Positions 1 to 64,000 of a stretch of 64,000 nucleotides of DNA are shown in pieces. The translations under genes were made by a program, and so were the position numbers. The DNA comes from Ancylobacter sp. IITR112. Its GTDB lineage: Bacteria; Pseudomonadota; Alphaproteobacteria; Rhizobiales; Xanthobacteraceae. Every line of letters starts with the position of its first letter. Position 1 is the stretch's first letter. Under the pieces are notes generated by a model that was not told where the DNA came from, searched no databases, and saw nothing but the letters and a program-made list of their open reading frames with translations. The DNA is taken from the NCBI RefSeq assembly GCF_041415945.1, contig NZ_JBGCUS010000001.1, forward strand, positions 3,596,001-3,660,000. Reading direction: 5' to 3'.

Positions 1-626
1 GAGGAGAGGAAGGCCAGCACCGCCGCCGAGGCCAGCGCCGGCTTGAGGAAGGGCAGCAATATGTGGTGGAACACCTGCGGGTAGCTCGCCCCGAGGTCCA
101 GCGCCGCCTCTTCCTGCGAGCGGTCGAAGCGCTGCAGCCGGGCGAGGATGATCAGCATGCAATAGGCGGAGATGAAGCTCGCCTGGCCCAGAACGGTCAG
201 CACCACGCCGTCATAGAGAAAGCGCGTGCCGGTCTGCCCGGTGAACTGACGCCAGAACACCACGGTGGAAATGCCGATGATGATGCCGGGAGTGAGCACC
301 GGCGAGACGACGACGAGATAATAGAGCGAGCGCACCCGCGGCTGGATCTGCGTCATGATGATGGCGCCGGCGAGCCCGATCGGCACGGAAATGCACACCA
401 CCAGCAGCCCGATCCACAGGCTCATCCTCAGGCCGGTCATCATGTCCTGGTCGGCGAACAGCGCCGCGAACCAGTCGAGAGTCAGCCCCTCGATCGGCCA
501 GACCTGCGGGTATTGCGGGGTGTTGAAGGCGGATACCGCCATCACCGCCAACGGCCCCAGCAGATAGAGGAAGAAGATCACCGTGTAGAGCGCGAACATC
601 ACCCGCTGGAACGGACCCGGAATCAT
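1..626 (-). CDS. ABC transporter permease, PotC type (3' end cut by window edge)
   Basis: Inner-membrane permease of a spermidine/putrescine-type ABC importer. Reading the minus strand from the ATG at 626 gives a protein starting MIPGPFQRVMFALYTVIFF, a hydrophobic first helix, then several more membrane segments. The EAA loop that docks on the ATPase is visible near the truncated end (QEEAALDLGASYPQVF). About 208 codons are inside the window; the usual length is 260-280, so 50-70 residues are missing beyond base 1. The start overlaps the stop of the upstream permease as ATGA (623-626), showing translational coupling in a four-gene operon (binding protein, ATPase, two permeases). Family is clear; the transported substrate is not. 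Confidence 0.9.
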   Translation of the reverse strand, partial: MIPGPFQRVMFALYTVIFFLYLLGPLAVMAVSAFNTPQYPQVWPIEGLTLDWFAALFADQDMMTGLRMSLWIGLLVVCISVPIGLAGAIIMTQIQPRVRSLYYLVVVSPVLTPGIIIGISTVVFWRQFTGQTGTRFLYDGVVLTVLGQASFISAYCMLIILARLQRFDRSQEEAALDLGASYPQVFHHILLPFLKPALASAAVLAFLS

Positions 627-1633
627 CGCGTGATTTCTCCAAGGCTGAGCCGGAACGCCTTGAGCACCACCAGCACGAACAGAATGCAGCTCACCAGCAG
701 GATGAAGGCATAAGCCGCCCCCTGCGGCCAATTGAAGGCCTGGTAGAAGCGATCATAGACGATGGGGGTGAACCACAGCGTGCGCGGCCCGCCCAGCACG
801 AGGGGCGCCGCCAGCGCCCCGGCGGTGAGCATGAATACCAGCGTGCAGCCCGAGGCGATGCCCGGCTTGGCATGCGGCAGCACGATGAAGGCGTGGATGT
901 GCCACCACGGCGCCCCGAGATCCCGCGCCGCCTCCACCTGATTCTTGTCCAGGCTTTCAATGGCGTTGTAGAGCGGGAAGATCATCATCAGGAGATAGGC
1001 GTAGGAAAGGCCCATATAGAGCCCGACATCGGCCCCGAGGAAGTCGATCGGCTCGGAGGTGAGGCCCGCGCCCATCAGCATCTGGTTGATGATGCCACCG
1101 GAGGAGAGCAGCACCCGGAAGGCGAAGGCGCGCAGGATCTCGTTCACCCAATAGGGCAAAATCAGCAGCAGCAGCAGGATGCGCAGCCGCGCCGCGCTCG
1201 CCGACTGTGCCATGTGGAAAGCCAGCGGGTAGCAGATGGCGAAATTGATCAGGGTGATGATGATGCTCACCCCGATGGTGAGGAAGAAGGCCTTGATGTG
1301 CAGCCAGTTCCATTCGGCGGTGGAGGTGGTGGAGCCGAACAGGAAGTAGCGGTAATTCTCCAGCGTGTAGAGGTCCTTCGGCCCGCCCATCTGCGAGGGC
1401 GGCAGCTTCGGGCGGAACGACATGTCCACCATGGCGAGCTGCGGCAGCAGGATGATGAAGAAGGCCCAGAAGCCGACAGCGAGAACGAGATAGAGCCCGA
1501 CTGCGAGGCCGTTGCGCTGGAAGAAGCCGGGGCCGGTCGCCACGCCCATGCGCCGCTCATAGGCGCTCAGCGCGAAGAACAGCACAACGACCGCCAGCGG
1601 CAGGCCGAAGACGAAGGCGAGGCTGCCATTCAT
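623..1633 (-). CDS. ABC transporter permease, PotB type
   Basis: First permease of the polyamine-type ABC importer, 336 residues. It has an N-terminal hydrophobic segment, a periplasmic stretch (about residues 60-110) and at least five further helices. The EAA motif reads EAARDLGAPWWHIHAFIVLP at about residue 235, as in PotB/PotH proteins. It is longer than E. coli PotB (about 275) because of the extended N-terminus, which is common in rhizobial members. The start overlaps the ATPase stop (1630-1633) and the stop overlaps the PotC-type start, so the three are one transcript. The substrate is inferred only as a polyamine-like cation. Confidence 0.93.
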   Translation of the reverse strand: MNGSLAFVFGLPLAVVVLFFALSAYERRMGVATGPGFFQRNGLAVGLYLVLAVGFWAFFIILLPQLAMVDMSFRPKLPPSQMGGPKDLYTLENYRYFLFGSTTSTAEWNWLHIKAFFLTIGVSIIITLINFAICYPLAFHMAQSASAARLRILLLLLILPYWVNEILRAFAFRVLLSSGGIINQMLMGAGLTSEPIDFLGADVGLYMGLSYAYLLMMIFPLYNAIESLDKNQVEAARDLGAPWWHIHAFIVLPHAKPGIASGCTLVFMLTAGALAAPLVLGGPRTLWFTPIVYDRFYQAFNWPQGAAYAFILLVSCILFVLVVLKAFRLSLGEITR

Positions 1634-2709
1634 CGCGCCTGTCCTTCCCCCAGGGCCAGCACCAGCCCATCCGCGGCGGTGAAGCCGAGCCGCAGTTCTT
1701 CGCCGACGCTGGGCAGCGGCACGCCGGCGCCGACGCTCGCCGTCACCTTCTGCCCGCTCTTCGCCCGCAGCGTGATGTGGGTGACGCTGCCCTCATAGGC
1801 GACATCCAGCGCCTCGCCGGTGAAGCCGGCGGTGCCGCCATTGGCGCGCAGCCGCATTGCTTCCGGCCGCACGAACAGCAGCGCCTCCTGCCCGATACCC
1901 AGCCCCACCGGGTTGCGCCCTTTCAGCGTGCCGAGCGGCGTGTCGAGCGTAGCGAAGCCCTCTTCCACATGGCTCACCCGCCCGCGAATGCGGTTGTTCT
2001 CGCCGACGAAGGAGGCGACGAAGGGCGTGCGTGGCTCGGCATAAACGGCGCGGCCATCGCCGACCTGCTCGATCACGCCGGCATTCATGACAGCGATGCG
2101 GTCCGACATGGTCAGCGCCTCGCCCTGGTCATGGGTGATGTAGATGAAGGTGATGCCGACCCGCTTCTGGATGGCGCGCAATTCGCTGCGCATATGCTGG
2201 CGCAGCTTGAGGTCGAGCGCGGAGAGCGGCTCGTCCAGCAGCAGCACAGAAGGCTCCACCGCCAGCGCCCGGGCGATGGCGACGCGCTGCTTCTGGCCGC
2301 CGGAAAGTTCCGACACCTTCTTGTGGCCGTGCTCGGCGAGCGCGACCTGGATCAGCAGGTTCTTCACCTTCTCGTCGCGCTCGTGCCGGGGAACGCCGCG
2401 CACCCTGAGGCCGTAGCCGATATTCTCCGCCACCGTCATCATCGGGAACAGGGCGAGATTCTGGAAGATCAGCGCGGTCGGCCGCTTGTTCGGGCCGATG
2501 CCCTTCATGTCCTGGCCACCGATCTTCACCTGCCCCCGCGTGGGCTCGATGAAGCCGGAAATGGTGCGCAGAAGTGTGGTCTTGCCGCAGCCGGACGGGC
2601 CGAGGAAGGAGAAGAACTCGCCCGGCTCGATGGTGAGGTTCGCCTCCCTGACGGCGACGAAATCGCCGAAGGTGACATTGACGCCCTCAAGCTCGACGGC
2701 AGCGGCCAT
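1630..2709 (-). CDS. ABC transporter ATP-binding protein, PotA type
   Basis: Energises the polyamine-type importer on the cytoplasmic face of the membrane. 359 residues. The Walker A motif GPSGCGKTT lies at about residues 37-45, the signature LSGGQKQR at about 138, Walker B VLLLDEP at about 161 and the switch His in YITHDQ at about 195. The C-terminal third is a TOBE-type regulatory domain, typical of the PotA/FbpC/MalK group. The start lies 103 bases downstream of the binding-protein stop, with a strong hairpin in between. The family call is very safe; substrate choice depends on the binding protein. Confidence 0.95.
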   Translation of the reverse strand: MAAAVELEGVNVTFGDFVAVREANLTIEPGEFFSFLGPSGCGKTTLLRTISGFIEPTRGQVKIGGQDMKGIGPNKRPTALIFQNLALFPMMTVAENIGYGLRVRGVPRHERDEKVKNLLIQVALAEHGHKKVSELSGGQKQRVAIARALAVEPSVLLLDEPLSALDLKLRQHMRSELRAIQKRVGITFIYITHDQGEALTMSDRIAVMNAGVIEQVGDGRAVYAEPRTPFVASFVGENNRIRGRVSHVEEGFATLDTPLGTLKGRNPVGLGIGQEALLFVRPEAMRLRANGGTAGFTGEALDVAYEGSVTHITLRAKSGQKVTASVGAGVPLPSVGEELRLGFTAADGLVLALGEGQAR

Positions 2710-2762
2710 GCGGATTTCCTGTACTCGGGGAAGAGGCGGGCGAAGAGGTCGCCCGGGTGCCG

Positions 2763-2790
2763 CTCACGGCCGGAGAGGTCCGGCCGTGAG
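2763..2790 (-). repeat. Perfect hairpin between binding-protein and ATPase genes
   Basis: An 11-bp perfect inverted repeat (CTCACGGCCGG and its complement) around a 6-base loop. It lies between the solute-binding-protein stop and the ATPase start. In ABC operons such hairpins often stabilise the abundant upstream message or attenuate read-through. It lacks a T tract, so it is not a classical terminator. The role is inferred from position. Confidence 0.6.
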
Positions 2791-2812
2791 GCAGCGCGTC
2801 GGTCGGCGAAGC

Positions 2813-3985
2813 TCACGCCGCCTTGAACTTCTCGGCATACTGGGTGCGCAGCTCGGCGTACCAGGACGGCTCCGGCGGACGGCTCCACAGATTGTCGAGC
2901 GCGTTGCCGGGATAGGCCTCGGCGAAGTTCTTCTTGGCGACTTCGGTCAGGAAGGCATCGGCGCCCTTCACGACCGGGTTGTAGCCCGAGCCATTGGCGA
3001 CCATGGCCGATATCTCGGGCGTGTGGATGAAGTTGATGAACTCATAAGCCTGCGCCGTGTTCTTGGCCGCCTTGGTCATCGACCAGCCGTCGATCCAGGT
3101 AATGGCGCCTTCCTGCGGGGCCATGTAGTTCACCGGCTTGCCGTCCTTCTTCAGCGACAGCGGCGGGCCGTCCCAGGTCTGGCCGATGACGCAGCCATTT
3201 TCCATGAAGCCGGACTTGGTGTTGTCGGCGGAATCCCAGAACTGCTTGACCTGCGCCTTGTTCTCGATGGCGAAGGCGAGGATGGGGTCGTAGATCTTCT
3301 TCATCGTCGCCTCGTCCTTGAAGGCGTCGAGCATGCGGTTGGAGGGCAGCTTGCCGGTCTTGTCCCACCACAGGCCGATGCCGAGCAGCAGCGAGTGCGG
3401 GCGGCCCTGCATCTTGCCCTTGAACTCCGGCGCCCACAGCGTGCCGTAGCTCAGCGTCGGGTATTCCAGCGTGGCGAGGTCGGTGCGCCAGGCGATCGCC
3501 TCCGAGCCCCAGCAATGCGGCACATGGTAGAGCCCGCCATCCCAGGTCCACACGCTGGTGGAGCCTTCCATCATCGCCGGCAGCACCTGGTCGAGCTTCA
3601 GCTTGGAGAGGTCATAGGGGGCGAGCACGCCGAGTTCCTTGAACTGGGGCGCACGGTCGCGCGTCGGCGCGCACAGGTCGAAGCCCTCGCCCTCGGTGGC
3701 CTGCAGCTTGTTGATCTGCTCCTCATTCTGCGAGAACGGGGTGGAGTTGACCTTGATGCCGGTCTTCTTGGTGAATTCCGGGATCACCGGCTCGGGCAGT
3801 TCGTCCGCCCAGTTGAGCAGGTTCAGCTCGCCGGAGGAGGAGAAGGCGTCGCGCACCAGATAGGGCCCGGCGGCCACCATGGTGCCGGCCGCGAGCGCGC
3901 CCTTGAACAGCACGCGGCGGGTGAAGCTGCGGGCGGCGAGCAGCGTCTCGATCGACGAATTGGTCGGCTCTGTCTTCTTCGTCAC
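2813..3985 (-). CDS. ABC transporter substrate-binding protein, PotD/PotF type, Tat-exported
   Basis: Periplasmic receptor that captures the substrate for the adjacent permeases. I start it at the GTG at 3985 because a GAGGGG ribosome site lies just upstream; it then encodes 390 residues. The frame stays open to 4150, but the extra residues look non-coding. The N-terminus has a twin-arginine signal, SFTRRVLFKGALAAGTMVA, so export folded by Tat is likely. The mature protein begins near GELNLLNWADELPEPVIPEF, the typical opening of spermidine/putrescine-binding proteins. It is the first gene of the operon. Ligand identity is not readable from the sequence. Confidence 0.88.
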   Translation of the reverse strand: MTKKTEPTNSSIETLLAARSFTRRVLFKGALAAGTMVAAGPYLVRDAFSSSGELNLLNWADELPEPVIPEFTKKTGIKVNSTPFSQNEEQINKLQATEGEGFDLCAPTRDRAPQFKELGVLAPYDLSKLKLDQVLPAMMEGSTSVWTWDGGLYHVPHCWGSEAIAWRTDLATLEYPTLSYGTLWAPEFKGKMQGRPHSLLLGIGLWWDKTGKLPSNRMLDAFKDEATMKKIYDPILAFAIENKAQVKQFWDSADNTKSGFMENGCVIGQTWDGPPLSLKKDGKPVNYMAPQEGAITWIDGWSMTKAAKNTAQAYEFINFIHTPEISAMVANGSGYNPVVKGADAFLTEVAKKNFAEAYPGNALDNLWSRPPEPSWYAELRTQYAEKFKAA

Positions 3986-4168
3986 GGCGTTCCCCTCGGG
4001 ATGGCATGGACCGGGGGGAGGTGGAGCATGAAATATGCCAGCGCCGCGCGCCCGTCGCTGCGTTGCACAAAAGCGACGAACCCCTTGTCCGCTGCCGACG
4101 CCGGCACCCTGCTGCCGCGCTTTTCGGCAGGCGCGCTTGCCGCACTGCACGCGAAACGGGCGCCGCCC

Positions 4169-5185
4169 TCACCGCAGCGCGGCGAGCACGTCCCCGGCGA
4201 GCGCGTGCACATCGTCCCGATGCCCGGTGCGGCCGGAGGGGGCGTCTGTCGTGGAGGTCATGACAAGCGAGACGCCGCGTTCCGGCACCACATAGAGCAT
4301 CTGCCCGCCATAGCCCCAGCCATAATGCGCGCGCGCGCCGTCGATCGCCCTTGTGAACCAGCCATAGCCATAGGCGTCGCCGGTGAAGCGCGATTGCGTG
4401 CGCGCCTGCCAGCATTGGGCGATCCACGCTTCCGGGATCACCTGTTCCCCGGCCCGGTTGCGCCCGCTATTGCGGCAGGTTTCAGTGAAGGCGAGCAGCG
4501 AGGTCGGCCGCATCGCCATCTGGTTGCCGCCGAAATAAATGCCCTGAGGATCGCGCTCCCAATCGGCGATTTCGAAGCCCTCGATTGGCCCGAGCCAATC
4601 CCGCGCCAGCGCCAGCGTCGAGCGCCCGCTCGCCCGGGTGAGGATGGCGGAGACGAGATGCGAGGAGCCGGTGGAATAGAGCATCTGCCCACCCGGTTCA
4701 TCGACAAAAGGCCGCGCCAGCGCGGCGCGCACCCAGTTGGGGCTGGCGATCCACGCGCCATAAAAGGCGCCAGAGGTGCGCTCCAGCCCCGCCTGCATGG
4801 AGAGAAGGTTGCCGAGCGTGATCTCATAAAGGCGCGGGTCGGGGTCGGCAGGCAGGTCGGCCTTCAGCAGCGGGGCGATCTTCTGCTCCGTCCCCTCCAG
4901 CACGCCTTTATCAATGGCGATGCCGGCGAGCATGGCAAGAATGCTTTTCGAGGCGGATTTGATGTTGGTCGGCCGGTCCACCCGCCCGCCGCTATAGCCG
5001 CGCGCGGCCAGCGTTTCGCCGTTCCGGCTGACCAGCACGGTGCGCAAGGGTTCGAGCGTGCCGGCGCGGTCGAGCACCGCGTTCAGCGCGGGAGGGGCGG
5101 CGTCAGGCGCGGGCGCATCTTGTGCAAGGCCGAGGCGCGGGGTGAGCAGAAGCAGCGGAGCGGCAAGCAGGGAACGACGGTGCAT
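4169..5185 (-). CDS. Serine hydrolase, beta-lactamase (class C)/esterase family
   Basis: Secreted or membrane-proximal hydrolase of the beta-lactamase-related family, 338 residues. The N-terminus MHRRSLLAAPLLLLTPRLGLAQ is a signal peptide. The acylated serine lies in an SxxK motif (SASKS, about residue 77). The usual YxN is replaced by YST (MLYSTGSSH), and the KTG-like third motif is probably in YGWGYGGQ; these variations are normal in the esterase/peptidase branch and argue against true beta-lactamase activity. It reads the same way as the downstream ABC operon, 183 bases before the binding-protein start. The substrate cannot be told from sequence. Confidence 0.85.
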   Translation of the reverse strand: MHRRSLLAAPLLLLTPRLGLAQDAPAPDAAPPALNAVLDRAGTLEPLRTVLVSRNGETLAARGYSGGRVDRPTNIKSASKSILAMLAGIAIDKGVLEGTEQKIAPLLKADLPADPDPRLYEITLGNLLSMQAGLERTSGAFYGAWIASPNWVRAALARPFVDEPGGQMLYSTGSSHLVSAILTRASGRSTLALARDWLGPIEGFEIADWERDPQGIYFGGNQMAMRPTSLLAFTETCRNSGRNRAGEQVIPEAWIAQCWQARTQSRFTGDAYGYGWFTRAIDGARAHYGWGYGGQMLYVVPERGVSLVMTSTTDAPSGRTGHRDDVHALAGDVLAALR

Positions 5186-5258
5186 GCCGGAGAAGATAGG
5201 GCGGGCGCGGGGGATGTGGGGTCACGAAGGGGGGAGTGAGGGGTGGCTTAAATGCCTG

Positions 5259-6971
5259 TCATCGCCCACGTGCACCACCGGCAATTGCTTCAATGATTTT
5301 GCCTTTAAGACAGAGACAAACGGGATAATCGGCGGTCGCAAATCTGATTCTAGGCAAAAGCGCAAGCCTCCTCGACTCCGGAGTATCCCTATAAAGAGCC
5401 CTAATTATCACTTCTATAGATGATAGAAGCACCTTCCCTTTAATTGTCTCTCTACCAACGCCACCTAGATCACGCCATCTTTCGGATATTATACTTCTAT
5501 TATCTCCAGAAATTCCGGATATTGCAGCCGCTAACGCGTTATTGAAATCGCGCTCAATTTCTCTTGCATCCATATTAACAATTGCTTGTTCAATAAATGA
5601 CTTGGCAACTTCCCTATCTACTCCAAAGGAGACAGAAATATGTTCATCATTTACAAATGATGCCTCAATATCTGATCCGGGCGTGATCCACACGGGAATA
5701 TCGTTCGCAATATACCCTTTCTTTTCACACCAAGCTGTACAATCTTCATCAGACATGAAATCACGGTCACGATGCACAAGCACGCCGATACCAAGAGCTT
5801 TTCTTAATTTCGCCAATGCCTCTCCACTCGGCAATCCACCTGCTCCAAATGTTGGCCAGACAAGTACCTTTCTGCTAAGATCCGGCCATTGAGATATCAG
5901 AGATTGCATCAAATTTATCTTCTCATCTTCTGAAAAGAGTATTATCTCCTTATCTAAGGCGCCCCACCCCATTCTCAGACGAATTCGCTGCTCGTCTTCA
6001 GAACGTATTAAGCCATCATTTATCCAATGAACCCTAGTTTCGGCCCCGCACGCACGAACTAAATTAGGCGAATGTGTGGTAAGTAGAAATTGCGTATCAG
6101 GAAATTGAACCGCCGCCTCTTCAATTGATTTGATTAAAAGCTCTTGAGTTCCGGGATGCAAATGCGCATCTGGCTCATCGATCAAGAGAAGTCTCGGTTT
6201 AAATTTCAATAAATAAGCAAAAATCTGTACAACTTGAAGAAAGCCCGTTCCCGCCATCTCAAGCGGCTTGCGCTGCTGGGCTATATTTTTACCTGGGGCC
6301 TTCATATCCGGCGTCCAGAACTGTGCATCGATGTTTACATCACGCAATCTGTCAAACTTAACCCAAAATCGAACTCCATTTATAACCTTACCAACCCAAC
6401 TATTCAGCTCATTTAGCTCCGTGTAACCAGAACCAGACCCAGTTCCTGCCAAGTCAAGCAAGATATGACGGAGAACAGAACCCCCTTCGCCAGAAGCTGC
6501 TCGTCGATGCAACACTGGACTTGCTAGAACTGTTTCTACCTCTGCAAGGCCAGCCAGGCCTGGGATATATGCAGTCTGCGGCTGTTCATCTGTAAGTGCT
6601 GTAGCTAGCGGACCCGAAATTACGGTCCGAGCTCCTGCTTCATTGCGCGCAGCATTTATACTAATGACAGTTTCATTACCGTGATCGTCAATGAATCCGA
6701 CCTTTATTTTTGGAAGGTCTTCCTTGTTTTGGATTCGCTTCTTATGCGCGAGCTCAAGGAACTCCCTACTCGGAGTGTAGTCCATTTGTTCAAGAGTAGT
6801 CTTACCGCTGGCGTCCCTCAGAGTTGCACAGCGTATCGACCAATGGACGGCCTTCAATATTGAGGATTTTCCAGAACCATTAGCCCCGACTAAAACGGTT
6901 ACTGGACCCAGATCTATTGAAACCCTCTCATTCAGGCGCATAAAATTTTCGACAAAAACCGTCTTCAGCAT
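5259..6971 (-). CDS. OLD-like ATPase with C-terminal TOPRIM domain (AAA/ABC-type), low-GC, probable defence gene
   Basis: 570 residues. The N-terminal SMC/ABC-type ATPase has Walker A GANGSGKSS at 29-37, Walker B LLLIDEP at 261-267 (Asp265, Glu266) and the switch His300 in TTHSPN. The C-terminal part carries a TOPRIM-like acidic set: Glu348 in LFSEDEKIN and Asp402/Asp404 in HRDRDF. This order is that of OLD-family nucleases, in which the ATPase controls a metal-dependent nuclease; GajA, AriA-like and retron effectors share it. Base composition falls to roughly 45 % G+C against about 70 % around it, codon choice is AT-rich, and it lies between proB and an unrelated gene, all signs of transfer. 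No UvrD-like GajB or other partner flanks it. Defence is inference. Confidence 0.82.
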   Translation of the reverse strand: MLKTVFVENFMRLNERVSIDLGPVTVLVGANGSGKSSILKAVHWSIRCATLRDASGKTTLEQMDYTPSREFLELAHKKRIQNKEDLPKIKVGFIDDHGNETVISINAARNEAGARTVISGPLATALTDEQPQTAYIPGLAGLAEVETVLASPVLHRRAASGEGGSVLRHILLDLAGTGSGSGYTELNELNSWVGKVINGVRFWVKFDRLRDVNIDAQFWTPDMKAPGKNIAQQRKPLEMAGTGFLQVVQIFAYLLKFKPRLLLIDEPDAHLHPGTQELLIKSIEEAAVQFPDTQFLLTTHSPNLVRACGAETRVHWINDGLIRSEDEQRIRLRMGWGALDKEIILFSEDEKINLMQSLISQWPDLSRKVLVWPTFGAGGLPSGEALAKLRKALGIGVLVHRDRDFMSDEDCTAWCEKKGYIANDIPVWITPGSDIEASFVNDEHISVSFGVDREVAKSFIEQAIVNMDAREIERDFNNALAAAISGISGDNRSIISERWRDLGGVGRETIKGKVLLSSIEVIIRALYRDTPESRRLALLPRIRFATADYPVCLCLKGKIIEAIAGGARGR

Positions 6972-7034
6972 CTGCTTCCACGCGAGTCGGGCTTTGGAAG
7001 GTTACCATCGCATACGAGCGTGCGATTACAAGAC

Positions 7035-8213
7035 TCACCCACCCCCCAGCACCAGATCATCCCGGTGCACCATCGCGGTGCGGCCCTCGAACCCCGTGAT
7101 CCCGGCGATCTCGTCCGATGAGCGGCCCTTGAGCCGTTCGGCGTGGTCGTGGTCATAGGCCACCAGCCCGCGGCCGACTTCCGCCCCGTCCGGCCCGCGC
7201 AGCACCACCGCGTCGCCACGCGAGAACGTGCCCTCAATCCGCGTCACCCCCGCCGGCAGCAGCGAGGAGCCCCGGCGCAGCGCCGCCACCGCGCCGGCGT
7301 CGAGATGCAGCACGCCGCGCGGTTCCAGCGCGCCGGCGATCCAGCGCTTGCGCGAGGCCACCGGGTTCGCGGGGGCGAGGAACCAGGTGCAGCGCGCCCC
7401 GGTCTCGATGGCGCGGATCGGGTTCTTCACCTTGCCGGACGCGATCACCATATGCGCGCCCGCCGTGGTGGCAATCTTGCCCGCCTCGATCTTGGTCTTC
7501 ATGCCGCCGCGCGACAGCTCCGTGCCGGCGCCGCCGGCCATGGCCTCGATCTCCGCCGTGATGCGCGGCACCACGGGGATGAGCCGGGCCTCGGGGTCTT
7601 CATTCGGCGGGGCGGTGTAGAGCCCGTCAATATCCGAGAGCAGGATGAGCAAATCGGCGCTGGTCATGCCGGCGACGCGGGCGGCGAGCCGGTCATTGTC
7701 GCCATAGCGGATTTCCGAGGTCGCCACCGTGTCGTTCTCGTTGATGACGGGGACGACCTTCAGCTCCATGAGCTTCGCGATGGTCGAGCGGGCGTTGAGA
7801 TAGCGCCGCCGCTCCTCGGTGTCGCCCAGGGTGATGAGGATCTGCCCGGCGGCGACGCCTTCATGCGCGAGGGCTTCCGACCAGGCGCGCGCCAGCGCGA
7901 TCTGCCCCACGGCGGCGGCGGCCTGGCTTTCCTCCAGCTTCAGCGGCCGGCGCGGCAGGCCCAGCACATTGCGCCCGAGCGCGATGGCGCCTGAGGAGAC
8001 CACCAGCACCTCCCGCCCCTCGCGGTGGAGATGGGCCACATCTTCCGCCAGCGCCGCCAGCCAGGCATGGCGCAGCGCGCCGCGCGCGGAATCCACCAGC
8101 AGGGCCGAGCCGACCTTGACCACGATGCGGCGGAAGCCGGCAAGCTGCGGCGCGGCGGGGGTCGCCTCAGGAACGGCAAGGGCGTTGGCGGCGGCGTCGG
8201 TGGAAAGGGTCAT
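7035..8213 (-). CDS. proB: Glutamate 5-kinase
   Basis: Cytoplasmic enzyme that phosphorylates glutamate, the first step of proline synthesis. 392 residues: an amino-acid-kinase domain (about 25-280) followed by a PUA domain (about 300-385), the standard bacterial layout. Motifs seen include [10 protein letters not shown] at the N-terminus, [29 protein letters not shown] and the lysine-containing [11 protein letters not shown]. It follows obgE by 137 bases on the same strand. In many relatives proA follows directly; here the low-GC OLD-like gene occupies that place, 63 bases away. Confidence 0.97.
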
Positions 8214-8298
8214 CGCGGCGGGCTTCGATCAGAGGGAGACGGCGGGCTACATACGCCGATTTGGCCGGCAAGGCGCGGGGAATTGTCAGCCCGGCGTC

Positions 8299-8329
8299 AT
8301 CCCGGACGGCCGCACGGCCGATCCGGGAT
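8299..8329. repeat. REP-like palindrome between obgE and proB
   Basis: An imperfect palindrome of about 31 bases with arms ATCCCGGACGGCC and GGCCGATCCGGGAT, one base bulged. It resembles the dispersed ATCCCGGA...TCCGGGAT elements common in Hyphomicrobiales intergenic space. It may also act as a transcript-stabilising hairpin in the operon. Only one copy was seen in the window. Confidence 0.5.
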
Positions 8330-8350
8330 CGTGCGTGGTGGAGAGCCCCC

Positions 8351-9394
<1,044 letters not shown>

Positions 9395-9450
9395 TCAACG
9401 TTGCGGGCGCCCACGGGGCGGGAGCCCTCCAAGACTAACAAAAGGTCGGT

Positions 9451-10122
9451 TCAATGCCGAACGGCATCAAGCTCGTGCAGCCGCGCTGGCTGGGTGGCGC
9501 CCCAGGCGCGCAGCGAGGTCCATAGCCGCCGCTCCAGGCGGAAGCGATCGACTGGCACCGAGGCGCCGATCGCTCGCACCCGGGCGAGCCCCACGCCGGT
9601 CCACTGGAAGCCGCACTTCTCCAGCACGCCGCGCGAGGCCGGATTGACGACCCGGGCGGAGGCGACCAAGGCAGGCAGATTGCGGTCGGCGAAAGCGTGG
9701 TCGATCAGCGCCCGCACCGCTTCGGTCGCGATCCCGTGGTCCCAATAGGGCTCGCCGAGCCAGTAGCCGATCTCCGGCACGTCCTCGTCACGGCGGTTGA
9801 AGCCGCACATGCCGACCGGGATCGCCGGCCCGAAACCGGCCGCATCGGGAAAACGCAGTGCACCCGCGTTCTTCAGGAAGATCGCGAAGGTTGCCGCCTG
9901 CGGCCCGCCCGGCAGGTTGGCGACAAAGGAAGCCGCATCCGCCATGCCGTAGGGATGGGGAATGTTCGCCGTCATCTCCGCCACCTTTCGGTTGTCGGCG
10001 AGTTCGGCGATCCACGTCATGTCCTCGATCCGGGGCACGCGCAGCACAAGGCGGCCGGTTTCGAGGACGGCGGTACTGCTCTCGACGAGGGGTGACCCGA
10101 GGGTCGCTTCGACAATGGTCAT
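9451..10122 (-). CDS. GNAT-family N-acetyltransferase (RimJ/RimL type)
   Basis: Acetyl-CoA-dependent transferase, 223 residues from the ATG at 10122, chosen because AGGAG lies seven bases upstream; the frame is open to 10251 but without a convincing site. The opening LETGRLVLRVPRIED is typical of RimJ/RimL proteins that acetylate ribosomal-protein or other N-termini. EIGYWLGEPYWDHGIATEAV holds the acetyl-CoA-binding motif, and NPASRGVLEKCGF is the usual end of the fold. It lies between rpmA and obgE, as in many Hyphomicrobiales, so a link to translation is plausible. Its substrate is not known. Confidence 0.9.
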   Translation of the reverse strand: MTIVEATLGSPLVESSTAVLETGRLVLRVPRIEDMTWIAELADNRKVAEMTANIPHPYGMADAASFVANLPGGPQAATFAIFLKNAGALRFPDAAGFGPAIPVGMCGFNRRDEDVPEIGYWLGEPYWDHGIATEAVRALIDHAFADRNLPALVASARVVNPASRGVLEKCGFQWTGVGLARVRAIGASVPVDRFRLERRLWTSLRAWGATQPARLHELDAVRH

Positions 10123-10150
10123 CTGAGGGCTCCTGGGACCGGAACGACGA

Positions 10151-10250
10151 AGGGGAGGCGGTTTCCTCGCCTCCCCTGTCGGGTACCCCGGGTGTCCGTC
10201 ACGGACGTTCGGGAAATCCTTCCGGTCGGGCGAGACCGGCGGGATTTCCA
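10151..10250 (-). terminator. Stem-loop array downstream of rpmA
   Basis: Two strong structures follow the rpmA stop on the minus strand. One at 10212-10249 nests an 8-bp arm (GGAAATCC/GGATTTCC) around CCGGTC/GACCGG. The other at 10151-10177 is a perfect 10-bp stem, AGGGGAGGCG with its complement, and a 7-base loop. Neither is followed by a long T tract. They probably trim or attenuate the abundant ribosomal-protein message before the GNAT-obgE part of the operon. Confidence 0.55.
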
Positions 10251-10266
10251 AGAACCCTCACCGGCT

Positions 10267-10536
10267 TTATTCGGCGGCCTCGGCGGCCGGAATGACGGAT
10301 ACGTACGTGCGGGAATTAGCTTTGGCTCGGAACTCGACTCGGCCGTCAATCAGCGCAAAGAGGGTATGGTCTTTGCCCATGCCGACATTGGTGCCGGGAT
10401 GCCAAGTGGTGCCGCGTTGACGCACGATGATGTTGCCGGCCACGACCTTCTCGCTGCCGAACTTCTTCACGCCAAGACGGCGACCGGCCGAGTCGCGACC
10501 GTTGCGGGAGGAACCGCCTGCCTTCTTATGAGCCAT
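10267..10536 (-). CDS. rpmA: 50S ribosomal protein L27
   Basis: Large-subunit protein whose N-terminal tail reaches the peptidyl-transferase centre. 89 residues, normal length. It starts [20 protein letters not shown], and [21 protein letters not shown] is diagnostic. The initiator is followed directly by AHKKAGG, so no cleavable Firmicutes-type N-terminal extension is present. It is 30 bases downstream of rplU and co-transcribed with it. Confidence 0.99.
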
Positions 10537-10566
10537 GTTGCTCTCCTACTTTCCTAGCTGGCGGTC

Positions 10567-10875
10567 TCAGGCGCCGGTAATCGAGGTCACGCGGACGACG
10601 GTGAAGTCCTGCCGGTGGCCGATCTTGCGACGCGAATTCTGACGGCGACGTTTCTTGAAGGCAATGACCTTCGCGCCGCGGGTGTGCTTGACAACCTCAA
10701 GGGTCACGGAAGCGCCGTCCACGAGGGGAGCGCCGACCTTCGGGCTGTCGCCGCCGAGCATGAGCACCGGCAGGGTCACGGAGGCGCCAGCCTCGGCTTC
10801 GATCTTGCCGACGGTGACGAGGGCATCGGGGGCGACGCGATACTGCTTGCCACCCGTCTTGATGACCGCGAACAT
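10567..10875 (-). CDS. rplU: 50S ribosomal protein L21
   Basis: Large-subunit protein that binds 23S rRNA. 102 residues from the ATG at 10875, which has AAAGGAC eight bases upstream; the frame extends to 10965 without support. MFAVIKTGGKQYRVAPDALV and FKKRRRQNSRRKIGHRQDFT are diagnostic. It heads the rplU-rpmA-GNAT-obgE-proB run; the divergent CoA-transferase starts 275 bases away. Confidence 0.98.
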   Translation of the reverse strand: MFAVIKTGGKQYRVAPDALVTVGKIEAEAGASVTLPVLMLGGDSPKVGAPLVDGASVTLEVVKHTRGAKVIAFKKRRRQNSRRKIGHRQDFTVVRVTSITGA

Positions 10876-11150
10876 GTTTTGTCCTTTCGTTCGATGCCGG
10901 CCTCCGGCGTTGCCGCCTGGACCGGCTTCTTTCGGTCGGTTGATGAAGCGCAGGGGACACAGCATCCCACCACGCAGGCCGGCTCCTTACAAAGCGAGCC
11001 CTCTGCTGTCAAGGAAAAGCGCCCGTCGCCGGGTGGCGACAGAGCCTGCGTAGCCCTGCCGCCACAGTGCCCGGGGGCTCGCAGGCCAATGGCGCAACCA
11101 GGGCGGCGCGGCTATCGTGCGCGCCCCGCGCCCAGCCCGAGGATGCTTGG

Positions 11151-12389
11151 ATGACCGATGCCGCCGACTCTTCGCCGTCCGCTCAGGCCCTCTCCGGCAT
11201 CCGCGTGCTCGATCTTTCCCGCGTCCTCGCCGGTCCATGGGCGACGCAAGCCCTTGGTGATCTCGGCGCCGAGGTGGTCAAGATCGAAAAGCCCGGCGAG
11301 GGCGATGACACGCGCGGCTGGGGCCCGCCCTGGCTGGCGGACGGTGAGGGCAAGCCGACACGCGAGAGTGCCTATTTTCTCGCCGCGAACCGAAACAAGC
11401 GCTCGGTGACCATCGACATGGCGCGGCCCGAAGGTCAGGCGCTGATCCACGCTCTGGCGCGCGACAGCGACGTGGTGGTCGAGAATTTCAAGGTCGGCGG
11501 CCTGAAGCGCTACGGGCTGGACTATGACAGCCTCGCCGCGCTGAACCCGCGCCTCATCTATTGCTCCATCACCGGCTTCGGGCAGGACGGGCCGGAAGCG
11601 GGCCGGGCCGGCTATGATTTCATGATCCAGGGCATGTCCGGCCTGATGTCGGTGACTGGAGCTCCCGAGAGCGAGCCACAGAAAGTGGGCGTCGCCTTGG
11701 TCGACATCCTCACCGGACTGAATGCCACCATCGCCATTCTCGCGGCGCTGGAACAGCGCCACCGGAGCGGGCGCGGTCAGAGGATTGATATCGCCTTGTT
11801 CGATGTCGCGGTGGCGAGCCTCGCCAACCAGGCGCTGAACTTCCTTGTCGGTGGCAGCGCACCGCGCCGGCTGGGCAATGCCCACCCGAACATCGTGCCC
11901 TATCAGGCTTTCGAGACGGCCGACGGCCACCTCATCCTTGCGGTCGGCAACGACGCGCAATTCGCCCGCTTCTGTCGCCTCGCTGACCTCGCTTCACTGG
12001 CGGAAGACGCACGCTACGCCACCAATCGCGAGCGGGTGGCGCATCGTGACACGCTCGTGCCGCTGATCGCCGCGGCGCTGAAACGGCAGACCACCGCCGA
12101 ATGGCTCGCCATGCTGGACACCGCCGGCGTCCCCGCCGGGCCGATCAACACCATCGCCCAGGCTTTCGCCGAGCCGCAGGCGCTGGCGCGGGGATTGGCA
12201 ACCGCGCTCCCTCATGCGCTCGGCGGCACCGCCCCCGGTGTGCGCAGCCCGCTCCGTCTCGCCGATTCACCGACGAGCGACGCCACGGCCCCGCCCCTCC
12301 TCGGCCAGCACACGGACGAGGTGCTGGAGGAGCGGCTTGGCCTGTCGCCGAGGGAACGGCAGGCACTGCGCGCGGCCGGCATCATCTGA
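11151..12389 (+). CDS. CaiB/BaiF (family III) CoA-transferase, dicarboxylate type
   Basis: Moves CoA between carboxylic acids, 412 residues from the ATG at 11151, with GAGG ten bases upstream. The N-terminal fold opens LSGIRVLDLSRVLAGPWATQ and continues GAEVVKIEKPGEGDDTR. NPRLIYCSITGFGQDGP and AGYDFMIQGMSGLMSVTG are the pattern of succinyl-CoA:glutarate-type transferases. The likely catalytic Asp lies in IDIALFDVAVASL. Convergent with the ABC transporter genes downstream, which read the opposite way. Together with the HMG-CoA-lyase-like gene and a second CoA-transferase it suggests activation of a C5-C6 dicarboxylate. The exact acid is inference. Confidence 0.9.
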   Translation: MTDAADSSPSAQALSGIRVLDLSRVLAGPWATQALGDLGAEVVKIEKPGEGDDTRGWGPPWLADGEGKPTRESAYFLAANRNKRSVTIDMARPEGQALIHALARDSDVVVENFKVGGLKRYGLDYDSLAALNPRLIYCSITGFGQDGPEAGRAGYDFMIQGMSGLMSVTGAPESEPQKVGVALVDILTGLNATIAILAALEQRHRSGRGQRIDIALFDVAVASLANQALNFLVGGSAPRRLGNAHPNIVPYQAFETADGHLILAVGNDAQFARFCRLADLASLAEDARYATNRERVAHRDTLVPLIAAALKRQTTAEWLAMLDTAGVPAGPINTIAQAFAEPQALARGLATALPHALGGTAPGVRSPLRLADSPTSDATAPPLLGQHTDEVLEERLGLSPRERQALRAAGII

Positions 12390-12430
12390 GACGCGCCGCC
12401 GGCAGGCTGAGCCGGCCGGCGGCGTGCGCC

Positions 12431-13444
12431 CTATTGGCTCTTCGCCTTGGCGAGGAAGGAGCCGTCGAAGGTCTTCGACAGGTCGATCTTGGCCGGGTCG
12501 ATCTTGGGATCAGTGGTGGTGATGAGGTTCAGCGCGCTCTTCATGCTCGCCATGTCGATGTTGCCATCGGTCGAATAGGACTGGCGCGAGGCGTTGAACG
12601 CCTTGATGTAGAGTTCCTTGTCGCCGAGCCAGTATTCCTGCGGCACGTTCGCCGCCACTTCTTCCGGCGTCGCCTTTTCAAGCCACTTCAGCGTCTTGTA
12701 GAAAGCGTTGGTCAGCGCCTGCACCGTGTTCGGGTTGGCCTTGATGAAACTCTCCTTCAGGTAGAGCACGGCCGCCGGGTTCTGGCCGCCGAACACCGCC
12801 TCGGTACCGGCCGTGGTGCGAGTGTCGACGAGGATCTTCAACTCGCCCATATCCTCCAGCTTGGAGATGACGGGATCGAGATGCGAGATGGCGTCGATCT
12901 CGCCCTTCTGCATCGCCGCCACCGCGGAGGCACCGCCGCCCACACCGATGAAGGAGGCGTCGTCCGGCGACATGCCGTTTTTGATCATCAGATATTGGAC
13001 GAGGATATAGGTCGAGGATCCCGGAGCGGTGACGCCGATCTTGGCGCCCTTGAGGTCCGCTACAGATTTGATGGTCTCGGCTTTATCCTTGCTCACGCCG
13101 ACGACAATGCCGGGATAGCGGCCGAGGTCGATGACGGCGCGGATGTCCTGCTTCTTGTCCTGCATGCGGATCGTGTGCTCATAGGCGCCCGTCACCGCAT
13201 CCACCGAGCCGCCGATCAACGCCTGCAGCGACTTTGAGCCGCCGCCAAAGTCGTTAATCTCGACAGTAAGACCTTCGTCCTTGAAGTAGCCGAGCCGTTC
13301 CGTCAGCGTCAGCGGGAGGTAATACAGCAGTGGCTTGCCACCGACGCCAATGGTGAGGTTCGGCTTCTCGATCTCGCCCGCCCGGGCCGCACCCAGGGCG
13401 GGAACGAGCAGGCAGGCCGCCAGCAACAGGCTTCGCAGTTTCAT
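12431..13444 (-). CDS. ABC transporter substrate-binding protein, NitT/TauT (SsuA/ThiY) type
   Basis: Periplasmic binding protein of 337 residues. It starts at the ATG at 13444, which has GGAGG eight bases upstream, and begins with signal peptide MKLRSLLLAACLLVPALGAARA. The mature part (LTIGVGGKPLLYYLPLTLTE, FKDEGLTVEINDFGGGSKSLQAL) is the NMT1/SsuA fold that binds small organic ligands. It heads an operon with a permease and an ATPase, although order on the strand is ATPase, permease, then this gene last. Neighbouring CoA-transferases and a lyase suggest a carboxylic acid rather than nitrate, sulfonate or thiamine precursor. Confidence 0.9.
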   Translation of the reverse strand: MKLRSLLLAACLLVPALGAARAGEIEKPNLTIGVGGKPLLYYLPLTLTERLGYFKDEGLTVEINDFGGGSKSLQALIGGSVDAVTGAYEHTIRMQDKKQDIRAVIDLGRYPGIVVGVSKDKAETIKSVADLKGAKIGVTAPGSSTYILVQYLMIKNGMSPDDASFIGVGGGASAVAAMQKGEIDAISHLDPVISKLEDMGELKILVDTRTTAGTEAVFGGQNPAAVLYLKESFIKANPNTVQALTNAFYKTLKWLEKATPEEVAANVPQEYWLGDKELYIKAFNASRQSYSTDGNIDMASMKSALNLITTTDPKIDPAKIDLSKTFDGSFLAKAKSQ

Positions 13445-13476
13445 GGTACTTCCTCCCTTTATTGTCGTTCGCATGT

Positions 13477-14271
13477 TTACGATTGTTCGCTGGCCGCCTG
13501 CGGGCGCCACACCAGCAGCCGCTTCTCGATGCGGGTGACAAACCAGTCGATGACAAGCACGAAGGCGGCGAGGATGAACATGCCGGCGAACACGCCGGTG
13601 ACGTCGAACACGCCCTCCGCCTGATGAATGAGGTAGCCCAGGCCGGCGGAGGAGCCGAGGTATTCGCCCACGACGGCGCCAACGAGAGCGAAGCCAACCG
13701 CCGTATGCAGCGAGGAGAACATCCACGACATGGCTGACGGCCAATAGACATTACGGAAGAGCTGACGCTCGTTCATCCCCATCATGCGCGCATTGGCGAG
13801 CACTACCGGACTTACTTCCTTCACGCCCTGATAGACGTTGAAGAACACGATGAAAAATACCAGCGTGACGCCCAGTGCCACTTTCGACCAGATGCCAAGG
13901 CCCAGCCACAGCATGAAGATCGGCGCGAGCACAACGCGCGGCAGGGCGTTGACCATCTTCACATAGGGGTCGAACACCGCCGCAACCAGCGGCTTGCGGG
14001 CAAACCAGAAACCGACGACCACGCCGCCGCCGGCGCCGATGAGAAAGGCCAGCACGGTCTCCGTGAGCGTGATCCAGAGATGCTTCCAGATGGTGCCGGA
14101 GACGAACAGTTCCACCACCCGGCCGAGCACATCGCCGGGCTTGGAGAAGAAGAACTCGGGCAGCAGATAGTCGCCGCCGATCGGCACCGTGGCACCGATC
14201 TGCCAGATGGCCAGCACCGCCACCGCAACGAGAATCTGCAGGAAAAGGAGCTTGGCCGGATGCAGCTTCAC
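13477..14271 (-). CDS. ABC transporter permease, SsuC/TauC type
   Basis: Inner-membrane permease of 264 residues with about six helices. The EAA-like loop is NARMMGMNERQLFRNVYWPSA near residue 165, shared with SsuC/TauC. The start overlaps the ATPase stop (14268-14271, ATGA), so the two are coupled. The binding-protein gene follows 32 bases on. It would import the ligand captured by that protein. Confidence 0.93.
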   Translation of the reverse strand: MKLHPAKLLFLQILVAVAVLAIWQIGATVPIGGDYLLPEFFFSKPGDVLGRVVELFVSGTIWKHLWITLTETVLAFLIGAGGGVVVGFWFARKPLVAAVFDPYVKMVNALPRVVLAPIFMLWLGLGIWSKVALGVTLVFFIVFFNVYQGVKEVSPVVLANARMMGMNERQLFRNVYWPSAMSWMFSSLHTAVGFALVGAVVGEYLGSSAGLGYLIHQAEGVFDVTGVFAGMFILAAFVLVIDWFVTRIEKRLLVWRPQAASEQS

Positions 14272-15146
14272 GACGGCATCTCCTCTCCATATGTCTTGGC
14301 GACTTCGGCCTTCAACTGGTTCCAGATCAGCCGATGAAGCTCGTGAAAACGCGGGTCGAGACGAATTTCCGCCGTGTCGCGCGGACGGGCGAGGTCGATC
14401 GGGAAATCGCCGATGATCCGCGCCTCCGGCCCGGCCGACATGATCACCACGCGGTCGGACAGCGCGATCGCCTCTTCAAGGTCGTGGGTAACGAACATTA
14501 CCGCCTTGCGGTCTTCCGCCCACAGCCGCAGCAGCAGCGTACCCATGATCTGCCGCGTCTGCGCGTCGAGCGGGCCGAAAGGCTCGTCCATGAGCAGGAT
14601 TTTCGGCTGGCGGATCAGCATCTGCGCCAGCGCCACGCGCTTCCTCTGGCCGCCGGAAAGCTCATGCGGGTAGCGTTCGACAAAGCGGGCGAGACCGACC
14701 CGCTTCAACCAGTCCTGCGCCTGCGCCTGCGCTTGCCCCCGAGCCATCCCGCCGATTTCCAGCGCGATGGCCACATTGTCGAGTGCCGTCTTCCACGGCA
14801 TCAGCGCGTCCTGCTGGAAAAGATAGCCGGCGCGGGAATTGAGGCCCGCCAGAGGCTCGCCGAAGATCGACACCGTCCCGCCCGCCGGTGCCAGCAGGCC
14901 CGCCGTGGCATTGAGCAGGGTGGACTTGCCGCAGCCGGTGGGACCAACAATCGCGACGAACTCACCTTCCCGCACCCGCAGCGAGGTCGGCGCCACCGCC
15001 TTGAACACCGGCCGGCCCTTCACGGCGAAGCTGATGCTGATCTCATCGAGAGCGACTGCGAGCGGCGCGTGCTCCACAGTCCGGGAAAGGCCCGCCTGGG
15101 GGGATGGCTCCGCCGCGAGGGCAAGATTCATGGGCTCACCTGCCAT
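14268..15146 (-). CDS. ABC transporter ATP-binding protein, SsuB/TauB type
   Basis: ATPase of the NitT/TauT-type importer, 292 residues. Walker A is GPTGCGKST, the signature LSGGQRKR, Walker B ILLMDEP, and the switch His is in FVTHDLEEA. The first 30 residues are a low-complexity extension; an alternative start at 15131 (MNLALAAEP) is possible. It follows the HMG-CoA-lyase-like gene by nine bases, so transporter and catabolic genes are probably one transcript. This linkage is the main evidence for what the transporter carries. Confidence 0.93.
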   Translation of the reverse strand: MAGEPMNLALAAEPSPQAGLSRTVEHAPLAVALDEISISFAVKGRPVFKAVAPTSLRVREGEFVAIVGPTGCGKSTLLNATAGLLAPAGGTVSIFGEPLAGLNSRAGYLFQQDALMPWKTALDNVAIALEIGGMARGQAQAQAQDWLKRVGLARFVERYPHELSGGQRKRVALAQMLIRQPKILLMDEPFGPLDAQTRQIMGTLLLRLWAEDRKAVMFVTHDLEEAIALSDRVVIMSAGPEARIIGDFPIDLARPRDTAEIRLDPRFHELHRLIWNQLKAEVAKTYGEEMPS

Positions 15147-15155
15147 GTCGTGGTC

Positions 15156-16100
15156 CTACTGGGCGGCGCGCAGATGCGCCGGCGCGGGGTGAAGGTCGCC
15201 GCTGCGGCCGGCCTTGGCAACCTGGCCTGGAATGTCGTGGCCGAGCAGCGCCGGAAGGCTGCGCGCCAGTGCCAGAAGGGCCGACAGGTCAACGCCGGTC
15301 TCGACTCCCATCTCGTCCAGCATGTGAACGAGGTCCTCGGTCGAGATATTGCCGGTGGCACCGGGCGCGAAGGGGCAACCGCCAATGCCGCCGAGCGCGG
15401 CGTCGAATCGGTCCGCGCCGGCCTCCAGCGCGGCGAAGGCGTTGGCGAGCCCCATACCGCGCGTATTATGGAAATGCAGGGTCAGCGGCACGCCGGGGAA
15501 GCGCGCGCGGAAGGCCGAGACCAGCTCCGCCACCTGCCGCGGATTGGCCATGCCGGTCGTGTCGGCCAGCGTCACGGAGTGCAGGCCGCAGGCGAGAAGT
15601 GTCTCCGCCAGATCCAGCACCTTCTGCGGCGATTGTGCGCCTTCAAACGGGCAGCCGAAGGCCGTAGCGATGGAGCCATTGAGTGTCACGCACGTGCCAG
15701 AGGCCGCCGCGACAATAGCGCGGAAGCCTACGAGCGACTGGGCCGGAGCCATCCTCATATTGGCGAGATTATGCGTCTCGCTCACCGAGACCACGAGATT
15801 CAGCTCGTCCATGCCCGCCTCCAGCGCCGCCTCTGCGCCGCGCAGATTTGGCACCAGCGCGACATAGGTCACACCGGGCCGGCGCGTGATGGCACACGCG
15901 ACTTCCCGCGCATCGGCAAGGTTCGGCACCGCCTTTGGCGAGACGAAGGACGTGACCTCGATCTTGGCGACGCCGGTCTGCGAGAGGGCATCAATCAGCG
16001 CGACCTTGTCCTCGGTGGGCAGGAAGCGTGGCTCGATCTGCAGCCCGTCGCGCGTCACAACTTCCTGGATGAACACATGTGGGGGAAAGGCGACGCTCAT
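15156..16100 (-). CDS. Hydroxymethylglutaryl-CoA lyase family enzyme
   Basis: DRE-TIM metallolyase, 314 residues, that cleaves 3-hydroxy-3-methylglutaryl-CoA or a similar hydroxyacyl-CoA to acetyl-CoA and a keto acid. The start of the barrel has VTRDGLQIEPRFLPTEDKV, which holds the RDG metal/substrate motif. IEVTSFVSPKAVPNLADA and LTLHFHNTRGMGLAN (metal-binding His pair) follow, and GGIGGCPFAPGATGN contains the signature cysteine of HMG-CoA lyases. The start overlaps the stop of the upstream CoA-transferase (16097-16100). That coupling suggests the transferase makes the CoA ester this enzyme cleaves. Confidence 0.92.
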   Translation of the reverse strand: MSVAFPPHVFIQEVVTRDGLQIEPRFLPTEDKVALIDALSQTGVAKIEVTSFVSPKAVPNLADAREVACAITRRPGVTYVALVPNLRGAEAALEAGMDELNLVVSVSETHNLANMRMAPAQSLVGFRAIVAAASGTCVTLNGSIATAFGCPFEGAQSPQKVLDLAETLLACGLHSVTLADTTGMANPRQVAELVSAFRARFPGVPLTLHFHNTRGMGLANAFAALEAGADRFDAALGGIGGCPFAPGATGNISTEDLVHMLDEMGVETGVDLSALLALARSLPALLGHDIPGQVAKAGRSGDLHPAPAHLRAAQ

Positions 16101-17347
16101 GCTGGCTGCCCCTGCCCCCCGGCCCCACCCATCGCTACCGCGCCGCTTTCGACCAGCGCGCCGATCTCATCCTCGCTATAGCCGAGCGCGGCAAGAACGG
16201 GCGCGGTGTGTTCGCCGAGCTGCGGCCCCAGCCAGTGGACCGTACCGGGCGTCGCGGAAAGCTTGGGCACGATGCCGGGCATCTTCACGTTCAATCCATC
16301 CGGCAAGGTCGAGGGCAGGATCATGTCGCGGGCGAGATATTGCGGGTCGGTCACAATATCGGCGACCGAATAGATGCGCCCATTCGGCACTTCGGCAGCA
16401 TCGAGTGCCGCCGTTACCTCATCCAGCGAATGCCGGCTCGTCCAGGCGGTGATCGCCCCGTCGATCTCCTCGACATGGCGCACGCGCCCGTCATTGGAGG
16501 CGAGGCGCGGATCGCTGGCGAGGTCGTCGCGTCCGATCGCTCCCATCAGCCGGCGGAAAATGCCGTCGCCATTGCCGGCGACGATGACATAGGTGCCTTC
16601 GGCAGTCGGATAGGAATTGGAAGGCGCGATTCCGGGCAGCGCTCCGCCCGAGCGCGTGCGTACGAAGTCGAACACATCATATTCCGGGACGAGGCTCTCC
16701 ATCATGTTGAAGACGCTCTCGAACAGCGACACGTCCACCACCTGCCCGGTGCCGCGGCCGGACTTGATGTGCAGCAGCGCCATCAGCGCCCCCATCACCG
16801 CGTGGAGGGCGGCCAGCGAATCGCCGATGCTGATGCCGGTACGCGCGGGCGGGCGGTCGGGTTCGCCCGTGGTAAAGCGCATGCCGCCCATCGCCTCGCC
16901 CACCGCGCCGAAGCCGGGACGCTCGCGATAGGGCCCGTCCTGGCCGAAGCCGGAGATCCGCACCATGACGAGGTTGGGGTTGATCGCTTTCAGCGCCTCC
17001 CAGCCAAGCCCCCAGCGCTCCAGCGTGCCGGGGCGGAAATTCTCGATCAGCACATCCGCATCGCGCACGAGACGGCGTACCACCTCCTGCCCCTCAGGCA
17101 GGCGCATATTGATGGCGACGGATTTCTTGTTGCGCGACTGCAGGTACCACCAGAGCGAGGTGCCCTCGTGCAGCTTGCGCCATTTGCGCAGGGGATCGCC
17201 CTCGCCCGGCGCCTCGACCTTGATCACCTCGGCGCCGAATTCCGCCATCAACCGGGCGGCAAAAGGGGCGGCGATCAGATTGCCAAGCTCGATCACACGG
17301 ATGCCGCTCAGCGGCCCCTCAACGGGACCGGGCCGGGTTGCTTCCAT
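16097..17347 (-). CDS. CaiB/BaiF (family III) CoA-transferase
   Basis: Second CoA-transferase of the block, 416 residues, first gene of the minus-strand catabolic operon. The opening LSGIRVIELGNLIAAPFAARL and FGAEVIKVEAPGEGDPLRKW is typical. NPNLVMVRISGFGQDGPYRERPGFGA and MGGMRFTTGEPDRPP continue the fold. At the place where the other transferase has Asp (ALFDVAV) this one has Glu (SLFESVF), so catalytic detail may differ. It is translationally coupled to the lyase. Likely role: activation of the imported acid with CoA from succinyl-CoA or acetyl-CoA. Confidence 0.9.
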   Translation of the reverse strand: MEATRPGPVEGPLSGIRVIELGNLIAAPFAARLMAEFGAEVIKVEAPGEGDPLRKWRKLHEGTSLWWYLQSRNKKSVAINMRLPEGQEVVRRLVRDADVLIENFRPGTLERWGLGWEALKAINPNLVMVRISGFGQDGPYRERPGFGAVGEAMGGMRFTTGEPDRPPARTGISIGDSLAALHAVMGALMALLHIKSGRGTGQVVDVSLFESVFNMMESLVPEYDVFDFVRTRSGGALPGIAPSNSYPTAEGTYVIVAGNGDGIFRRLMGAIGRDDLASDPRLASNDGRVRHVEEIDGAITAWTSRHSLDEVTAALDAAEVPNGRIYSVADIVTDPQYLARDMILPSTLPDGLNVKMPGIVPKLSATPGTVHWLGPQLGEHTAPVLAALGYSEDEIGALVESGAVAMGGAGGQGQPA

Positions 17348-17498
17348 GGCAGGCGCTCCTCACACGTCGTTTTTTCGATCTATCAACCGAAAGACGGTGA
17401 GGGTCTACCCCTCTTTAGGCAAACATGAAGCAACAAGGAGCCCCACGCAGACCGAGCCCGGAGGACCCCTGCGCGGGGCGCAGGGGTTAAGTGAGGCT

Positions 17499-19766
17499 TC
17501 AGAACGAAACGGTCAGCCGGGCATTGAACGAGCGGCCGGGACCGGCGACCGCATAACCCCAGGCGGGCGAGGTGCCCATCATCGAGGAAACTTGGTAATT
17601 CACCAGATTGGCTCCGCCGAGCGGGAGGTCGTACTCGGTGTCGAACAGGTTCTCGATGCCGAGGTCAAGTCTGAACGGACCCTGCTCGTAGCTGGTGCGC
17701 AGGTTGAACAGCGCATAGGCGCTGGTTTCCAGCTCGTTATGCACCTCGCTCACTTCGGTCTTGGCGCCCACCAGTTGCACCTCGGCGGTTGTGGTCCAGT
17801 TGCCGAGCACATGGTCCAGCGCCAGCGTCGCATTGACCGGCATGATGTGGTACAGATTCACCCCGTCGACGCGCTGGCCGCGCACGAAGTTCAGATTGCC
17901 GCGGAACACACCCTTGCCATAGGTCGGGTCGTTCCACAGGTCGAGCCGCCCGTCGATGTTCATGCCGTAGAGATAGGCGTCGTAATTGGCGAACTGCAGA
18001 TAGACGAAGCCCTCGGTGGCGGTCAGGTTGTCCGGCAGGTTGGCGAGGCACCCCGGCAGCGCGCAACGGCGCACGTCGATATAGTCCTCGACATAGCTGG
18101 CATAGGGCGACACCCGCACCTCCCACGCCTTGCGGACCGGGTCGCGCCATGTGGCGGTGAGGCTCGCCGTATGAGCCTTTTCCGGCTCGAGGTCGATATT
18201 GCCGACATAGCCATTGCCGTCGCCGAACCACCCGATCATGCTCATCGCCATGGCATTGGTCGACCAGGAATAGCGCTCATAGAGATTTGGCGAGCGGGTC
18301 TTGCGGGCCAGGCCGATGTCGAGCTGGCGTGCCTCGTCCGGCTGGTAGCGCAGGATCGCCGAACCGTCGATATTGATGTCGGTGCGGGCGTGGTCCAGCG
18401 CATTGAAGGCGGCCGCGTTGGCGCCATACATCATCTCATTATAGCCCTGTACATCGCCCGTGTTCATCCAGACGACATCGCTGCGCGCGCCAAGAATGGC
18501 GGTCCAGTTCTGGGACAGGACTCGCTCCCACTCGGCGAACACCCCGACACGCAGGCGCTGGCCGTCATTGATGTTCCAGAACGTGTCCGGCCCCATCATC
18601 ATTGAGCCCTCGACCGGCGGCCACCAGTCATCGAGCTGATTGTAATAGAGCTCGTTGCCAACCCGCACGATGTCGATCGCGGTCGGCTCCAGCGTGCCGG
18701 CGACACGGTAGCCCATGTCGGTGCTCTTCGTGTCCATCGGCATGTCGCCGGTCTTGTCCGGCGCGATGAACCCCATAGTGTGGCGCACATGGTTATAGAA
18801 GGCGTTCGCCTCCAGTTGACCCCAGTCGAACTGCTTCTCGAGCGCGCCGTTGACGAAGAAGCTCTTATTGTCGACCATGTCCATATACTGGTTGACATAG
18901 CCTTGGTACGGAATGAACTGGCCGCCGACCTGTAAGGTTACCAGGCCATCGTCAAGCTTGCGCGACAGACTCAGGGCATGATTCTGAGTTTCGTACATTG
19001 TCGACTTGATTGTCGTGCCGTTGCCAGATGTGTAATCGTCCGCCTGCACCCAGCCGCCAGTGTAATTGACGCTGCCAACCTCATTGGCCGCATTGAGCTT
19101 AACATCAACCCCGACGACATTGCCGTTGCTGCGGTAATAGCCGGACACGCTGCCGGAGAAGACAATTTCCTCGCTGTCGGTGAAGGCCGGAGGCGCGACG
19201 GTCACGTCGATGCGCGCACCCGTATAGTCACCGCCGAGGCTCACGGGCGCGGTGCCGGAATAGACCGCCACCTGGGAGATCATGGCCGGGTTCACATAGG
19301 ACATTGGCGGATTCATCATGTTCGGGCAGGCCGGGCCGAACAGCATGCCGTCAATGGATACCTGAACCTGGTCGGCGCTCATGCCGTTGACCGCCGGCAG
19401 GCTCGACACCCCGCCCGCGCCCCAGGATGCGCCCCCCGGCACGCGGTCGATCAGCGAACCGGAATCGGTGGTCCACAGTGTCGCGTTGCTGGCTTGGAAG
19501 GTCGAAATGGTGCCGGTGTCGGCGGGGACGAAGCCGTCATAGGTGAGGTCCGGCGGCGCCTCCGAGTCGGCCGTGCCGGCGGGCCGAACGACCATGACCG
19601 TGGGCAGTTGTTCAACAACGCTGGCATCCGGCCGGCCGGTTTGAGCGCTGGCGTCGGCAAGGACGCCGGGTAACCACAGCAGGGCAAGTGCCGTCGAGCG
19701 GCATAAGCGCGGCCTGCAGGAAAGGCGGCCCCGAGCGGTGCGGAGCAGGAGAGCAAAGGAAGGCAT
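17499..19766 (-). CDS. oprC: TonB-dependent copper receptor, OprC/NosA type
   Basis: Outer-membrane gated barrel of 755 residues from the ATG at 19766. The frame is open to 20138, but a signal peptide (about 1-42, ending DASAQ) follows this Met. The plug runs to about residue 190 and the barrel ends in RSFNARLTVSF with a terminal Phe. The copper ligands of OprC are a CxxxM and an HxM motif; here they are Cys147/Met151 (CPNMM) and His329/Met331 (HTM), at nearly the same spacing. Met-rich stretches (MMNPPM, GDMPMD) support copper. It is the last gene of the metal block after a DUF2946-like gene. Confidence 0.92.
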   Translation of the reverse strand: MPSFALLLRTARGRLSCRPRLCRSTALALLWLPGVLADASAQTGRPDASVVEQLPTVMVVRPAGTADSEAPPDLTYDGFVPADTGTISTFQASNATLWTTDSGSLIDRVPGGASWGAGGVSSLPAVNGMSADQVQVSIDGMLFGPACPNMMNPPMSYVNPAMISQVAVYSGTAPVSLGGDYTGARIDVTVAPPAFTDSEEIVFSGSVSGYYRSNGNVVGVDVKLNAANEVGSVNYTGGWVQADDYTSGNGTTIKSTMYETQNHALSLSRKLDDGLVTLQVGGQFIPYQGYVNQYMDMVDNKSFFVNGALEKQFDWGQLEANAFYNHVRHTMGFIAPDKTGDMPMDTKSTDMGYRVAGTLEPTAIDIVRVGNELYYNQLDDWWPPVEGSMMMGPDTFWNINDGQRLRVGVFAEWERVLSQNWTAILGARSDVVWMNTGDVQGYNEMMYGANAAAFNALDHARTDINIDGSAILRYQPDEARQLDIGLARKTRSPNLYERYSWSTNAMAMSMIGWFGDGNGYVGNIDLEPEKAHTASLTATWRDPVRKAWEVRVSPYASYVEDYIDVRRCALPGCLANLPDNLTATEGFVYLQFANYDAYLYGMNIDGRLDLWNDPTYGKGVFRGNLNFVRGQRVDGVNLYHIMPVNATLALDHVLGNWTTTAEVQLVGAKTEVSEVHNELETSAYALFNLRTSYEQGPFRLDLGIENLFDTEYDLPLGGANLVNYQVSSMMGTSPAWGYAVAGPGRSFNARLTVSF

Positions 19767-19864
19767 GGCATTTCCATCGGTCTGCGGCCCGGCGCGCATA
19801 TCGGCGCGGCGGCGGGCGGCCACATGGGAAGATCGGCGTGCCCCGGGGAGGCCGCGCGGCTGCA

Positions 19865-20248
19865 TCAGACGAGGAAGGGTGCGCCAGGTGGTCCGCGCGG
19901 AGGATGGGCGCAACGAAAGAGCGCGGCGAGCGACGGGCAGACGGTTGCCGGTGCCCAGTGGGACACGACAGCGAGATGGGCAGGCGCCGCATCCGCCGGC
20001 GCTTCGGGTATTATGAAACGATCCGGCGCTGTGCAGAATGGACAGTGGGGCGGGTGATGGCCCGTGTTTTCGTGACCGATCGGTGCGGAGGCATCGACGC
20101 AGAGGGCAAGGGTCGCGGCGGCGGCCGGATTGGCCCATATGCGCCCGGCGAAAACACCGGAGAGCGCCATCTGCGCGACAAGCACATAGGCAAGCGCCAG
20201 CGCCATCGCGCCAACGCCGAGCCCAAAGCGTCGTGAAGTGCCAGCCAT
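19865..20248 (-). CDS. DUF2946-like small secreted or membrane protein, copper-associated
   Basis: 127 residues. One N-terminal hydrophobic segment (about 10-35) is followed by a segment rich in His and Cys, HENTGHHPPHCPFCTAP, matching the HCPxC signature of DUF2946 proteins that often accompany TonB-dependent copper receptors. The rest is Pro/Ala-rich. It lies 98 bases before the copper receptor on the same strand. A GGTGAG ribosome site precedes the ATG, and a 17-bp palindrome lies just upstream. A role in periplasmic copper handling is inferred from motif and context. Confidence 0.75.
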   Translation of the reverse strand: MAGTSRRFGLGVGAMALALAYVLVAQMALSGVFAGRIWANPAAAATLALCVDASAPIGHENTGHHPPHCPFCTAPDRFIIPEAPADAAPAHLAVVSHWAPATVCPSLAALFRCAHPPRGPPGAPFLV

Positions 20249-20254
20249 CTCACC

Positions 20255-20271
20255 GATTCCCCTAGGGAATC
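20255..20271. promoter_or_regulatory. Perfect palindrome, candidate metal-regulator operator
   Basis: GATTCCCCTAGGGAATC is a 17-base palindrome with 7-bp arms and a 3-base centre, seven bases before the ATG of the DUF2946-like gene. Its CCCCTAGGG core resembles operators of CsoR/RcnR-type copper or nickel repressors. The match is by eye, and no such repressor gene is in the window. Confidence 0.4.
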
Positions 20272-20313
20272 ATGGCAGGCCGCCGGACGCTCTGACAGAG
20301 CTAACCTACGACA

Positions 20314-20340
20314 GACCCTTGGACATTTTGTCCAAGGGTC
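20314..20340. repeat. Perfect 12-bp hairpin between CbiM-like and DUF2946-like genes
   Basis: GACCCTTGGACA, a TTT loop and the exact complement. It lies 77 bases past the stop of the CbiM-like gene on the minus strand. No T tract follows, so it could be a Rho-assisted terminator, a processing hairpin or a protein-binding site separating the riboswitch-controlled gene from the copper genes. Confidence 0.55.
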
Positions 20341-20416
20341 CGCGCGTCAGGCCCGTTGAGGTCGCGGATGATATCCAGCCGTTCGGCGCTACCGGACGCG
20401 GCGCGCCCGGCACGGC

Positions 20417-21094
20417 TCACGCCACATCGTAGAGGCGCCGCTCGAACAGCGGCGTGCCGCGCAAGCCGCTCAGCGCCTTGGCGGCGGCCAGCACCGCAAG
20501 GTCGACCAGAGGTTCGACAATGATAACAAGCATATAGGCCGCGCCGAAGGAGAGGATCGACGAGGCGTTTTCGACAGTGAAACCGTGGCCGTAGAAGGCC
20601 CAGAACGCCACCCAGGCCACGATTCCGGCCTGATAGGCGGTGGAAAGCGCCAGCGCCTGCCGGTACTTCAGCTCCACATAGGGCGTGTTCGGTGAGATCA
20701 GTCGGGTGGACAGTGAGGCCAGTGCGAACAGTGGGACCAGCAGCGTGGTGACGTTCATGCCGTATTGCGGCAGGTCGAAGGGCGCGAAGAACAGACCCTG
20801 AATGGCGAGCCCCGCCGCCAGCCCGATCGCCGCCGGCGCGACGCCGAAAATGAGGAACAGCGTCGAGCCGAGGATGAGATGCACCTCCGACACGCCGACC
20901 GGATGGTGCGGCAGAATCTCGAAGAAACCGAAGACGAGCGCCGTCGTGGCGAGGCTGCGCAGCGCCAGCGAGACGACGCCGCGCTCGGCCACCGCGTCGG
21001 CGGCGAGCTTCAGCGTATAGGCGCCCGCGCCGGCCGCCGTGACATAGCTGAGCCAGATCTTTCCTTCGGCCACAAGGCCGGGTTCGATATGCAT
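20417..21094 (-). CDS. cbiM: CbiM-like energy-coupling-factor transporter permease (cobalt/nickel)
   Basis: Integral membrane S-component of 225 residues with about six or seven helices. It starts MHIEPGLV; in CbiM/NikM the N-terminal Met-His pair itself binds the metal. EILPHHPVGVSEVHLILGSTLF and FDLPQYGMNVTTLLVP are typical of this family. AGGAGA lies eight bases before the ATG. A cobalamin riboswitch lies upstream, so expression should fall when B12 is plentiful, fitting cobalt uptake. No CbiN, CbiQ or CbiO is adjacent, so either the ATPase parts are elsewhere or this protein works alone. Cobalt is inferred from the riboswitch. Confidence 0.87.
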   Translation of the reverse strand: MHIEPGLVAEGKIWLSYVTAAGAGAYTLKLAADAVAERGVVSLALRSLATTALVFGFFEILPHHPVGVSEVHLILGSTLFLIFGVAPAAIGLAAGLAIQGLFFAPFDLPQYGMNVTTLLVPLFALASLSTRLISPNTPYVELKYRQALALSTAYQAGIVAWVAFWAFYGHGFTVENASSILSFGAAYMLVIIVEPLVDLAVLAAAKALSGLRGTPLFERRLYDVA

Positions 21095-21139
21095 GATGGT
21101 CTCCTGTGCCGTCTCACCCGACGGCGCGCATGGGGTTCA

Positions 21140-21330
21140 TCCGCATGGCCGGTCTCCTGACTCGCGGGTCACGGCATGCCTTCCGCCTTCCCGGACCGCC
21201 CGAAGGCGCGTTCCAGTGGCTCGATGGAAGGCCGCTCGCCGCTCACAGTCGCGGGGGCGGTCGGGGCTTCGGCGCGGAACCTCGCGGCTCCACGTCCTTC
21301 CCCGTTCCCGTTTCATCCATGCGGCGTCGC
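21140..21330 (-). ncRNA. Cobalamin riboswitch
   Basis: On the minus strand the leader of the CbiM-like gene carries the conserved cobalamin aptamer. GAAGCCCCGACCGCC and GCGACTGTGAGCGG are followed by GCCACTGG (complement of 21213-21220), GGGAAGGCGGAAGGC and the B12 box GAGTCAGGAGACCGGCC (complement of 21147-21163). Order and spacing match the class. A small GCCGTC/GACGGC hairpin sits before the AGGAGA ribosome site, consistent with translational control. The ends are approximate. Confidence 0.93.
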
Positions 21331-21389
21331 CGCACGGACACCATGCAGAATCGATGGGTGCATCGACAGGCGCATAGAACAGCCTGCAT

Positions 21390-22232
21390 TCACGGCGCGC
21401 AAGCGGCTCCGCCCGCGGCCGGCGGCGAGGACGACACGGCGCGGGCCAGCTTCATATCCTTCGCACGCTTCGCACCGTTGGCGCTTCTCGCGCCCTTCGC
21501 ACCCTTCGCACCCTTGGCGGCATACAGCGCCTCGACCTTGCGCTCACCCGCCGCGATACGCGCGAGGCCGTCGGCATCCGTCAGCATCAGCCGACCCTCC
21601 CGGCCGAAGGCGATCAGCCCCTCTTCGCGCAGGCGGCTCATGCAGCGGCTCACCGTCTCCAGCGTCAGGCCGAGCCAGTCGGCGAGATCCGCGCGGCTCA
21701 GATGCAGCGGAAAGCCAGCGCCGGCCACCGTCGCGCCCGCCTCGGCGAACTGGGCCGAGAGATCGAGCAGCGCGCCCGCCACACGCTCGCCCGCGCTCTG
21801 CCGGCCGAGCCGGGCGACGTGGCCGAGCGCCCGCAGCAGCAGCATCTCCTGATTGGCCGCCATCAGGGCGTGGCGGGCCTCGGGAGCCAAGTCCACCGGC
21901 TCAAGCTGCGTCGGCGTCAGCGCCACCGCCGCGGCGCCCAGCCGGGCGAGCACGGCGAGGTCGAGCAGCCCGCCCGGCCCGACAATATCGAGAATCTGCC
22001 GGCGCTCGGCATCGAGATGGCGGGTAAGGGCCACACAGCCCAACAGCACACGGGCGAGCGGCGCCGCGCCGGGCCCCGTGTCAGGCAGCACCGCCGTCAC
22101 TCCCGGCGCCACTCTGAGCGGCGGGAAAGCGCGGCGCGGGCGGCCGGGCGGCGCGACCCGGACGGCCGCCGGGAGCGGAACCGCCCCGCACACCGGAAAG
22201 GGCGGGGATGCGAGCGAGGAAGTAAGAAACAT
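21390..22232 (-). CDS. Crp/Fnr-family transcriptional regulator with Ala/Lys/Gly-rich tail
   Basis: 280 residues. The cyclic-nucleotide-like sensor part (about 45-150) is degenerate. The HTH is clear: LHLSRADLADWLGLTLETVS followed by RCMSRLREEGLIAF, as in Fnr/FixK relatives. No Fnr-type N-terminal cysteine cluster is seen (one Cys at about 15). After the winged helix the protein ends in about 45 residues rich in Ala, Lys and Gly (AAKGAKGAKGARSANGAKRA) encoded by near-repeats of nine bases. It precedes the riboswitch on the same strand, so it may control the metal block or a fixK-like response. Target genes are unknown. Confidence 0.82.
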   Translation of the reverse strand: MFLTSSLASPPFPVCGAVPLPAAVRVAPPGRPRRAFPPLRVAPGVTAVLPDTGPGAAPLARVLLGCVALTRHLDAERRQILDIVGPGGLLDLAVLARLGAAAVALTPTQLEPVDLAPEARHALMAANQEMLLLRALGHVARLGRQSAGERVAGALLDLSAQFAEAGATVAGAGFPLHLSRADLADWLGLTLETVSRCMSRLREEGLIAFGREGRLMLTDADGLARIAAGERKVEALYAAKGAKGAKGARSANGAKRAKDMKLARAVSSSPPAAGGAACAP

Positions 22233-22285
22233 GGGGCATGATCCGGCAAGCGCCGGACGCCCTCAGGCGGGCCGCTCCGGCAGCG

Positions 22286-22765
22286 TCACAGCCAAGGCAG
22301 GCGCCCGCCTGCCGCGAAGAGGGCGGGGCGGAGTGCGGGCGGCGCCCGTGACGAGATGCGGTAGAGCGGGACCGGACCAGCCTCGGAATCCTCCGGCACC
22401 GGAGACTGCATCACCCTACGGTATTCGGCGCGGGCGAAGAGCTCCGCCGCCGGGCCGGGCACCGCCGGGGCGCCCTGCAGGCGGCAAGCATCGCATCCGG
22501 GATGATGCGCGGGTGCGTGCGACGCGCCGTCCGCATCCGTTGGGCTGAGGCAGAGGTCGGGAAGCGTCCCGTCGGGCAGGGTGTACTGGGACAGGTCGAT
22601 TCCCGCCTCGGCGGCGGCGACCACTGGCGGGCGCGGCACCGAAAGCGCCAGTACCAGCAGCAGGGCACAGAGAAGACGCAGCCACAGCCCCCGGGCACGG
22701 ATGGCCGAGTAAGGTGCGGCCCTGCCGGCGATCGAACGGTGGAAGCGGGAGAAAGGCCGTGCCAT
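22286..22765 (-). CDS. DUF2946-like protein, second copy
   Basis: 159 residues with one hydrophobic helix (WLRLLCALLLVLALSVPRPP, about 28-47) and then a His/Cys motif, HAPAHHPGCDACRLQG. This matches the general DUF2946 plan of a membrane anchor plus a CxxC/His metal patch. It is upstream of the Crp/Fnr gene by 53 bases on the same strand and probably co-transcribed. Sequence outside the motif differs strongly from the copy at 19865, so the assignment is moderate. Confidence 0.6.
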   Translation of the reverse strand: MARPFSRFHRSIAGRAAPYSAIRARGLWLRLLCALLLVLALSVPRPPVVAAAEAGIDLSQYTLPDGTLPDLCLSPTDADGASHAPAHHPGCDACRLQGAPAVPGPAAELFARAEYRRVMQSPVPEDSEAGPVPLYRISSRAPPALRPALFAAGGRLPWL

Positions 22766-23104
22766 GCAGACGGAGTTCCTGAGCCCGCATCACTGTACCG
22801 GGCGGCACGGCGCCCGACAGTGGACAGGATGTCCCAGCCTACCGCCGCCTGCCGCCTGCCGCCTGCCGCCTGCCGCCTGCCGCCTGCCGGCCGCGCCAGA
22901 CGCGATGGCGAGCGCAGCGGCAAGGTCGCCGGCCGCGTTCGCGGTCCGCCGCCGGCAGCGCGCGCCGCACGGCGCAGACACCGTGCCGGCATCGGCTTTA
23001 TGGATGTTTTCACCTGAGGACGGGCGCTCTATACTGCTGGCCCGTGCGCGGCCGGGGCGCCGCCCTCGCCACGCGGCCGCGACGCGGCGGAAAGGCGATC
23101 ACCC
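22766..23104. other. Intergenic region with heptanucleotide tandem repeat
   Basis: 339 bases between divergent genes. At 22844-22885 the heptamer GCCGCCT is repeated six times exactly, followed by a partial copy to 22890. Such units can change copy number by slippage. The rest is GC-rich with no gene that I can support. It should contain the promoters for both neighbours. Confidence 0.7.
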
Positions 23105-23449
23105 ATGCCCCATCTCGTGCGGTTTCTGCTTCGTCACGCACTGATCGGCGTCGGCCTCGGCGCGCTGTTCGTCGGCACGCTGGTGCTGCTCGATGTCGGG
23201 CGGCTCGGCACGCTGGTCGGCCAGTCCGCTTCCGGCGTCATCGCCCTTGTCATCCTCACCTTCGCCGTCGGCATCACCTTCGGCAGTGTGCAGATGGGTT
23301 TCGCCATCATGCTGATGGGGGAAGATGAGGAGAAGGCCGGGCCGGGCGGCAAGCGGCGGCGTGCGCCTACGCTGACTCCCACGCCGGTGCGTGTGCCCGC
23401 GCGGACGAAGATGCCCGGGGCTGAACGCCGCGGCCTGCGCGGGGCGTGA
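23105..23449 (+). CDS. Small two-helix membrane protein, unknown function
   Basis: 114 residues. Two hydrophobic segments (about 8-30 and 42-72) are followed by a basic, Pro-rich cytoplasmic-type tail (KRRRAPTLTPTPVRVP). No enzyme motif is visible. AAAGG lies about 14 bases upstream of the ATG. It converges on the cyclopropane synthase gene. Similar short proteins occur in Hyphomicrobiales without known function. Confidence 0.7.
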   Translation: MPHLVRFLLRHALIGVGLGALFVGTLVLLDVGRLGTLVGQSASGVIALVILTFAVGITFGSVQMGFAIMLMGEDEEKAGPGGKRRRAPTLTPTPVRVPARTKMPGAERRGLRGA

Positions 23450-23535
23450 TTCTTCACCGATTTGGCGACTGATTTACCGATCCGGCCGATTCAACCCGGT
23501 CCGATCAGGCTCACGCGAGGCGTGCCGCCGCGCGC

Positions 23536-24789
23536 TCAGCCCTTCAGCCGGTAAAGCCCGACATCAATGGCGCCGGCGCGGAAGCCGCCTTCGCAATAGG
23601 CGAGATAATAGTCCCACAGCCGCCGGAAGCCGTCGTCGAAGCCCATCGGCGCGATGCGCGGCCAGGCATCGTGGAAGCGGGCGCGCCATTCGGCCAGGGT
23701 GTCGGCATAGCCGAGGCCGAAGCACTGGGTTTCCGCCAGTTCCAGCCCGGCGCGTTCGGCGTGTTCGGCAATATGCGTCTTGGTCGGCAGCATGCCGCCG
23801 GGGAAAATATGACGCTGGATGAAATCGGTGTTGCGGCGATAGGACTCGAAGCGGTCCTCGGCGATGGTGATGACCTGCAGCACCGCCGTGCCGCCCTCAT
23901 TGAGGCAGGCGCGCAGCTTGGCGAAATAGGTCGGCCAATACGCCTCCCCCACCGCTTCCAGCATCTCGATGGAGACGATGCGGTCATAGCGCTCGCCGAC
24001 ATCGCGGTAATCCTGCAGCCTGAGATCGGTGCGCCCGTCGAGCGCCGGGTCGGCGGCGACCATCGCCTGCGCGTGGGCAAGCTGCTCGCGCGAGAGGGTG
24101 ATGCCGGTCACCCGCGCCCCGGCCCGTGCCAGGGCGGCGGCCAGCGCGCCCCAGCCGCAGCCGATTTCCAGCACAGTCGCGCCGGGGCGCACCTCCATCA
24201 TCTCGACGATGCGGGCAAGCCGCGCCTGCTGCGCCGCTTCCAGCGTCTGGCCGGGCGGCAGCGCGATGGCCGACGAATAGCTCATGCTGGCATCGAGCCA
24301 CGCCCGGTAGAAATCATTGCCGAGATCATAGTGGAAGGAGATGTTGCGACGGCTGCCGGTCTTCGAGTTGCGGCGCAGCCCATGGCGCAGCCGGTTCCAC
24401 AGCCGCACCGGCGCGAGGGCGTCGATCCGCCCGGCGAGGACGGGGAGATTATGCGCCGCCAGTTCGATGAGCGCGGGCAGGTCGGGGCTCGACCAGTCGC
24501 CGGCGATGAAGGCATCGGAAAAGGCGATGTCGCCGCCCGTCACCAGCCGCCGCACCGCCCGCCAGCGCTGCAGCACCAGCGTCGCCTCCGGGCCGGGACG
24601 CACTCCCCGCCCGACCAGCCGCCGGCCCTCCGGCGTCACCACGGTGAGCGTGCCGACGGCAAGCTGGCCGAGCAGCCGCGCCAGCACTGCCTCGCGCCAG
24701 CCGGCGCGGGCCGCGCGCGCGGCCGGCAGCTCGCGCGCATGGGCGAGGTCGTGGGTGGAATCGGCGAGAAGATCGGCGTCACGCGGCAT
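23536..24789 (-). CDS. cfa: Cyclopropane-fatty-acyl-phospholipid synthase family methyltransferase
   Basis: SAM-dependent methyltransferase that modifies unsaturated acyl chains in membrane phospholipids, 417 residues from the ATG at 24789 (GAGGAAA ten bases upstream). RRNISFHYDLGNDFYRAWLD and MSYSSAI are CFA hallmarks. The SAM site is VLEIGCGWGALA, and EMLEAVGEAYWPTYF and FIQRHIFPGG follow. An N-terminal substrate domain fills the first 130 residues. Last gene of an operon with DUF1365 and an FAD oxidoreductase, behind an RpoE-type promoter. It could make cyclopropane rings or methylated precursors of furan fatty acids. Confidence 0.92.
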   Translation of the reverse strand: MPRDADLLADSTHDLAHARELPAARAARAGWREAVLARLLGQLAVGTLTVVTPEGRRLVGRGVRPGPEATLVLQRWRAVRRLVTGGDIAFSDAFIAGDWSSPDLPALIELAAHNLPVLAGRIDALAPVRLWNRLRHGLRRNSKTGSRRNISFHYDLGNDFYRAWLDASMSYSSAIALPPGQTLEAAQQARLARIVEMMEVRPGATVLEIGCGWGALAAALARAGARVTGITLSREQLAHAQAMVAADPALDGRTDLRLQDYRDVGERYDRIVSIEMLEAVGEAYWPTYFAKLRACLNEGGTAVLQVITIAEDRFESYRRNTDFIQRHIFPGGMLPTKTHIAEHAERAGLELAETQCFGLGYADTLAEWRARFHDAWPRIAPMGFDDGFRRLWDYYLAYCEGGFRAGAIDVGLYRLKG

Positions 24790-24800
24790 GCGGCGTTTCC

Positions 24801-25583
24801 TCAGTGTCGGTGCGCGGGCGAGATGGTGACGGGGGCCTCGGGGGCGGGCGGGCGCGGGCGCAGGCCGATGCCCTTGGCCCAGATGAACAGCGCTTCCCAA
24901 TGAATGCCGGCGATCACCTTCAGCGTCAGCAGCGGATAGGCGAGCATCGCCCGCGCCAGCTCGCCATCGTTCAGCGGGCGGCGGGTCGCGGTCTGCACCG
25001 CGCTGAGCACCGGCCCCTCCGTGTCGCTTGCGAGAATGGCGATGCGCAACGCCTCCCCCGGCGGGTTGACGCGGAAAGCGTAGGTCAGCCCCATATCCAT
25101 GAAAGGCGAGACGTAGAAACGCTTCTCCGCCTTCTGCCGCAGCGGCGCCACCTCGCCCGGCGCAACCGGGATGAGATAGGAGTGGCGCTGGCCGAAAGTG
25201 TTGTTCACCTCATAGAGCAGCGCGCTCAGCGCGCCGTCGCGGCGGTGGCAGAAATAAATGCTCAGCGGGTTGAAGGCATAGCCGAACAGGCGCGGCAGGG
25301 TGAGCAGGCGGATGGCGCCGCCATCGGGCGCCAGCCCGGCCTCGGCCAGCAGCCGCTCCACCTGCGCCTTCAGCGGGCCGGCCTGCGGATCGGCATAATC
25401 GCGGTCATGGAAGCTGAAGACGTTGAAGCGGTTGCGCGAGAACAGCCGCAGCCGGCGGTCGAGCCCGTCGATCTCGTCGAGGTCGAGCAGCAGCGAGAAC
25501 AGGCGATAGGCCAGCCGGTGCCGGCGCGGCTTCAGCCGCACATGCATCACCTCGCCGGCATAAAGCGCCGATGCCCCGCTCAT
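24801..25583 (-). CDS. DUF1365 family protein
   Basis: 260 residues, cytoplasmic, with the DUF1365 opening SALYAGEVMHVRLKPRRHRL and FGYAFNPLSIYFC. The family nearly always sits beside an FAD oxidoreductase and a cyclopropane synthase, as here. Its start overlaps the oxidoreductase stop (25580-25583), and it ends 11 bases before the synthase. In Rhodobacter sphaeroides, RpoE-dependent relatives of this pair have been linked to furan fatty acid synthesis; a role in lipid modification under singlet oxygen is inferred. Confidence 0.9.
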   Translation of the reverse strand: MSGASALYAGEVMHVRLKPRRHRLAYRLFSLLLDLDEIDGLDRRLRLFSRNRFNVFSFHDRDYADPQAGPLKAQVERLLAEAGLAPDGGAIRLLTLPRLFGYAFNPLSIYFCHRRDGALSALLYEVNNTFGQRHSYLIPVAPGEVAPLRQKAEKRFYVSPFMDMGLTYAFRVNPPGEALRIAILASDTEGPVLSAVQTATRRPLNDGELARAMLAYPLLTLKVIAGIHWEALFIWAKGIGLRPRPPAPEAPVTISPAHRH

Positions 25584-26929
25584 GCAACCAGCTCCGCCAG
25601 CGCCTGCGGCGCGTAGCCGGCGGGAAGGGCGATGCGGCCGGACTCCGCCGCCACCCTCCAGGGGCGCCGGATTCCGCCCAGCGCCTCGGCCACCGCCAGC
25701 CCCGCCTGCAGGCCGTCCTCATGGAAGCCCGCACCGAAATAGGCGCCACAATACCACACGCCGCCCTCGCCCTGCAGCGACCAGAGCCGCCGCTGCGCCG
25801 CCATGGCGCCGCCATCGAACAGCGGGTGCTCATAGCTCGCGCGGTAGTGCACCGAGCCCGGCGCCGGCGGCTCCGTCGGGTTCAGGGTGACGAAGAGCGG
25901 GCGGTCGGCGGGCAGGTTCTGCAGGCAGTTCATCCAGTAAGTGACGCAGAGCTTAGGGTCGGCGCGGCGGTCGGCGAGGTAATTCCACGCCGCCCAGGCG
26001 GCGCGGCGGCGCGGCATCAGCCGGGCATCCTCATGCAGCACCGCCTCGTTGCGGCTGTAGCGGAAGGCGCCGAGCAGGTCGCGCTCGCGCGCGGTGGGGG
26101 CGTCCAGCAGCGCCAGCGCCTGGTCGGCATGGGTGGCGATGACGACATGGTCGAAGCGGCGCTCGCGGCCGGCGGCATCGGTGACGACCACCCCGCGCGC
26201 CTCCCGCCGCACCCCGCGCACGGCGCCCCCGCACACCACCTCGCCGGTGAAGTCCTCGCGCAGCCGGGCGACATAGCGCCGGCTGCCGCCGGTCACGGTG
26301 CGCCAGATCGGGCGGTCGGCAAGCTGCAGCAGGCCGTGATTCTCGCAGAAGCGCACAAAGGCCGCGACCGGGTAGCGCCCGACCTCGGCGGCGGGTGTCG
26401 ACCAGATCGCCGCCGCCATGGGGTAGAGATGATCGTCGCGGAACGCCGCGCCGTAGCGGTGCGCGTCGAGATAGGCGTCGAGGCTCTCATCGCCCAGGGT
26501 GGCGAGATCGCGCGGTGCGTTGCGGTAGAAGCGCAGCAGGTCGGCCAGCATGGAGAGGAAGCGCGGCGAGGCGATGTTGCGCGGCTGGGCGAACAGGCCG
26601 CGCAGATTGGCGCCGGAATATTCCAGCCGCCCGCCATCCAGCGACACCGCGAAGGACATGTCGGTCGCCTGCGTCGCCACGCCGAGATGGGCGAACAGTG
26701 CGGTGAGGTTGGGATAGGTTTTCTCGTTATAGACGATGAAGCCGGTATCGACCGGCACCCCCGCCGCCTCCACCGTGTTGGAATGGCCGCCGAGCCGGCC
26801 CTCGGTCTCGAACAGCGTGACCGCGTGCCGCTTGCCGAGCAGCCAGGCGGCGGAGAGGCCGGAAATGCCGGCGCCGACGACCGCGATGGACAGCGCCGAG
26901 CCGGGCACGAAGTCCTGACGAATGTTCAT
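25580..26929 (-). CDS. FAD-dependent oxidoreductase (amine-oxidase fold), lipid-modification operon
   Basis: 449 residues. The N-terminal dinucleotide fold is IAVVGAGISGLSAAWLLGKR with the acidic strand end FETEGRLGGHSNT; the flavin C-terminal part contains WYCGAYFGAGFHEDGLQAGL. The family co-occurs with DUF1365 and CFA synthases and probably acts on unsaturated or methylated acyl chains, for example by desaturation. It is the first gene after a candidate RpoE promoter at 26974-27003. Substrate is inferred from context only. Confidence 0.9.
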   Translation of the reverse strand: MNIRQDFVPGSALSIAVVGAGISGLSAAWLLGKRHAVTLFETEGRLGGHSNTVEAAGVPVDTGFIVYNEKTYPNLTALFAHLGVATQATDMSFAVSLDGGRLEYSGANLRGLFAQPRNIASPRFLSMLADLLRFYRNAPRDLATLGDESLDAYLDAHRYGAAFRDDHLYPMAAAIWSTPAAEVGRYPVAAFVRFCENHGLLQLADRPIWRTVTGGSRRYVARLREDFTGEVVCGGAVRGVRREARGVVVTDAAGRERRFDHVVIATHADQALALLDAPTARERDLLGAFRYSRNEAVLHEDARLMPRRRAAWAAWNYLADRRADPKLCVTYWMNCLQNLPADRPLFVTLNPTEPPAPGSVHYRASYEHPLFDGGAMAAQRRLWSLQGEGGVWYCGAYFGAGFHEDGLQAGLAVAEALGGIRRPWRVAAESGRIALPAGYAPQALAELVA

Positions 26930-26973
26930 GACGCGAAAACCTGGGGCTGTGGAGCGGCGGGCGAAGGTTGTCT

Positions 26974-27003
26974 AATGTACGCGAACGGCAGGGCGCCGGA
27001 TCA
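26974..27003 (-). promoter_or_regulatory. RpoE-type promoter for the lipid operon
   Basis: On the minus strand: TGATCC (27003-26998), 18 bases, then TACATT (26979-26974). In R. sphaeroides RpoE promoters have TGATCC as the -35 element, about 18 bases and a TAAGA-like -10. The -35 is exact. It would place the start site about 35-40 bases before the oxidoreductase ATG. Confidence 0.7.
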
Positions 27004-27016
27004 CTCGCGAGCGGAA

Positions 27017-27046
27017 TGATCCGGCAGCCGGGCCGTTGCGTAGAAG
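27017..27046 (+). promoter_or_regulatory. RpoE-type promoter for the sigma factor operon
   Basis: TGATCC (27017-27022), 18 bases, TAGAAG (27041-27046). It mirrors the minus-strand promoter, the two -35 boxes facing apart with 13 bases between them. It implies autoregulation of the sigma factor and a start site near 27052. Confidence 0.72.
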
Positions 27047-27135
27047 GGTGCATGAATGCCTCGCTCGACCCTGCCCGAACGACAGAGCCCGCCCCGGCCG
27101 CGCCACCCAGGCGGAGGCGGGAGGTGACGCGGCTG

Positions 27136-27699
27136 ATGAAAGATGACGGCGTCCCGGATGGCGACGAACTCGCGCGGCTGATCGTCAAGGTCGCCGGCGA
27201 GCGCGACCGCCAGGCCTATGCCCGCCTCTACAGTTATTTCGCGCCGCGGCTGAACGCCTTTCTGCGGCGCTCCGGCCTGCCGCCGAACACGGCGGAGGAG
27301 ATCGCCCAGGAGGTGATGCTCTCGGTCTGGCGTAAGGCGTCCTATTTCGACCCGGCCCGCGCCGGCGCCGCGACCTGGATTTTCACCATCGCCCGCAATC
27401 TGCGCATCGACCATCTGCGCCGGGTCCGCACCGCCGCGGCCGGCGAGGACGAGCCGGTCGAGGTGGAAACCGCCCCGTCGGGCGAGACCTTGCTGCTGAC
27501 GGCGGAGCGCGAGGCGCGCGTCCGCGAAGCGCTGAAAACGCTCTCCGACGAACAAGCCACCGTGCTGCGCCTCTCCTTCTTCAGTGAGAAGGCGCATTCT
27601 GAAATCGCCCGCGAGCTCGGCTTGCCATTGGGCACCGTCAAATCCCGCGTGCGCCTCGCCCTCGGCCGGCTGCGCGTTCTTCTGGAAGGCCACGCATGA
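27136..27699 (+). CDS. rpoE: ECF sigma factor, RpoE (ChrR-partnered)
   Basis: RNA polymerase sigma factor of the ECF11/RpoE group, 187 residues. I start it at the ATG at 27136, after GGAGGT, because the N-terminus then aligns with R. sphaeroides RpoE; an ATG at 27052 would lie on the predicted transcription start. Region 2 is YSYFAPRLNAFLRRSG through WIFTIARNLRIDHLRR; region 4 is LGLPLGTVKSRVRLALGRLR. The stop overlaps the chrR start. It should answer singlet oxygen and related stress and drive both divergent operons. Confidence 0.93.
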   Translation: MKDDGVPDGDELARLIVKVAGERDRQAYARLYSYFAPRLNAFLRRSGLPPNTAEEIAQEVMLSVWRKASYFDPARAGAATWIFTIARNLRIDHLRRVRTAAAGEDEPVEVETAPSGETLLLTAEREARVREALKTLSDEQATVLRLSFFSEKAHSEIARELGLPLGTVKSRVRLALGRLRVLLEGHA

Positions 27700-28379
27700 C
27701 GATCCGCCACCACGCAACCGACGAAACGCTGCTGCGCTATGCCGCCGGCCAGCTACCCGCCGGACCCGCGCGGGTGCTCGCGGTCCATCTCGCCACCTGC
27801 CCGTGCTGCCGGTCGCGCCTCGCCGCGTTCGAGGCGGTGGGTGGCGCGCTGCTGGAGGCAATGCCGCCGGCGCCGATGGCGCCCGACGCCTTCGCCGCCG
27901 CGCTGCGCGCGATCGACCTTGAGGACAGGGCGCCGGACGCGCTTGCCGGGCCCGTTCATGCCGAGGCGACGATGACGGCGCGCAAGCCGGCGACGCTGCC
28001 GGGCGGCATTCCACTGCCGGCGCCGTTGCAGGACTGCGAGATCGGCCCCTGGCGCTGGATCGGCCTCGGCGTGCGCGCCAGCACGGTGCGGCTGCCGGAA
28101 GACCCGCAGGCGCGGCTGACGCTGCTGCGCGTCGGGCCGGGCCGCAAGCTGCCTGAGCACGGCCATGTCGGCACCGAGTTCACCCAGGTGATTTCCGGCT
28201 CCTTCTCCGACGGGTTCGGCCGCTACGGGCCGGGCGATCTCAGCGAGATGGACCAGGACATCGAGCACCAGCCGATCGTCGATCCCCAAGGCGAGTGCAT
28301 CTGCCTGGCCGCGCTGGAAGGCAGCATGCGGCTGAACGGCTTTTTCGGCCGGCTGGTCCAGCCCTTTGTCCGGCTCTAG
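27696..28379 (+). CDS. chrR: Anti-sigma factor ChrR
   Basis: Zinc-binding anti-sigma factor that holds RpoE inactive and releases it on singlet-oxygen stress. 227 residues. The zinc ligands of the N-terminal domain match ChrR exactly: His6, His31, Cys35 and Cys38 (HLATCPCC). The C-terminal cupin domain has LPEHGHVGTEFTQVISG with His, His and Glu ligands, and a later His in IEHQP. Translational overlap with rpoE keeps their ratio fixed. Confidence 0.95.
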   Translation: MTIRHHATDETLLRYAAGQLPAGPARVLAVHLATCPCCRSRLAAFEAVGGALLEAMPPAPMAPDAFAAALRAIDLEDRAPDALAGPVHAEATMTARKPATLPGGIPLPAPLQDCEIGPWRWIGLGVRASTVRLPEDPQARLTLLRVGPGRKLPEHGHVGTEFTQVISGSFSDGFGRYGPGDLSEMDQDIEHQPIVDPQGECICLAALEGSMRLNGFFGRLVQPFVRL

Positions 28380-28382
28380 CGG

Positions 28383-29264
28383 ATGCGCGCGGCGCTGGTC
28401 ATCTCCCTCGTCCTGCTGATGACCCTTGCCGCCCGCGCCGCCGAGGGTCCGGTCGCTGTGCTGAATGCGCTCTCCCGCCTGGAGCCGGCGCGGGTCGACA
28501 CCGGCCTCGCCTATGCCGAGGGGGCGCGCCACCGGCTCGATGTCTACCGCCCCGCCTCCGGCAACGGCACCGATCTGCCGGTCGTTGTGTTCTTCTATGG
28601 CGGGAGCTGGGATTCCGGCGAGCGGGCCATGTACCGCTTCGTCGGCGCCGCGCTGGCGAGCCGCGGCATGGTCGTGATCATTCCCGATTATCGGGTCTAC
28701 CCGCAGGTGCGCTTTCCCACCTTTGTCGAGGATGGCGCGCGGGCCGTGCGCTGGGCAAAAACCCATGCCGCGCGCTATGGCGGCGACCCAGACCGGCTCA
28801 TCCTCATGGGCCACTCCGCCGGGGCGCAGATCGCCGCGCTGCTGAGCCTCGACCCGAAATGGCTCGGCGCGGTCGGGCTCGACCCGCAGCGCGACGTGGC
28901 CGGGCTGGTCGGGCTGGCCGGACCCTATGATTTCCTTCCCCTGCGCAGCGCGCGGCTGAAGGCGATCTTCGGCCCGAAGGCGGAGCGCTGGCGCAGCCAG
29001 CCGATCCATTTCGCCACCCGCGCCGCCCCGCCGGCCTTTCTGGCCGCCGGGGAGCGCGACACCACGGTCGACCCCGGCAACAGCACCCGCCTCGCCGAGC
29101 GCATCCGCGCCAAGGGCGGCGAGGCAGATGTCAGACTCTACAAAGGCGTCGATCACCGGCTGATCATCGGCGCGTTCTCGCCGCCGCTGCGCCTGCTGGC
29201 CCCGGCGCTGAACGATGTGACCGACTTCGTCGCGGCGGTGCCGGCGCGCGGAGGCGCCCGATGA
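28383..29264 (+). CDS. Secreted alpha/beta-hydrolase (esterase/lipase, HSL-like)
   Basis: 293 residues with signal peptide MRAALVISLVLLMTLAARAAE. The oxyanion motif is FYGGSW, the nucleophile elbow GHSAGAQ, the acid probably Asp in RDTTVDPGN and the base His in VDHRLI. It starts three bases after the chrR stop and its stop overlaps the DUF1295 gene, so it belongs to the RpoE operon. It may hydrolyse damaged lipids, which is inference. Confidence 0.88.
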   Translation: MRAALVISLVLLMTLAARAAEGPVAVLNALSRLEPARVDTGLAYAEGARHRLDVYRPASGNGTDLPVVVFFYGGSWDSGERAMYRFVGAALASRGMVVIIPDYRVYPQVRFPTFVEDGARAVRWAKTHAARYGGDPDRLILMGHSAGAQIAALLSLDPKWLGAVGLDPQRDVAGLVGLAGPYDFLPLRSARLKAIFGPKAERWRSQPIHFATRAAPPAFLAAGERDTTVDPGNSTRLAERIRAKGGEADVRLYKGVDHRLIIGAFSPPLRLLAPALNDVTDFVAAVPARGGAR

Positions 29265-30058
29265 CGCTGATCCTCTCGCTCGCCGCGATCGCGCTTTTCC
29301 TCAGCCTCGCCATGGCGGGAGCGTGGTGGGCGGCCGAGCGCAGCGGCAATCATGGCTGGGTGGACACGATCTGGTCCTATGCCACCGGCCTTGCCGGCGT
29401 CGCCGCCGCCCTGCTGCCGCTGGGCGCCACGCCCTGGGCGCCGCGCCAGCTTCTGGTGGCGGCGCTGGTGGGGCTGTGGTCGGCGCGTCTCGGCACCCAT
29501 ATCCTCAACCGGACGCGGCGCGGCCATGACGACCCGCGCTATGCCGATCTGCGCCGGCAATGGGGCGAGGCCGCCGCGCAGCGCCTGTTCCTGTTCCTGC
29601 AGGTACAGGCGCTGGCGGGGTTCGTGCTCGCCGTGGCGGTGGCGGCGGCGGCGCATAACCCGCTGCCCTTCTGGCGGCCGGGAGACGTGCTGGGCGTCGC
29701 GCTGTTTCTCGGCGCCGTGACCGGCGCGGCCGTCGCCGACCGCCAGCTTGCGCAATTCCGCGCCGATCCCGGCAATCGCGGGCGCGTGTGCGATGTCGGG
29801 TTGTGGGGGCTCACGCGCCACCCGAACTATTTCTTCGAGTGGCTGGGCTGGACCGCCTACCCCGCCATCGCCCTCGCGCTCACCTATCTCCCCGGCCTCG
29901 TGGCGCTGCTGGCGCCGGCGCTGATGTATGTGCTGCTGGTCCATGCCTCCGGCATTCCGCCGACGGAAGCGCATATGCTGCGCTCGCGCGGCGAGGCATT
30001 CCGCGCCTATCAGCGCCGCGTCAACGCCTTCTGGCCGCGATGGCGGCTCACTCGGTGA
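29261..30058 (+). CDS. DUF1295 membrane protein (steroid-reductase/ICMT-like)
   Basis: 265 residues with about seven helices. The C-terminal LWGLTRHPNYFFEWLGW is the NADPH/SAM-type motif shared with steroid 5-alpha-reductases and isoprenylcysteine methyltransferases. It starts inside the hydrolase stop. DUF1295 genes recur in RpoE/ChrR regulons. It probably reduces or methylates a lipid. Its 3' end overlaps that of the convergent DUF2177 gene by 11 bases. Confidence 0.9.
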   Translation: MTLILSLAAIALFLSLAMAGAWWAAERSGNHGWVDTIWSYATGLAGVAAALLPLGATPWAPRQLLVAALVGLWSARLGTHILNRTRRGHDDPRYADLRRQWGEAAAQRLFLFLQVQALAGFVLAVAVAAAAHNPLPFWRPGDVLGVALFLGAVTGAAVADRQLAQFRADPGNRGRVCDVGLWGLTRHPNYFFEWLGWTAYPAIALALTYLPGLVALLAPALMYVLLVHASGIPPTEAHMLRSRGEAFRAYQRRVNAFWPRWRLTR

Positions 30059-30449
30059 TGGCGCGAGTGATCAGCATGCCGGCCGTGGTCGCCACGGCGG
30101 TGAGGAAGGTGCCCCAGGCAAGGTCGATCGCCGTCATCGCCGCCGGCCAGTTGCGCAGCGTGGCGTGGTTGGTGAGATCATAGGTGCCATAGGCCAGCAA
30201 GCCGAGAAAGGCGCCGAGGGCGAGCGCCGTGGTCCAGCGGCCCGAAGCCAGCGCCGGCTGCACGGCGAAGACGACCACGCCGGCGACATAGAGCAGATAG
30301 AACAGCGCCGCCGGAGGCCAGTTCGGCTGCTCGGCCATGAGATCGCCGATCAGCGGGCGATAGACGCGGCTCGCCATGAAGCCGAGCCAGAGCGCGTCGA
30401 GGGCGAGGAAGACAAGCCCGGTCGAGACATAAGCAACGAAGAACTGCAT
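30048..30449 (-). CDS. DUF2177 family membrane protein
   Basis: 133 residues with four helices. MQFFVAYVSTGLVFLALDALWLG, then LAYGTYDLTNHATLRNWP, a conserved block of DUF2177. The ATG at 30449 has GGAG 13 bases upstream. DUF2177 often travels with rpoE/chrR lipid operons, though here it faces the operon and converges on DUF1295. Function unknown. Confidence 0.87.
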   Translation of the reverse strand: MQFFVAYVSTGLVFLALDALWLGFMASRVYRPLIGDLMAEQPNWPPAALFYLLYVAGVVVFAVQPALASGRWTTALALGAFLGLLAYGTYDLTNHATLRNWPAAMTAIDLAWGTFLTAVATTAGMLITRAITE

Positions 30450-30619
30450 GGGCGCGCGCTCCGGGAGCGAGAAGGGTGTGCCAGCGGGTACGGCGCGCCG
30501 CGCCGCGCGGATCAGTTCCCCACTGCAGCCGCAAAAAGCCGCCGCAAGGCCCGGGAACGAAGCGTCACAGCCGCCGTTGTCGGCGCGAGGCTTGGGGACA
30601 TCACGCGACGGAGACCGAA

Positions 30620-31117
30620 ATGGCCGAGAAGAACCTCGAAACCCTGTTTCACGAGACCCTGAAGGACATCTACTACGCCGAGCGCAAGATCCTGAAGGCG
30701 CTGCCGAAAATGGCACGCGGCGCGCAGTCGCCGGAACTCAAGGCGGCGTTCGAGAAGCACCGCGACGAGACCGAGGGTCAGATCGAGCGCCTGCAGCAGG
30801 TGTTCGAGCTGATCGGCAAGCGCCCGCAGGGCAAGACCTGCGCCGCCATCGAAGGCATCCTTGAGGAAGGCGAGGAGATCCTCGACGAATTCAAGGGCCA
30901 GCCCGCGCTCGACGCCGGCCTCGCCGCCGCCGCCCAGGCGGTGGAGCATTACGAGATCTCCCGCTACGGCACGCTGAAGCGCTGGGCGCAGGTGCTCGGC
31001 ATGAAGGACGCGGTGACGCTGCTCGACGCCACGCTGAAGGAAGAGTCGATGACCGACGACGCCCTCACCAAGCTCGCCGACAAGGTGGCGAACGCCAAGG
31101 CGCTGAAGGCCGCGTGA
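30620..31117 (+). CDS. DUF892 ferritin-like protein (YciE/YciF family)
   Basis: 165 residues, helical. LETLFHETLKDIYYAERKILKALPKMA opens the ferritin-like four-helix bundle. Metal ligands are probably the Glu/His residues of YYAERKIL, KHRDETEGQIERL and AAQAVEHYEISRYG. GGAG precedes the ATG at 30620. The family is stress-induced. It lies just after the RpoE region but has its own start region, so co-regulation is unproven. Confidence 0.92.
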   Translation: MAEKNLETLFHETLKDIYYAERKILKALPKMARGAQSPELKAAFEKHRDETEGQIERLQQVFELIGKRPQGKTCAAIEGILEEGEEILDEFKGQPALDAGLAAAAQAVEHYEISRYGTLKRWAQVLGMKDAVTLLDATLKEESMTDDALTKLADKVANAKALKAA

Positions 31118-31244
31118 CGCCGGCGCGAGGCGCCGGCCCAACCGGCGCCTCGCGGCCGCGCGGTCGGCAGACGTCGCGCGAGATGATTTGCCGGCAAATC
31201 GCGTGCCGTCCACGCCCAGACCGCCGAAACAGAGAGGAGACATC

Positions 31245-31400
31245 ATGTCCCAGCGAACCGCGCTGCGTCTGGCCCTCGCCCTCATCGCGGCCATCGCCGT
31301 GATCTGGCTCATCAGCTCGTTCTTCGTGCTGGAAGACGAAAACCCACGCAGCAGCCTGGGCTCGCCCCTCCCCGCCCTCACGCAGACGGTCCCGGCCTGA
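31245..31400 (+). CDS. Small single-pass membrane protein, unknown
   Basis: 51 residues. Residues 5-27 form one hydrophobic helix, followed by a short acidic, Pro/Ser-rich tail (VLEDENPRSSLGSP). A strong GAGGAG ribosome site five bases upstream of the ATG supports it as real. Nothing else identifies it. Confidence 0.65.
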   Translation: MSQRTALRLALALIAAIAVIWLISSFFVLEDENPRSSLGSPLPALTQTVPA

Positions 31401-31565
31401 CCGGCGATCGCGCGGGGAACGGAACGCATCGCCGGCTCGCCGGTTAACCCGGCGCACGTGCCGCCTTGCCGGCGCGGCTCCGTCGCGATGAGCGACGGCT
31501 CCGGTCGGTCTCGCCGTCCTGGGTCGGGCGCCACGCACCCATCCCCCGGACCGAAAGGCTGGCCG

Positions 31566-33902
31566 ATGCGCGCCTCCGCTCCCGCCCTTGTCACTGCTGT
31601 CCTGCTCGGGCTGATCGGCCTGTTTCTCGCCGCGGGCGGGGTGTGGCTGATCACGCTCGGCGGCAGCCCGTTCTATGCGGTGCTCGGGATCGGCCTCGTT
31701 ATCTGCGCGGTGCTGGCCGGGCGCCGACACGCTGGCGCGCGTCTGCTCTATGCGGTGCTTCTCGCCGCAACGCTCGGCTGGGCGGTGTGGGAAGTGGGGC
31801 TCGACTGGTGGCCGCTGGCGGCGCGCGGCGGGCTGATCGTGCTGCTCGGCCTGTGGCTGCTGACCCCCTGGGCGGTCGGGCGACGCGGCTGGAATGCCGG
31901 CCGTGTGCTGCTGGCTCTTGTGTTGGTCGGCTGCATCGGCGTCGCCGGCGCCGCGCTGCTGCGCGATCCGCATCGGATCGACGGCCGGCTGCAGGCGCAG
32001 ACAGGGGGCGCCACGGCTCCCGATGGCGCCGTGCCCGATGGGGAATGGCACCATTACGGGCGCACGCTTGCCGGGCAGCGCTACACGCCGCTGGCGCAGG
32101 TGACGCCAGAGAATGTCGCCCAGCTCGAAGTGGCCTGGACCTACCGGACCGGCGATGTGCGCGGGCCCGAGGATGTGAACGAGACCACCTATCAGGTGAC
32201 GCCGCTGAAGGTCGGCGATCTCGTCTATCTCTGCACCCCGCATCACATCGCCATCGCGCTTGATGCCGAGACTGGCGAGGAACGTTGGCGCTTCGATGCC
32301 GATGAGGGGCTCGACCCGCAACGCCAGCACCAGACCTGCCGCGGCCTTTCCTATTACCGCGATCCCGCCGTCATCGAGGCCGATCTCGCGGCCGCGCCGG
32401 CCTGCACCGCCCGCGTCTACCTTCCGACCTCCGACGCCCGGCTGATCGCGCTCGACGCGCGGACCGGCGCGACCTGCCCCGGCTTCGGCGAGAACGGCAC
32501 GGTGAATCTCTGGGCCAACATGCCCAACCAGAAGAGCGGCTTCTACTATTCCACCTCGCCGCCGACCGTGGTGAATGACCGCGTCATCATCGGCGGCTCG
32601 GTCAACGACAATTACGCCGTGGAATCGCCCTCCGGCGTGATCCGCGCCTATGACGCGGTGACGGGCGCGCTGCTCTGGGCCTGGGATTCCGGCAATCCCG
32701 ACCGCACCACCCCGCTCGGACCGGACGAGACCTATACGGCGAACTCGCCCAATAGCTGGAGCGTGTTCAGCGCCGACCCTGTTCTCGGCCTGGTCTATAT
32801 CCCGCTCGGCAATGCGACTCCGGACCAGCTCGGCGCGCATCGCAGCCCGGCGGTGGAGCGCTTCTCCTCGTCGGTCGTGGCGCTCGACATTGCCAGCGGC
32901 GCGGTGCGCTGGGTGTTCCAGACCGTGCATCATGACCTCTGGGACATGGATGTGCCGGCGCAGCCGGTGCTGATCGACCTCGACACGGACCAGGGCACCA
33001 CGCCCGCGCTGGTGCAGGCGACCAAGCAGGGCGATGTCTATGTGCTCGACCGGCGCAGCGGCCAGCCGATCCTGCCCGTGCGCGAGGTGCCCGCCCCGGG
33101 TGGGGCCATTGAAGGGGAGTGGACCGCGCCGACCCAGCCCGTCTCCGCGCTCAGCTTCGCGCCGGAACCGCTGCGCGAGACGGATATGTGGGGCGCGAGC
33201 CTGCTCGACCAGCTCGCCTGCCGCATCCATTTCCGTCAGTTGCGCTATGAAGGCCGCTACACCCCGCCGACGCTGCAGGGCACGCTGGTCTATCCCGGCA
33301 ATTTCGGCACTTTCAACTGGGGCTCGGTGGCGGTCGATCCGGTACGGCAGGTGATGTTCGCCATGCCGACCTATCTCGCCTTCACCTCGCAGCTCGTGCC
33401 TTCCTCCGAGATTTCCGCCACCGAACAGGTGAATGCCGGCGAGGCGGGGCTGAACGTCAATGCCGGCGGCGATTACGGCGTGCGGATGGGACCGTTCGTC
33501 TCGCCGCTCGGCCTGCCCTGCCAGGCGCCGCCCTGGGGCTATGTCGCCGGGGTCGATCTGAGGACGGGCGAAAAAGCATGGATGCACAAGAACGGAACGG
33601 TGCGCGATGCTGCAGCCGTGCCGCTGCCGCCGATCCCGATGGGTGTGCCCGGCATTGGCGGCCCGCTGCTCACCGCCTCGGGCGTCGCCTTCCTCGCCGC
33701 CACCATCGACGACTATCTCCGCGCCTATGATGTCGCCACCGGCGCCCAGCTCTGGCAGCAGCGCCTGCCGGCCGGCGGACAGGCGACACCGATGAGCTAT
33801 GAGTCGGGCGGGCGGCAATATATCGTGCAGGTCGCCGGCGGGCATGGCTCCATCGGCACCAAGGCCGGCGACTACGTGATCGCCTACCGGCTTCCGCGCT
33901 AA
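31566..33902 (+). CDS. gcd: Membrane-bound PQQ-dependent glucose dehydrogenase
   Basis: Oxidises glucose (or a related polyol) in the periplasm and passes electrons to ubiquinone, 778 residues. The N-terminus has five helices (about 1-125). The eight-bladed PQQ propeller opens WHHYGRTLAGQRYTPLAQVT; TCRGLSYYRDP, HHDLWDMDVPAQPVLID and KQGDVYVLDRRSG are typical. The ATG at 31566 lies after GAAAGG. No pqq synthesis genes are in the window. The quinate/shikimate members have a similar plan; the length and N-terminus favour glucose. Confidence 0.92.
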   Translation: MRASAPALVTAVLLGLIGLFLAAGGVWLITLGGSPFYAVLGIGLVICAVLAGRRHAGARLLYAVLLAATLGWAVWEVGLDWWPLAARGGLIVLLGLWLLTPWAVGRRGWNAGRVLLALVLVGCIGVAGAALLRDPHRIDGRLQAQTGGATAPDGAVPDGEWHHYGRTLAGQRYTPLAQVTPENVAQLEVAWTYRTGDVRGPEDVNETTYQVTPLKVGDLVYLCTPHHIAIALDAETGEERWRFDADEGLDPQRQHQTCRGLSYYRDPAVIEADLAAAPACTARVYLPTSDARLIALDARTGATCPGFGENGTVNLWANMPNQKSGFYYSTSPPTVVNDRVIIGGSVNDNYAVESPSGVIRAYDAVTGALLWAWDSGNPDRTTPLGPDETYTANSPNSWSVFSADPVLGLVYIPLGNATPDQLGAHRSPAVERFSSSVVALDIASGAVRWVFQTVHHDLWDMDVPAQPVLIDLDTDQGTTPALVQATKQGDVYVLDRRSGQPILPVREVPAPGGAIEGEWTAPTQPVSALSFAPEPLRETDMWGASLLDQLACRIHFRQLRYEGRYTPPTLQGTLVYPGNFGTFNWGSVAVDPVRQVMFAMPTYLAFTSQLVPSSEISATEQVNAGEAGLNVNAGGDYGVRMGPFVSPLGLPCQAPPWGYVAGVDLRTGEKAWMHKNGTVRDAAAVPLPPIPMGVPGIGGPLLTASGVAFLAATIDDYLRAYDVATGAQLWQQRLPAGGQATPMSYESGGRQYIVQVAGGHGSIGTKAGDYVIAYRLPR

Positions 33903-33962
33903 AGCAGTTCCGCCGGGACCATCCGCCCGCAACGGCGGCCGGTTCCTGAAGCGAGGCCTATC

Positions 33963-33995
33963 GTTCGTGCGAAGCGGAAACCGCTTCGCACGAAC
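33963..33995. repeat. Perfect 15-bp inverted repeat after gcd
   Basis: GTTCGTGCGAAGCGG, AAA, and the exact complement. It lies 60 bases after the gcd stop. A second inverted repeat, GATCAGG at 34017-34023 and CCTGATC at 34033-34039, follows. The pair looks like a dispersed intergenic element and may also end gcd transcription; there is a short CTTTTC between them. Confidence 0.6.
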
Positions 33996-34091
33996 ATGCG
34001 CGGAAGACTTTTCGCCGATCAGGTTGATTTAGCCTGATCGGATCAAGCGCCAGGCTGGCGCGCGGAGCGGCCATCCACGGGGAGGGGCGGC

Positions 34092-35417
34092 GTGAGCGAG
34101 GGTGAGACAAAACCGGACCCGGCGCCCCGGCCCCATGTCGTCATTGTCGGCGCCGGCTTCGGTGGGCTGGAGGTGGCGCGGGGACTGGCGAAGGCCCCGG
34201 TGGATGTGACGCTGATCGACCGGCACAATTACCACTGCTTCCAACCGCTGCTCTACCAGGTGGCCACCGCCACCCTGTCGCCGGCCGATATCGCCTGGCC
34301 GATCCGCCACATCCTCTCCCGCCAGCCCAACATCACCATGCTGATGGCACAGGCCGAGGGCGTGGACCGCACACGCCGCGAACTCCTCACCAGCGAGGGG
34401 CCGATCCGCTACGATGTCCTTGTCCTGGCTACCGGGGCGACGCATTCCTATTTCGGCCACCCGGAATGGGCGCGCTTCGCGCCGGGGCTGAAGGACATCG
34501 AGGACGCCACCCAGTTGCGCCGTCGTATCCTGCTGGCGTTCGAGCGGGCCGAAGTGACCTCCTCGCCGGAGATCCGCCGCCGGCTGCTCACCTTCGCCAT
34601 CATCGGCGGCGGACCGACGGGCGTGGAACTCGCCGGCTCCATCGCGGAAATCGCCCGTCATGCTCTGGCGCCGGACTTCAAGCGGGTCGATCCGCGCACC
34701 GCCCGCATCCTCTTGATCGAGGCCGGTCCGCGGCTGCTGCCGGCCCTGCCGGAGCGGCTGTCCGAGCATGCGCGCGAGCGGCTGGAAGCGATGGGGGTCG
34801 AGGTGCTTACAGGGCGCCCGGTCATCGACATGGGGGTTGACCATGTCACGCTGGAGGGGGGCGAGAGCCTGCCGGTGGCGACCAAGATCTGGGCGGCGGG
34901 AGTGCGCGCCTCGCCGGCGGCGGACTGGCTCGGCGTCGCCGCCGACCGTGCCGGGCGCTGCCATGTCGAAGCCGATCTCAGCCTGCCGGGCGAGCCGGAC
35001 ATTTTCGTCATCGGCGACACCGCCGCTGTCAGCCAGGCAGATGGGCGGCCGGTGCCCGGCATAGCGCCCGCTGCCAAGCAGATGGGCGACCATGTCGCCG
35101 AGGTGATCCGGGCGCGGCTGTCCGGGGGCCAGGCACCGGGCTTCCGCTACCGGCATGCCGGCGATCTCGCCACGATCGGGCGCAATGCGGCGGTGGTGAA
35201 GCTGGGACGGCTCGAACTGACCGGCTTTCTCGGCTGGATGTTCTGGGGGATCGTGCACGTCTATTTTCTGGTCGGCGCGCGCAACCGACTGACCGTCGCC
35301 CTCTCCTGGCTGTGGAACTACCTGACCTATCAGCGCGCCGCGCGGCTGATCACCGGCGATGTCGTCCCCGCGCGCAGCCCCGCCCCCGCCCCGCAGGAGC
35401 CGCGCCCGCCGGCGTGA
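34092..35417 (+). CDS. ndh: Type II NADH dehydrogenase (FAD, non-proton-pumping)
   Basis: Peripheral membrane flavoprotein that moves electrons from NADH to quinone without pumping protons, 441 residues. The GTG start at 34092 follows GGAGGGG. FAD-binding VVIVGAGFGGLEVARGL is at about 15-31, NADH-binding FAIIGGGPTGVELAGSIAEI at about 165-184, and FVIGDTAAV is the second FAD site. The C-terminal GFLGWMFWGIVHVYFLVGARN is the usual membrane-docking helix region. It follows gcd, another quinone-reducing enzyme. Confidence 0.93.
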   Translation: MSEGETKPDPAPRPHVVIVGAGFGGLEVARGLAKAPVDVTLIDRHNYHCFQPLLYQVATATLSPADIAWPIRHILSRQPNITMLMAQAEGVDRTRRELLTSEGPIRYDVLVLATGATHSYFGHPEWARFAPGLKDIEDATQLRRRILLAFERAEVTSSPEIRRRLLTFAIIGGGPTGVELAGSIAEIARHALAPDFKRVDPRTARILLIEAGPRLLPALPERLSEHARERLEAMGVEVLTGRPVIDMGVDHVTLEGGESLPVATKIWAAGVRASPAADWLGVAADRAGRCHVEADLSLPGEPDIFVIGDTAAVSQADGRPVPGIAPAAKQMGDHVAEVIRARLSGGQAPGFRYRHAGDLATIGRNAAVVKLGRLELTGFLGWMFWGIVHVYFLVGARNRLTVALSWLWNYLTYQRAARLITGDVVPARSPAPAPQEPRPPA

Positions 35418-35432
35418 TCAGGCGCCCGCTTC

Positions 35433-35705
35433 TCAGCCGAAGCAGCGGTTCACCGTCGCCTCGTCGTCCAGCACGCGGAAGGTAAGCAGGGTGCCGTTCG
35501 TGTCCAGCGGGCGGATGGCGATCCAGCGGCCCGCTTCCGTCACCAGATTGGCACGGCCGGCGGCGCGGGCCTCGGTGATGACGGCGAGTTCGGAGCGGAC
35601 CGAGCCGACGGCGCCGTCGCGCTCGAAGCGGATTTCGAAGCTGGCGGTGGCCGAGCCGAAGCCGCTGGCGCGCAGCCACCCCTTCGCCTGGATCGTCCTC
35701 ACCAT
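35433..35705 (-). CDS. Hypothetical protein, 90 residues
   Basis: Short cytoplasmic-looking protein, probably beta-rich: ASFEIRFERDGAVGSVRSEL and GRWIAIRPLDTNGTLLTFRV. No family signature was recognised. Its single Cys is near the C-terminus (NRCFG). It converges on the NADH dehydrogenase gene. Amino-acid balance looks coding, but without homology support confidence is moderate. Confidence 0.6.
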   Translation of the reverse strand: MVRTIQAKGWLRASGFGSATASFEIRFERDGAVGSVRSELAVITEARAAGRANLVTEAGRWIAIRPLDTNGTLLTFRVLDDEATVNRCFG

Positions 35706-36054
35706 GTGCCACGCCTCGTTCGAGTGTTCCGCACCTTAAGAAGTCGTCTACGCATGCGATGCGGGTCCGGATCACATTCGCGCGCGAGGCGGGTGGGGAT
35801 CGCCCCATCGCCTCGCCGTCTACGGCCCGCGAGGCCAAAGGTTCCGCTCTCGTTCAAGGGAGATGGCCCCCGAAGCGACGCGCCCGCCGGCGCCGTCAGC
35901 GGGCCATGGGCGGCGGTATCCGCGGCCGGCCGGCGGAGGCCGGGACCGTGTTACACTTCGACATCGTCGGTGATGACCAGCAGGCCGACGGCTGGGAGAG
36001 TTCGGGCTCGTCTCGTCGCGCTTTCGCTCCACTTCACCTGCAAGGAGCCTGCGC
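35706..36054. other. Intergenic region with divergent promoters only
   Basis: 349 bases between two small genes read in opposite directions. I see no RNA gene, repeat or believable coding sequence. It must carry start signals for both neighbours; the plus-strand gene has AAGGAG just before its ATG. Confidence 0.5.
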
Positions 36055-36333
36055 ATGCGCTTTGCGATGTCAGAGCCCCCCAGCCCGTTCGCCCTGGAGG
36101 AGGCCCTCGCCGGGGCCGCCTACGAGCCCGAAGACGTGATGCTGCTCGACGCGGCCTTCGCCCGCGCCTGCGACCAGGCCTCCCAGCGCTTCGCGCTTGG
36201 CGAGGGCATACGCAGCCTGCTCGCCTTCGCCATCCTCGAAGGCGCGAAATCCGGGCTGCGCGACCCCGGGCATCTGGCCTCCTTCGCCCTGCGGGCGCTG
36301 CCGAGCTTCCGCGCGCAGGAGCCGGACCGCTAG
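36055..36333 (+). CDS. Hypothetical small helical protein, 92 residues
   Basis: Acidic, Ala/Leu-rich protein: LEEALAGAAYEPEDVMLLDAAFARACDQASQRF. The pattern suggests an all-helical fold of the type common in Hyphomicrobiales small proteins. AAGGAG lies eight bases before the ATG. No enzyme or DNA-binding motif is visible. A GCGCTTTC/GAAAGCGC inverted repeat at 36335-36378 follows the stop. Confidence 0.65.
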   Translation: MRFAMSEPPSPFALEEALAGAAYEPEDVMLLDAAFARACDQASQRFALGEGIRSLLAFAILEGAKSGLRDPGHLASFALRALPSFRAQEPDR

Positions 36334-36334
36334 A

Positions 36335-36378
36335 GCGCTTTCGAGCGAGTTTGACGCCGGTTCGCGTGATGAAAGCGC
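36335..36378. repeat. Interrupted inverted repeat after the small helical gene
   Basis: GCGCTTTC at 36335-36342 and GAAAGCGC at 36371-36378, separated by 28 bases. Elements of this shape recur after genes in related genomes, so it may be a dispersed repeat or a loose terminator. Confidence 0.4.
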
Positions 36379-36443
36379 GACTGAACAGAAATGACATCCG
36401 GCGCGCCGGCGAGACCCGCGAGATCATGAGCGAGATTATGGGC

Positions 36444-36473
36444 AAGAAAAAGGGCCGCTTGCGCGGCCCTTTC
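36444..36473 (-). terminator. Rho-independent terminator of the porin gene
   Basis: AAAGGGCCGC, four bases, GCGGCCCTTT. On the minus strand the second arm runs into TTTTTCTTG. It begins 26 bases after the stop codon of the outer-membrane protein gene. Confidence 0.88.
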
Positions 36474-36499
36474 AATTGTCGCCCGAGGAGGGAAGGCAC

Positions 36500-37252
36500 T
36501 CAGAACTTGTAGTTCAGGCCGGCCTTGATGGTGTGGAAGGTGGTCTTGGCATCGAGCGAGCCATACACGCCCGGCGCCAGGAAGCCGCTGATCGCGGTGG
36601 TTTCGCCGAGATCGACGTAGAGATATTCGGTCTTGAGCGTCCAGTTGTTGTTGATGGCGTACTCAAAACCGGCGCCAGCGGTCCAACCCCAGTTGGTGTC
36701 GTCGGCGGATTCGCTGAGCAGGAAGCCCGGAGCCACGACGCTGACGGTGGACTTCACCTTGCCATAGGCCGCGCCACCCGTGCCGTAGACCAGCAGGTGA
36801 TCGAAGGCATAACCGAGGCGGGCACGGATGGTGCCGAACCACTCGACTTCCGAACCGGCCTGCAGGGAGGCGCCCGCCCCCGCCAGCGGCACGTTCAGGC
36901 CCGCATCGAACTTGCCTTCGATGCCCGACCACTGGAAGTCGGCCTCGACGCCCAGAACGACATTGTTGAGGAACTGGTAGTTATAGCCGATCTGCGCGCC
37001 GCCGAAGAAGCCGCTCGAATCGACCGTCGCCGAACCGCTGGCGACCGGGAACCCGTCGGACGAGACCGAGAACGGGTATTCGAATTCATTGCCGCCATAG
37101 CCGACATTGGCGCCGAGATAGAAGCCGGTCCAGGAGAACATCGGCTCCATGACCACGACTTCAGCCTTGGTCGGATAGGGCAGATCCGCCGCCATCGCCG
37201 CCACCGGCATGGCGGTGGTCATCAGGACGGCTCCGAGCAGTACATTCTTCAT
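36500..37252 (-). CDS. Outer-membrane beta-barrel protein (Omp25/31 or 27-kDa porin-like)
   Basis: 250 residues from the ATG at 37252 with GGGGGAAG upstream. The signal peptide MKNVLLGAVLMTTAMPVAAMA ends at A-ADLPYP. FSWTGFYLGANVGYGG opens an eight-stranded barrel, as in the Brucella Omp25/31 and Hyphomicrobiales families, and the chain ends LNYKF with a terminal Phe. It probably has a structural surface role and is abundant. AT-rich upstream DNA and its own terminator make it a single-gene unit. Confidence 0.92.
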   Translation of the reverse strand: MKNVLLGAVLMTTAMPVAAMAADLPYPTKAEVVVMEPMFSWTGFYLGANVGYGGNEFEYPFSVSSDGFPVASGSATVDSSGFFGGAQIGYNYQFLNNVVLGVEADFQWSGIEGKFDAGLNVPLAGAGASLQAGSEVEWFGTIRARLGYAFDHLLVYGTGGAAYGKVKSTVSVVAPGFLLSESADDTNWGWTAGAGFEYAINNNWTLKTEYLYVDLGETTAISGFLAPGVYGSLDAKTTFHTIKAGLNYKF

Positions 37253-37611
37253 ATCGCTTCCCCCAGATGGATCACATGCCGGCAATGTAGCCAATCCGTT
37301 GGATTCGCGTAGTGCAAATGAGCAACACCTCTCTGGATTGCAGATAATCTACTGCGAATACCATACCATAATGGGTAGAATAGCATTATTTTACCGGCAA
37401 TTTTGTCGAGTTCAGGCCCGTTGCGACACGACGTGGCGGTACTATATTATTCGTTTGGTAGATTATTTTACCTCCCGCAACGGCAGTACACTTTGGCGGC
37501 GCGACCCGGGCCCGCGCGCGCCCCGCCCGCCCTGGCACTGCTTTTGCTAGCTTTGCCGTCCCACGCGGCGCATGAAGCGCCGCATCTCGCTACCCGTTCA
37601 CACAGGTCAAC
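37253..37611. other. AT-rich divergent promoter region
   Basis: 359 bases between the porin and the DAO gene, clearly lower in GC than elsewhere (about half A+T near 37310-37480). It holds several near-repeats of TACC/GGTA: TACCATAATGGGTA and GGTAGATTATTTTACC, which look like binding sites for a regulator. No gene was seen. The exact promoter is not resolved. Confidence 0.55.
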
Positions 37612-38940
37612 ATGGGCCCCCAGGTCGTACCCGTCGCTTCCGACCCCTTCTGCCCGCCCGACGCCGATGCGGTGATCGTCGGCGGCGGCATCATCGGCAC
37701 CACCAGCGCGCTCTATCTCGCCGAGCGCGGCCTCAAGGTGGTGCTGTGCGAGAAGGGGCACATTGCCGGCGAGCAATCCAGCCGCAACTGGGGCTGGTGC
37801 CGGCAGGCCAAGCGCGATCCGCGCGAGTTCGAACTGATCCGCGAGGCGCTGCGGCTCTGGCGCGGCATGGACGCCCATATCGGCGCCGCCACCGGCTTCA
37901 CCACGACCGGCATTCTGTTCGCCGCCAATGACGCGAAGCAGGAAGCCTCCTTCGCCGACTGGGTGAGGGAGGCCGCCGGCGCCGGCATTCATGCCGAGAT
38001 GGTCACCGGTTCCCGGCTGGCGGAGCATATGCCCGGCGACACGAAGCCACCGCCGGCCGCACTCTGGTGCGCGTCCGACGGGCGGGCCGAACCGCAGAAG
38101 GCCGCGCCCGCCATCGCCGAGGCGGCGCGAAAGCGCGGGGCGGTCATCCTCGCCGATTGCGCGGTGCGCGGGGTGGAAACCGGCGGCGGGCGGGTCATCG
38201 CCGCCGTCACTGAGCGCGGCCGCATCGCCACGCCGACCGTCATCGTGGCGGGCGGCGCCTGGACGCGGCGGATCCTCGCCGATGTCGGCATCGACCTGCC
38301 GCAGCTCAAGGTGCGCGCCAGCGTGCTGCGCACCTCGCCGGTGGAGGGCGGCCCCACGCCGGCGCTGTGGGACCATGATTTCGCCTTCCGGCGCCGGGAA
38401 GATGGCGGTTACACCCTTGCCAACGGGCATGTGAACGTGGTGCCGATCGTGCCGGACAGCTTCCGCTTCGCCCTCCCCTTCCTGCCGGCGCTGCAGATGG
38501 AATTCGCCTCGCTGCGGCTGCGGCTCGGCCCGCGCTTTGTCACCGAATGGCGCGAGAGCGCGCGGCGCCCCTTCGACGAACCCTCGGTCTATGAGGCGGC
38601 GCGGGTGCTCGATCCGGCTCCCGACCGGGGCTATCTCGACCAGGCCTTCGCCGCGCTGAAGCGGCGCTTCCCGGCCTTCGCGAAGGCGCGCATCGTGCAG
38701 AGCTGGGCCGGATTCATCGACGCCACGCCGGATGCGGTGCCGGTGATCTCCCCCGTCGACGCGGTATCCGGCCTCATCGTCGCCACCGGCTTTTCCGGCC
38801 ACGGCTTCGGCATCGGCCCGGGCGCCGGCCATCTCGTCGCCGATCTCGTCACCGGCGCCACGCCGATAGCCGATCCCCACCCCTACCGTCTGTCGCGTTT
38901 CTTCGATGGATCGCGGCCGCGCCCCATGGCGGGTCTCTGA
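37612..38940 (+). CDS. FAD-dependent oxidoreductase, DAO family (amine/amino-acid oxidase)
   Basis: 442 residues. The N-terminal fold has AVIVGGGIIGTTSALYLAERGLKVVLCEKG; AGEQSSRNWGWCRQ is the block usual for sarcosine-oxidase-like enzymes, whose Cys can hold FAD covalently. SGLIVATGFSGHGFGIGPG is the C-terminal flavin motif. It is followed by a second DAO gene 45 bases on and converges on a polyamine-type ABC operon. Together they suggest oxidation of an imported amine. The substrate is inferred. Confidence 0.9.
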   Translation: MGPQVVPVASDPFCPPDADAVIVGGGIIGTTSALYLAERGLKVVLCEKGHIAGEQSSRNWGWCRQAKRDPREFELIREALRLWRGMDAHIGAATGFTTTGILFAANDAKQEASFADWVREAAGAGIHAEMVTGSRLAEHMPGDTKPPPAALWCASDGRAEPQKAAPAIAEAARKRGAVILADCAVRGVETGGGRVIAAVTERGRIATPTVIVAGGAWTRRILADVGIDLPQLKVRASVLRTSPVEGGPTPALWDHDFAFRRREDGGYTLANGHVNVVPIVPDSFRFALPFLPALQMEFASLRLRLGPRFVTEWRESARRPFDEPSVYEAARVLDPAPDRGYLDQAFAALKRRFPAFAKARIVQSWAGFIDATPDAVPVISPVDAVSGLIVATGFSGHGFGIGPGAGHLVADLVTGATPIADPHPYRLSRFFDGSRPRPMAGL

Positions 38941-38985
38941 CCCGCCCGCGCCCTCGATCCGCCACCCCCCGACCGGAACACGCCC

Positions 38986-40281
38986 ATGGTCCAGACCCTC
39001 GCCCGCCGCCCGATGCCGCGCTCGCTCTACCGCGAGACCGCGCCGCCGGCCCCCGAAACCGGGGCGCTCACCGGCGACGCCACCGCCCAGGTCGTGATTG
39101 TCGGCGGCGGCTTTACCGGCCTCTGCGCCGCGCTGCACCTCGCCGAGGCCGGCGTCGACACGGTGCTGCTGGAAGCGAGCCAGATCGGCTGGGGCGCCTC
39201 CGGCCGTAATGGCGGGCAGGTCAATCCCGGGCTGAAATGGGAACCGGAGGAGCTGGAACAGGTGTTCGGCGCCGATCTCGGCGGACGCATGGTGCGGCTC
39301 GGCGATCAGGCGCCCGGCCTCGTCTTCGACCTCATCGCCCGCCACCGCATCGACTGTGCACCCAAGCGCGGCGGCACGCTGAGGGCGGCTCTGTCGCAAC
39401 GCGCCGCCAAGGGCGTGCGTGAGTTCCAGCGGCAATGGCAGGCGCGCGGCGCCGATGTGGTGATCGCCGAGGGCAAGGAGATGGCGCGCCTCACCGGCAC
39501 CGGCGCCTATTGCCTCGGCGCGCATGACCGGCGCGGCGGGCAGGTGAACCCGCTCGCCTATTGCCGCGGCCTCGCCCGCGCCGCGCTGAAGGCAGGGGCG
39601 CGCCTGTTCACCGATACGCCGGCCCTGCGGCTGGCGAAGGCGGGCAGCTTCTGGCTGATCGAAACGCCGGGCGGCCGGGTGACGGCGGAGCGGGTGATCC
39701 TCGCCACCAATGGCTATAGCGACGATCTCGTGCCCGGGCTGCGGCGCAGCGTGATCCCGGTCTATTCCTCCATCACCGCCACCGAGCCGCTGCCGGCGGA
39801 ACTCGCCGCGCCGATCATGCCTGATGGCGTGGTGCTGTATGAGATGTCGGCCTCCTACGCCTATTACCGGCTGGACGATGCCGGCCGCTTTGTCATGGGC
39901 GGGCGCAGCGTGCTGCGGCCGGCGACCGCACCCGAGGATTTCCGCGCCCTGATCGACCACGCGACGCGGCTGTTCCCGGTGCTGAAAGCGATGGACTGGA
40001 CGCATCGCTGGAACGGGCAGGTGGCGGTGACCTGGGATCACCTGCCGCATCTGCACGAGCCGGAGCCGGGGCTGACCATCGGGCTTGGCTATAATGGCCG
40101 CGGCGTCGCCATGGCCACCGCCACCGGGCGCATGCTCGCCCGCCACGCCGCCGGGGGCGGGGCCGAGGCGCTCGACCTGCCCGTCACCCGCATCCGGCCG
40201 ATCCTCGGCCATGCCGCCTGGCCGCTGGCGGTGAAGGCGCGGCTGAAATGGGACCGTCTGCGCGAAACCTTCCAGAACTGA
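38986..40281 (+). CDS. FAD-dependent oxidoreductase, PuuB-like (gamma-glutamylputrescine oxidase family)
   Basis: 431 residues, DAO fold. VVIVGGGFTGLCAALHLAEAG and IGWGASGRNGGQVNPGL match PuuB/OrdL-type oxidases. GLGYNGRGVAMATATGRMLA is the C-terminal FAD block. It is the second of a two-gene operon. Beside two transporter genes for a polyamine-like solute, oxidation of gamma-glutamylputrescine or another N-substituted amine is plausible. No puuA, puuC or puuD is nearby. Confidence 0.9.
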   Translation: MVQTLARRPMPRSLYRETAPPAPETGALTGDATAQVVIVGGGFTGLCAALHLAEAGVDTVLLEASQIGWGASGRNGGQVNPGLKWEPEELEQVFGADLGGRMVRLGDQAPGLVFDLIARHRIDCAPKRGGTLRAALSQRAAKGVREFQRQWQARGADVVIAEGKEMARLTGTGAYCLGAHDRRGGQVNPLAYCRGLARAALKAGARLFTDTPALRLAKAGSFWLIETPGGRVTAERVILATNGYSDDLVPGLRRSVIPVYSSITATEPLPAELAAPIMPDGVVLYEMSASYAYYRLDDAGRFVMGGRSVLRPATAPEDFRALIDHATRLFPVLKAMDWTHRWNGQVAVTWDHLPHLHEPEPGLTIGLGYNGRGVAMATATGRMLARHAAGGGAEALDLPVTRIRPILGHAAWPLAVKARLKWDRLRETFQN

Positions 40282-40317
40282 GCGAAACCCGGCCGGGCCG
40301 GCGCATGGCCGGCGGCG

Positions 40318-41145
40318 TCAGCCCGCCGTGCCGCGCAGCCGCTCGGAGCGGCGGCGCAGCAGTTCCAGCGTCAGCATGAGCAGCGCCGCGAAGACGACAA
40401 GCAGCGTCGCGGCGGCGGTGATGGTCGGCGAAATCTGCTCGCGTATGCCGGAGAACATCTGCCGCGGCAGGGTGCGCTGGTCGGGGCTGGCGAGGAACAG
40501 CGCCACCACCACCTCGTCCCAGGAGGTGACGAAGGCGAACAGCGCCCCCGAGGTCACGCCCGGCGCGATCAGCGGCAGCGTCACCGTGCGGAAGGCGGTC
40601 CAGGGCGAGGCGCCGAGCGAGGCGGCGGCGCGGGTGAGCGAGCGGTCGAAGCCGGTCAGCGTCGCCGTCACCGTGATCACGACGAAGGGCGTGCCGAGAA
40701 TGGCATGGGCGAGGATCAGCCCGATATAGGTGTTGTTCAGCCCCACCGCCGCGAAGCCGAAGAACATCGCCACCGCGACGATGACCACCGGCACGATCAT
40801 CGGTGAGATCAGGATCGACAGGATCAGCCCGGCGAAGGGCACATTGCCGCGCGACAGGCCAAGCGCGGCCAGCGTGCCGAGAGCGGTGGCGATGAGGGTG
40901 GAGAACACCGCGACGATGCCGCTGTTCTGCAGCGCGATGCGCCAGCGATCATCGGTGAAGAAATCCACATACCAGCGCAGGCTGAGCCCCGGCAGCGGAT
41001 AGGTGAACCAGGGCTCGCTGGAGAAGGACAGCGGCATGATCACCAGGATCGGGCCGATCAGGAACAGGAAGACGAGGGTGCAGAACACCGCGAAGAGGAA
41101 ATAGGCCAGTTTCTCGCGCGGGGTGGCGTAGGACGGTGCCAGCAT
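40318..41145 (-). CDS. ABC transporter permease, PotC type (second polyamine-like system)
   Basis: 275 residues from the ATG at 41145. Six helices; the EAA loop is RAAASLGASPWTAFRTVTLP near residue 175. The upstream part of the open frame to 41991 is out of frame with the neighbouring permease and is not coding. It begins five bases after the upstream permease stop. Last gene of the ATPase-binding-protein-PotB-PotC operon. Confidence 0.93.
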   Translation of the reverse strand: MLAPSYATPREKLAYFLFAVFCTLVFLFLIGPILVIMPLSFSSEPWFTYPLPGLSLRWYVDFFTDDRWRIALQNSGIVAVFSTLIATALGTLAALGLSRGNVPFAGLILSILISPMIVPVVIVAVAMFFGFAAVGLNNTYIGLILAHAILGTPFVVITVTATLTGFDRSLTRAAASLGASPWTAFRTVTLPLIAPGVTSGALFAFVTSWDEVVVALFLASPDQRTLPRQMFSGIREQISPTITAAATLLVVFAALLMLTLELLRRRSERLRGTAG

Positions 41146-41150
41146 GTCGA

Positions 41151-42407
41151 TCAGCCCAGCTTTACCTTGTCGATGCCGACCACGCGGTTGAACACCGCAT
41201 AGAGCACCAGCGTCATCATCAGCAGCAGCCCGCCCAGCGCCGAGGCCTGGCCCCAGTTCATCTCGCGGTTGGTGTAGAGCGCGACGAAATAGCTGACCAT
41301 CTGGTCCTGCGGCCCGCCGACCAGCGCCGGGGTGATGTAGTAGCCGAGCGACAGGATGAAGGTGAGCAGGCAGCCGGCACCGACGCCGGGCAGCGTCTGC
41401 GGCATGTAGACCGAGACGAAGGCGGTCAGCGGCCCGGCGCCGAGCGAGCGCGCCGCGCGCAGATGCGAGGCGGGAATCGACTTCATCACCGAATAGATCG
41501 GCAGGATGGTGAAGGGGAGCTGGATATGCGTCATCGCCAGCACCGTGCCGAAGCGGTTGAAGATGAGCTGCACCCGCTCGGTGGTCAGGTGCAGCGCCAG
41601 CAGGATGTCGTTGAGCACGCCATTGCTCTGCAAAAGCACGATCCACGCCGTGGTGCGCACCAGAATGGAGGTGGTGAAGGGCAGCAGCACCAGGATCATC
41701 AGTACATTGGCCCGCGCCGGGGGCAGGATGGCGAGCAGATGCGCGACCGGATAGCCGAGCACCAGCGTCGCCAGCGTCACCACCAGGCTGATCGTCAGGG
41801 TGCGGATGAAGATGTCGATGAAGATCGACTGGTCGGGATAATTCGCCGTCACCGCCCCGGCGGCGTCCTGCCTGAGATCGAGCGCGGTGAGCAGATAATA
41901 GGGGGTGAAGCTGTTGCCGGCGCGCTTCATGATCGCCCAGAATTCCACCGAGCCCCATTCCGCGTCGCTGGCGATGAACTTCTCTTTCCACGGCCCGCCG
42001 CCGCCGGCATCGACCAGACGGCCGGCCTTGAGGAAGCGCGAGCGCGCACCCGGCACCTCGTAATTGATGCGCTTGCCGACGAGGGCGGTGGTGCGGTCCT
42101 TCTGCGTCTGCACGAGATCGTCGGCGAAGGCGGCGAACACCGCCTCGCCGGGCGTCTCCCGCCCGTCCCAGGCCGCCAGCGCCGCCATGGTGCGCGGCAT
42201 GGTCTCGCGCACCTCCGTGTTCTCCACCGACCGCACCAGCATCAGCCCGATCGGCAGGGCGAACACGGCGAGCACGAAAACGAGCAGCGGCGCGACGAGC
42301 GAGAAGGAGCGCGCGCGGTTCATCCGCTCGGCGCGGCGGAGCTTGGTCTTGAGCGAGATGCGGTCCGCGTCGGGTCCGGCCTCGCCCGGAAGGGCGGCCA
42401 CGGCCAT
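41151..42407 (-). CDS. ABC transporter permease, PotB type (second polyamine-like system)
   Basis: 418 residues, longer than usual because of an N-terminal cytoplasmic stretch and a large periplasmic loop (about 60-200). Helices follow, with the EAA loop LRAARSLGAGPLTAFVSVYMP near residue 335. The first TM is FSLVAPLLVFVLAVFALPIG. It lies 162 bases after the binding-protein stop, with weak hairpins in the gap. It works with the PotC-type permease downstream. Confidence 0.93.
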   Translation of the reverse strand: MAVAALPGEAGPDADRISLKTKLRRAERMNRARSFSLVAPLLVFVLAVFALPIGLMLVRSVENTEVRETMPRTMAALAAWDGRETPGEAVFAAFADDLVQTQKDRTTALVGKRINYEVPGARSRFLKAGRLVDAGGGGPWKEKFIASDAEWGSVEFWAIMKRAGNSFTPYYLLTALDLRQDAAGAVTANYPDQSIFIDIFIRTLTISLVVTLATLVLGYPVAHLLAILPPARANVLMILVLLPFTTSILVRTTAWIVLLQSNGVLNDILLALHLTTERVQLIFNRFGTVLAMTHIQLPFTILPIYSVMKSIPASHLRAARSLGAGPLTAFVSVYMPQTLPGVGAGCLLTFILSLGYYITPALVGGPQDQMVSYFVALYTNREMNWGQASALGGLLLMMTLVLYAVFNRVVGIDKVKLG

Positions 42408-42569
42408 GTCGAGAAATCCCCCTCGGTTGCTGCCGCGGCCTTGCCCCGGAGGGCGGCGCGGTCGGTGAGCGGCCGGGGCACCGAGAGCCCCGGCTTGCCT
42501 TCCGCCCGCCCCCGAGGGAGCGGGCGCGTGTTCAGGACGCGCGGCGGCCAGTCACCGGCGCGCCCGGGA

Positions 42570-43622
42570 TCACTGGGCGATCCAGGTGTTGAAGCGCTTG
42601 AGCAGTTCTTCCTTGTTGTCGCCCCAGAAGACCGGGTCATTGGCGAGCGCGGTCTTCGCGTTTTCCGGCGCCGTCGGCAGGTCCTTCAGGATGTCGGGGG
42701 CGACCAGCGGCGTGGCGGCGAGCAGGGCGGGACCATAGGAGATGTACTTGGTCTGCGCCGCCTGCGCCTCCGGGCTGGAGGCGAACTCGACGAATTTGTA
42801 GACCGCATCGAGGTCCTTCACGCCCTTCGGGATCGCCCACAGGTCATAATCGAGCAACTGGCCGTCCCAGACGATCTTGAAGTTCTTCTTGTCGACCTTG
42901 TTGGCGTTGAAAATGCGCCCGTTCCAGGCGGTGGCCATCACCACTTCGCCCGAGGCGAGGAGCTGCGGCGGCTGGGCGCCGGCCTCCCACCAGACGATGT
43001 CGTTCTTGATGGTGTCGAGCTTCTTGAAGGCGCGGTCGACGCCTTCCTTGGTCTTCAGCGTCTCATAGACCTTGTCGGCCGGCACGCCGTCCGCCATCAG
43101 CGCGAATTCGAGATTTCCGAAAGGCGTCTTCTGCAGCGCCCGCTTGCCCGGCCAGGTCTTGGTGTCGAACAGGCCGGCGATAGTCTTGGGGCCGTCTTTG
43201 ATCTTGTCGGCGTCATAGGCATAGATGGTGGAATAGATGATGGTCGGAATGCCGCATTCGAAGGTCGAGCCCTTCACGAAGGCGCCCTCGCCGCCGAACT
43301 TGGAATAGTCGATCGGGGTGAGGAAGCCTTCGTCGCAGCCCTGCTGGGCAGTGGCGGCGTCGACATCCACGGCATCCCAGGTGGTGTTGCCGGACTCGAC
43401 CATGGCGCGGATGCGCGCGGCCTCGCCATTATATTCTTCCTGGGTGATCTTCACGCCGGTCTTGGCGGTGTAGGGCTTGAAATAGGCCTCGTCCTGGCTG
43501 GTCTGGTAGGCGCCGCCCCAGGAGGTGATGGTGAGGCTGTCCGCGGCGAAGGCGGTGCCGCAGCTCGCCGCGAGGGCGAGCGCGGAAAGGGTCATCGTCA
43601 GCGACTTCAACGGCATGGTCAT
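42570..43622 (-). CDS. ABC transporter substrate-binding protein, PotD/PotF type (second system)
   Basis: 350 residues with signal peptide MTMPLKSLTMTLSALALAASCGTAFAA. The mature part starts DSLTITSWGGAYQTSQDEAYF, the hallmark of the PotD/spermidine-like extracellular family. EFALMADGVPADKVYETL and DYDLWAIPKGVKDLDAVYKF are family blocks. The neighbouring amine oxidases favour a polyamine or related amine. It follows the ATPase by 42 bases. Confidence 0.93.
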   Translation of the reverse strand: MTMPLKSLTMTLSALALAASCGTAFAADSLTITSWGGAYQTSQDEAYFKPYTAKTGVKITQEEYNGEAARIRAMVESGNTTWDAVDVDAATAQQGCDEGFLTPIDYSKFGGEGAFVKGSTFECGIPTIIYSTIYAYDADKIKDGPKTIAGLFDTKTWPGKRALQKTPFGNLEFALMADGVPADKVYETLKTKEGVDRAFKKLDTIKNDIVWWEAGAQPPQLLASGEVVMATAWNGRIFNANKVDKKNFKIVWDGQLLDYDLWAIPKGVKDLDAVYKFVEFASSPEAQAAQTKYISYGPALLAATPLVAPDILKDLPTAPENAKTALANDPVFWGDNKEELLKRFNTWIAQ

Positions 43623-43664
43623 TCCCTTTGGATCGGAGGGGGCGAAGGTCTGGGGGCGGAGGTT

Positions 43665-44768
43665 TCACGCCGCGTCGAGGGCGCGGCAGTCCTGCGCGCG
43701 CCATGCCAGCGGAATGCGGGAGCCGGGGGCGAGAACCGGGCGGTCCTCGACATTGCCGAGCTTCACGACCACTTCGGCGCCGCCGTCGAGCACGCAGCGC
43801 ACGCGCACATGGTCGCCGAGGTAGATCGTCTCGGCGATCACAGCCTCGAAATGATTATCGAGCGCGGCGCCGGGCGGGGCGATCTTCACCCGCTCGGGAC
43901 GGATGGAGAGCAGGCAGTCCTCGCCCACCCGCGCCGCATCGGTCAGCGTGGCGGTAACGACATCGCCATTGGCAAGCACGACCGAGCACAGCGTGCCGTT
44001 CGCCGCCTCGATGCGGCCGGGCAGGCGATTGTTCTCGCCGATGAACTGGGCGACGAAGGAATTGGCGGGGTTCTCATAGAGTTCGGCCGGCGGCGCCACC
44101 TGCTGGATGATGCCGGCATTGAACACGGCGACGCGGTCCGACATGGTCAGCGCCTCGCTCTGATCATGGGTGACATAGACCACGGTGATGCCGAGGCGCT
44201 CATGCAGATGGCGGATTTCCATCTGCATATGTTCGCGCAATTGCTTGTCGAGCGCGCCGAGCGGCTCGTCCATCAGCACCAGCTTCGGTTCGAACACCAG
44301 CGCGCGGGCGAGGGCGACGCGCTGCTGCTGGCCGCCGGAGAGCTGGCCGGGCATGCGCGCGGCGAAGCCGCCGAGATGCACCATGTCGAGCGCCCGGGCG
44401 ACACGCGCGGCGATGTCCGCCTTCGCCACGCCCCTTACCTTGAGGGGATAGCCGACATTCTGCGCCACGCTCATATGCGGGAACAGCGCGTAGTTCTGGA
44501 ACACCATGCCGATATTGCGCTTCTCCGGCGGCAGGGCGTCGATGCGGGCGCCGTCGAGCATGATGTCGCCGGAGGTCGGCGTCTCGAAGCCGGCCAGCAT
44601 CATCAGCGTCGTCGTCTTGCCCGAACCGGACGGGCCCAGCATGGTGAGAAATTCGCCGCGGCGGATGCGCAGGCTGAGATCTTTGACCACCAGCACCTCG
44701 CCATCATAGCTCTTCTGGACGCCAGCGAACTCGACGAAACTCTCGCTGGCACTTACCGGAAGCTTCAT
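43665..44768 (-). CDS. ABC transporter ATP-binding protein, PotA type (second system)
   Basis: 367 residues from the ATG at 44768, which has GAGGAGG five bases upstream. Walker [10 protein letters not shown] at about 45, the signature LSGGQQQR, Walker B LVLMDEP, and the switch His in [14 protein letters not shown] domain occupies about 250-360. It heads the operon. Only 35-45 % of residues look shared with the ATPase at 1630, so the two systems are not recent copies (judged by eye). Confidence 0.94.
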
Positions 44769-45482
44769 GGTTCCTCCTCGGGGGCCGTGCGGCGTGCGGT
44801 GAGCGCCGCACGACACGCCGGCCATGGCATCGTGACCGCAGAACCCCGGCATAGCGGCGACGCCGGGAACCCTGCCGGCCTACCTCCCGCAAACCCCATG
44901 CCAAGCCCTGCCCGGCGTCGTGCCGGATAGGGCTTCCCAAAAAAACTATAAAGATATCAGATTGTTATGAGATCTTATCGGGAGCCGGGAACTTCCGCCG
45001 CACGGATTGATCCCCCGCCGCCGTCGATGGCTGGCGCAGATGGGCACCGGCCTCGCCGGCCCCTGCGGAGGAAAACATGATCAAAAACTAGGCTTGCCGT
45101 ATTTTATGGCCATGCCGGGGAAAAACGCTGCGTCAGCGGAGGGTTGCGCGACGAACGGCAGCGGAGCGCGCCCGGGCTGGCGGCGGCATGCCGCCAGCGT
45201 GGCATGCCCGAACCGTCATCCGCACTGTACACAGGCGACCTCCGCCCAAGCGGGCGGCGCGGCGCGCGCGGGAATGATCCTTTTACGAGCGCAGCGCGGC
45301 GGCCAGCGGCCGATTTCCCCTACGACATCAACACTTCAGGCCGACCGCAAGGGCGTGACGGGCGGCCAGCACCGCGGCGTCGGCTCGTTCTGTATACAAT
45401 GATCGCTTATTTGCTTAAGCCTGTGGCGGAGTGTTGCGGCGCTGCCTACCATGCCGCCTTCGTCACCTTTGAGGGCCTGCCC
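44769..45482. other. Long intergenic region upstream of ABC operon and allophanate hydrolase
   Basis: 714 bases. An AT-rich segment (44940-44985, with AAAAAAACTATAAAGATATC) probably holds the ABC operon promoter. GGCGGCATGCCGCC, a perfect 14-bp palindrome, lies at about 45182-45195. The upstream region of atzF has TGTATACA at about 45392 and ACTGTACACAG at about 45224, GntR-operator-like shapes. Longer open frames here lack codon bias and homology; I do not accept them. Confidence 0.5.
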
Positions 45483-47270
45483 ATGCCGCGCGATCTCGCC
45501 TTCACCCTCCCCACGCTCCGCGCCGCCTATGCTGGCGGGCTGCGGCCGGAAGCGGTGATCGCGGAAGCCTTTGCCCGGCTGGATGCCCTCGCCGATCCCG
45601 GCATCTTCCTGCACGAGGCGCGGGCGAGTGCCCTTGCGCAGGCGCGCGCCCTGGGAGCGCCGGACGGACGCCCGCTCTGGGGCATTCCCTATGCCGTGAA
45701 GGACAATATCGACGTGGCGGACATGCCGACCACCGCCGCCTGCCCCGACTTCGCCTATGAGGCATCGGCCGACGCCTTCGTGGTGGCACGGCTGCGGGCG
45801 CTGGGCGCGATCTGCCTCGGCAAGACCAATCTCGACCAGTTCGCCACCGGCCTCGTCGGCGTGCGCACGCCCTATCCCGTGCCGCGCAACGCCCTCGACC
45901 CGGCGCTGGTGCCGGGCGGTTCCTCTTCCGGTTCGGCGGTGGCGGTGGCGCGCGGGCTGGTGGCGTTCGGCCTCGGCACCGACACCGCCGGCTCCGGCCG
46001 GGTGCCGGCGGCGCTGAACGATATTGTCGGGCTGAAGCCGAGCCTCGGCGCGCTGTCCTCTGCCGGCATGGTGCCGGCCTGCCGCACGCTCGACACCATC
46101 TCGATCTTCGCCCACAGCGTCGCCGAGGCGTGGGAACTGTTCACCCTCACCGCCGGATTCGACCCGGAAGACCCATGGTCGCGTCCCCTGCCCCATCCGC
46201 AACTCGCGCCGCTGCGGGGGACGGTGACGGTCGCGGTGCCCGATGGCGCGAGCCTGCGCACCTTTGGTGACGATGCGCAGGCCGCCCATTTCCGCGCCAC
46301 CCTCGAACGGCTGCGGGCGACGGGGGCAACGCTGCGCGAGATCGACCTCGCGCCGTTCTATGCCGTTGCGGAACTGCTCTATAGCGGCCCCTGGGTGGCC
46401 GAACGCGCGGCCGCGGTGGGCAACCGGCTGACCGAGGCGCCGGAGACGCTGCATGAGGTCACGCGGGCGATCCTCACCCCCGGCCTCGCGCTTTCCGCCG
46501 TCGATGCCTTCCGGGGGCTGTACCGGCTGCAGGAATTGCGGCGGGTCTGCGCGCAGGCGCTGGAGGGCGCCGATTTGCTGTGCGTGCCGACCATTCCCTG
46601 CTTCGTCACGCGAGAGGAAATTGCCGCCGACCCGTTCGGACCGAACAGCCGGCTCGGCACCTATACCAATTTCGTCAATCTGCTCGATCTGTGCGGCATC
46701 GCCGTGCCGACGGGTCCGCGCCGCGACGGCCGGCCCGGCAGCCTGACCGTGCTGGCGCGCGCGGGCGAGGATGGCCGCGCCGCCGCGCTGGCGCTGCGGA
46801 TCGAGCGCGGGGGGGCGCCCGGGCGCGTGGCGGAGAACGGCAGCGCCGAGGACGAGAGCGCGGAGGACGAGATCGCCGAGGACGAGATCGCCCTTGCCGT
46901 CTGCGGCGCCCATATGGCCGGCCTGCCGCTCAATGGCGAACTGACCGGGCGCGGCGGGCGCTTCCTGCGCGAGGCGCGCACCCGCTGCGACTACCGGCTG
47001 TTCGCCCTGCCCGGCGGCCCGCCCGCCCGGCCGGGCCTGCTGCGTGTCGCCGAGGGCGAGGGCGCCGCCATCGCCCTCGAAGTGTGGGCGCTGCCGCGCG
47101 CGGCGGTTGGCGATTTCCTCGCCGGCATCCCCGCCCCGCTCGTCATCGGCACGGTGGAACTGGAGGACGGCCACTCGGTGAAGGGCTTCCTGTGCGAGCC
47201 GCACGGGCTCAAGGACGCGCGCGACATCACCGCCAGCGGCGGCTGGCGGGCGGCGCTGGCGGAGGAATAA
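45483..47270 (+). CDS. atzF: Allophanate hydrolase
   Basis: Splits allophanate to ammonia and CO2, 595 residues from the ATG at 45483. The amidase triad is visible: Lys73 (YAVKDN), Ser147-149 (GGSSSGSA) and nucleophile Ser171 (TAGSGR). The C-terminal domain (about 470-595, from ALAVCGAHMAGLPLNGELTG) is the AtzF-specific module. Between them is an acidic linker made of three 15-base repeats (46845-46889, AEDES/AEDEI). No urea carboxylase or cyanurate gene is beside it, so it probably serves urea or triazine breakdown with distant partners. Confidence 0.9.
   Translation: MPRDLAFTLPTLRAAYAGGLRPEAVIAEAFARLDALADPGIFLHEARASALAQARALGAPDGRPLWGIPYAVKDNIDVADMPTTAACPDFAYEASADAFVVARLRALGAICLGKTNLDQFATGLVGVRTPYPVPRNALDPALVPGGSSSGSAVAVARGLVAFGLGTDTAGSGRVPAALNDIVGLKPSLGALSSAGMVPACRTLDTISIFAHSVAEAWELFTLTAGFDPEDPWSRPLPHPQLAPLRGTVTVAVPDGASLRTFGDDAQAAHFRATLERLRATGATLREIDLAPFYAVAELLYSGPWVAERAAAVGNRLTEAPETLHEVTRAILTPGLALSAVDAFRGLYRLQELRRVCAQALEGADLLCVPTIPCFVTREEIAADPFGPNSRLGTYTNFVNLLDLCGIAVPTGPRRDGRPGSLTVLARAGEDGRAAALALRIERGGAPGRVAENGSAEDESAEDEIAEDEIALAVCGAHMAGLPLNGELTGRGGRFLREARTRCDYRLFALPGGPPARPGLLRVAEGEGAAIALEVWALPRAAVGDFLAGIPAPLVIGTVELEDGHSVKGFLCEPHGLKDARDITASGGWRAALAEE
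46845..46889 (+). repeat. Three in-frame 15-bp repeats in atzF linker
   Basis: Three near-identical 15-base units encode AEDES, AEDEI, AEDEI. They sit between the two folded domains of allophanate hydrolase. Copy number could vary without breaking the reading frame. Confidence 0.8.
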
Positions 47271-47276
47271 GCGGGG

Positions 47277-48719
47277 CTATCCCTTCGCCCCCTGCCCGCG
47301 CGCATAGACATCCTCGTAGCGGATGATGTCGTCCTCGCCCAGATAGGTGCCGGTCTGCACCTCGATCAGCACCATCGGCACCTTGCCGGGGTTTTCCATG
47401 CGGTGCACCGCGCCGAGCGGGATGTAGACCGACTGGTTCTCGGTGAGCAGTTGCGGCGTGCCGTCAATGGTGACGCGGGCGGTGCCGGAGACGACGATCC
47501 AGTGCTCGGAGCGGTGATAATGGCTCTGCAGCGACAGCGACGCGCCGGGATGCACGACGATGCGCTTGACCTGGAAGCGGTCGCCCAGCGCCAGCGTCTC
47601 GAACCAGCCCCAGGGCCGGTGATCCCGGGGGAAATGCTCGGCCTGGCGCGCGCCGCGCGTCTTCAGCGCCGTCACCGCCTGCTTCACCTCCTGCGAGCGG
47701 GAACGGTCGGCCACCAGCACCGCGTCCGGCATGGCGACGACCAGCATGTCCTTCAGCCCGATGCCGACCAGCTCCAGCCCCTCGGCTTCCGAGCGCAGCA
47801 GCGAATCGGCGCAGTCGATGGCGGTGACGGGCCCATGGGCGACGACATTGCGCGCATCCGCCTCGCCCTCGCGCATGACCGAGGCCCAGTCGCCGAGATC
47901 GGACCAGGCGCCGGTGAACGGCACCACGTCGAGATTGTCCGAGCGCTCCATGATCGCGTAGTCGATGGAAATATCCTGCGCCCGCAGCCAGGGCTCCGGC
48001 GCGAGGCGCAGGAAATCGAGATCGCTCGACGCCTGCTCCACCGCCTGCCGCACCGGGGCGAGCATGTCCGGAGCATGCGCCGCGAAGGCGCGCCGTGCCG
48101 TCTCCACCGAGAACAGGAAGATGCCGGCGTTCCATAGATAATGCCCGTCCGCCAGCATGGCGCCGGCGCGGTCGGCATCCGGCTTCTCGACGAAGCGGCG
48201 CAGCGGCACCGGGGCGAGGGCCTCGCCATCCGGCGCATGGGAAAGCTCCAGCCAGCCATAGCCGGTTTCCGGCCGGGTCGGGCGGATGCCGAAGGTGACG
48301 ATGCGCCCGGCCTGCGCGGCGGGGAGGCCGGCGCGCACGGCGGCGGAAAACGCCGCGCTGTCGGGCACAACCTGGTCGGAGGGCATCACCAGCAGCAGCG
48401 CGTCGGGATCGCGCGCCGCCAGATAGTGCACGGCGGCGAGGATGGCGGGAGCGGTGTTGCGGGCGCTGGGCTCGATCAGCACCGCGCCGGGCGCGATGCC
48501 GGCCTCGTCGAGCTGCTCGGTGACGATGAAGCGGAAATCGGCATTGGTGACGATGAGCGGCGGGCACACGTCCGGGCCGGACAGGCGCCGGGCCGCCGCC
48601 TGGAACAGCGTTTCACCGTCCCCGAGCTTGACGAACTGCTTGGGGAAACTCTTGCGCGACAGAGGCCACAGGCGCGTGCCGGAGCCGCCGCAGAGAAGAA
48701 CGGGATAGAGGTGAGCCAT
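47277..48719 (-). CDS. manC: Mannose-1-phosphate guanylyltransferase / mannose-6-phosphate isomerase
   Basis: Bifunctional enzyme of GDP-mannose synthesis, 480 residues; start at the ATG at 48719 (AAGG upstream); a GTG at 48731 is possible. The nucleotidyltransferase part has VLLCGGSGTRLWPLSRKSFPK and FVEKPDADRAGAML. The C-terminal isomerase cupin (about 350-480) has RPWGWFETL, HPGASLSLQSHYHRSEHWIV and IPLGAVHRMENPG. It diverges from the phosphomannomutase gene 174 bases away, so both feed surface mannose or fucose sugars. Confidence 0.95.
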   Translation of the reverse strand: MAHLYPVLLCGGSGTRLWPLSRKSFPKQFVKLGDGETLFQAAARRLSGPDVCPPLIVTNADFRFIVTEQLDEAGIAPGAVLIEPSARNTAPAILAAVHYLAARDPDALLLVMPSDQVVPDSAAFSAAVRAGLPAAQAGRIVTFGIRPTRPETGYGWLELSHAPDGEALAPVPLRRFVEKPDADRAGAMLADGHYLWNAGIFLFSVETARRAFAAHAPDMLAPVRQAVEQASSDLDFLRLAPEPWLRAQDISIDYAIMERSDNLDVVPFTGAWSDLGDWASVMREGEADARNVVAHGPVTAIDCADSLLRSEAEGLELVGIGLKDMLVVAMPDAVLVADRSRSQEVKQAVTALKTRGARQAEHFPRDHRPWGWFETLALGDRFQVKRIVVHPGASLSLQSHYHRSEHWIVVSGTARVTIDGTPQLLTENQSVYIPLGAVHRMENPGKVPMVLIEVQTGTYLGEDDIIRYEDVYARGQGAKG

Positions 48720-48893
48720 GGAGCCTTGCACGTCACGCTAACGACATGGCACCGCACGCCGGCACCAGGGCGCGGAGTTTGGGCGGGCCATGGCTGAAAG
48801 GCAAGGCGGATCAAGCGCCTTGATCTCTCCCCGCGAAGTCCGTATCGCCGGCGAACGCCGCCGTTGCGCGGCTCCGCTGCGAAAGGCTCGCTC

Positions 48894-50255
48894 ATGCTCA
48901 CCTGCTTCAAGGCCTATGACATTCGCGGCCGGCTCGGCGAGGAACTGAACGAGGCCATCGCCCGCCGCATCGGCCGCGCCTTCGCCGAAGGGCTTGGCGC
49001 GCGGCGGGTGGTGATTGGGCGCGACTGCCGCGCCTCGTCGGAGGCGCTGGCGGCAGCCTGCACCGAGGGGCTGGTGGCCGGCGGGGTGGAGGTGCTCGAC
49101 CTCGGCCTGTGCGGCACCGAGGAAATGTACGCCGCCGTCACCGACTTTGCCGCCGATGGCGGCATCGAGGTGACCGCCTCGCACAACCCGATGGACTATA
49201 ACGGCATGAAGCTGGTGCGCGCCGGCTCCGCCCCGCTCGACACCGCGACGGGGCTGGCGGCGATAAAGGCGCTGGCGGAAGGGCCCGAACTGCCGGACCG
49301 GCCGGGTGGTCGGGTCGTCCCGGCGGAAGGCGCCCGCGCGGCCTATGTCGAGCGCGTGCTCTCCTTTGTGGACACGCGGGCACTGCGCCCGCTCACCGTG
49401 CTGGTGAACGCCGGAAACGGCGCGGCGGGGCCGACCTTCGACGCCTTGGCGGACGCTCTGGAGGCGCGCGGGGCACCGCTCCGCTTCATCCGCCTGCACC
49501 ATGAGCCGGACGGGGGCTTTCCCCATGGAATTCCCAACCCGCTGCTGCCCGAGAACCAGCCGGTCACCTCAGAGGCGGTGGTGGCCGCAGGGGCCGATAT
49601 GGGGGTGGCGTGGGACGGCGATTTCGACCGCTGCTTCCTGTTCGACGAGACCGGGCGGTTCATTCCCGGCGAGTATGTTGTCGGGCTGCTGGCGCAGACC
49701 TTCCTCGCCAAGGAGCCCGGCGCCACCATCGTGCATGATCCCCGCGTGGTGTGGAACACGCGCGACTGCGTCGCCCGCGCCGGAGGGAGGGCCGTGCAGG
49801 CGCGCACCGGCCACGCCTTTCTCAAGCAGGCGCTGCGCGACACCGGCGCGGTCTATGGCGGTGAAATGTCGGCGCATCACTATTTCCGCGACTTCATGTG
49901 CTGCGATTCCGGCATGATCCCCTGGCTCTTGGTGGCCGAATTGATGGGGCGGAGCGGGCAGACGCTGAGCGCGCTGGTTTCGGCGCGGATGGCGGCCTTT
50001 CCCTCCTCCGGCGAGATCAATTTCCGCCTCGCCGACCCCGCCGCGGCGGTCGCACGGGTGGAAGCCGCCTTCGTCGGCGCGACCCCGGCGCGGGACGAGA
50101 CGGATGGGCTCTCGCTCGATTTCGGCGCGTGGCGGCTGAACCTGCGCCGCTCCAACACCGAGCCGCTGCTGCGGCTCAATGTCGAGGCCAGGGGCGCGCC
50201 GGACGAGGTCGCCCGGCGCGTGGCGGAGATCACCGCGCTGATCGAAGCCGGCTGA
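48894..50255 (+). CDS. manB: Phosphomannomutase
   Basis: Interconverts mannose-6- and mannose-1-phosphate, 453 residues from the ATG at 48894 (AAAGG upstream). FKAYDIRGRLGEELNE opens the alpha-D-phosphohexomutase fold. The catalytic serine is in TASHNPMDYNGMK, the metal site in DGDFDRCF and the sugar loop GEMSAHHYF. With manC it forms the GDP-mannose pathway. Confidence 0.95.
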   Translation: MLTCFKAYDIRGRLGEELNEAIARRIGRAFAEGLGARRVVIGRDCRASSEALAAACTEGLVAGGVEVLDLGLCGTEEMYAAVTDFAADGGIEVTASHNPMDYNGMKLVRAGSAPLDTATGLAAIKALAEGPELPDRPGGRVVPAEGARAAYVERVLSFVDTRALRPLTVLVNAGNGAAGPTFDALADALEARGAPLRFIRLHHEPDGGFPHGIPNPLLPENQPVTSEAVVAAGADMGVAWDGDFDRCFLFDETGRFIPGEYVVGLLAQTFLAKEPGATIVHDPRVVWNTRDCVARAGGRAVQARTGHAFLKQALRDTGAVYGGEMSAHHYFRDFMCCDSGMIPWLLVAELMGRSGQTLSALVSARMAAFPSSGEINFRLADPAAAVARVEAAFVGATPARDETDGLSLDFGAWRLNLRRSNTEPLLRLNVEARGAPDEVARRVAEITALIEAG

Positions 50256-50258
50256 CGC

Positions 50259-51173
50259 TCAACCGCCCGGCAGCGCCGCCACCACATGATCCGGCCAGGG
50301 GTTGCGTCCCTCGCGCAGAAAGGTGAGCGTGTCGCGCCAGAAGCCCGCCGCGTGGCTGTCGTGGAACAGGCTGAAATGGCCGATCGTCTCCCTTCCGTAA
50401 TCGGCGGGAGCGAGGCGCACCAGCGTGCGGCGGGCGCCGGTGTAATAGCCGAGCGTGCGGGTGAGCGCCGGTACCGTGCCGAGCGGATCGTCGCTCATCG
50501 CCACGGCGAGGATGTCGGCCCGCACCATCGCCATGCGCGCGCACGCCGCCGCGCGCTCGGGGCGCGGGTGGCTGGCCTCGAAGCGCGGGCCGCGAAAGCT
50601 CCATTCATGCGCGACTCCGGCCGGCAGATCTTCCAGCCAGCCGAGCCGCTTGCCGGGGAAATAGCCGAACAGCGCGGTGAGCACCGGCATGGCGACGTGC
50701 CATTTCAGCAGCAGGGCGGCGCGCTGGCGCGGCGCATAATCGCCCCACCACGCATATTGCGCGCCCATGGTGAGCAGGCGGGTGACGCGCGCGCCCCGCT
50801 CGGCGAGACCAGGCAGGAAACCGCCGATGGAATGGCCCACCACCATGAGCGGCGCATCGGAGCGCGCCAGCATGAAGCCAAATGCGGCGTCGACATCGCG
50901 CTCGCCCCAATCGCGCCAGCGATAGCCGCAGCCGCGCAGGCGCGCCGGGCGCGAGAGGCCGATGCCGCGATAATCGAAGGTCAGCACCTCGAAACCGTGG
51001 CCGGCCAGGAAGCGGGCATAGCGGTGGTAATAGCGCGCCGCGACGCCGGTTGCCGGGTTGATGACGACGGCGCCATGGGGCGGCCCAGGCTCGGCTGCCG
51101 TCCAGACATGGCCCCCGAGCCTTACGCCGTCCCGGCAGGTGATTGCTACCGGATGCGCCTCGCTGTCGTTCAT
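50259..51173 (-). CDS. Alpha/beta-hydrolase
   Basis: 304 residues from the ATG at 51173 with AGGAGA just before. The nucleophile is in VVGHSIGGF, the oxyanion region in VVINPATGVAARYYHRYA and the base His probably in IGHFSLFHDSH. No signal peptide. Only three bases separate its stop from the convergent manB stop. The family is broad; the substrate cannot be told. Confidence 0.87.
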   Translation of the reverse strand: MNDSEAHPVAITCRDGVRLGGHVWTAAEPGPPHGAVVINPATGVAARYYHRYARFLAGHGFEVLTFDYRGIGLSRPARLRGCGYRWRDWGERDVDAAFGFMLARSDAPLMVVGHSIGGFLPGLAERGARVTRLLTMGAQYAWWGDYAPRQRAALLLKWHVAMPVLTALFGYFPGKRLGWLEDLPAGVAHEWSFRGPRFEASHPRPERAAACARMAMVRADILAVAMSDDPLGTVPALTRTLGYYTGARRTLVRLAPADYGRETIGHFSLFHDSHAAGFWRDTLTFLREGRNPWPDHVVAALPGG

Positions 51174-51353
51174 TCTCCTGTCTCCCGCCCCCCTGCGCAT
51201 CAGGGCGACGGTTGAAGCCATCCCCGCTTTTTGCGTCAGTATAGCTGACCGGTGGGGGCCGGAGACAATCGGGCGGAACGCGCCCGGCGCGGTGCGAAAG
51301 GCGTTCGGCCCGGCCGCGGGCCGGGCCGACAGGGTGTCGACGGTGCGCTGCGC

Positions 51354-51557
51354 TCAGTTGGCGGAGCGCATATTGCCTTCAACCTGCTCGCGAATGGCGG
51401 CGGCGGCGTTCCGCGCGGTCACGGTCTCGGTGGTGTTGCGGCCCTCGACGAGGGTCTGGGCGGGCGCAGGCGCCGGGCGGGTGGCCGCCGCCTCGGCCGA
51501 AACCGCGCCGAGCACGAGGGTGGTGGACAGAACGGCGAGGGTGAGGAACTTGTTCAT
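51354..51557 (-). CDS. Small exported protein, unknown
   Basis: 67 residues. Signal peptide MNKFLTLAVLSTTLVLGAVSAEAA is followed by a 43-residue Thr/Ala/Asn-rich tail. GGAGAAG precedes the ATG. No Cys and no known family. Similar short periplasmic proteins are common; function cannot be inferred. Confidence 0.7.
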   Translation of the reverse strand: MNKFLTLAVLSTTLVLGAVSAEAAATRPAPAPAQTLVEGRNTTETVTARNAAAAIREQVEGNMRSAN

Positions 51558-51714
51558 CGGTCTTCTCCGGGTTTCGACGCCACGGCATGTGGCCTCATCA
51601 CCCCGAAAGGTTAGGCGCCCGACCCCCTTGCCCGGTATCACGCCTAGGCTCAGCCGGTTAGGCGATTGAGATGATCACGCCCATGCTTTGGGATGGGGGG
51701 AGCAAACGCGGGCA

Positions 51715-52263
51715 TCAGAACCATCGCCGCAGCCGGCGGCGCAGATCACGCACGGCGCGACGCAGCGTGGTCTTCAGCCGATCGAGCCGAAGCGCCGCCA
51801 CCACGCGATCGCGCAGGGCGGTGAGGGTGACGATGACCCACGCCACCCAGGGAAGCGTCATCAGCTTGGGCCTGCCGGCGGAATAGATGCGCTCGATGAC
51901 GACGAAGCTGACGAGATAGGCCAGGAGAAACAGCACGGTGCCGGCCTTCGGCCAGCCATCGGCGATCCACACCAGCGCGACGAATTTCAACGGCTCGATG
52001 GTGACATAGGGGACGGCCAGAAGCACCAGGATGGTCCAGACCGAGCGCGCGGCGATCCAGCGCTCGAAGGCCCGCATGATGCCGAGCGCCGCCAGGCGGG
52101 CAATGAGCGGGCGATAGAACGGGCGCACCAGCTCGTCGAGCAGGATCAGCGGCGCACAGAGCAGGCGGAACAGCACGCCCAGCGCCGCGCGCAGGGGGCG
52201 CCGACCGGGGCCGCCCCCGGGGTCGGTGCGGTTCCGGCGCGGTGGCGGTCCAGAAGGCTCCAT
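51715..52263 (-). CDS. Integral membrane protein, unknown
   Basis: 182 residues with a Pro/Arg-rich N-terminus, three hydrophobic segments (about 27-45, 73-92 and 103-125) and a highly basic C-terminus (TLRRAVRDLRRRLRRWF). No family was recognised. It lies just downstream of a frameshifted RgpF-like gene and may belong to the same surface-sugar locus. Confidence 0.7.
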   Translation of the reverse strand: MEPSGPPPRRNRTDPGGGPGRRPLRAALGVLFRLLCAPLILLDELVRPFYRPLIARLAALGIMRAFERWIAARSVWTILVLLAVPYVTIEPLKFVALVWIADGWPKAGTVLFLLAYLVSFVVIERIYSAGRPKLMTLPWVAWVIVTLTALRDRVVAALRLDRLKTTLRRAVRDLRRRLRRWF

Positions 52264-52295
52264 CCGCTCCTTATGACGAGCGCGGCGCGCGGTGG

Positions 52296-53370
52296 CTAGA
52301 GTTCCAGCAGAAAGCGCAGCCGCGCCCGGCCCTGCAATTGGTAGCCTATGCCCTTGGCGCCGTACTCGGCCAGGATCTCCGTCTCGCGCCCTTCCGTGTC
52401 GCCCGCCCGCAGCAGGGCTTCCAGCTCATAAAGGTGATATTGCTGGCGAAACAGAAGATCGCGCTTGATCAGCGGCGACCCGAGAAAGCGGCGGAAGAGA
52501 AAGCGGCGGAAGAGAAAGCCGCCGGAGTGAATCTGCGAGCGGGCGAGAACCGCTTCCAGCAGCCGCGTCAGGACCGTTTCCCGCTCCGGCGCAGCGCTCA
52601 GCACCGGGGCACGCAGATCGAGCGGGAGATGGGCGGCGAGGCTGCGCAGGGTGGGCACGTCGAGGCCAGCAAGGACCGCGCGCAAATCGGTCAGGTTGAA
52701 GACCACCTCGACCGACCTGGCCTCACGCAGCATGCAGCGGGAGCTGCCCACCTTGCCCTTGCCGATGGCCAAGGCCGGGCGTTGACCGGCAGATAATTGC
52801 GCCAGAACGCCTGGAAGGCCGGCCGCTCCAGCATGTGGCGCGAGATCGAGTAGCAGAAGGACTGGATGTGGTGGCGAAGCTCCCAGTTCTCGAAGGTCGC
52901 GCAGACATCGCAGGAGGAGGTCGCGAGCTTCCGGAACATCTCGGCGAGACCTGAGCGGAAATAATAGACGCTGTCACTCATGATCAGCAGGCGTTCCGGC
53001 GGATCGTCGAGCAAGGAGAGAATGCCGTCACGGTAGCCGCCCATGTCGCGGCCGGCATTGTTCCGCAGCAGCACGCGGTGAACCTGCGGCAGAAGCTCCG
53101 CCAGCCGCTCCTCGCCGAGCGGATGATTGACCACGAGCGTCACATTGACGCCGACTTCCGCCAGAGCGTCGAGCGCGTTGCGCACATACCAGGGGTCGCG
53201 CGCGGCTGCCAGATGAGAAAGATCGCGTGGAGATTACCGGGATGGTGCCGCTCGCCCGGCACCTCGACCGGCGTGGCTTCCAGACGCAAGGCACCGGCGA
53301 GGCGGGCGCGCAGGACATGCAGCCGGTAATCGACCAGATCGACATAGGCCTTGCGGAAACGGAAACGCAT
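52296..53370 (-). pseudogene. RgpF-like rhamnan/LPS synthesis protein, two frameshifts
   Basis: Three overlapping segments in different frames read as one protein. 53370-53192 gives RFRKAYVDLVDYRLHVLRAR through LHAIFLIWQPRATP. 53185-52775 gives YVRNALDALAEVGVNVTLVV, LLRNNAGRDMGGYRDG and ENWELRHHIQSFCYSISRHM. 52772-52296 gives AIGKGKVGSSRCMLREARSV onward. These are blocks of the RgpF (rhamnan synthesis F) family. A lost base in the run at 53192-53195 and another near 52768-52780 would each restore the frame. Either the gene is decaying or both are sequencing errors in GC-rich runs. Full length would be about 358 residues. Confidence 0.75.
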
Positions 53371-53564
53371 GGATCAACCGAGAAAACGTGCGCCGACACT
53401 CCCGCTCGGGACACGCCGAACGGCGATGAGCCCGGCGCAGGCGCGCCGCCGCGCCCTGTCAGCCCGACAGGCACTACATGAATACCCCATGAGAGACGAC
53501 AGGCGGCGCGGGCTGCTTTTCAGCCATTCCAAGAATGGCGCAGGGGCGGCGCCCGCCGCGCCGG

Positions 53565-55376
53565 CTAGGCCCCGACTTGCTGCGCCTGCAGCGCCCCGAG
53601 GCTTCCCGTCGGGAACGCCTCCTCCGGCGTCGCGCACAGGCCCCGGCGGGTTAGCCATCGACCGAGCGCCGGCTCGGCGGTGAGCACCGCGAAGGGCACG
53701 GCGGCGAGCAGCGCCACCAGCATGGGCAGCGCCCAAGGCAGCGCACCCGGCGCGAAGCCGGCGAGCAGCGCCGCCAGCGCGGCACCGAACAGGAATTGCG
53801 GCCACAGGCCGGCGAGAGCGGTGCGCCAGGACAGCCGTTCGGCATCGCGCGCCTGCGCCTCCCACGTCACCGTGCGGCCGAACAAGAGGCCGAGCATGAA
53901 AAGCGCGATGCGGAAGGCCACCACCGGCCCCAGCAGAACCGAAAACACGAATTCCGCCAGCGCGCCGCCTACCAGCCGGCCGGTTCCGCCATAACGCTGC
54001 CGCTCGCCGGCGCGCAGCACCACGTCGAGCAGGCCGGCGATCTTGGGCGCGAGGCTCATCGCGAACATGGCGGCGAACAGGGTCAGGCCGAGAGCGGCGG
54101 GAAAGGGGGCGTCCGTCGTTTCCGTGTCGAATACTTTCAGCGCCGCCACGGCGACGAACGCCATCCAGGCGACGGCGCCGAGATACATCAGCATCGCCCA
54201 GGCAATCTGGAAACGGCTCATCGGCTTGAGGCCAGGCAGGGTGAGCAGGCGCCAATACTGCATGTTGCCCTGGCACCAGCGCAGATCGCGGCGGGTGAAT
54301 TCGGTCAGATGCGGCGGGTTTTCCTCGTAGCTGTCCATCTCTTCCGGCAGTACCCGCACCTCATAGCCGGCGCGGCGCATCAGCACGGCTTCGATCTGGT
54401 CGTGGGAGAGAATGGGACCGGCGAGCGGGCCCTTGCCGGGCAGGTTCGGGAGGCGGCAGTGCGCCTTGAACGGGGCGATGCGGATGACGGCGTTGTGCCC
54501 CCAATAGGGACCGCAATCACCCGCCCACCATGAGGCGCCCATCGTGTAGGAGCGCATGCCGTGGCGCATGCCGAACTGGAAGATGCGGGCGAAGGGCGAG
54601 GGCGACGGCAGGCCGACCACCAGGCTCTGGAGAATGCCAAGCTGTTGATTGGCCTGCATGATCCGCACGAGGCGCAACGTCGCCCCGGCACCGAGGAAGC
54701 TGTCGGCGTCGAGCGTGATCATGTAGTCGTAGTCATCCCCCCAGCGGTCAAGGAAATCGCGTATATTACCGGCCTTGAAGCCTTCATTGCTGGTGCGGCG
54801 GCGGTAGTGAAGCGATGACGTTCCGCCGCTCTCCGCCCGCCAGGCGGCGAATAATCGCTCCTCTTCCGTCGCTATTTCCGGCTGATTTGTGTCAGACAAC
54901 ACGAACCACGCGAAGGCGTCTCCCGGATGAATTTGCGAAAGCTCGCCCTGCATGGCCCGCAGGCGGGCGAAAGCGCGGGCGGGATCTTCGTTGCGCAGCG
55001 TCATCACCATCGCGGTGCGGGCGGTGATCGGCGCGTCATCCGTGGCGCGGACGGCATAGGGATAGACGGAGCGGCGCGCGTCGCCGGGCCCGTGCAACAG
55101 CCATAAGCCGATGATGGCGTTCCAGAATCCGAGGATGGTCCAGGGCGTCGAGATACAGAAGGCGACGAGCAGCAGCCCGTCCAGCACGGTGATGCCGCCA
55201 TGACCGATGAGGTGGATGAAAAGGCCGATGAGACCGAAATAGGTCACGCCGATCAGCGTGAACACCAGCGCCCGGCGCCGGGCCAGTTCCCGCACCGTCT
55301 GCACGCCGGTGGGGGTGAGCCGCGCGCGCTCACCAAGCGTGAAGCGTCCTTCGGCGATGTTCTCGTCCACACTCAT
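53565..55376 (-). CDS. mdoH: Glucans biosynthesis glucosyltransferase H
   Basis: Inner-membrane GT2 enzyme that polymerises and exports osmoregulated periplasmic glucan, 603 residues. It has two N-terminal helices and four or more C-terminal helices. The GT core shows TLDADSFLG (DxD), SHDQIEAVLMRRAGYEV and RRDLRWCQGN, the OpgH form of the QxxRW motif. It is shorter than E. coli OpgH (about 850) by its N-terminal cytoplasmic domain. No opgG is next to it. Diverges from the pterin-like cluster. Confidence 0.94.
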   Translation of the reverse strand: MSVDENIAEGRFTLGERARLTPTGVQTVRELARRRALVFTLIGVTYFGLIGLFIHLIGHGGITVLDGLLLVAFCISTPWTILGFWNAIIGLWLLHGPGDARRSVYPYAVRATDDAPITARTAMVMTLRNEDPARAFARLRAMQGELSQIHPGDAFAWFVLSDTNQPEIATEEERLFAAWRAESGGTSSLHYRRRTSNEGFKAGNIRDFLDRWGDDYDYMITLDADSFLGAGATLRLVRIMQANQQLGILQSLVVGLPSPSPFARIFQFGMRHGMRSYTMGASWWAGDCGPYWGHNAVIRIAPFKAHCRLPNLPGKGPLAGPILSHDQIEAVLMRRAGYEVRVLPEEMDSYEENPPHLTEFTRRDLRWCQGNMQYWRLLTLPGLKPMSRFQIAWAMLMYLGAVAWMAFVAVAALKVFDTETTDAPFPAALGLTLFAAMFAMSLAPKIAGLLDVVLRAGERQRYGGTGRLVGGALAEFVFSVLLGPVVAFRIALFMLGLLFGRTVTWEAQARDAERLSWRTALAGLWPQFLFGAALAALLAGFAPGALPWALPMLVALLAAVPFAVLTAEPALGRWLTRRGLCATPEEAFPTGSLGALQAQQVGA

Positions 55377-55531
55377 GCGGGTCCCCGGATCGGCGCTGGC
55401 GAGCGGCCACCATGGTCGCGCTCCGCAGGCTTGTACGCGCCCCGTGGCGGGTGGTTCACGCGCTTTTGGGGATCTAACCGGACCGTGATGCTGTTATGCA
55501 CGCGGAAAGAGCGGCAGGGGTGGCATCCGCG

Positions 55532-56533
55532 ATGGACGACAGATCGGAGATGAGCCGGCAACTCTGGTGCGCCGGCCCGGGCCGCTACGAGCTGCGGCGC
55601 GCCCCGCTGCCCGCGCGGGCGGGCGACAGCGACGACGCGGGCGAAACGCTGACCATACGCGCCCTCGTCTCGGCGGTGAGCCGGGGCACGGAGCGGCTGG
55701 TGCTGGACGGCGCGGTGCCGGCGGGCGAGCGGGGGCGCATGCGGGCGCCGTTCCAGAATGGGGATTTCCCCTTCCCCGTCCACTATGGCTATCAGAGCGT
55801 CGGCGTTGTCGAGGACGGGCCGGCGGACTGGATCGGCCGCACCATCTTCGCGCTCTTTCCGCATCAGGACCGCTACCGTCTCCCGCTCGCGGCGGCGATG
55901 CCGGTGCCGGAGGGCCTGCCGCCCGCGCGGGCGGCCCTCGCCGCGAATATGGAGACCGCGCTCAACGCGGTGTGGGATTCCGGCGCCGGGCCGGGCGACC
56001 GCATCACCATTGTCGGCGGCGGGGTGGTCGGGCTGCTGCTTACCGCGCTTACCGCACGGCTTCCCGGCGCCGAGGTGACGCTGGTGGATGTGAACCCGGC
56101 GCGCGAAGGGCTGGCGCGCGCCTTCGGCGCGGCCTTCGCCATGCCGGACGCCATCGGCGACGATGCCGACCTCGTCTTCCACACCAGCGCCAGCGCCGCC
56201 GGCCTCGCCACCGCGCTTTCGGCGGCGGCGTTCGAGGCGAAGGTGGTGGAGGTGAGCTGGTTTGGCGGCCACGCCCCCGCCGTGCCGCTGGGCGAGGCCT
56301 TTCACAGCCGGCGGCTGCAACTGATCGGCTCGCAGGTCGGCTGCGTATCTCCTTCACGGCGGCCGCGCTGGCCGCATGCGCGCCGGCTGGCCAAGGCTCT
56401 CGCTTTGCTCGACGATGCGCGGCTCGACCAATTGGTCAGTCATGTCGTCGCCTTTGACGAGGCGCCGCACCGGCTGCCGCCACTTCTGACCGGGGGCGAG
56501 GACGCGCTGGCGATCCTGCTCGATTACCGATGA
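55532..56533 (+). CDS. Alcohol-dehydrogenase-like (MDR) oxidoreductase, pterin-cluster gene
   Basis: MDR-fold protein, 333 residues from the ATG at 55532 (alternatives at 55496 and 55550). The cofactor site is ITIVGGGVVGLLLTALTA followed by DVNPAREGLARAFGA. HYGYQSVGVVEDGPADWIG is the usual substrate-loop region. The structural zinc cysteine cluster and the common GHE catalytic-zinc block are missing, so it may be a zinc-free member. It is the first gene of an operon whose next start lies in its stop region. Context suggests it reduces a pterin or sugar intermediate. Confidence 0.87.
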   Translation: MDDRSEMSRQLWCAGPGRYELRRAPLPARAGDSDDAGETLTIRALVSAVSRGTERLVLDGAVPAGERGRMRAPFQNGDFPFPVHYGYQSVGVVEDGPADWIGRTIFALFPHQDRYRLPLAAAMPVPEGLPPARAALAANMETALNAVWDSGAGPGDRITIVGGGVVGLLLTALTARLPGAEVTLVDVNPAREGLARAFGAAFAMPDAIGDDADLVFHTSASAAGLATALSAAAFEAKVVEVSWFGGHAPAVPLGEAFHSRRLQLIGSQVGCVSPSRRPRWPHARRLAKALALLDDARLDQLVSHVVAFDEAPHRLPPLLTGGEDALAILLDYR

Positions 56534-56541
56534 GGGATGCC

Positions 56542-56943
56542 ATGTACTGTGTCGAAGTCCGCGATCGCATCATGATCGCCCATTCGCTGCCCGACCCGTT
56601 CTTCGGCCCGGCGCAGGGCCTGCACGGCGCGACCTTCGTGGTCGATGTCGCCTTCTTCCGCGCCGAACTGACGGCGACGCAGGTGGTGGTGGATATCGGC
56701 GCCGCGCTCGACGTGTTGAAGGCGACGCTGGCGCCGCTCGCCTATCAGAATCTCGACACGCTGCCTCAGTTTGCCGGCAAACTCACAACGACCGAATTTC
56801 TCGCCCGCTATATTTTCGACGCCATCGCCGCCGCCGCGCGGAGCGGCGCGCTGGGAGAGGACGGGCACGGGCTGGCAAAGATCAAGGTGACGCTGCACGA
56901 GACCGACCTCGCCCGCGCCAGCTTCGAAGCTGGCCTCGGCTGA
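56542..56943 (+). CDS. PTPS/QueD-fold protein lacking key catalytic residues
   Basis: 133 residues; start at the ATG at 56542, after GAGGG. The fold of 6-pyruvoyl-tetrahydropterin/6-carboxy-tetrahydropterin synthases is recognisable. Zinc ligand His14 (IAHSL) is kept, and Glu120 (LHETDLARASF) fits the pterin-anchoring Glu. But the CxxxHGH block reads AQGLHGATF: the catalytic Cys is Ala24, and the second zinc His is Ala30 after His28. The usual LDH is LDT (Asp72, Thr73). It either has a different reaction or binds without catalysis. It sits between the dehydrogenase and glycosyltransferase. Confidence 0.85.
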   Translation: MYCVEVRDRIMIAHSLPDPFFGPAQGLHGATFVVDVAFFRAELTATQVVVDIGAALDVLKATLAPLAYQNLDTLPQFAGKLTTTEFLARYIFDAIAAAARSGALGEDGHGLAKIKVTLHETDLARASFEAGLG

Positions 56944-56952
56944 GGCGGCGGC

Positions 56953-57999
56953 GTGGACGCTTTCACCTTCGCCATTCCCGGTGATCTGAGCCTGCCGACG
57001 GGCGGCTATGCCTATGACCGCCGGGTGATCGAGGAGGCGCCCGGCGCCGGCGGGATGCTGACCCCGCTCGCCCTGCCGCCCGGCTTCCCCTTTCCCACCG
57101 GCGCGGAACTGGAGGCGAGCGCGCAGGCGCTCGCCGCCCTGCCGCCCGGCCAGAAGGTGCTGATCGACGGGCTCGCCTTCGGCGCGCTGCCGGTGGACCT
57201 GCTGCAGGCGCTGGGGCGGCCGCTGGCGGCGTTGGTGCACCATCCGCTGGCACTGGAAAGCGGGCTCGGCGAGGGGCAGCGGGCGGCGCTGTTCGCCAGT
57301 GAAAAGGCGGCGCTGGCCCAGGCGCAGGCGGTGATCGCCACCAGCCCCGCGACCGCGCGGCGGCTGGTGCAGGATTACGGCGTGCCGCCGGGGCGGCTCT
57401 GCGTCGCCCTGCCGGGCACCGACCCCGCCCCCCGGGCCCGTGGCAGCGGGCAGCCGCCGCGTCTGCTGGCGGTGGGCGCGGTGATTCCGCGCAAGGCGCA
57501 TGGCGTGCTGGTGGAGGCGCTGGCGCGGCTGACCGATCTCGCCTGGGACTGCCGCATCGTCGGCGCCACCGACCGCGATCCCGCGGAGACCGCGCGTGTT
57601 TCCGGGCTGATCGACACCCATGGCCTTGGCGACCGCATCCGGCTCACCGGGGCGCTGGCGCCGGAACTCCTCGCGGAGGTATTCGACGACGCCGATCTGT
57701 TCGTCACCGCCTCGCTGTTCGAGGGCTATGGCATGGGGTTGACGGAAGCGCTGGCGCGCGGCCTGCCGCTTGTCGCCACCCGCGCCGGGGCCATTCCCGA
57801 CACCGTGCCGGCGGAGACCGCCCTGCTGGTGGAACCGGGCGACGCGGCAGGCCTCGCGCAAGCGCTGCGCGATCTGATCGCGGCGCCGCACACCCGCGCG
57901 CGCCTCGCGCAAGCGGCGTGGCGCCATGGCCAGAACCTGCCGAGCTGGACCCAGACCGCGGCGACGGTGCTCGCCGCCCTGAAGGAGATGCCCCGATGA
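56953..57999 (+). CDS. Glycosyltransferase family 4 (GT-B fold)
   Basis: Retaining sugar transferase, 348 residues, GTG start at 56953 after GAGGCGG. The N-terminal domain opens FTFAIPGDLSLPTGGYAYDR, and VHHPLALE lies near residue 97. The C-terminal nucleotide-sugar domain has RLLAVGAVIPRKAHGVLVEAL and the ExxxxxxxE pattern EGYGMGLTEALARGLP. No membrane helix is seen, so it acts in the cytoplasm. Its stop overlaps the methyltransferase start. In this setting the acceptor is probably a pterin or pterin-like product. Confidence 0.9.
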   Translation: MDAFTFAIPGDLSLPTGGYAYDRRVIEEAPGAGGMLTPLALPPGFPFPTGAELEASAQALAALPPGQKVLIDGLAFGALPVDLLQALGRPLAALVHHPLALESGLGEGQRAALFASEKAALAQAQAVIATSPATARRLVQDYGVPPGRLCVALPGTDPAPRARGSGQPPRLLAVGAVIPRKAHGVLVEALARLTDLAWDCRIVGATDRDPAETARVSGLIDTHGLGDRIRLTGALAPELLAEVFDDADLFVTASLFEGYGMGLTEALARGLPLVATRAGAIPDTVPAETALLVEPGDAAGLAQALRDLIAAPHTRARLAQAAWRHGQNLPSWTQTAATVLAALKEMPR

Positions 58000-58832
58000 G
58001 CGGCTTTGCTGCCGACTGGCTGGCCCTGCGCGAGCCGGTGGACCATGCCTCCCGCAACCCGGCGCTGCTGGCGCGGGTGAAGGCGCATTTCGCCGGGCGT
58101 GACGCGCTCACCATTGTCGATCTCGGCTGTGGCACCGGCTCCAATCTTCGCGGCCTCGCCGCCGACCTGCCGCCCCGCCAGCACTGGCACCTGATCGACG
58201 GCGACAGGCTGCTGCTGGACCGGGCGCGCGCGGCCCTGGCCTCCTGGGCCGATCGGGCGGAAAGGGCGGGCGAGCGGCTCGTGCTGCACCGGGACGGGCG
58301 GGTGATCGAGGTGAGCTTCGAACAGGCCGACCTGACCCGCCGCAGCCTCGACTTCGCCGCGCTCGGCGCCGAGCTGGTGACCGCCGCCGCGCTGTTCGAC
58401 CTCGTCTCCGAGGACTGGCTGGAACGCCTTGTCGCCGGCCTCGCCGCGCGCCGCCTGCCGCTCTATGCCGTGCTCAACTATGATGGCGAGGCCGAATGGT
58501 CGCCCGCCGAGCCGCTGGACGGCCGGGTGATCGCCGCCTTCAACCGCCACCAGCGCGGCGACAAGGGCTTCGGGCCGGCGCTCGGGCCGGCCGCCAGCGA
58601 GGCGCTGGCCCAACTGCTGCGCCAGCATGGCTACCGCTATGGCTCGCTCACCAGCCCGTGGGTGCTCGGCCCTGGCGAGGCGGCGCTGATCGGCGCCCTC
58701 ACCGATGGCTTCGCGCAGGCGGCGGGCGCGATCGAGCCGGAGCGGCGGGCGGACTTCGCCGCCTGGGCGCGCGCGCAGGCCGCGGCGCAGACGGTGCGGA
58801 TCGGCCATCGCGATGTGTTCGGCCACCTCTGA
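57996..58832 (+). CDS. Class I SAM-dependent methyltransferase
   Basis: 278 residues from the ATG at 57996 with GAAGGAG upstream. SAM site LTIVDLGCGTGSNLRGLA at about 45-62, followed by HLIDGDRLLLDRAR. The substrate part is helical. Last gene of the four-gene operon, converging on cytochrome b561 with an 18-base gap. It may methylate the pterin or its sugar. Substrate is inferred from context. Confidence 0.9.
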   Translation: MSGFAADWLALREPVDHASRNPALLARVKAHFAGRDALTIVDLGCGTGSNLRGLAADLPPRQHWHLIDGDRLLLDRARAALASWADRAERAGERLVLHRDGRVIEVSFEQADLTRRSLDFAALGAELVTAAALFDLVSEDWLERLVAGLAARRLPLYAVLNYDGEAEWSPAEPLDGRVIAAFNRHQRGDKGFGPALGPAASEALAQLLRQHGYRYGSLTSPWVLGPGEAALIGALTDGFAQAAGAIEPERRADFAAWARAQAAAQTVRIGHRDVFGHL

Positions 58833-58850
58833 GGCGGCGCGGGCGCCGGC

Positions 58851-59420
58851 TCAGACCGGGGGCCACATCCGCGCCATCACCCCGTCGCGCTTGATCAGAC
58901 GGTGATAGAGCGCGGCAGCGATATGAGCGAGCGCCAGCACGCCGAGAAGCTGCGCCAGCAGGCCGTGCAGGCCGAGAATCCGCTTGGCCAGCGCCTCGTC
59001 GGGCGCCAGCAGCGCCGGCAGATCGAACAGGCCGAACACGTTGAGCGCGGGATAGGCCGAGACCCCGGCCCAGCCGAGCAGCGGCACGACAAGCAGCAAC
59101 AGATACAGCGCGGCATGCACGAGGCTTGAGACCACCCGCTCGAACGGGGTGAGCGGTTCCGCCCGCGCCGGCTCGCCCCGGCGCAGCCGCACCAGCACCC
59201 GCAGCACCACCAGCCACAGCACCAGAAAGCCGACGAATTTGTGCAGGCTGTAGAGCGAGCCGGTCAGCGCGTCGAAGCCGGTCGCTTCCCCGCGCGCCAC
59301 CATATAGAGCCCGAGCGGGATGAGACCGATGACGAGGAGCGCGACCACAAAGTGCAGCAGACGGGCGGTGGGTGCGTAGCGATAGCGGGCCGCCAGCACG
59401 TTCCGATCAGACGCCGACAT
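58851..59420 (-). CDS. Cytochrome b561 family diheme membrane protein
   Basis: 189 residues from the ATG at 59420. Four helices with paired heme His: LLHFVVALLVIGLIPLGLY (first), HKFVGFLVLWLVVLRVLVRL, SSLVHAALYLLLLVVPLLG and GLHGLLAQLLGVLALAHIAAALYHRLI, split here by residue number. It overlaps the RibD-like gene by 14 bases and would pass electrons to or from the quinone pool. Its place inside a pterin-type cluster may mean redox of the pterin in the membrane, or only chance adjacency. Confidence 0.9.
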   Translation of the reverse strand: MSASDRNVLAARYRYAPTARLLHFVVALLVIGLIPLGLYMVARGEATGFDALTGSLYSLHKFVGFLVLWLVVLRVLVRLRRGEPARAEPLTPFERVVSSLVHAALYLLLLVVPLLGWAGVSAYPALNVFGLFDLPALLAPDEALAKRILGLHGLLAQLLGVLALAHIAAALYHRLIKRDGVMARMWPPV

Positions 59421-60132
59421 CCGTCTCTCCCTCGCCGGTTCCGCGCAGGTCACAGTCGCAGAGAATATTGCCATCGTCGAGCAGATAGGTATCGACGCGC
59501 GGCCGCAGCGCGCCGTCCAGCCCGTCGATCGGCCGCAAGGCGAGGCCCGGCCGGCCGGAGCCGAGAATGATCGGCGCGACGCAGACATGCAGCCGGTCCA
59601 CCTGCCCGGCGTCGATGAAGCGCGAGACGGTGGAGGCGCCGCCCTCCACCAGAATGCGGCGATGGCCGCGCGCCGCCAGCGCGGCGATGAGCTTAGCCGG
59701 CTCGAAGATATCGGGCTCATCCTGCGCGCCGATCCGCTCGACCGCCTCCGGCCAGCCGGCGTCATTATGGGTGAACACGATTCTGTGACAGCCGTCCGGC
59801 GCGAGCCATTTGGCGTCGCGCGGCGAGCGGCCGGTGCGGTCGATCACCGCCCGCGCCGGGCTGCGCCCCGGCACCCGGCGGGTGGTCAGGCGGGGGTTGT
59901 CCGCCACCACCGTGCCGACGCCGACCACCACCACATCCACCAGAGCGCGCAGCCGGTGGAGATGGTCGAGCCCACACAGGCCGTTGATATCGCGTGATTT
60001 TCCCGTCGGCGTGGCAATCCGGCCGTCGAGCGACTGGCCGAGCTGGGCGACGACATAGGGCGTGGCGCGCGGCCGCAGCAGCGGCTCATAGAGCGCGGCC
60101 AGCGGGTCGGTCGGTAGCTCACGACGATTCAC
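59407..60132 (-). CDS. RibD C-terminal-domain reductase, stand-alone
   Basis: NADPH-dependent pyrimidine/pterin reductase of the RibD-C/DHFR fold, 241 residues from the GTG at 60132 (GGGGG upstream; a GTG at 60165 lacks a site). PYVVAQLGQSLDGRIA opens the domain; VDVVVVGVGTVVADNPRLT and RRILVEGGASTVSRFIDAG are diagnostic. The N-terminal zinc deaminase of normal RibD is absent. It is divergent from ribA-like gene. It probably reduces an intermediate of the GTP-derived pathway of this cluster, or of riboflavin. Confidence 0.9.
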   Translation of the reverse strand: MNRRELPTDPLAALYEPLLRPRATPYVVAQLGQSLDGRIATPTGKSRDINGLCGLDHLHRLRALVDVVVVGVGTVVADNPRLTTRRVPGRSPARAVIDRTGRSPRDAKWLAPDGCHRIVFTHNDAGWPEAVERIGAQDEPDIFEPAKLIAALAARGHRRILVEGGASTVSRFIDAGQVDRLHVCVAPIILGSGRPGLALRPIDGLDGALRPRVDTYLLDDGNILCDCDLRGTGEGETDVGV

Positions 60133-60265
60133 GTAAAGGCCCCCCGCTGCTTGCTGTTCGCGCACTGAACGATGAGAGGCCGGCGGCGTTGCTGGTCCGT
60201 TGGCGCCCTACATCCGTAGCTACTACGTGCAACTCACGGAAATGGTGCAGCGGGAGAAAATTCAA

Positions 60266-61435
60266 ATGAGCAGCAGCGCGACGACCGCCGGCACGATGAC
60301 GAGCCTGTTCGGCGACACCTCCCTCACCGAGGCGGAGCGCGCCATCGCCGAGATGCGCGCCGGGCGTCCGGTGGTCATCGCGCAGGCCGGGCGGCTGTTT
60401 CTGGCGGCGAGCGCGGAATATGCCGATGCCGGCCGGCTGGCGGCGCTGGACGAGTTGACCGGCGGCACGCTGCAACTGGTGCTGACCCCGGCGCGGCTGC
60501 GCGCCCTCGGCCGGCCGGAATGGAGCGAGCCGATGGCGCTGCCGGCCGCCGGGCTCGGCAGTGCGCGGATCGAGGCGCTGAGCGCGCGCCAGGCGAGCGG
60601 CGAGGAGGCGAGGACACGCGCCGGCACCGCCCTGCCGGACGAACTGGCGGCCCCGCACGCGGCCGGCGCGGCGGCGCTGCAGCTCGCCACGCTGGCGCTG
60701 ATGCTGCCAGCGGTGCTGGTCGGCCCGCTCGCCCCGGCGGCGCTGACCCTGCCGGCGCTGACCGTGCGCGCCGAGGCGATCACCCGCTATGGCGAAGACC
60801 GCGCCACCCATGTCGAGATCGTCTCGCGCGCGCCTGTGCCGCTGCTCACCGCGCGCAATTGCGAATTCGTCGTGTTCCGCGGCGGCGAGGGCCTGCGTGA
60901 ACAGGTGGCGGTGGTGGTGGGCGCGCCGGACCCGGCGCGGCCGGTGCTGGTGCGGCTGCATTCCGCCTGCCTGACCGGCGACCTGTTCGGCTCGCTGCGC
61001 TGCGACTGCGGCGACCAGTTGCGCACCACGGTGGCGACCATGGCGCAGGCCGGCGGCGGGGTGCTGCTCTATCTCGACCAGGAAGGACGGGGCAACGGCA
61101 TCGCCAACAAGATGCGCGCCTACCGGCTGCAGAGCGACGGGCTCGACACCTATGAGGCGGACGAGACGCTCGGCTTCGATCTCGACGCCCGCCGCTTCGA
61201 CTTCGCCGCCGCCATGCTGCGCCAGCTTGGCTATGAGCGCGTGGTGCTGATGACCAACAACCCCGAAAAGATCGCCGCGCTCACCCGCGCCGGGCTGCAG
61301 GTTTCCGGTGTCGAGCGGCTCTATGGGCGGCGCGGGGCGGACAATATCCGCTATCTCGCCGCCAAGCGCGACCGCGCCGGACATTTCCTCGATCTCGACG
61401 CGCTCGACCATCACGCCCCCGCCTCCTGCGGCTGA
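60266..61435 (+). CDS. ribA: GTP cyclohydrolase II with degenerate N-terminal DHBP-synthase-like domain
   Basis: 389 residues; ATG at 60266 after GGGAG. The C-terminal domain has LHSACLTGDLFGSLRCDCGDQ with the three zinc cysteines (C-x10-C-x-C), YLDQEGRGNGIANKMRAYRL, and MTNNPEKIAAL. The N-terminal 180 residues look like a decayed RibB domain (LTEAERAIAEMRAGRPVVIA) without the acidic catalytic set DDEDRENEGD. It opens the imidazole ring of GTP. Cluster context suggests a dedicated pathway in addition to riboflavin. A T-rich terminator follows. Confidence 0.93.
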   Translation: MSSSATTAGTMTSLFGDTSLTEAERAIAEMRAGRPVVIAQAGRLFLAASAEYADAGRLAALDELTGGTLQLVLTPARLRALGRPEWSEPMALPAAGLGSARIEALSARQASGEEARTRAGTALPDELAAPHAAGAAALQLATLALMLPAVLVGPLAPAALTLPALTVRAEAITRYGEDRATHVEIVSRAPVPLLTARNCEFVVFRGGEGLREQVAVVVGAPDPARPVLVRLHSACLTGDLFGSLRCDCGDQLRTTVATMAQAGGGVLLYLDQEGRGNGIANKMRAYRLQSDGLDTYEADETLGFDLDARRFDFAAAMLRQLGYERVVLMTNNPEKIAALTRAGLQVSGVERLYGRRGADNIRYLAAKRDRAGHFLDLDALDHHAPASCG

Positions 61436-61485
61436 GGCGGACTCTCCCCGTTCCCCAGGGTCTTCCTGCCGGAAGGCCCTCCTTT

Positions 61486-61517
61486 GACCCCGGCGCCCCC
61501 GCGCCGGGGTCTTTTTT
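61486..61517 (+). terminator. Rho-independent terminator after ribA-like gene
   Basis: GACCCCGGCGC, CCCC loop, GCGCCGGGGTC, then T6. Fifty bases after the stop codon. A textbook terminator. Confidence 0.93.
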
Positions 61518-61752
61518 ATGGCCGGCCTGTCCCAGGTCGAGCGCCCTGCTTCGCCCATGTCGAACCCCGCACGGCGCCGCTACTCGCCCGCTCCGCTCCG
61601 CGCCCGCCGGCCGGGCCGAGGAACGACGCGCCTGATCGCGCGCCTGAGCCAAGGCGACGCATCCCGCGCCAAAGGGAGCCGCGCCGCCCGCCCCTGACAC
61701 ATCGCCGGGAGACCGCCCGTCAGAGGCGGCCCCGCATCCCTGGGAGGAAACC

Positions 61753-62712
61753 ATGCGAAAGACCCTGACCGGCTTTCTGAGCGCCGTGCTGGCCCTGGGG
61801 CTGGGAACGCTCAGCCTCACTGCCGAACCCCTCCCCTACCCGCACAAGGTCGTTACCCTCGTTACCCATTCGAGCCCAGGCGGCGGCAGCGACCTGTTGC
61901 TGCGCCAGCTGTCGAAATATCTCGGCAAATATATCGGCGCCACCTTCGTCGTGGAGAATGTGCATGGCGGCAGCGGCGCCAAGGCGATGGCCCGCGTGGC
62001 GGCGGCCCCGGCCGATGGCAGCGTGTTCTACGCCGCCACGCCGACCTATATCCACACCTCGCTGCTCTCCAAGCCGTCCGTCACCTATAAAGACCTGGAA
62101 CCGCTGGCCAATCTGTTCGCCGACAGCGAAGTGATCTACACCCGCGCCGACGGCCCGCTCACCAGCCTCAAGGACGTGATCGACAGGGCGAAGAAGGAGC
62201 GCGTCCGCTGGGGCGCCTCCAACCCGACCTCGCTGGAGAGCCAGGCGGCGGAACGGCTCAAGCGCGCCGCCGGCGTCGACGCCACCCTCGTCACCCATGA
62301 GGGCGGCGGCGAAATCATGCTCAACGTGCTCAACGGCACGTTCGATATCGGCATCGGCGAAATCCAGGAGATCCGCTCGCAGCTCGACGCCGGCAAGATC
62401 CGCCTGCTCGCCACCTTCAACCCGCAGCGCATCCCGGAAAAGCCTGACGTGCCGACGGTGAAGGAAAGCGGCTATGATGTGACGGTGGTGAAGTTCCGCG
62501 GCCTTGCCGGCCCCAAGGGACTGCCGGACAACGTGACCAAGCTGTGGGACGAGGCGATCAAGAACGTGCTCGCCGACCCCGACTACAAGGCGCGCTACAC
62601 CGAGGAGGTGCTGGTGCCGAACTACATCCCGCACGCGCAGTACCAGGCGTTCATCACCCATTTCGCCGACACGACCGAAGCGTTCCTGAAGGAAACCGGC
62701 GCGGTGAAGTAA
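61753..62712 (+). CDS. Bug-family (TctC) tripartite tricarboxylate transporter substrate-binding protein
   Basis: Periplasmic receptor, 319 residues. Signal peptide MRKTLTGFLSAVLALGLGTLSLTA. VVTLVTHSSPGGGSDLLLRQL and FVVENVHGGSGAKAMARVA are the Bug-family ligand blocks; FRGLAGPKGLPDNV is typical of the C-terminal lobe. GGGAGGAAACC precedes the ATG. No TctA or TctB membrane gene is within the window, so it is an orphan, as is common in this family. The ligand is unknown. Confidence 0.92.
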   Translation: MRKTLTGFLSAVLALGLGTLSLTAEPLPYPHKVVTLVTHSSPGGGSDLLLRQLSKYLGKYIGATFVVENVHGGSGAKAMARVAAAPADGSVFYAATPTYIHTSLLSKPSVTYKDLEPLANLFADSEVIYTRADGPLTSLKDVIDRAKKERVRWGASNPTSLESQAAERLKRAAGVDATLVTHEGGGEIMLNVLNGTFDIGIGEIQEIRSQLDAGKIRLLATFNPQRIPEKPDVPTVKESGYDVTVVKFRGLAGPKGLPDNVTKLWDEAIKNVLADPDYKARYTEEVLVPNYIPHAQYQAFITHFADTTEAFLKETGAVK

Positions 62713-63365
62713 CCGCCGGCGACGAGGCCATTGACGGGCCTTTGGCAGGGCCGTCCATGGCCTCTGCGCGTATGATGGCCTCTGCGCGCATATCGGACGG
62801 CGCGGATGGCCCGCGCCCTCCTCCCACCCCGGGAAGTGCTCTAACTCACTGATTACACGCAATTCCTATCGCAAAACCGCGCGGCCCCTTTGTGGGAATG
62901 GCTCTCGACAAGACTCTGGCGCGGCCGGCGGCTCACATCGCCCGCGCCGCGCGGCGGGCGCGCCGGGCGCGCTTGCACGGGCGCTTGCACGAAATCGCCG
63001 ATGCGCCGCGGGTTGTCCACCAAAAGCCGTTCGGACGGCGCCGCGATGTCGGCGTCGCCAGCTTCACTGACGCGCCGGGCGATGTCAGCGAGCGGTTACG
63101 ATCGCACCATCGGCTGCCGCACGGACGGCCATCGACGGACCTCCCTCATGTATATGTCGGCCTTCTGGTTCATAAAATAAATAATTTATACATTTTGCTC
63201 GGAAGATGCGCGTCAGATATCTATCTGCCCGCGTCATTCATATGATGTTCTTTGGTCGACCTCCCCTTCAACTCAGATGTGAACGCTCCCTGTTCTCGAC
63301 ATAATCGAAAAATCCGCTGGCGCAGAGCGCCCTGAGCGCGTTGATCTCAGAACATGGAGAAGACG
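62713..63365. other. Intergenic region with AT-rich stretch and small repeats
   Basis: 653 bases. A short tandem duplication, ATGGCCTCTGCGCG, lies at about 62757-62785. GCGCTTGCACGG is repeated near 62970-62990. From 63160 to 63350 the DNA turns AT-rich, unlike the rest, and holds the likely promoter of the HTH gene. A long frame at 62892-63245 is Arg-rich with no homology and is not accepted. Confidence 0.5.
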
Positions 63366-63716
63366 ATGAGTGAAGATCCCGCACGCGGCGAGCGGATTCG
63401 GCACGCGATGTTTGTCCGGAACTTCAGCAAGACACAGGCACTGGCAAGGGAATTGAACGTTTCGGTCGCGGCAATTTCGCGATGGCAGAACGGAGGACAC
63501 GTCTCATTACAGCGCGCCTGCGAATTCGCGGCCCGGCTCGATGTATCCTTGGATTGGCTCCTGCTCGATCGCGGCAGCCTCGACTGGCACAAGCATGACC
63601 GCGTCACGGCCATCGAAATGCAGTTTCTGGAATCCGTTCGCGACCAACCCGCTGCGATCCGCACCGCCCTTCGCGATCTCGTGGAGGCCCTGGCCTCGAG
63701 CCGGCAATTGCGCTGA
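63366..63716 (+). CDS. Small XRE-family helix-turn-helix regulator
   Basis: 116 residues from the ATG at 63366, after GGAG in the preceding codons (an ATG at 63354 is in frame). The HTH is FSKTQALARELNVSVAAISR, then WQNGGHVSLQRACEFAARLDVS, a Cro/C1-type domain. The C-terminus (WLLLDRGSLDWHKHD and onward) is helical. Lower GC in the upstream DNA hints at acquisition. It may control the gene that starts at 63879. Confidence 0.85.
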   Translation: MSEDPARGERIRHAMFVRNFSKTQALARELNVSVAAISRWQNGGHVSLQRACEFAARLDVSLDWLLLDRGSLDWHKHDRVTAIEMQFLESVRDQPAAIRTALRDLVEALASSRQLR

Positions 63717-63734
63717 GCGCAACAAAAGCGGCAT

Positions 63735-63770
63735 CTTTTGAGCACTGTGAAACAACTTGAAGTTGCGTAA
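63735..63770. promoter_or_regulatory. Candidate operator between HTH gene and the last gene
   Basis: CAACTTGAAGTTG is a 13-base palindrome (5-bp arms) within an AT-rich gap that also contains TTGCGTAACAATTC. The position between a small HTH gene and the next gene suggests an operator. It is unproven. Confidence 0.35.
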
Positions 63771-63878
63771 CAATTCATTTCTACCCACGATACGTTATCA
63801 CCTGGCGTCGCTCTTACCCGTGCGCCAGTTGATCGTTGTCGCCAATGACGATGCAACGCTATTTCTGGAGCAACACTC

Positions 63879-64000
63879 ATGTCGACGCTACTGACGATCA
63901 ACGTCAAGAACCTCGAAGCCGCGACTCAGAACTTCTATTTCTTCCAGCAACCGGCCAACTACACCGGCGGCGGCGCGGTTTACAGCAACGCGCTCTACAC
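63879..64000 (+). CDS. Unknown protein, 5' part only (runs off window)
   Basis: ATG at 63879 with GGAG ten bases upstream. About 40 residues are visible: MSTLLTINVKNLEAATQNFY and then FFQQPANYTGGGAVYSNALY. No signal peptide is obvious; the segment is rich in aromatic residues, Asn and Gly. I do not recognise a family. The gene is preceded by a small HTH regulator. Confidence 0.6.
   Translation, partial: MSTLLTINVKNLEAATQNFYFFQQPANYTGGGAVYSNALY

Follow-up and report, generated by a model that had tools for sequence, protein, structure and literature searches.

A conserved gene cluster with GTP cyclohydrolase II, a PTPS-fold protein and an MdoH paralogue in Ancylobacter as a candidate route to an envelope-located pteridine

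The window analysed here is a stretch of 64,000 nucleotides from Ancylobacter sp. IITR112 (contig NZ_JBGCUS010000001.1, positions 3,596,001 to 3,660,000). An earlier sequence-only reading of this DNA had named seven genes, and all seven open reading frames were found in place with matches to the profiles of their families. On the plus strand lie an MDR dehydrogenase that lacks the typical zinc-ligand motifs (55532..56533, start at 55532 or 55496; ADH_zinc_N, 3e-8), a PTPS/T-fold protein (56542..56943; PF01242, 2.6e-19), a GT4 glycosyltransferase (56953..57999; PF13692, 1.4e-26) and a class I SAM methyltransferase (MT, 57996..58832; PF13649, 6.7e-7). A cytochrome b561 (CYB, 58851..59420; PF01292, 7.7e-27) and a stand-alone RibD-type reductase (RED, 59407..60165; PF01872 (RibD_C), 1.7e-39) occupy the minus strand, followed by a plus-strand GTP cyclohydrolase II (GCH, 60200..61435, with alternative ATG starts at 60242 and 60266; PF00925, 3.6e-51). 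The genes are adjacent, as that reading held, but they form three same-strand groups rather than one: MDR-PTPS-GT4-MT (plus), RED-CYB (minus) and GCH (plus). The cluster is also larger than was described, since an MdoH-type membrane glucosyltransferase (GT2), a second and cluster-linked paralogue, belongs to it as the divergent neighbour of MDR (53565..55376, minus strand; NF003963, 928.6 bits against a cut-off of 884).

The coupled starts that had been proposed hold in part. Inspection by eye confirmed a true ATGA overlap between GT4 and MT (57996-57999), but an MDR/PTPS ATGA requires the upstream ATG at 56530 to be the PTPS start, whereas alignment places the conserved start at 56542, 8 nt past the stop codon of MDR. 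On the minus strand, the reading frames of RED and CYB share 14 nt (by eye). An intrinsic-terminator-like hairpin with 11 pairs, 10 of them G-C, and a T tail lies 3′ of GCH (61486..61511, plus strand); a hairpin scan of 55300-61600 returned three matches, all at this site, with 1.8 expected in shuffled sequence.

Joint conservation of these genes as one unit extends far beyond Hyphomicrobiales, the order in which a synteny search had been suggested. PTPS was matched in 77 relatives, of which 75 were strong and two (G045 and G087, 22 bits each) were excluded; these 75 genomes, our own genome left out, yielded 58 loci for synteny. In 55 of the 58 the core genes MDR-PTPS-GT4-MT form an uninterrupted block, GT4 being present in all and MT in 57, and the block is likewise contiguous in 56 of the 80 named loci (the best 80 of 584, some on short contigs). 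Seven weak matches (20-26 bits) were excluded from a separate list of 26. Carriers of the core include actinobacteria as well as alpha-, beta- and gammaproteobacteria, and it is sometimes plasmid-borne (22 matches; 12 loci in the synteny count, two of them PTPS-only). Compact clusters occur in Microbacterium (L257) and Streptomyces globisporus (L260); GT4 stands apart at L258 and is unannotated at a Rhodobacterales locus (L180). Across 50 loci, and with kinship uncorrected, the distances of MDR, PTPS, GT4 and MT correlate with one another (0.41-0.60 against null maxima of 0.15-0.24), while GT4-RED distances do not (0.20 against a null maximum of 0.25).

Two enzymes outside this core are also associated with PTPS. 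By counts made by eye, the RED subfamily is found in 63 of 75 PTPS-bearing relatives and in none of 76 lacking PTPS (Fisher 1e-30), and classical GCHII, taken as at least 146 bits, in 43 of 75 versus 12 of 76 (Fisher 1e-7); these p-values are only a guide because the compared genomes are related. In 40 of those 43 genomes the classical GCHII lies within about 8 kb of PTPS (by eye). The co-conservation holds across genera and families, far beyond chance. Classical GCHII is nevertheless missing from 32 of the 75 PTPS-bearing genomes and RED from 12, so that entry into the pathway is either dispensable or supplied by other enzymes.

The PTPS protein belongs to the COG0720/T-fold superfamily, given its PF01242 match and a glutamate at position E120, the pterin-anchoring residue of PTPS, kept in all 13 aligned sequences. 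The fold assigned in the sequence-only reading therefore stands; the chemistry implied by a PTPS/QueD label need not carry over. In the same 13 sequences HGA replaces HGH, with loss of the third zinc histidine, and the stretch FGPAQxxHGA contains no cysteine. With the zinc and cysteine motif lost, neither PTPS nor QueD activity can be assumed. None of the signatures given in the accessible text of PMC5041015 for PTPS-I/QueD (CxxxHGH), PTPS-II (CxxxxxHGH) and PTPS-III (ExxHGH) occurs in the window protein. Database records label the gene 6-carboxytetrahydropterin synthase, a name that would favour a 7-deazaguanine or queuosine-type pathway. We regard this reading as scarcely credible, as the protein scores 26.7 bits against a QueD cut-off of 89.25, and lacks the PTPS-I motif, and as no product is named QueE or QueC in the annotated regions read, whose gene tables are incomplete. 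A large family is misnamed QueD-like in the records; 7943 of 8000 scored candidates passed as members, a figure that may still include true QueD relatives.

The best solved relative of the window PTPS is SCO6650 of Streptomyces coelicolor (PDB 3d7j, 9.9e-37), clearly of one family with it. A PTPS 92% identical to SCO6650 sits in a Streptomyces fungicidicus cluster together with a CDP-alcohol phosphatidyltransferase (CDP-PT), MDR, GT4, MT, a flippase, a creatininase-family protein and GCHII; RED was not found at this cluster. Both SCO6650 and SCO6655, a formyl-producing GCHII of S. coelicolor, have reportedly been studied before, in one case by Spoonamore and colleagues in 2006; the sequence-only reading overlooked this work on Streptomyces relatives. 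SCO6655 is mentioned once in the available part of PMC2853524. On the gene set itself, no paper was found in the open-licence literature searched, most subscription papers lying outside it.

Zinc-binding alcohol dehydrogenases usually carry CGTD, with its Cys, and GHE, with its His; at these positions MDR has SRGTE and YGY, both invariant among 32 aligned sequences that share no invariant cysteine, which sets it apart from those enzymes. MT retains 25 invariant columns in 33 sequences. An assignment of GT4 as an orthologue of the tetrahydrobiopterin (BH4) glucosyltransferase was considered and is unsupported, since the match to the solved enzyme reaches only 24.5 bits over 80 residues and indicates no special kinship. 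The cyanobacterial and Chlorobium pterin glycosides, for the latter of which a pteridine glycosyltransferase (PGT) appears in the accessible part of PMC5683033, share with this cluster the idea of a PTPS-fold enzyme paired with a glycosyltransferase. Biopterin synthesis begins with GTP cyclohydrolase I, as stated in the available text of PMC5041015, unlike the GCHII of this cluster.

Entry from GTP to a diaminopyrimidine, also proposed earlier, is supported by family membership of the enzymes. GCH scores 425 bits against NF006456, below the cut-off of 464, and its N-terminal half is RibB-like but degenerate by eye. The residue at E. coli GCHII position 105 acts as a switch for product type. 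Aligned to E. coli 2bz0, GCH keeps the three zinc cysteines (CLTGD..CDCG) and the switch tyrosine (NKMRAY), as expected of a GCHII with a diamino product, whereas SCO6655 yields the formyl product. Among 65 cluster-family GCHII frames the switch residue is Tyr in 62, Leu in one, Met in one (L174) and unreadable in one, and the strict cysteine pattern matches 52. The S. globisporus GCHII (L260) has Met as well, and both Streptomyces clusters read combine a Met-type GCHII with an adjoining creatininase-family protein (PF02633, 1.5e-64 at L174). These creatininases resemble the formamidase BrbF, and deformylation of the formylamino intermediate is predicted for them by family. A creatininase-family formamidase has been proven experimentally in Sinorhizobium meliloti and Brucella abortus, according to the available part of PMC9478397, in which one homologue of more distant kinship failed to complement. 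Creatininase cannot serve as a strict marker of Met-type GCHII, since eight loci with a Tyr-type enzyme also have one, six of them directly beside or near GCH, the others being L148 and L054, the last with its creatininase about 11 kb away.

RED was confirmed as a stand-alone reductase of 252 aa in which PF01872 is the sole domain found; with no N-terminal deaminase it is not a bifunctional RibD. DxPxLxxR is the ribosyl-phosphate substrate motif of RibD reductase, and this motif and SLDG are kept in all five aligned sequences. By score the subfamily separates from RibD, its best match per genome reaching at least 84.9 bits against at most 73.1 for RibD.

By family, the first two or three reactions are common to the riboflavin pathway (RibA, RibD reductase half, BrbF, RibBX), and one could suppose that GCH and RED serve as spare enzymes for riboflavin and that their neighbours are unrelated. 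GCH is indeed a classical GCHII, and in the RibB protein of this genome (L002) the GCHII-like half lacks the zinc cysteines, so that the cluster enzyme could serve riboflavin too. We nonetheless judge this explanation very improbable. The ribD and ribH matches lie away from the cluster, 0.8 kb apart at C1:1535025-1536789, and none of the cluster genes encodes a deaminase, a lumazine synthase or a riboflavin synthase. A second GCHII-like protein (L003) retains its zinc cysteines by eye, and the genome also encodes two creatininase-family proteins. Moreover, 15 of 25 PTPS-bearing members of the genus have no classical GCHII (by eye), RED occurred only alongside PTPS among the 151 relatives, and 53000-62000 holds no Rfam match at gathering score, hence no FMN riboswitch at that score. 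Neither outcome that the sequence-only reading had named as fatal, a lack of joint conservation or a cyclohydrolase that is the only riboflavin enzyme amid unrelated operons, came about.

The membrane components of the cluster come in two mutually exclusive forms, a feature that is new here. Counted with cleaned queries and a 200-bit floor, MdoH is present in 101 of 150 loci, CDP-PT in 19 and both in none; neither was found in 30, some on short contigs and two PTPS-only. The CDP-PT motif was read by eye. A flippase occurs in 14 loci, 13 with CDP-PT and none with MdoH. These counts are not independent, because some genomes are shared between the relative and the named set. A mixed query set had given MdoH matches of 217-261 bits at Rhizobiaceae loci, which disappeared under the cleaned queries and floor. 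In the relative loci, MdoH is present in 48 of 58 and CYB, in variable positions, in 40 of 58. The presence of MdoH or of CDP-PT, usually with the flippase, but never of both suggests that the product is exported or tethered to the membrane; the alternative module had been missed by the earlier account.

MdoH could also mean that the cluster decorates a periplasmic glucan, with this second paralogue making the glucan and the soluble enzymes its substituent. Its equivalog score, its frequency and its placement in Neorhizobium (L259), immediately before MDR on the same strand, are compatible with this idea, which we hold to be doubtful though conceivable. The feature shared with OpgGH glucan synthesis is an MdoH/OpgH-family GT2, but there OpgG stands beside OpgH, and the only MdoG match in this genome (C1:287151) adjoins the other OpgH, in an opgGH pair elsewhere. 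The cluster MdoH is 33-36% identical to that OpgH and 42-84% to 18 other cluster MdoHs, and other taxa join the same core to the phosphatidyltransferase without MdoH. That the cluster makes a secreted pterin signal like the one of the PruA-PruR-DcpA system is unlikely. Periplasmic pterin signalling exists in Agrobacterium, its exact pterin and export being described as unexplained in the accessible text of PMC13259868, and histidine kinases lie just downstream of the Neorhizobium cluster; the published signal, however, needs the pteridine reductase PruA, which is outside this gene set, and the cluster occurs in actinobacteria too.

From what was observed here, namely family membership, co-conservation, a location apart from the riboflavin genes, the loss of motifs and membrane modules that exclude each other, we infer a set of reactions, their order and their product. 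We propose, with a probability of about one half, that the locus is one biosynthetic unit which makes from GTP a pteridine or diaminopyrimidine that is glycosylated, methylated and either exported or tethered to the membrane; a pterin glycoside is a plausible form. GCH would convert GTP to 2,5-diamino-6-ribosylamino-4(3H)-pyrimidinone 5′-phosphate, a conversion that in Streptomyces may be divided between a Met-type GCHII, which would release the formyl intermediate, and a BrbF-like formamidase, which would act on it in a second step. RED would then reduce the ribosyl to a ribityl chain and, lacking a deaminase, could leave the 2-amino group of a pterin in place. The zinc-free PTPS-fold protein may bind the 2-amino-4-oxo ring and assist in building or altering the second ring, with tailoring by the non-zinc MDR, GT4 and MT. 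For the membrane step, MdoH would here combine glucosylation and export in one protein, CDP-PT and the flippase would take this role in other lineages, and cytochrome b561 could link the product to the quinol pool. In a bolder version, which we offer as a long shot, the locus would make a membrane redox cofactor of a new class. CDP-PT would use the ribityl-phosphate of a 2-amino-8-ribityl-type pteridine as its polyol-phosphate acceptor, and the lipid-anchored pteridine would be flipped outward; MdoH lineages would instead glucosylate and export the same head group, and cytochrome b561 would exchange electrons with the cofactor at the membrane.

If the proposed unit is right, it would bear on the route of pterins to the periplasm, which the available text of a 2026 review calls unknown (PMC13259868). 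It would also provide a function for the orphan SCO6650 and SCO6655, for the large family misnamed QueD and for the second MdoH. The riboflavin precursor would then have a second, widespread fate in proteobacteria and actinobacteria, as an envelope-located pteridine.

The sequence-only reading had named seven frames, and all are borne out as open frames with family matches in the window: a dehydrogenase (MDR), a PTPS/T-fold protein (PTPS), a GT4 glycosyltransferase (GT4), a methyltransferase (MT), a cytochrome b561 (CYB), a stand-alone RibD-type reductase without the deaminase domain (RED) and a GTP cyclohydrolase II (GCHII; the window gene is GCH). By strand they fall into three blocks: MDR-PTPS-GT4-MT on plus, RED-CYB on minus and GCH on plus, with a terminator-like hairpin behind GCH. 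The window belongs to an Ancylobacter genome; its PTPS shares 83-90% identity with proteins that carry this genus name. We put the probability that the cluster (53565-61435) is one biosynthetic unit at about 95%. The proposal that it builds a glycosylated, methylated pterin-like compound is supported in part only: a GTP-derived pteridine or diaminopyrimidine is the somewhat favored product, and the predicted chemistry as a whole has about an even chance of being right in its main lines.

Among 151 relatives, PTPS matches strongly (131 bits or more) in 75 and weakly, at 22 bits, in two others, and the PTPS-containing locus is a conserved unit. The core MDR-PTPS-GT4-MT is contiguous in 55 of 58 fetched relative loci, in which, several contigs stopping early, an MdoH-type membrane glucosyltransferase (MdoH) was counted in 48, RED in 44, CYB in 40 and GCH in 34. 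Among the best 80 of 584 named loci, the core is contiguous in 56, with MdoH in 51, RED in 46 and GCH in 35; these carriers comprise Hyphomicrobiales, Rhodobacterales, Rhodospirillales, Polynucleobacter and other Burkholderiales, and one Xanthomonas. Further carriers, known from plasmid records, are Streptomyces, Microbacterium, Arthrobacter (MDR-PTPS-GT4) and one purple sulfur bacterium. Class-level sampling was positive in 36/289 genomes and phylum-level sampling, at 120 bits or more, in 19/299. Within the genus the cluster is accessory (25 of 30 members searched).

Locus composition also varies. PfkB kinase genes lie near MDR-PTPS-MT-RED in two Rhodobacterales loci (L180 7834-13132; L258 4113-11887), the latter also holding an inositol-monophosphatase-like gene, GCH and a GT4 standing apart. 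On a conjugative Neorhizobium plasmid (L259 11537-14965), the cluster is followed immediately downstream by genes for a regulator and two histidine kinases. Two proteins recur next to the cluster: one that has no Pfam match and is probably exported (L107 4032-5204 and relatives; 38 loci) and a weakly YfhO-like membrane protein (L088 1072-3360 and relatives; 21 loci). On two Streptomyces plasmids (L175 10001-10399; L176 10001-10426), a PTPS gene of the cluster type adjoins cupin, MEKHLA and MBL-fold genes, and no other cluster gene is annotated around it.

The entry enzymes RED and GCH belong to the cluster. By-eye counts place the RED subfamily, set apart from RibD by score, in 63/75 PTPS-positive versus 0/76 PTPS-negative genomes, with partial matches (85-152 bits) in five of the 63. 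For classical GCHII (146 bits or more) the figures are 43/75 versus 12/76, and 40 of these 43 genomes carry it no more than about 8 kb from PTPS; in the exceptions it is beside RED on another contig (G069), on another contig (G082) and far away (G109).

The genome that holds the window encodes ribD and ribH outside the cluster, and its RibB (L002, C1:4287013 region) has a GCHII-like half lacking the zinc cysteines, which likens it to RibBX as described in PMC10012899. By eye, L002 and window 60200-61435 are mirror-image paralogues: in L002 the RibB half is preserved, in GCH the GCHII part, preceded by an N-terminal half that is RibB-like but degenerate. A further, URC1-like GCHII (L003 784-2052) keeps its zinc cysteines (by eye) and could serve riboflavin synthesis or pyrimidine breakdown. 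Given the separate ribD and ribH, this RibB, L003 and two creatininase-family proteins in the genome, riboflavin need not depend on GCH, although GCH may share in making it.

Two database names appear misleading. In all 13 aligned PTPS-family members HGA replaces the usual HGH, Glu120 is retained and the motif lacks Cys; the closest solved relative, SCO6650, is reportedly a T-fold protein without zinc or PTPS activity. MDR lacks the usual zinc-ligand motifs. These departures make the names "6-carboxytetrahydropterin synthase" and "zinc-binding alcohol dehydrogenase" doubtful.

Both Streptomyces cluster GCHIIs read (L174, L260) carry Met at the E. coli Tyr105 position and adjoin a creatininase-family gene. 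The Met-type enzyme SCO6655 is reported to yield a formylamino intermediate. A creatininase-family formamidase stripping that formyl group is documented for S. meliloti and B. abortus in PMC9478397. Together, these points predict that the Streptomyces cluster would reach the same diaminopyrimidine in two steps, through a formylamino intermediate deformylated by the creatininase-family protein. Of the remaining 64 cluster-family GCHII frames, 62 carry Tyr at this position and one Leu, one being unreadable; creatininase as a strict marker of Met-type GCHII was rejected because eight of their loci also hold it.

The window MdoH (53565-55376, minus strand) is distinct from the genome's OpgH, which adjoins OpgG elsewhere (C1:287151-290434) and is 33-36% identical to it; 18 cluster MdoHs, drawn from within the genus, from other families and from betaproteobacteria, share 42-84% identity with the window protein. 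The Neorhizobium mdoH lies immediately upstream of MDR in the same orientation. Across 150 relative, named and plasmid loci, MdoH occurs in 101, a CDP-alcohol phosphatidyltransferase (CDP-PT) in 19, neither in 30 and both in none (p = 3e-11, indicating direction only, since the loci are related and overlapping). The CDP-PT loci include Rhizobiaceae, Streptomyces, Microbacterium and Thiodictyon, and three enzymes read full-length contain, by eye, the catalytic motif. An LPG-synthase-type flippase occurs in 14 loci, 13 with CDP-PT and none with MdoH. A "sulfatase"-annotated protein (L179 4208-5791 and relatives), without a Pfam or NCBIfam match at 0.001, occurs in 13 loci, 12 with CDP-PT.

That the product is exported or membrane-linked, judged alone, is a tentative claim, slightly short of even odds. 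We infer that a soluble product of one kind reaches the envelope through either module: the MdoH-type synthase would couple its export to glucosylation, and the CDP-PT/flippase module would anchor it to lipid and flip it.
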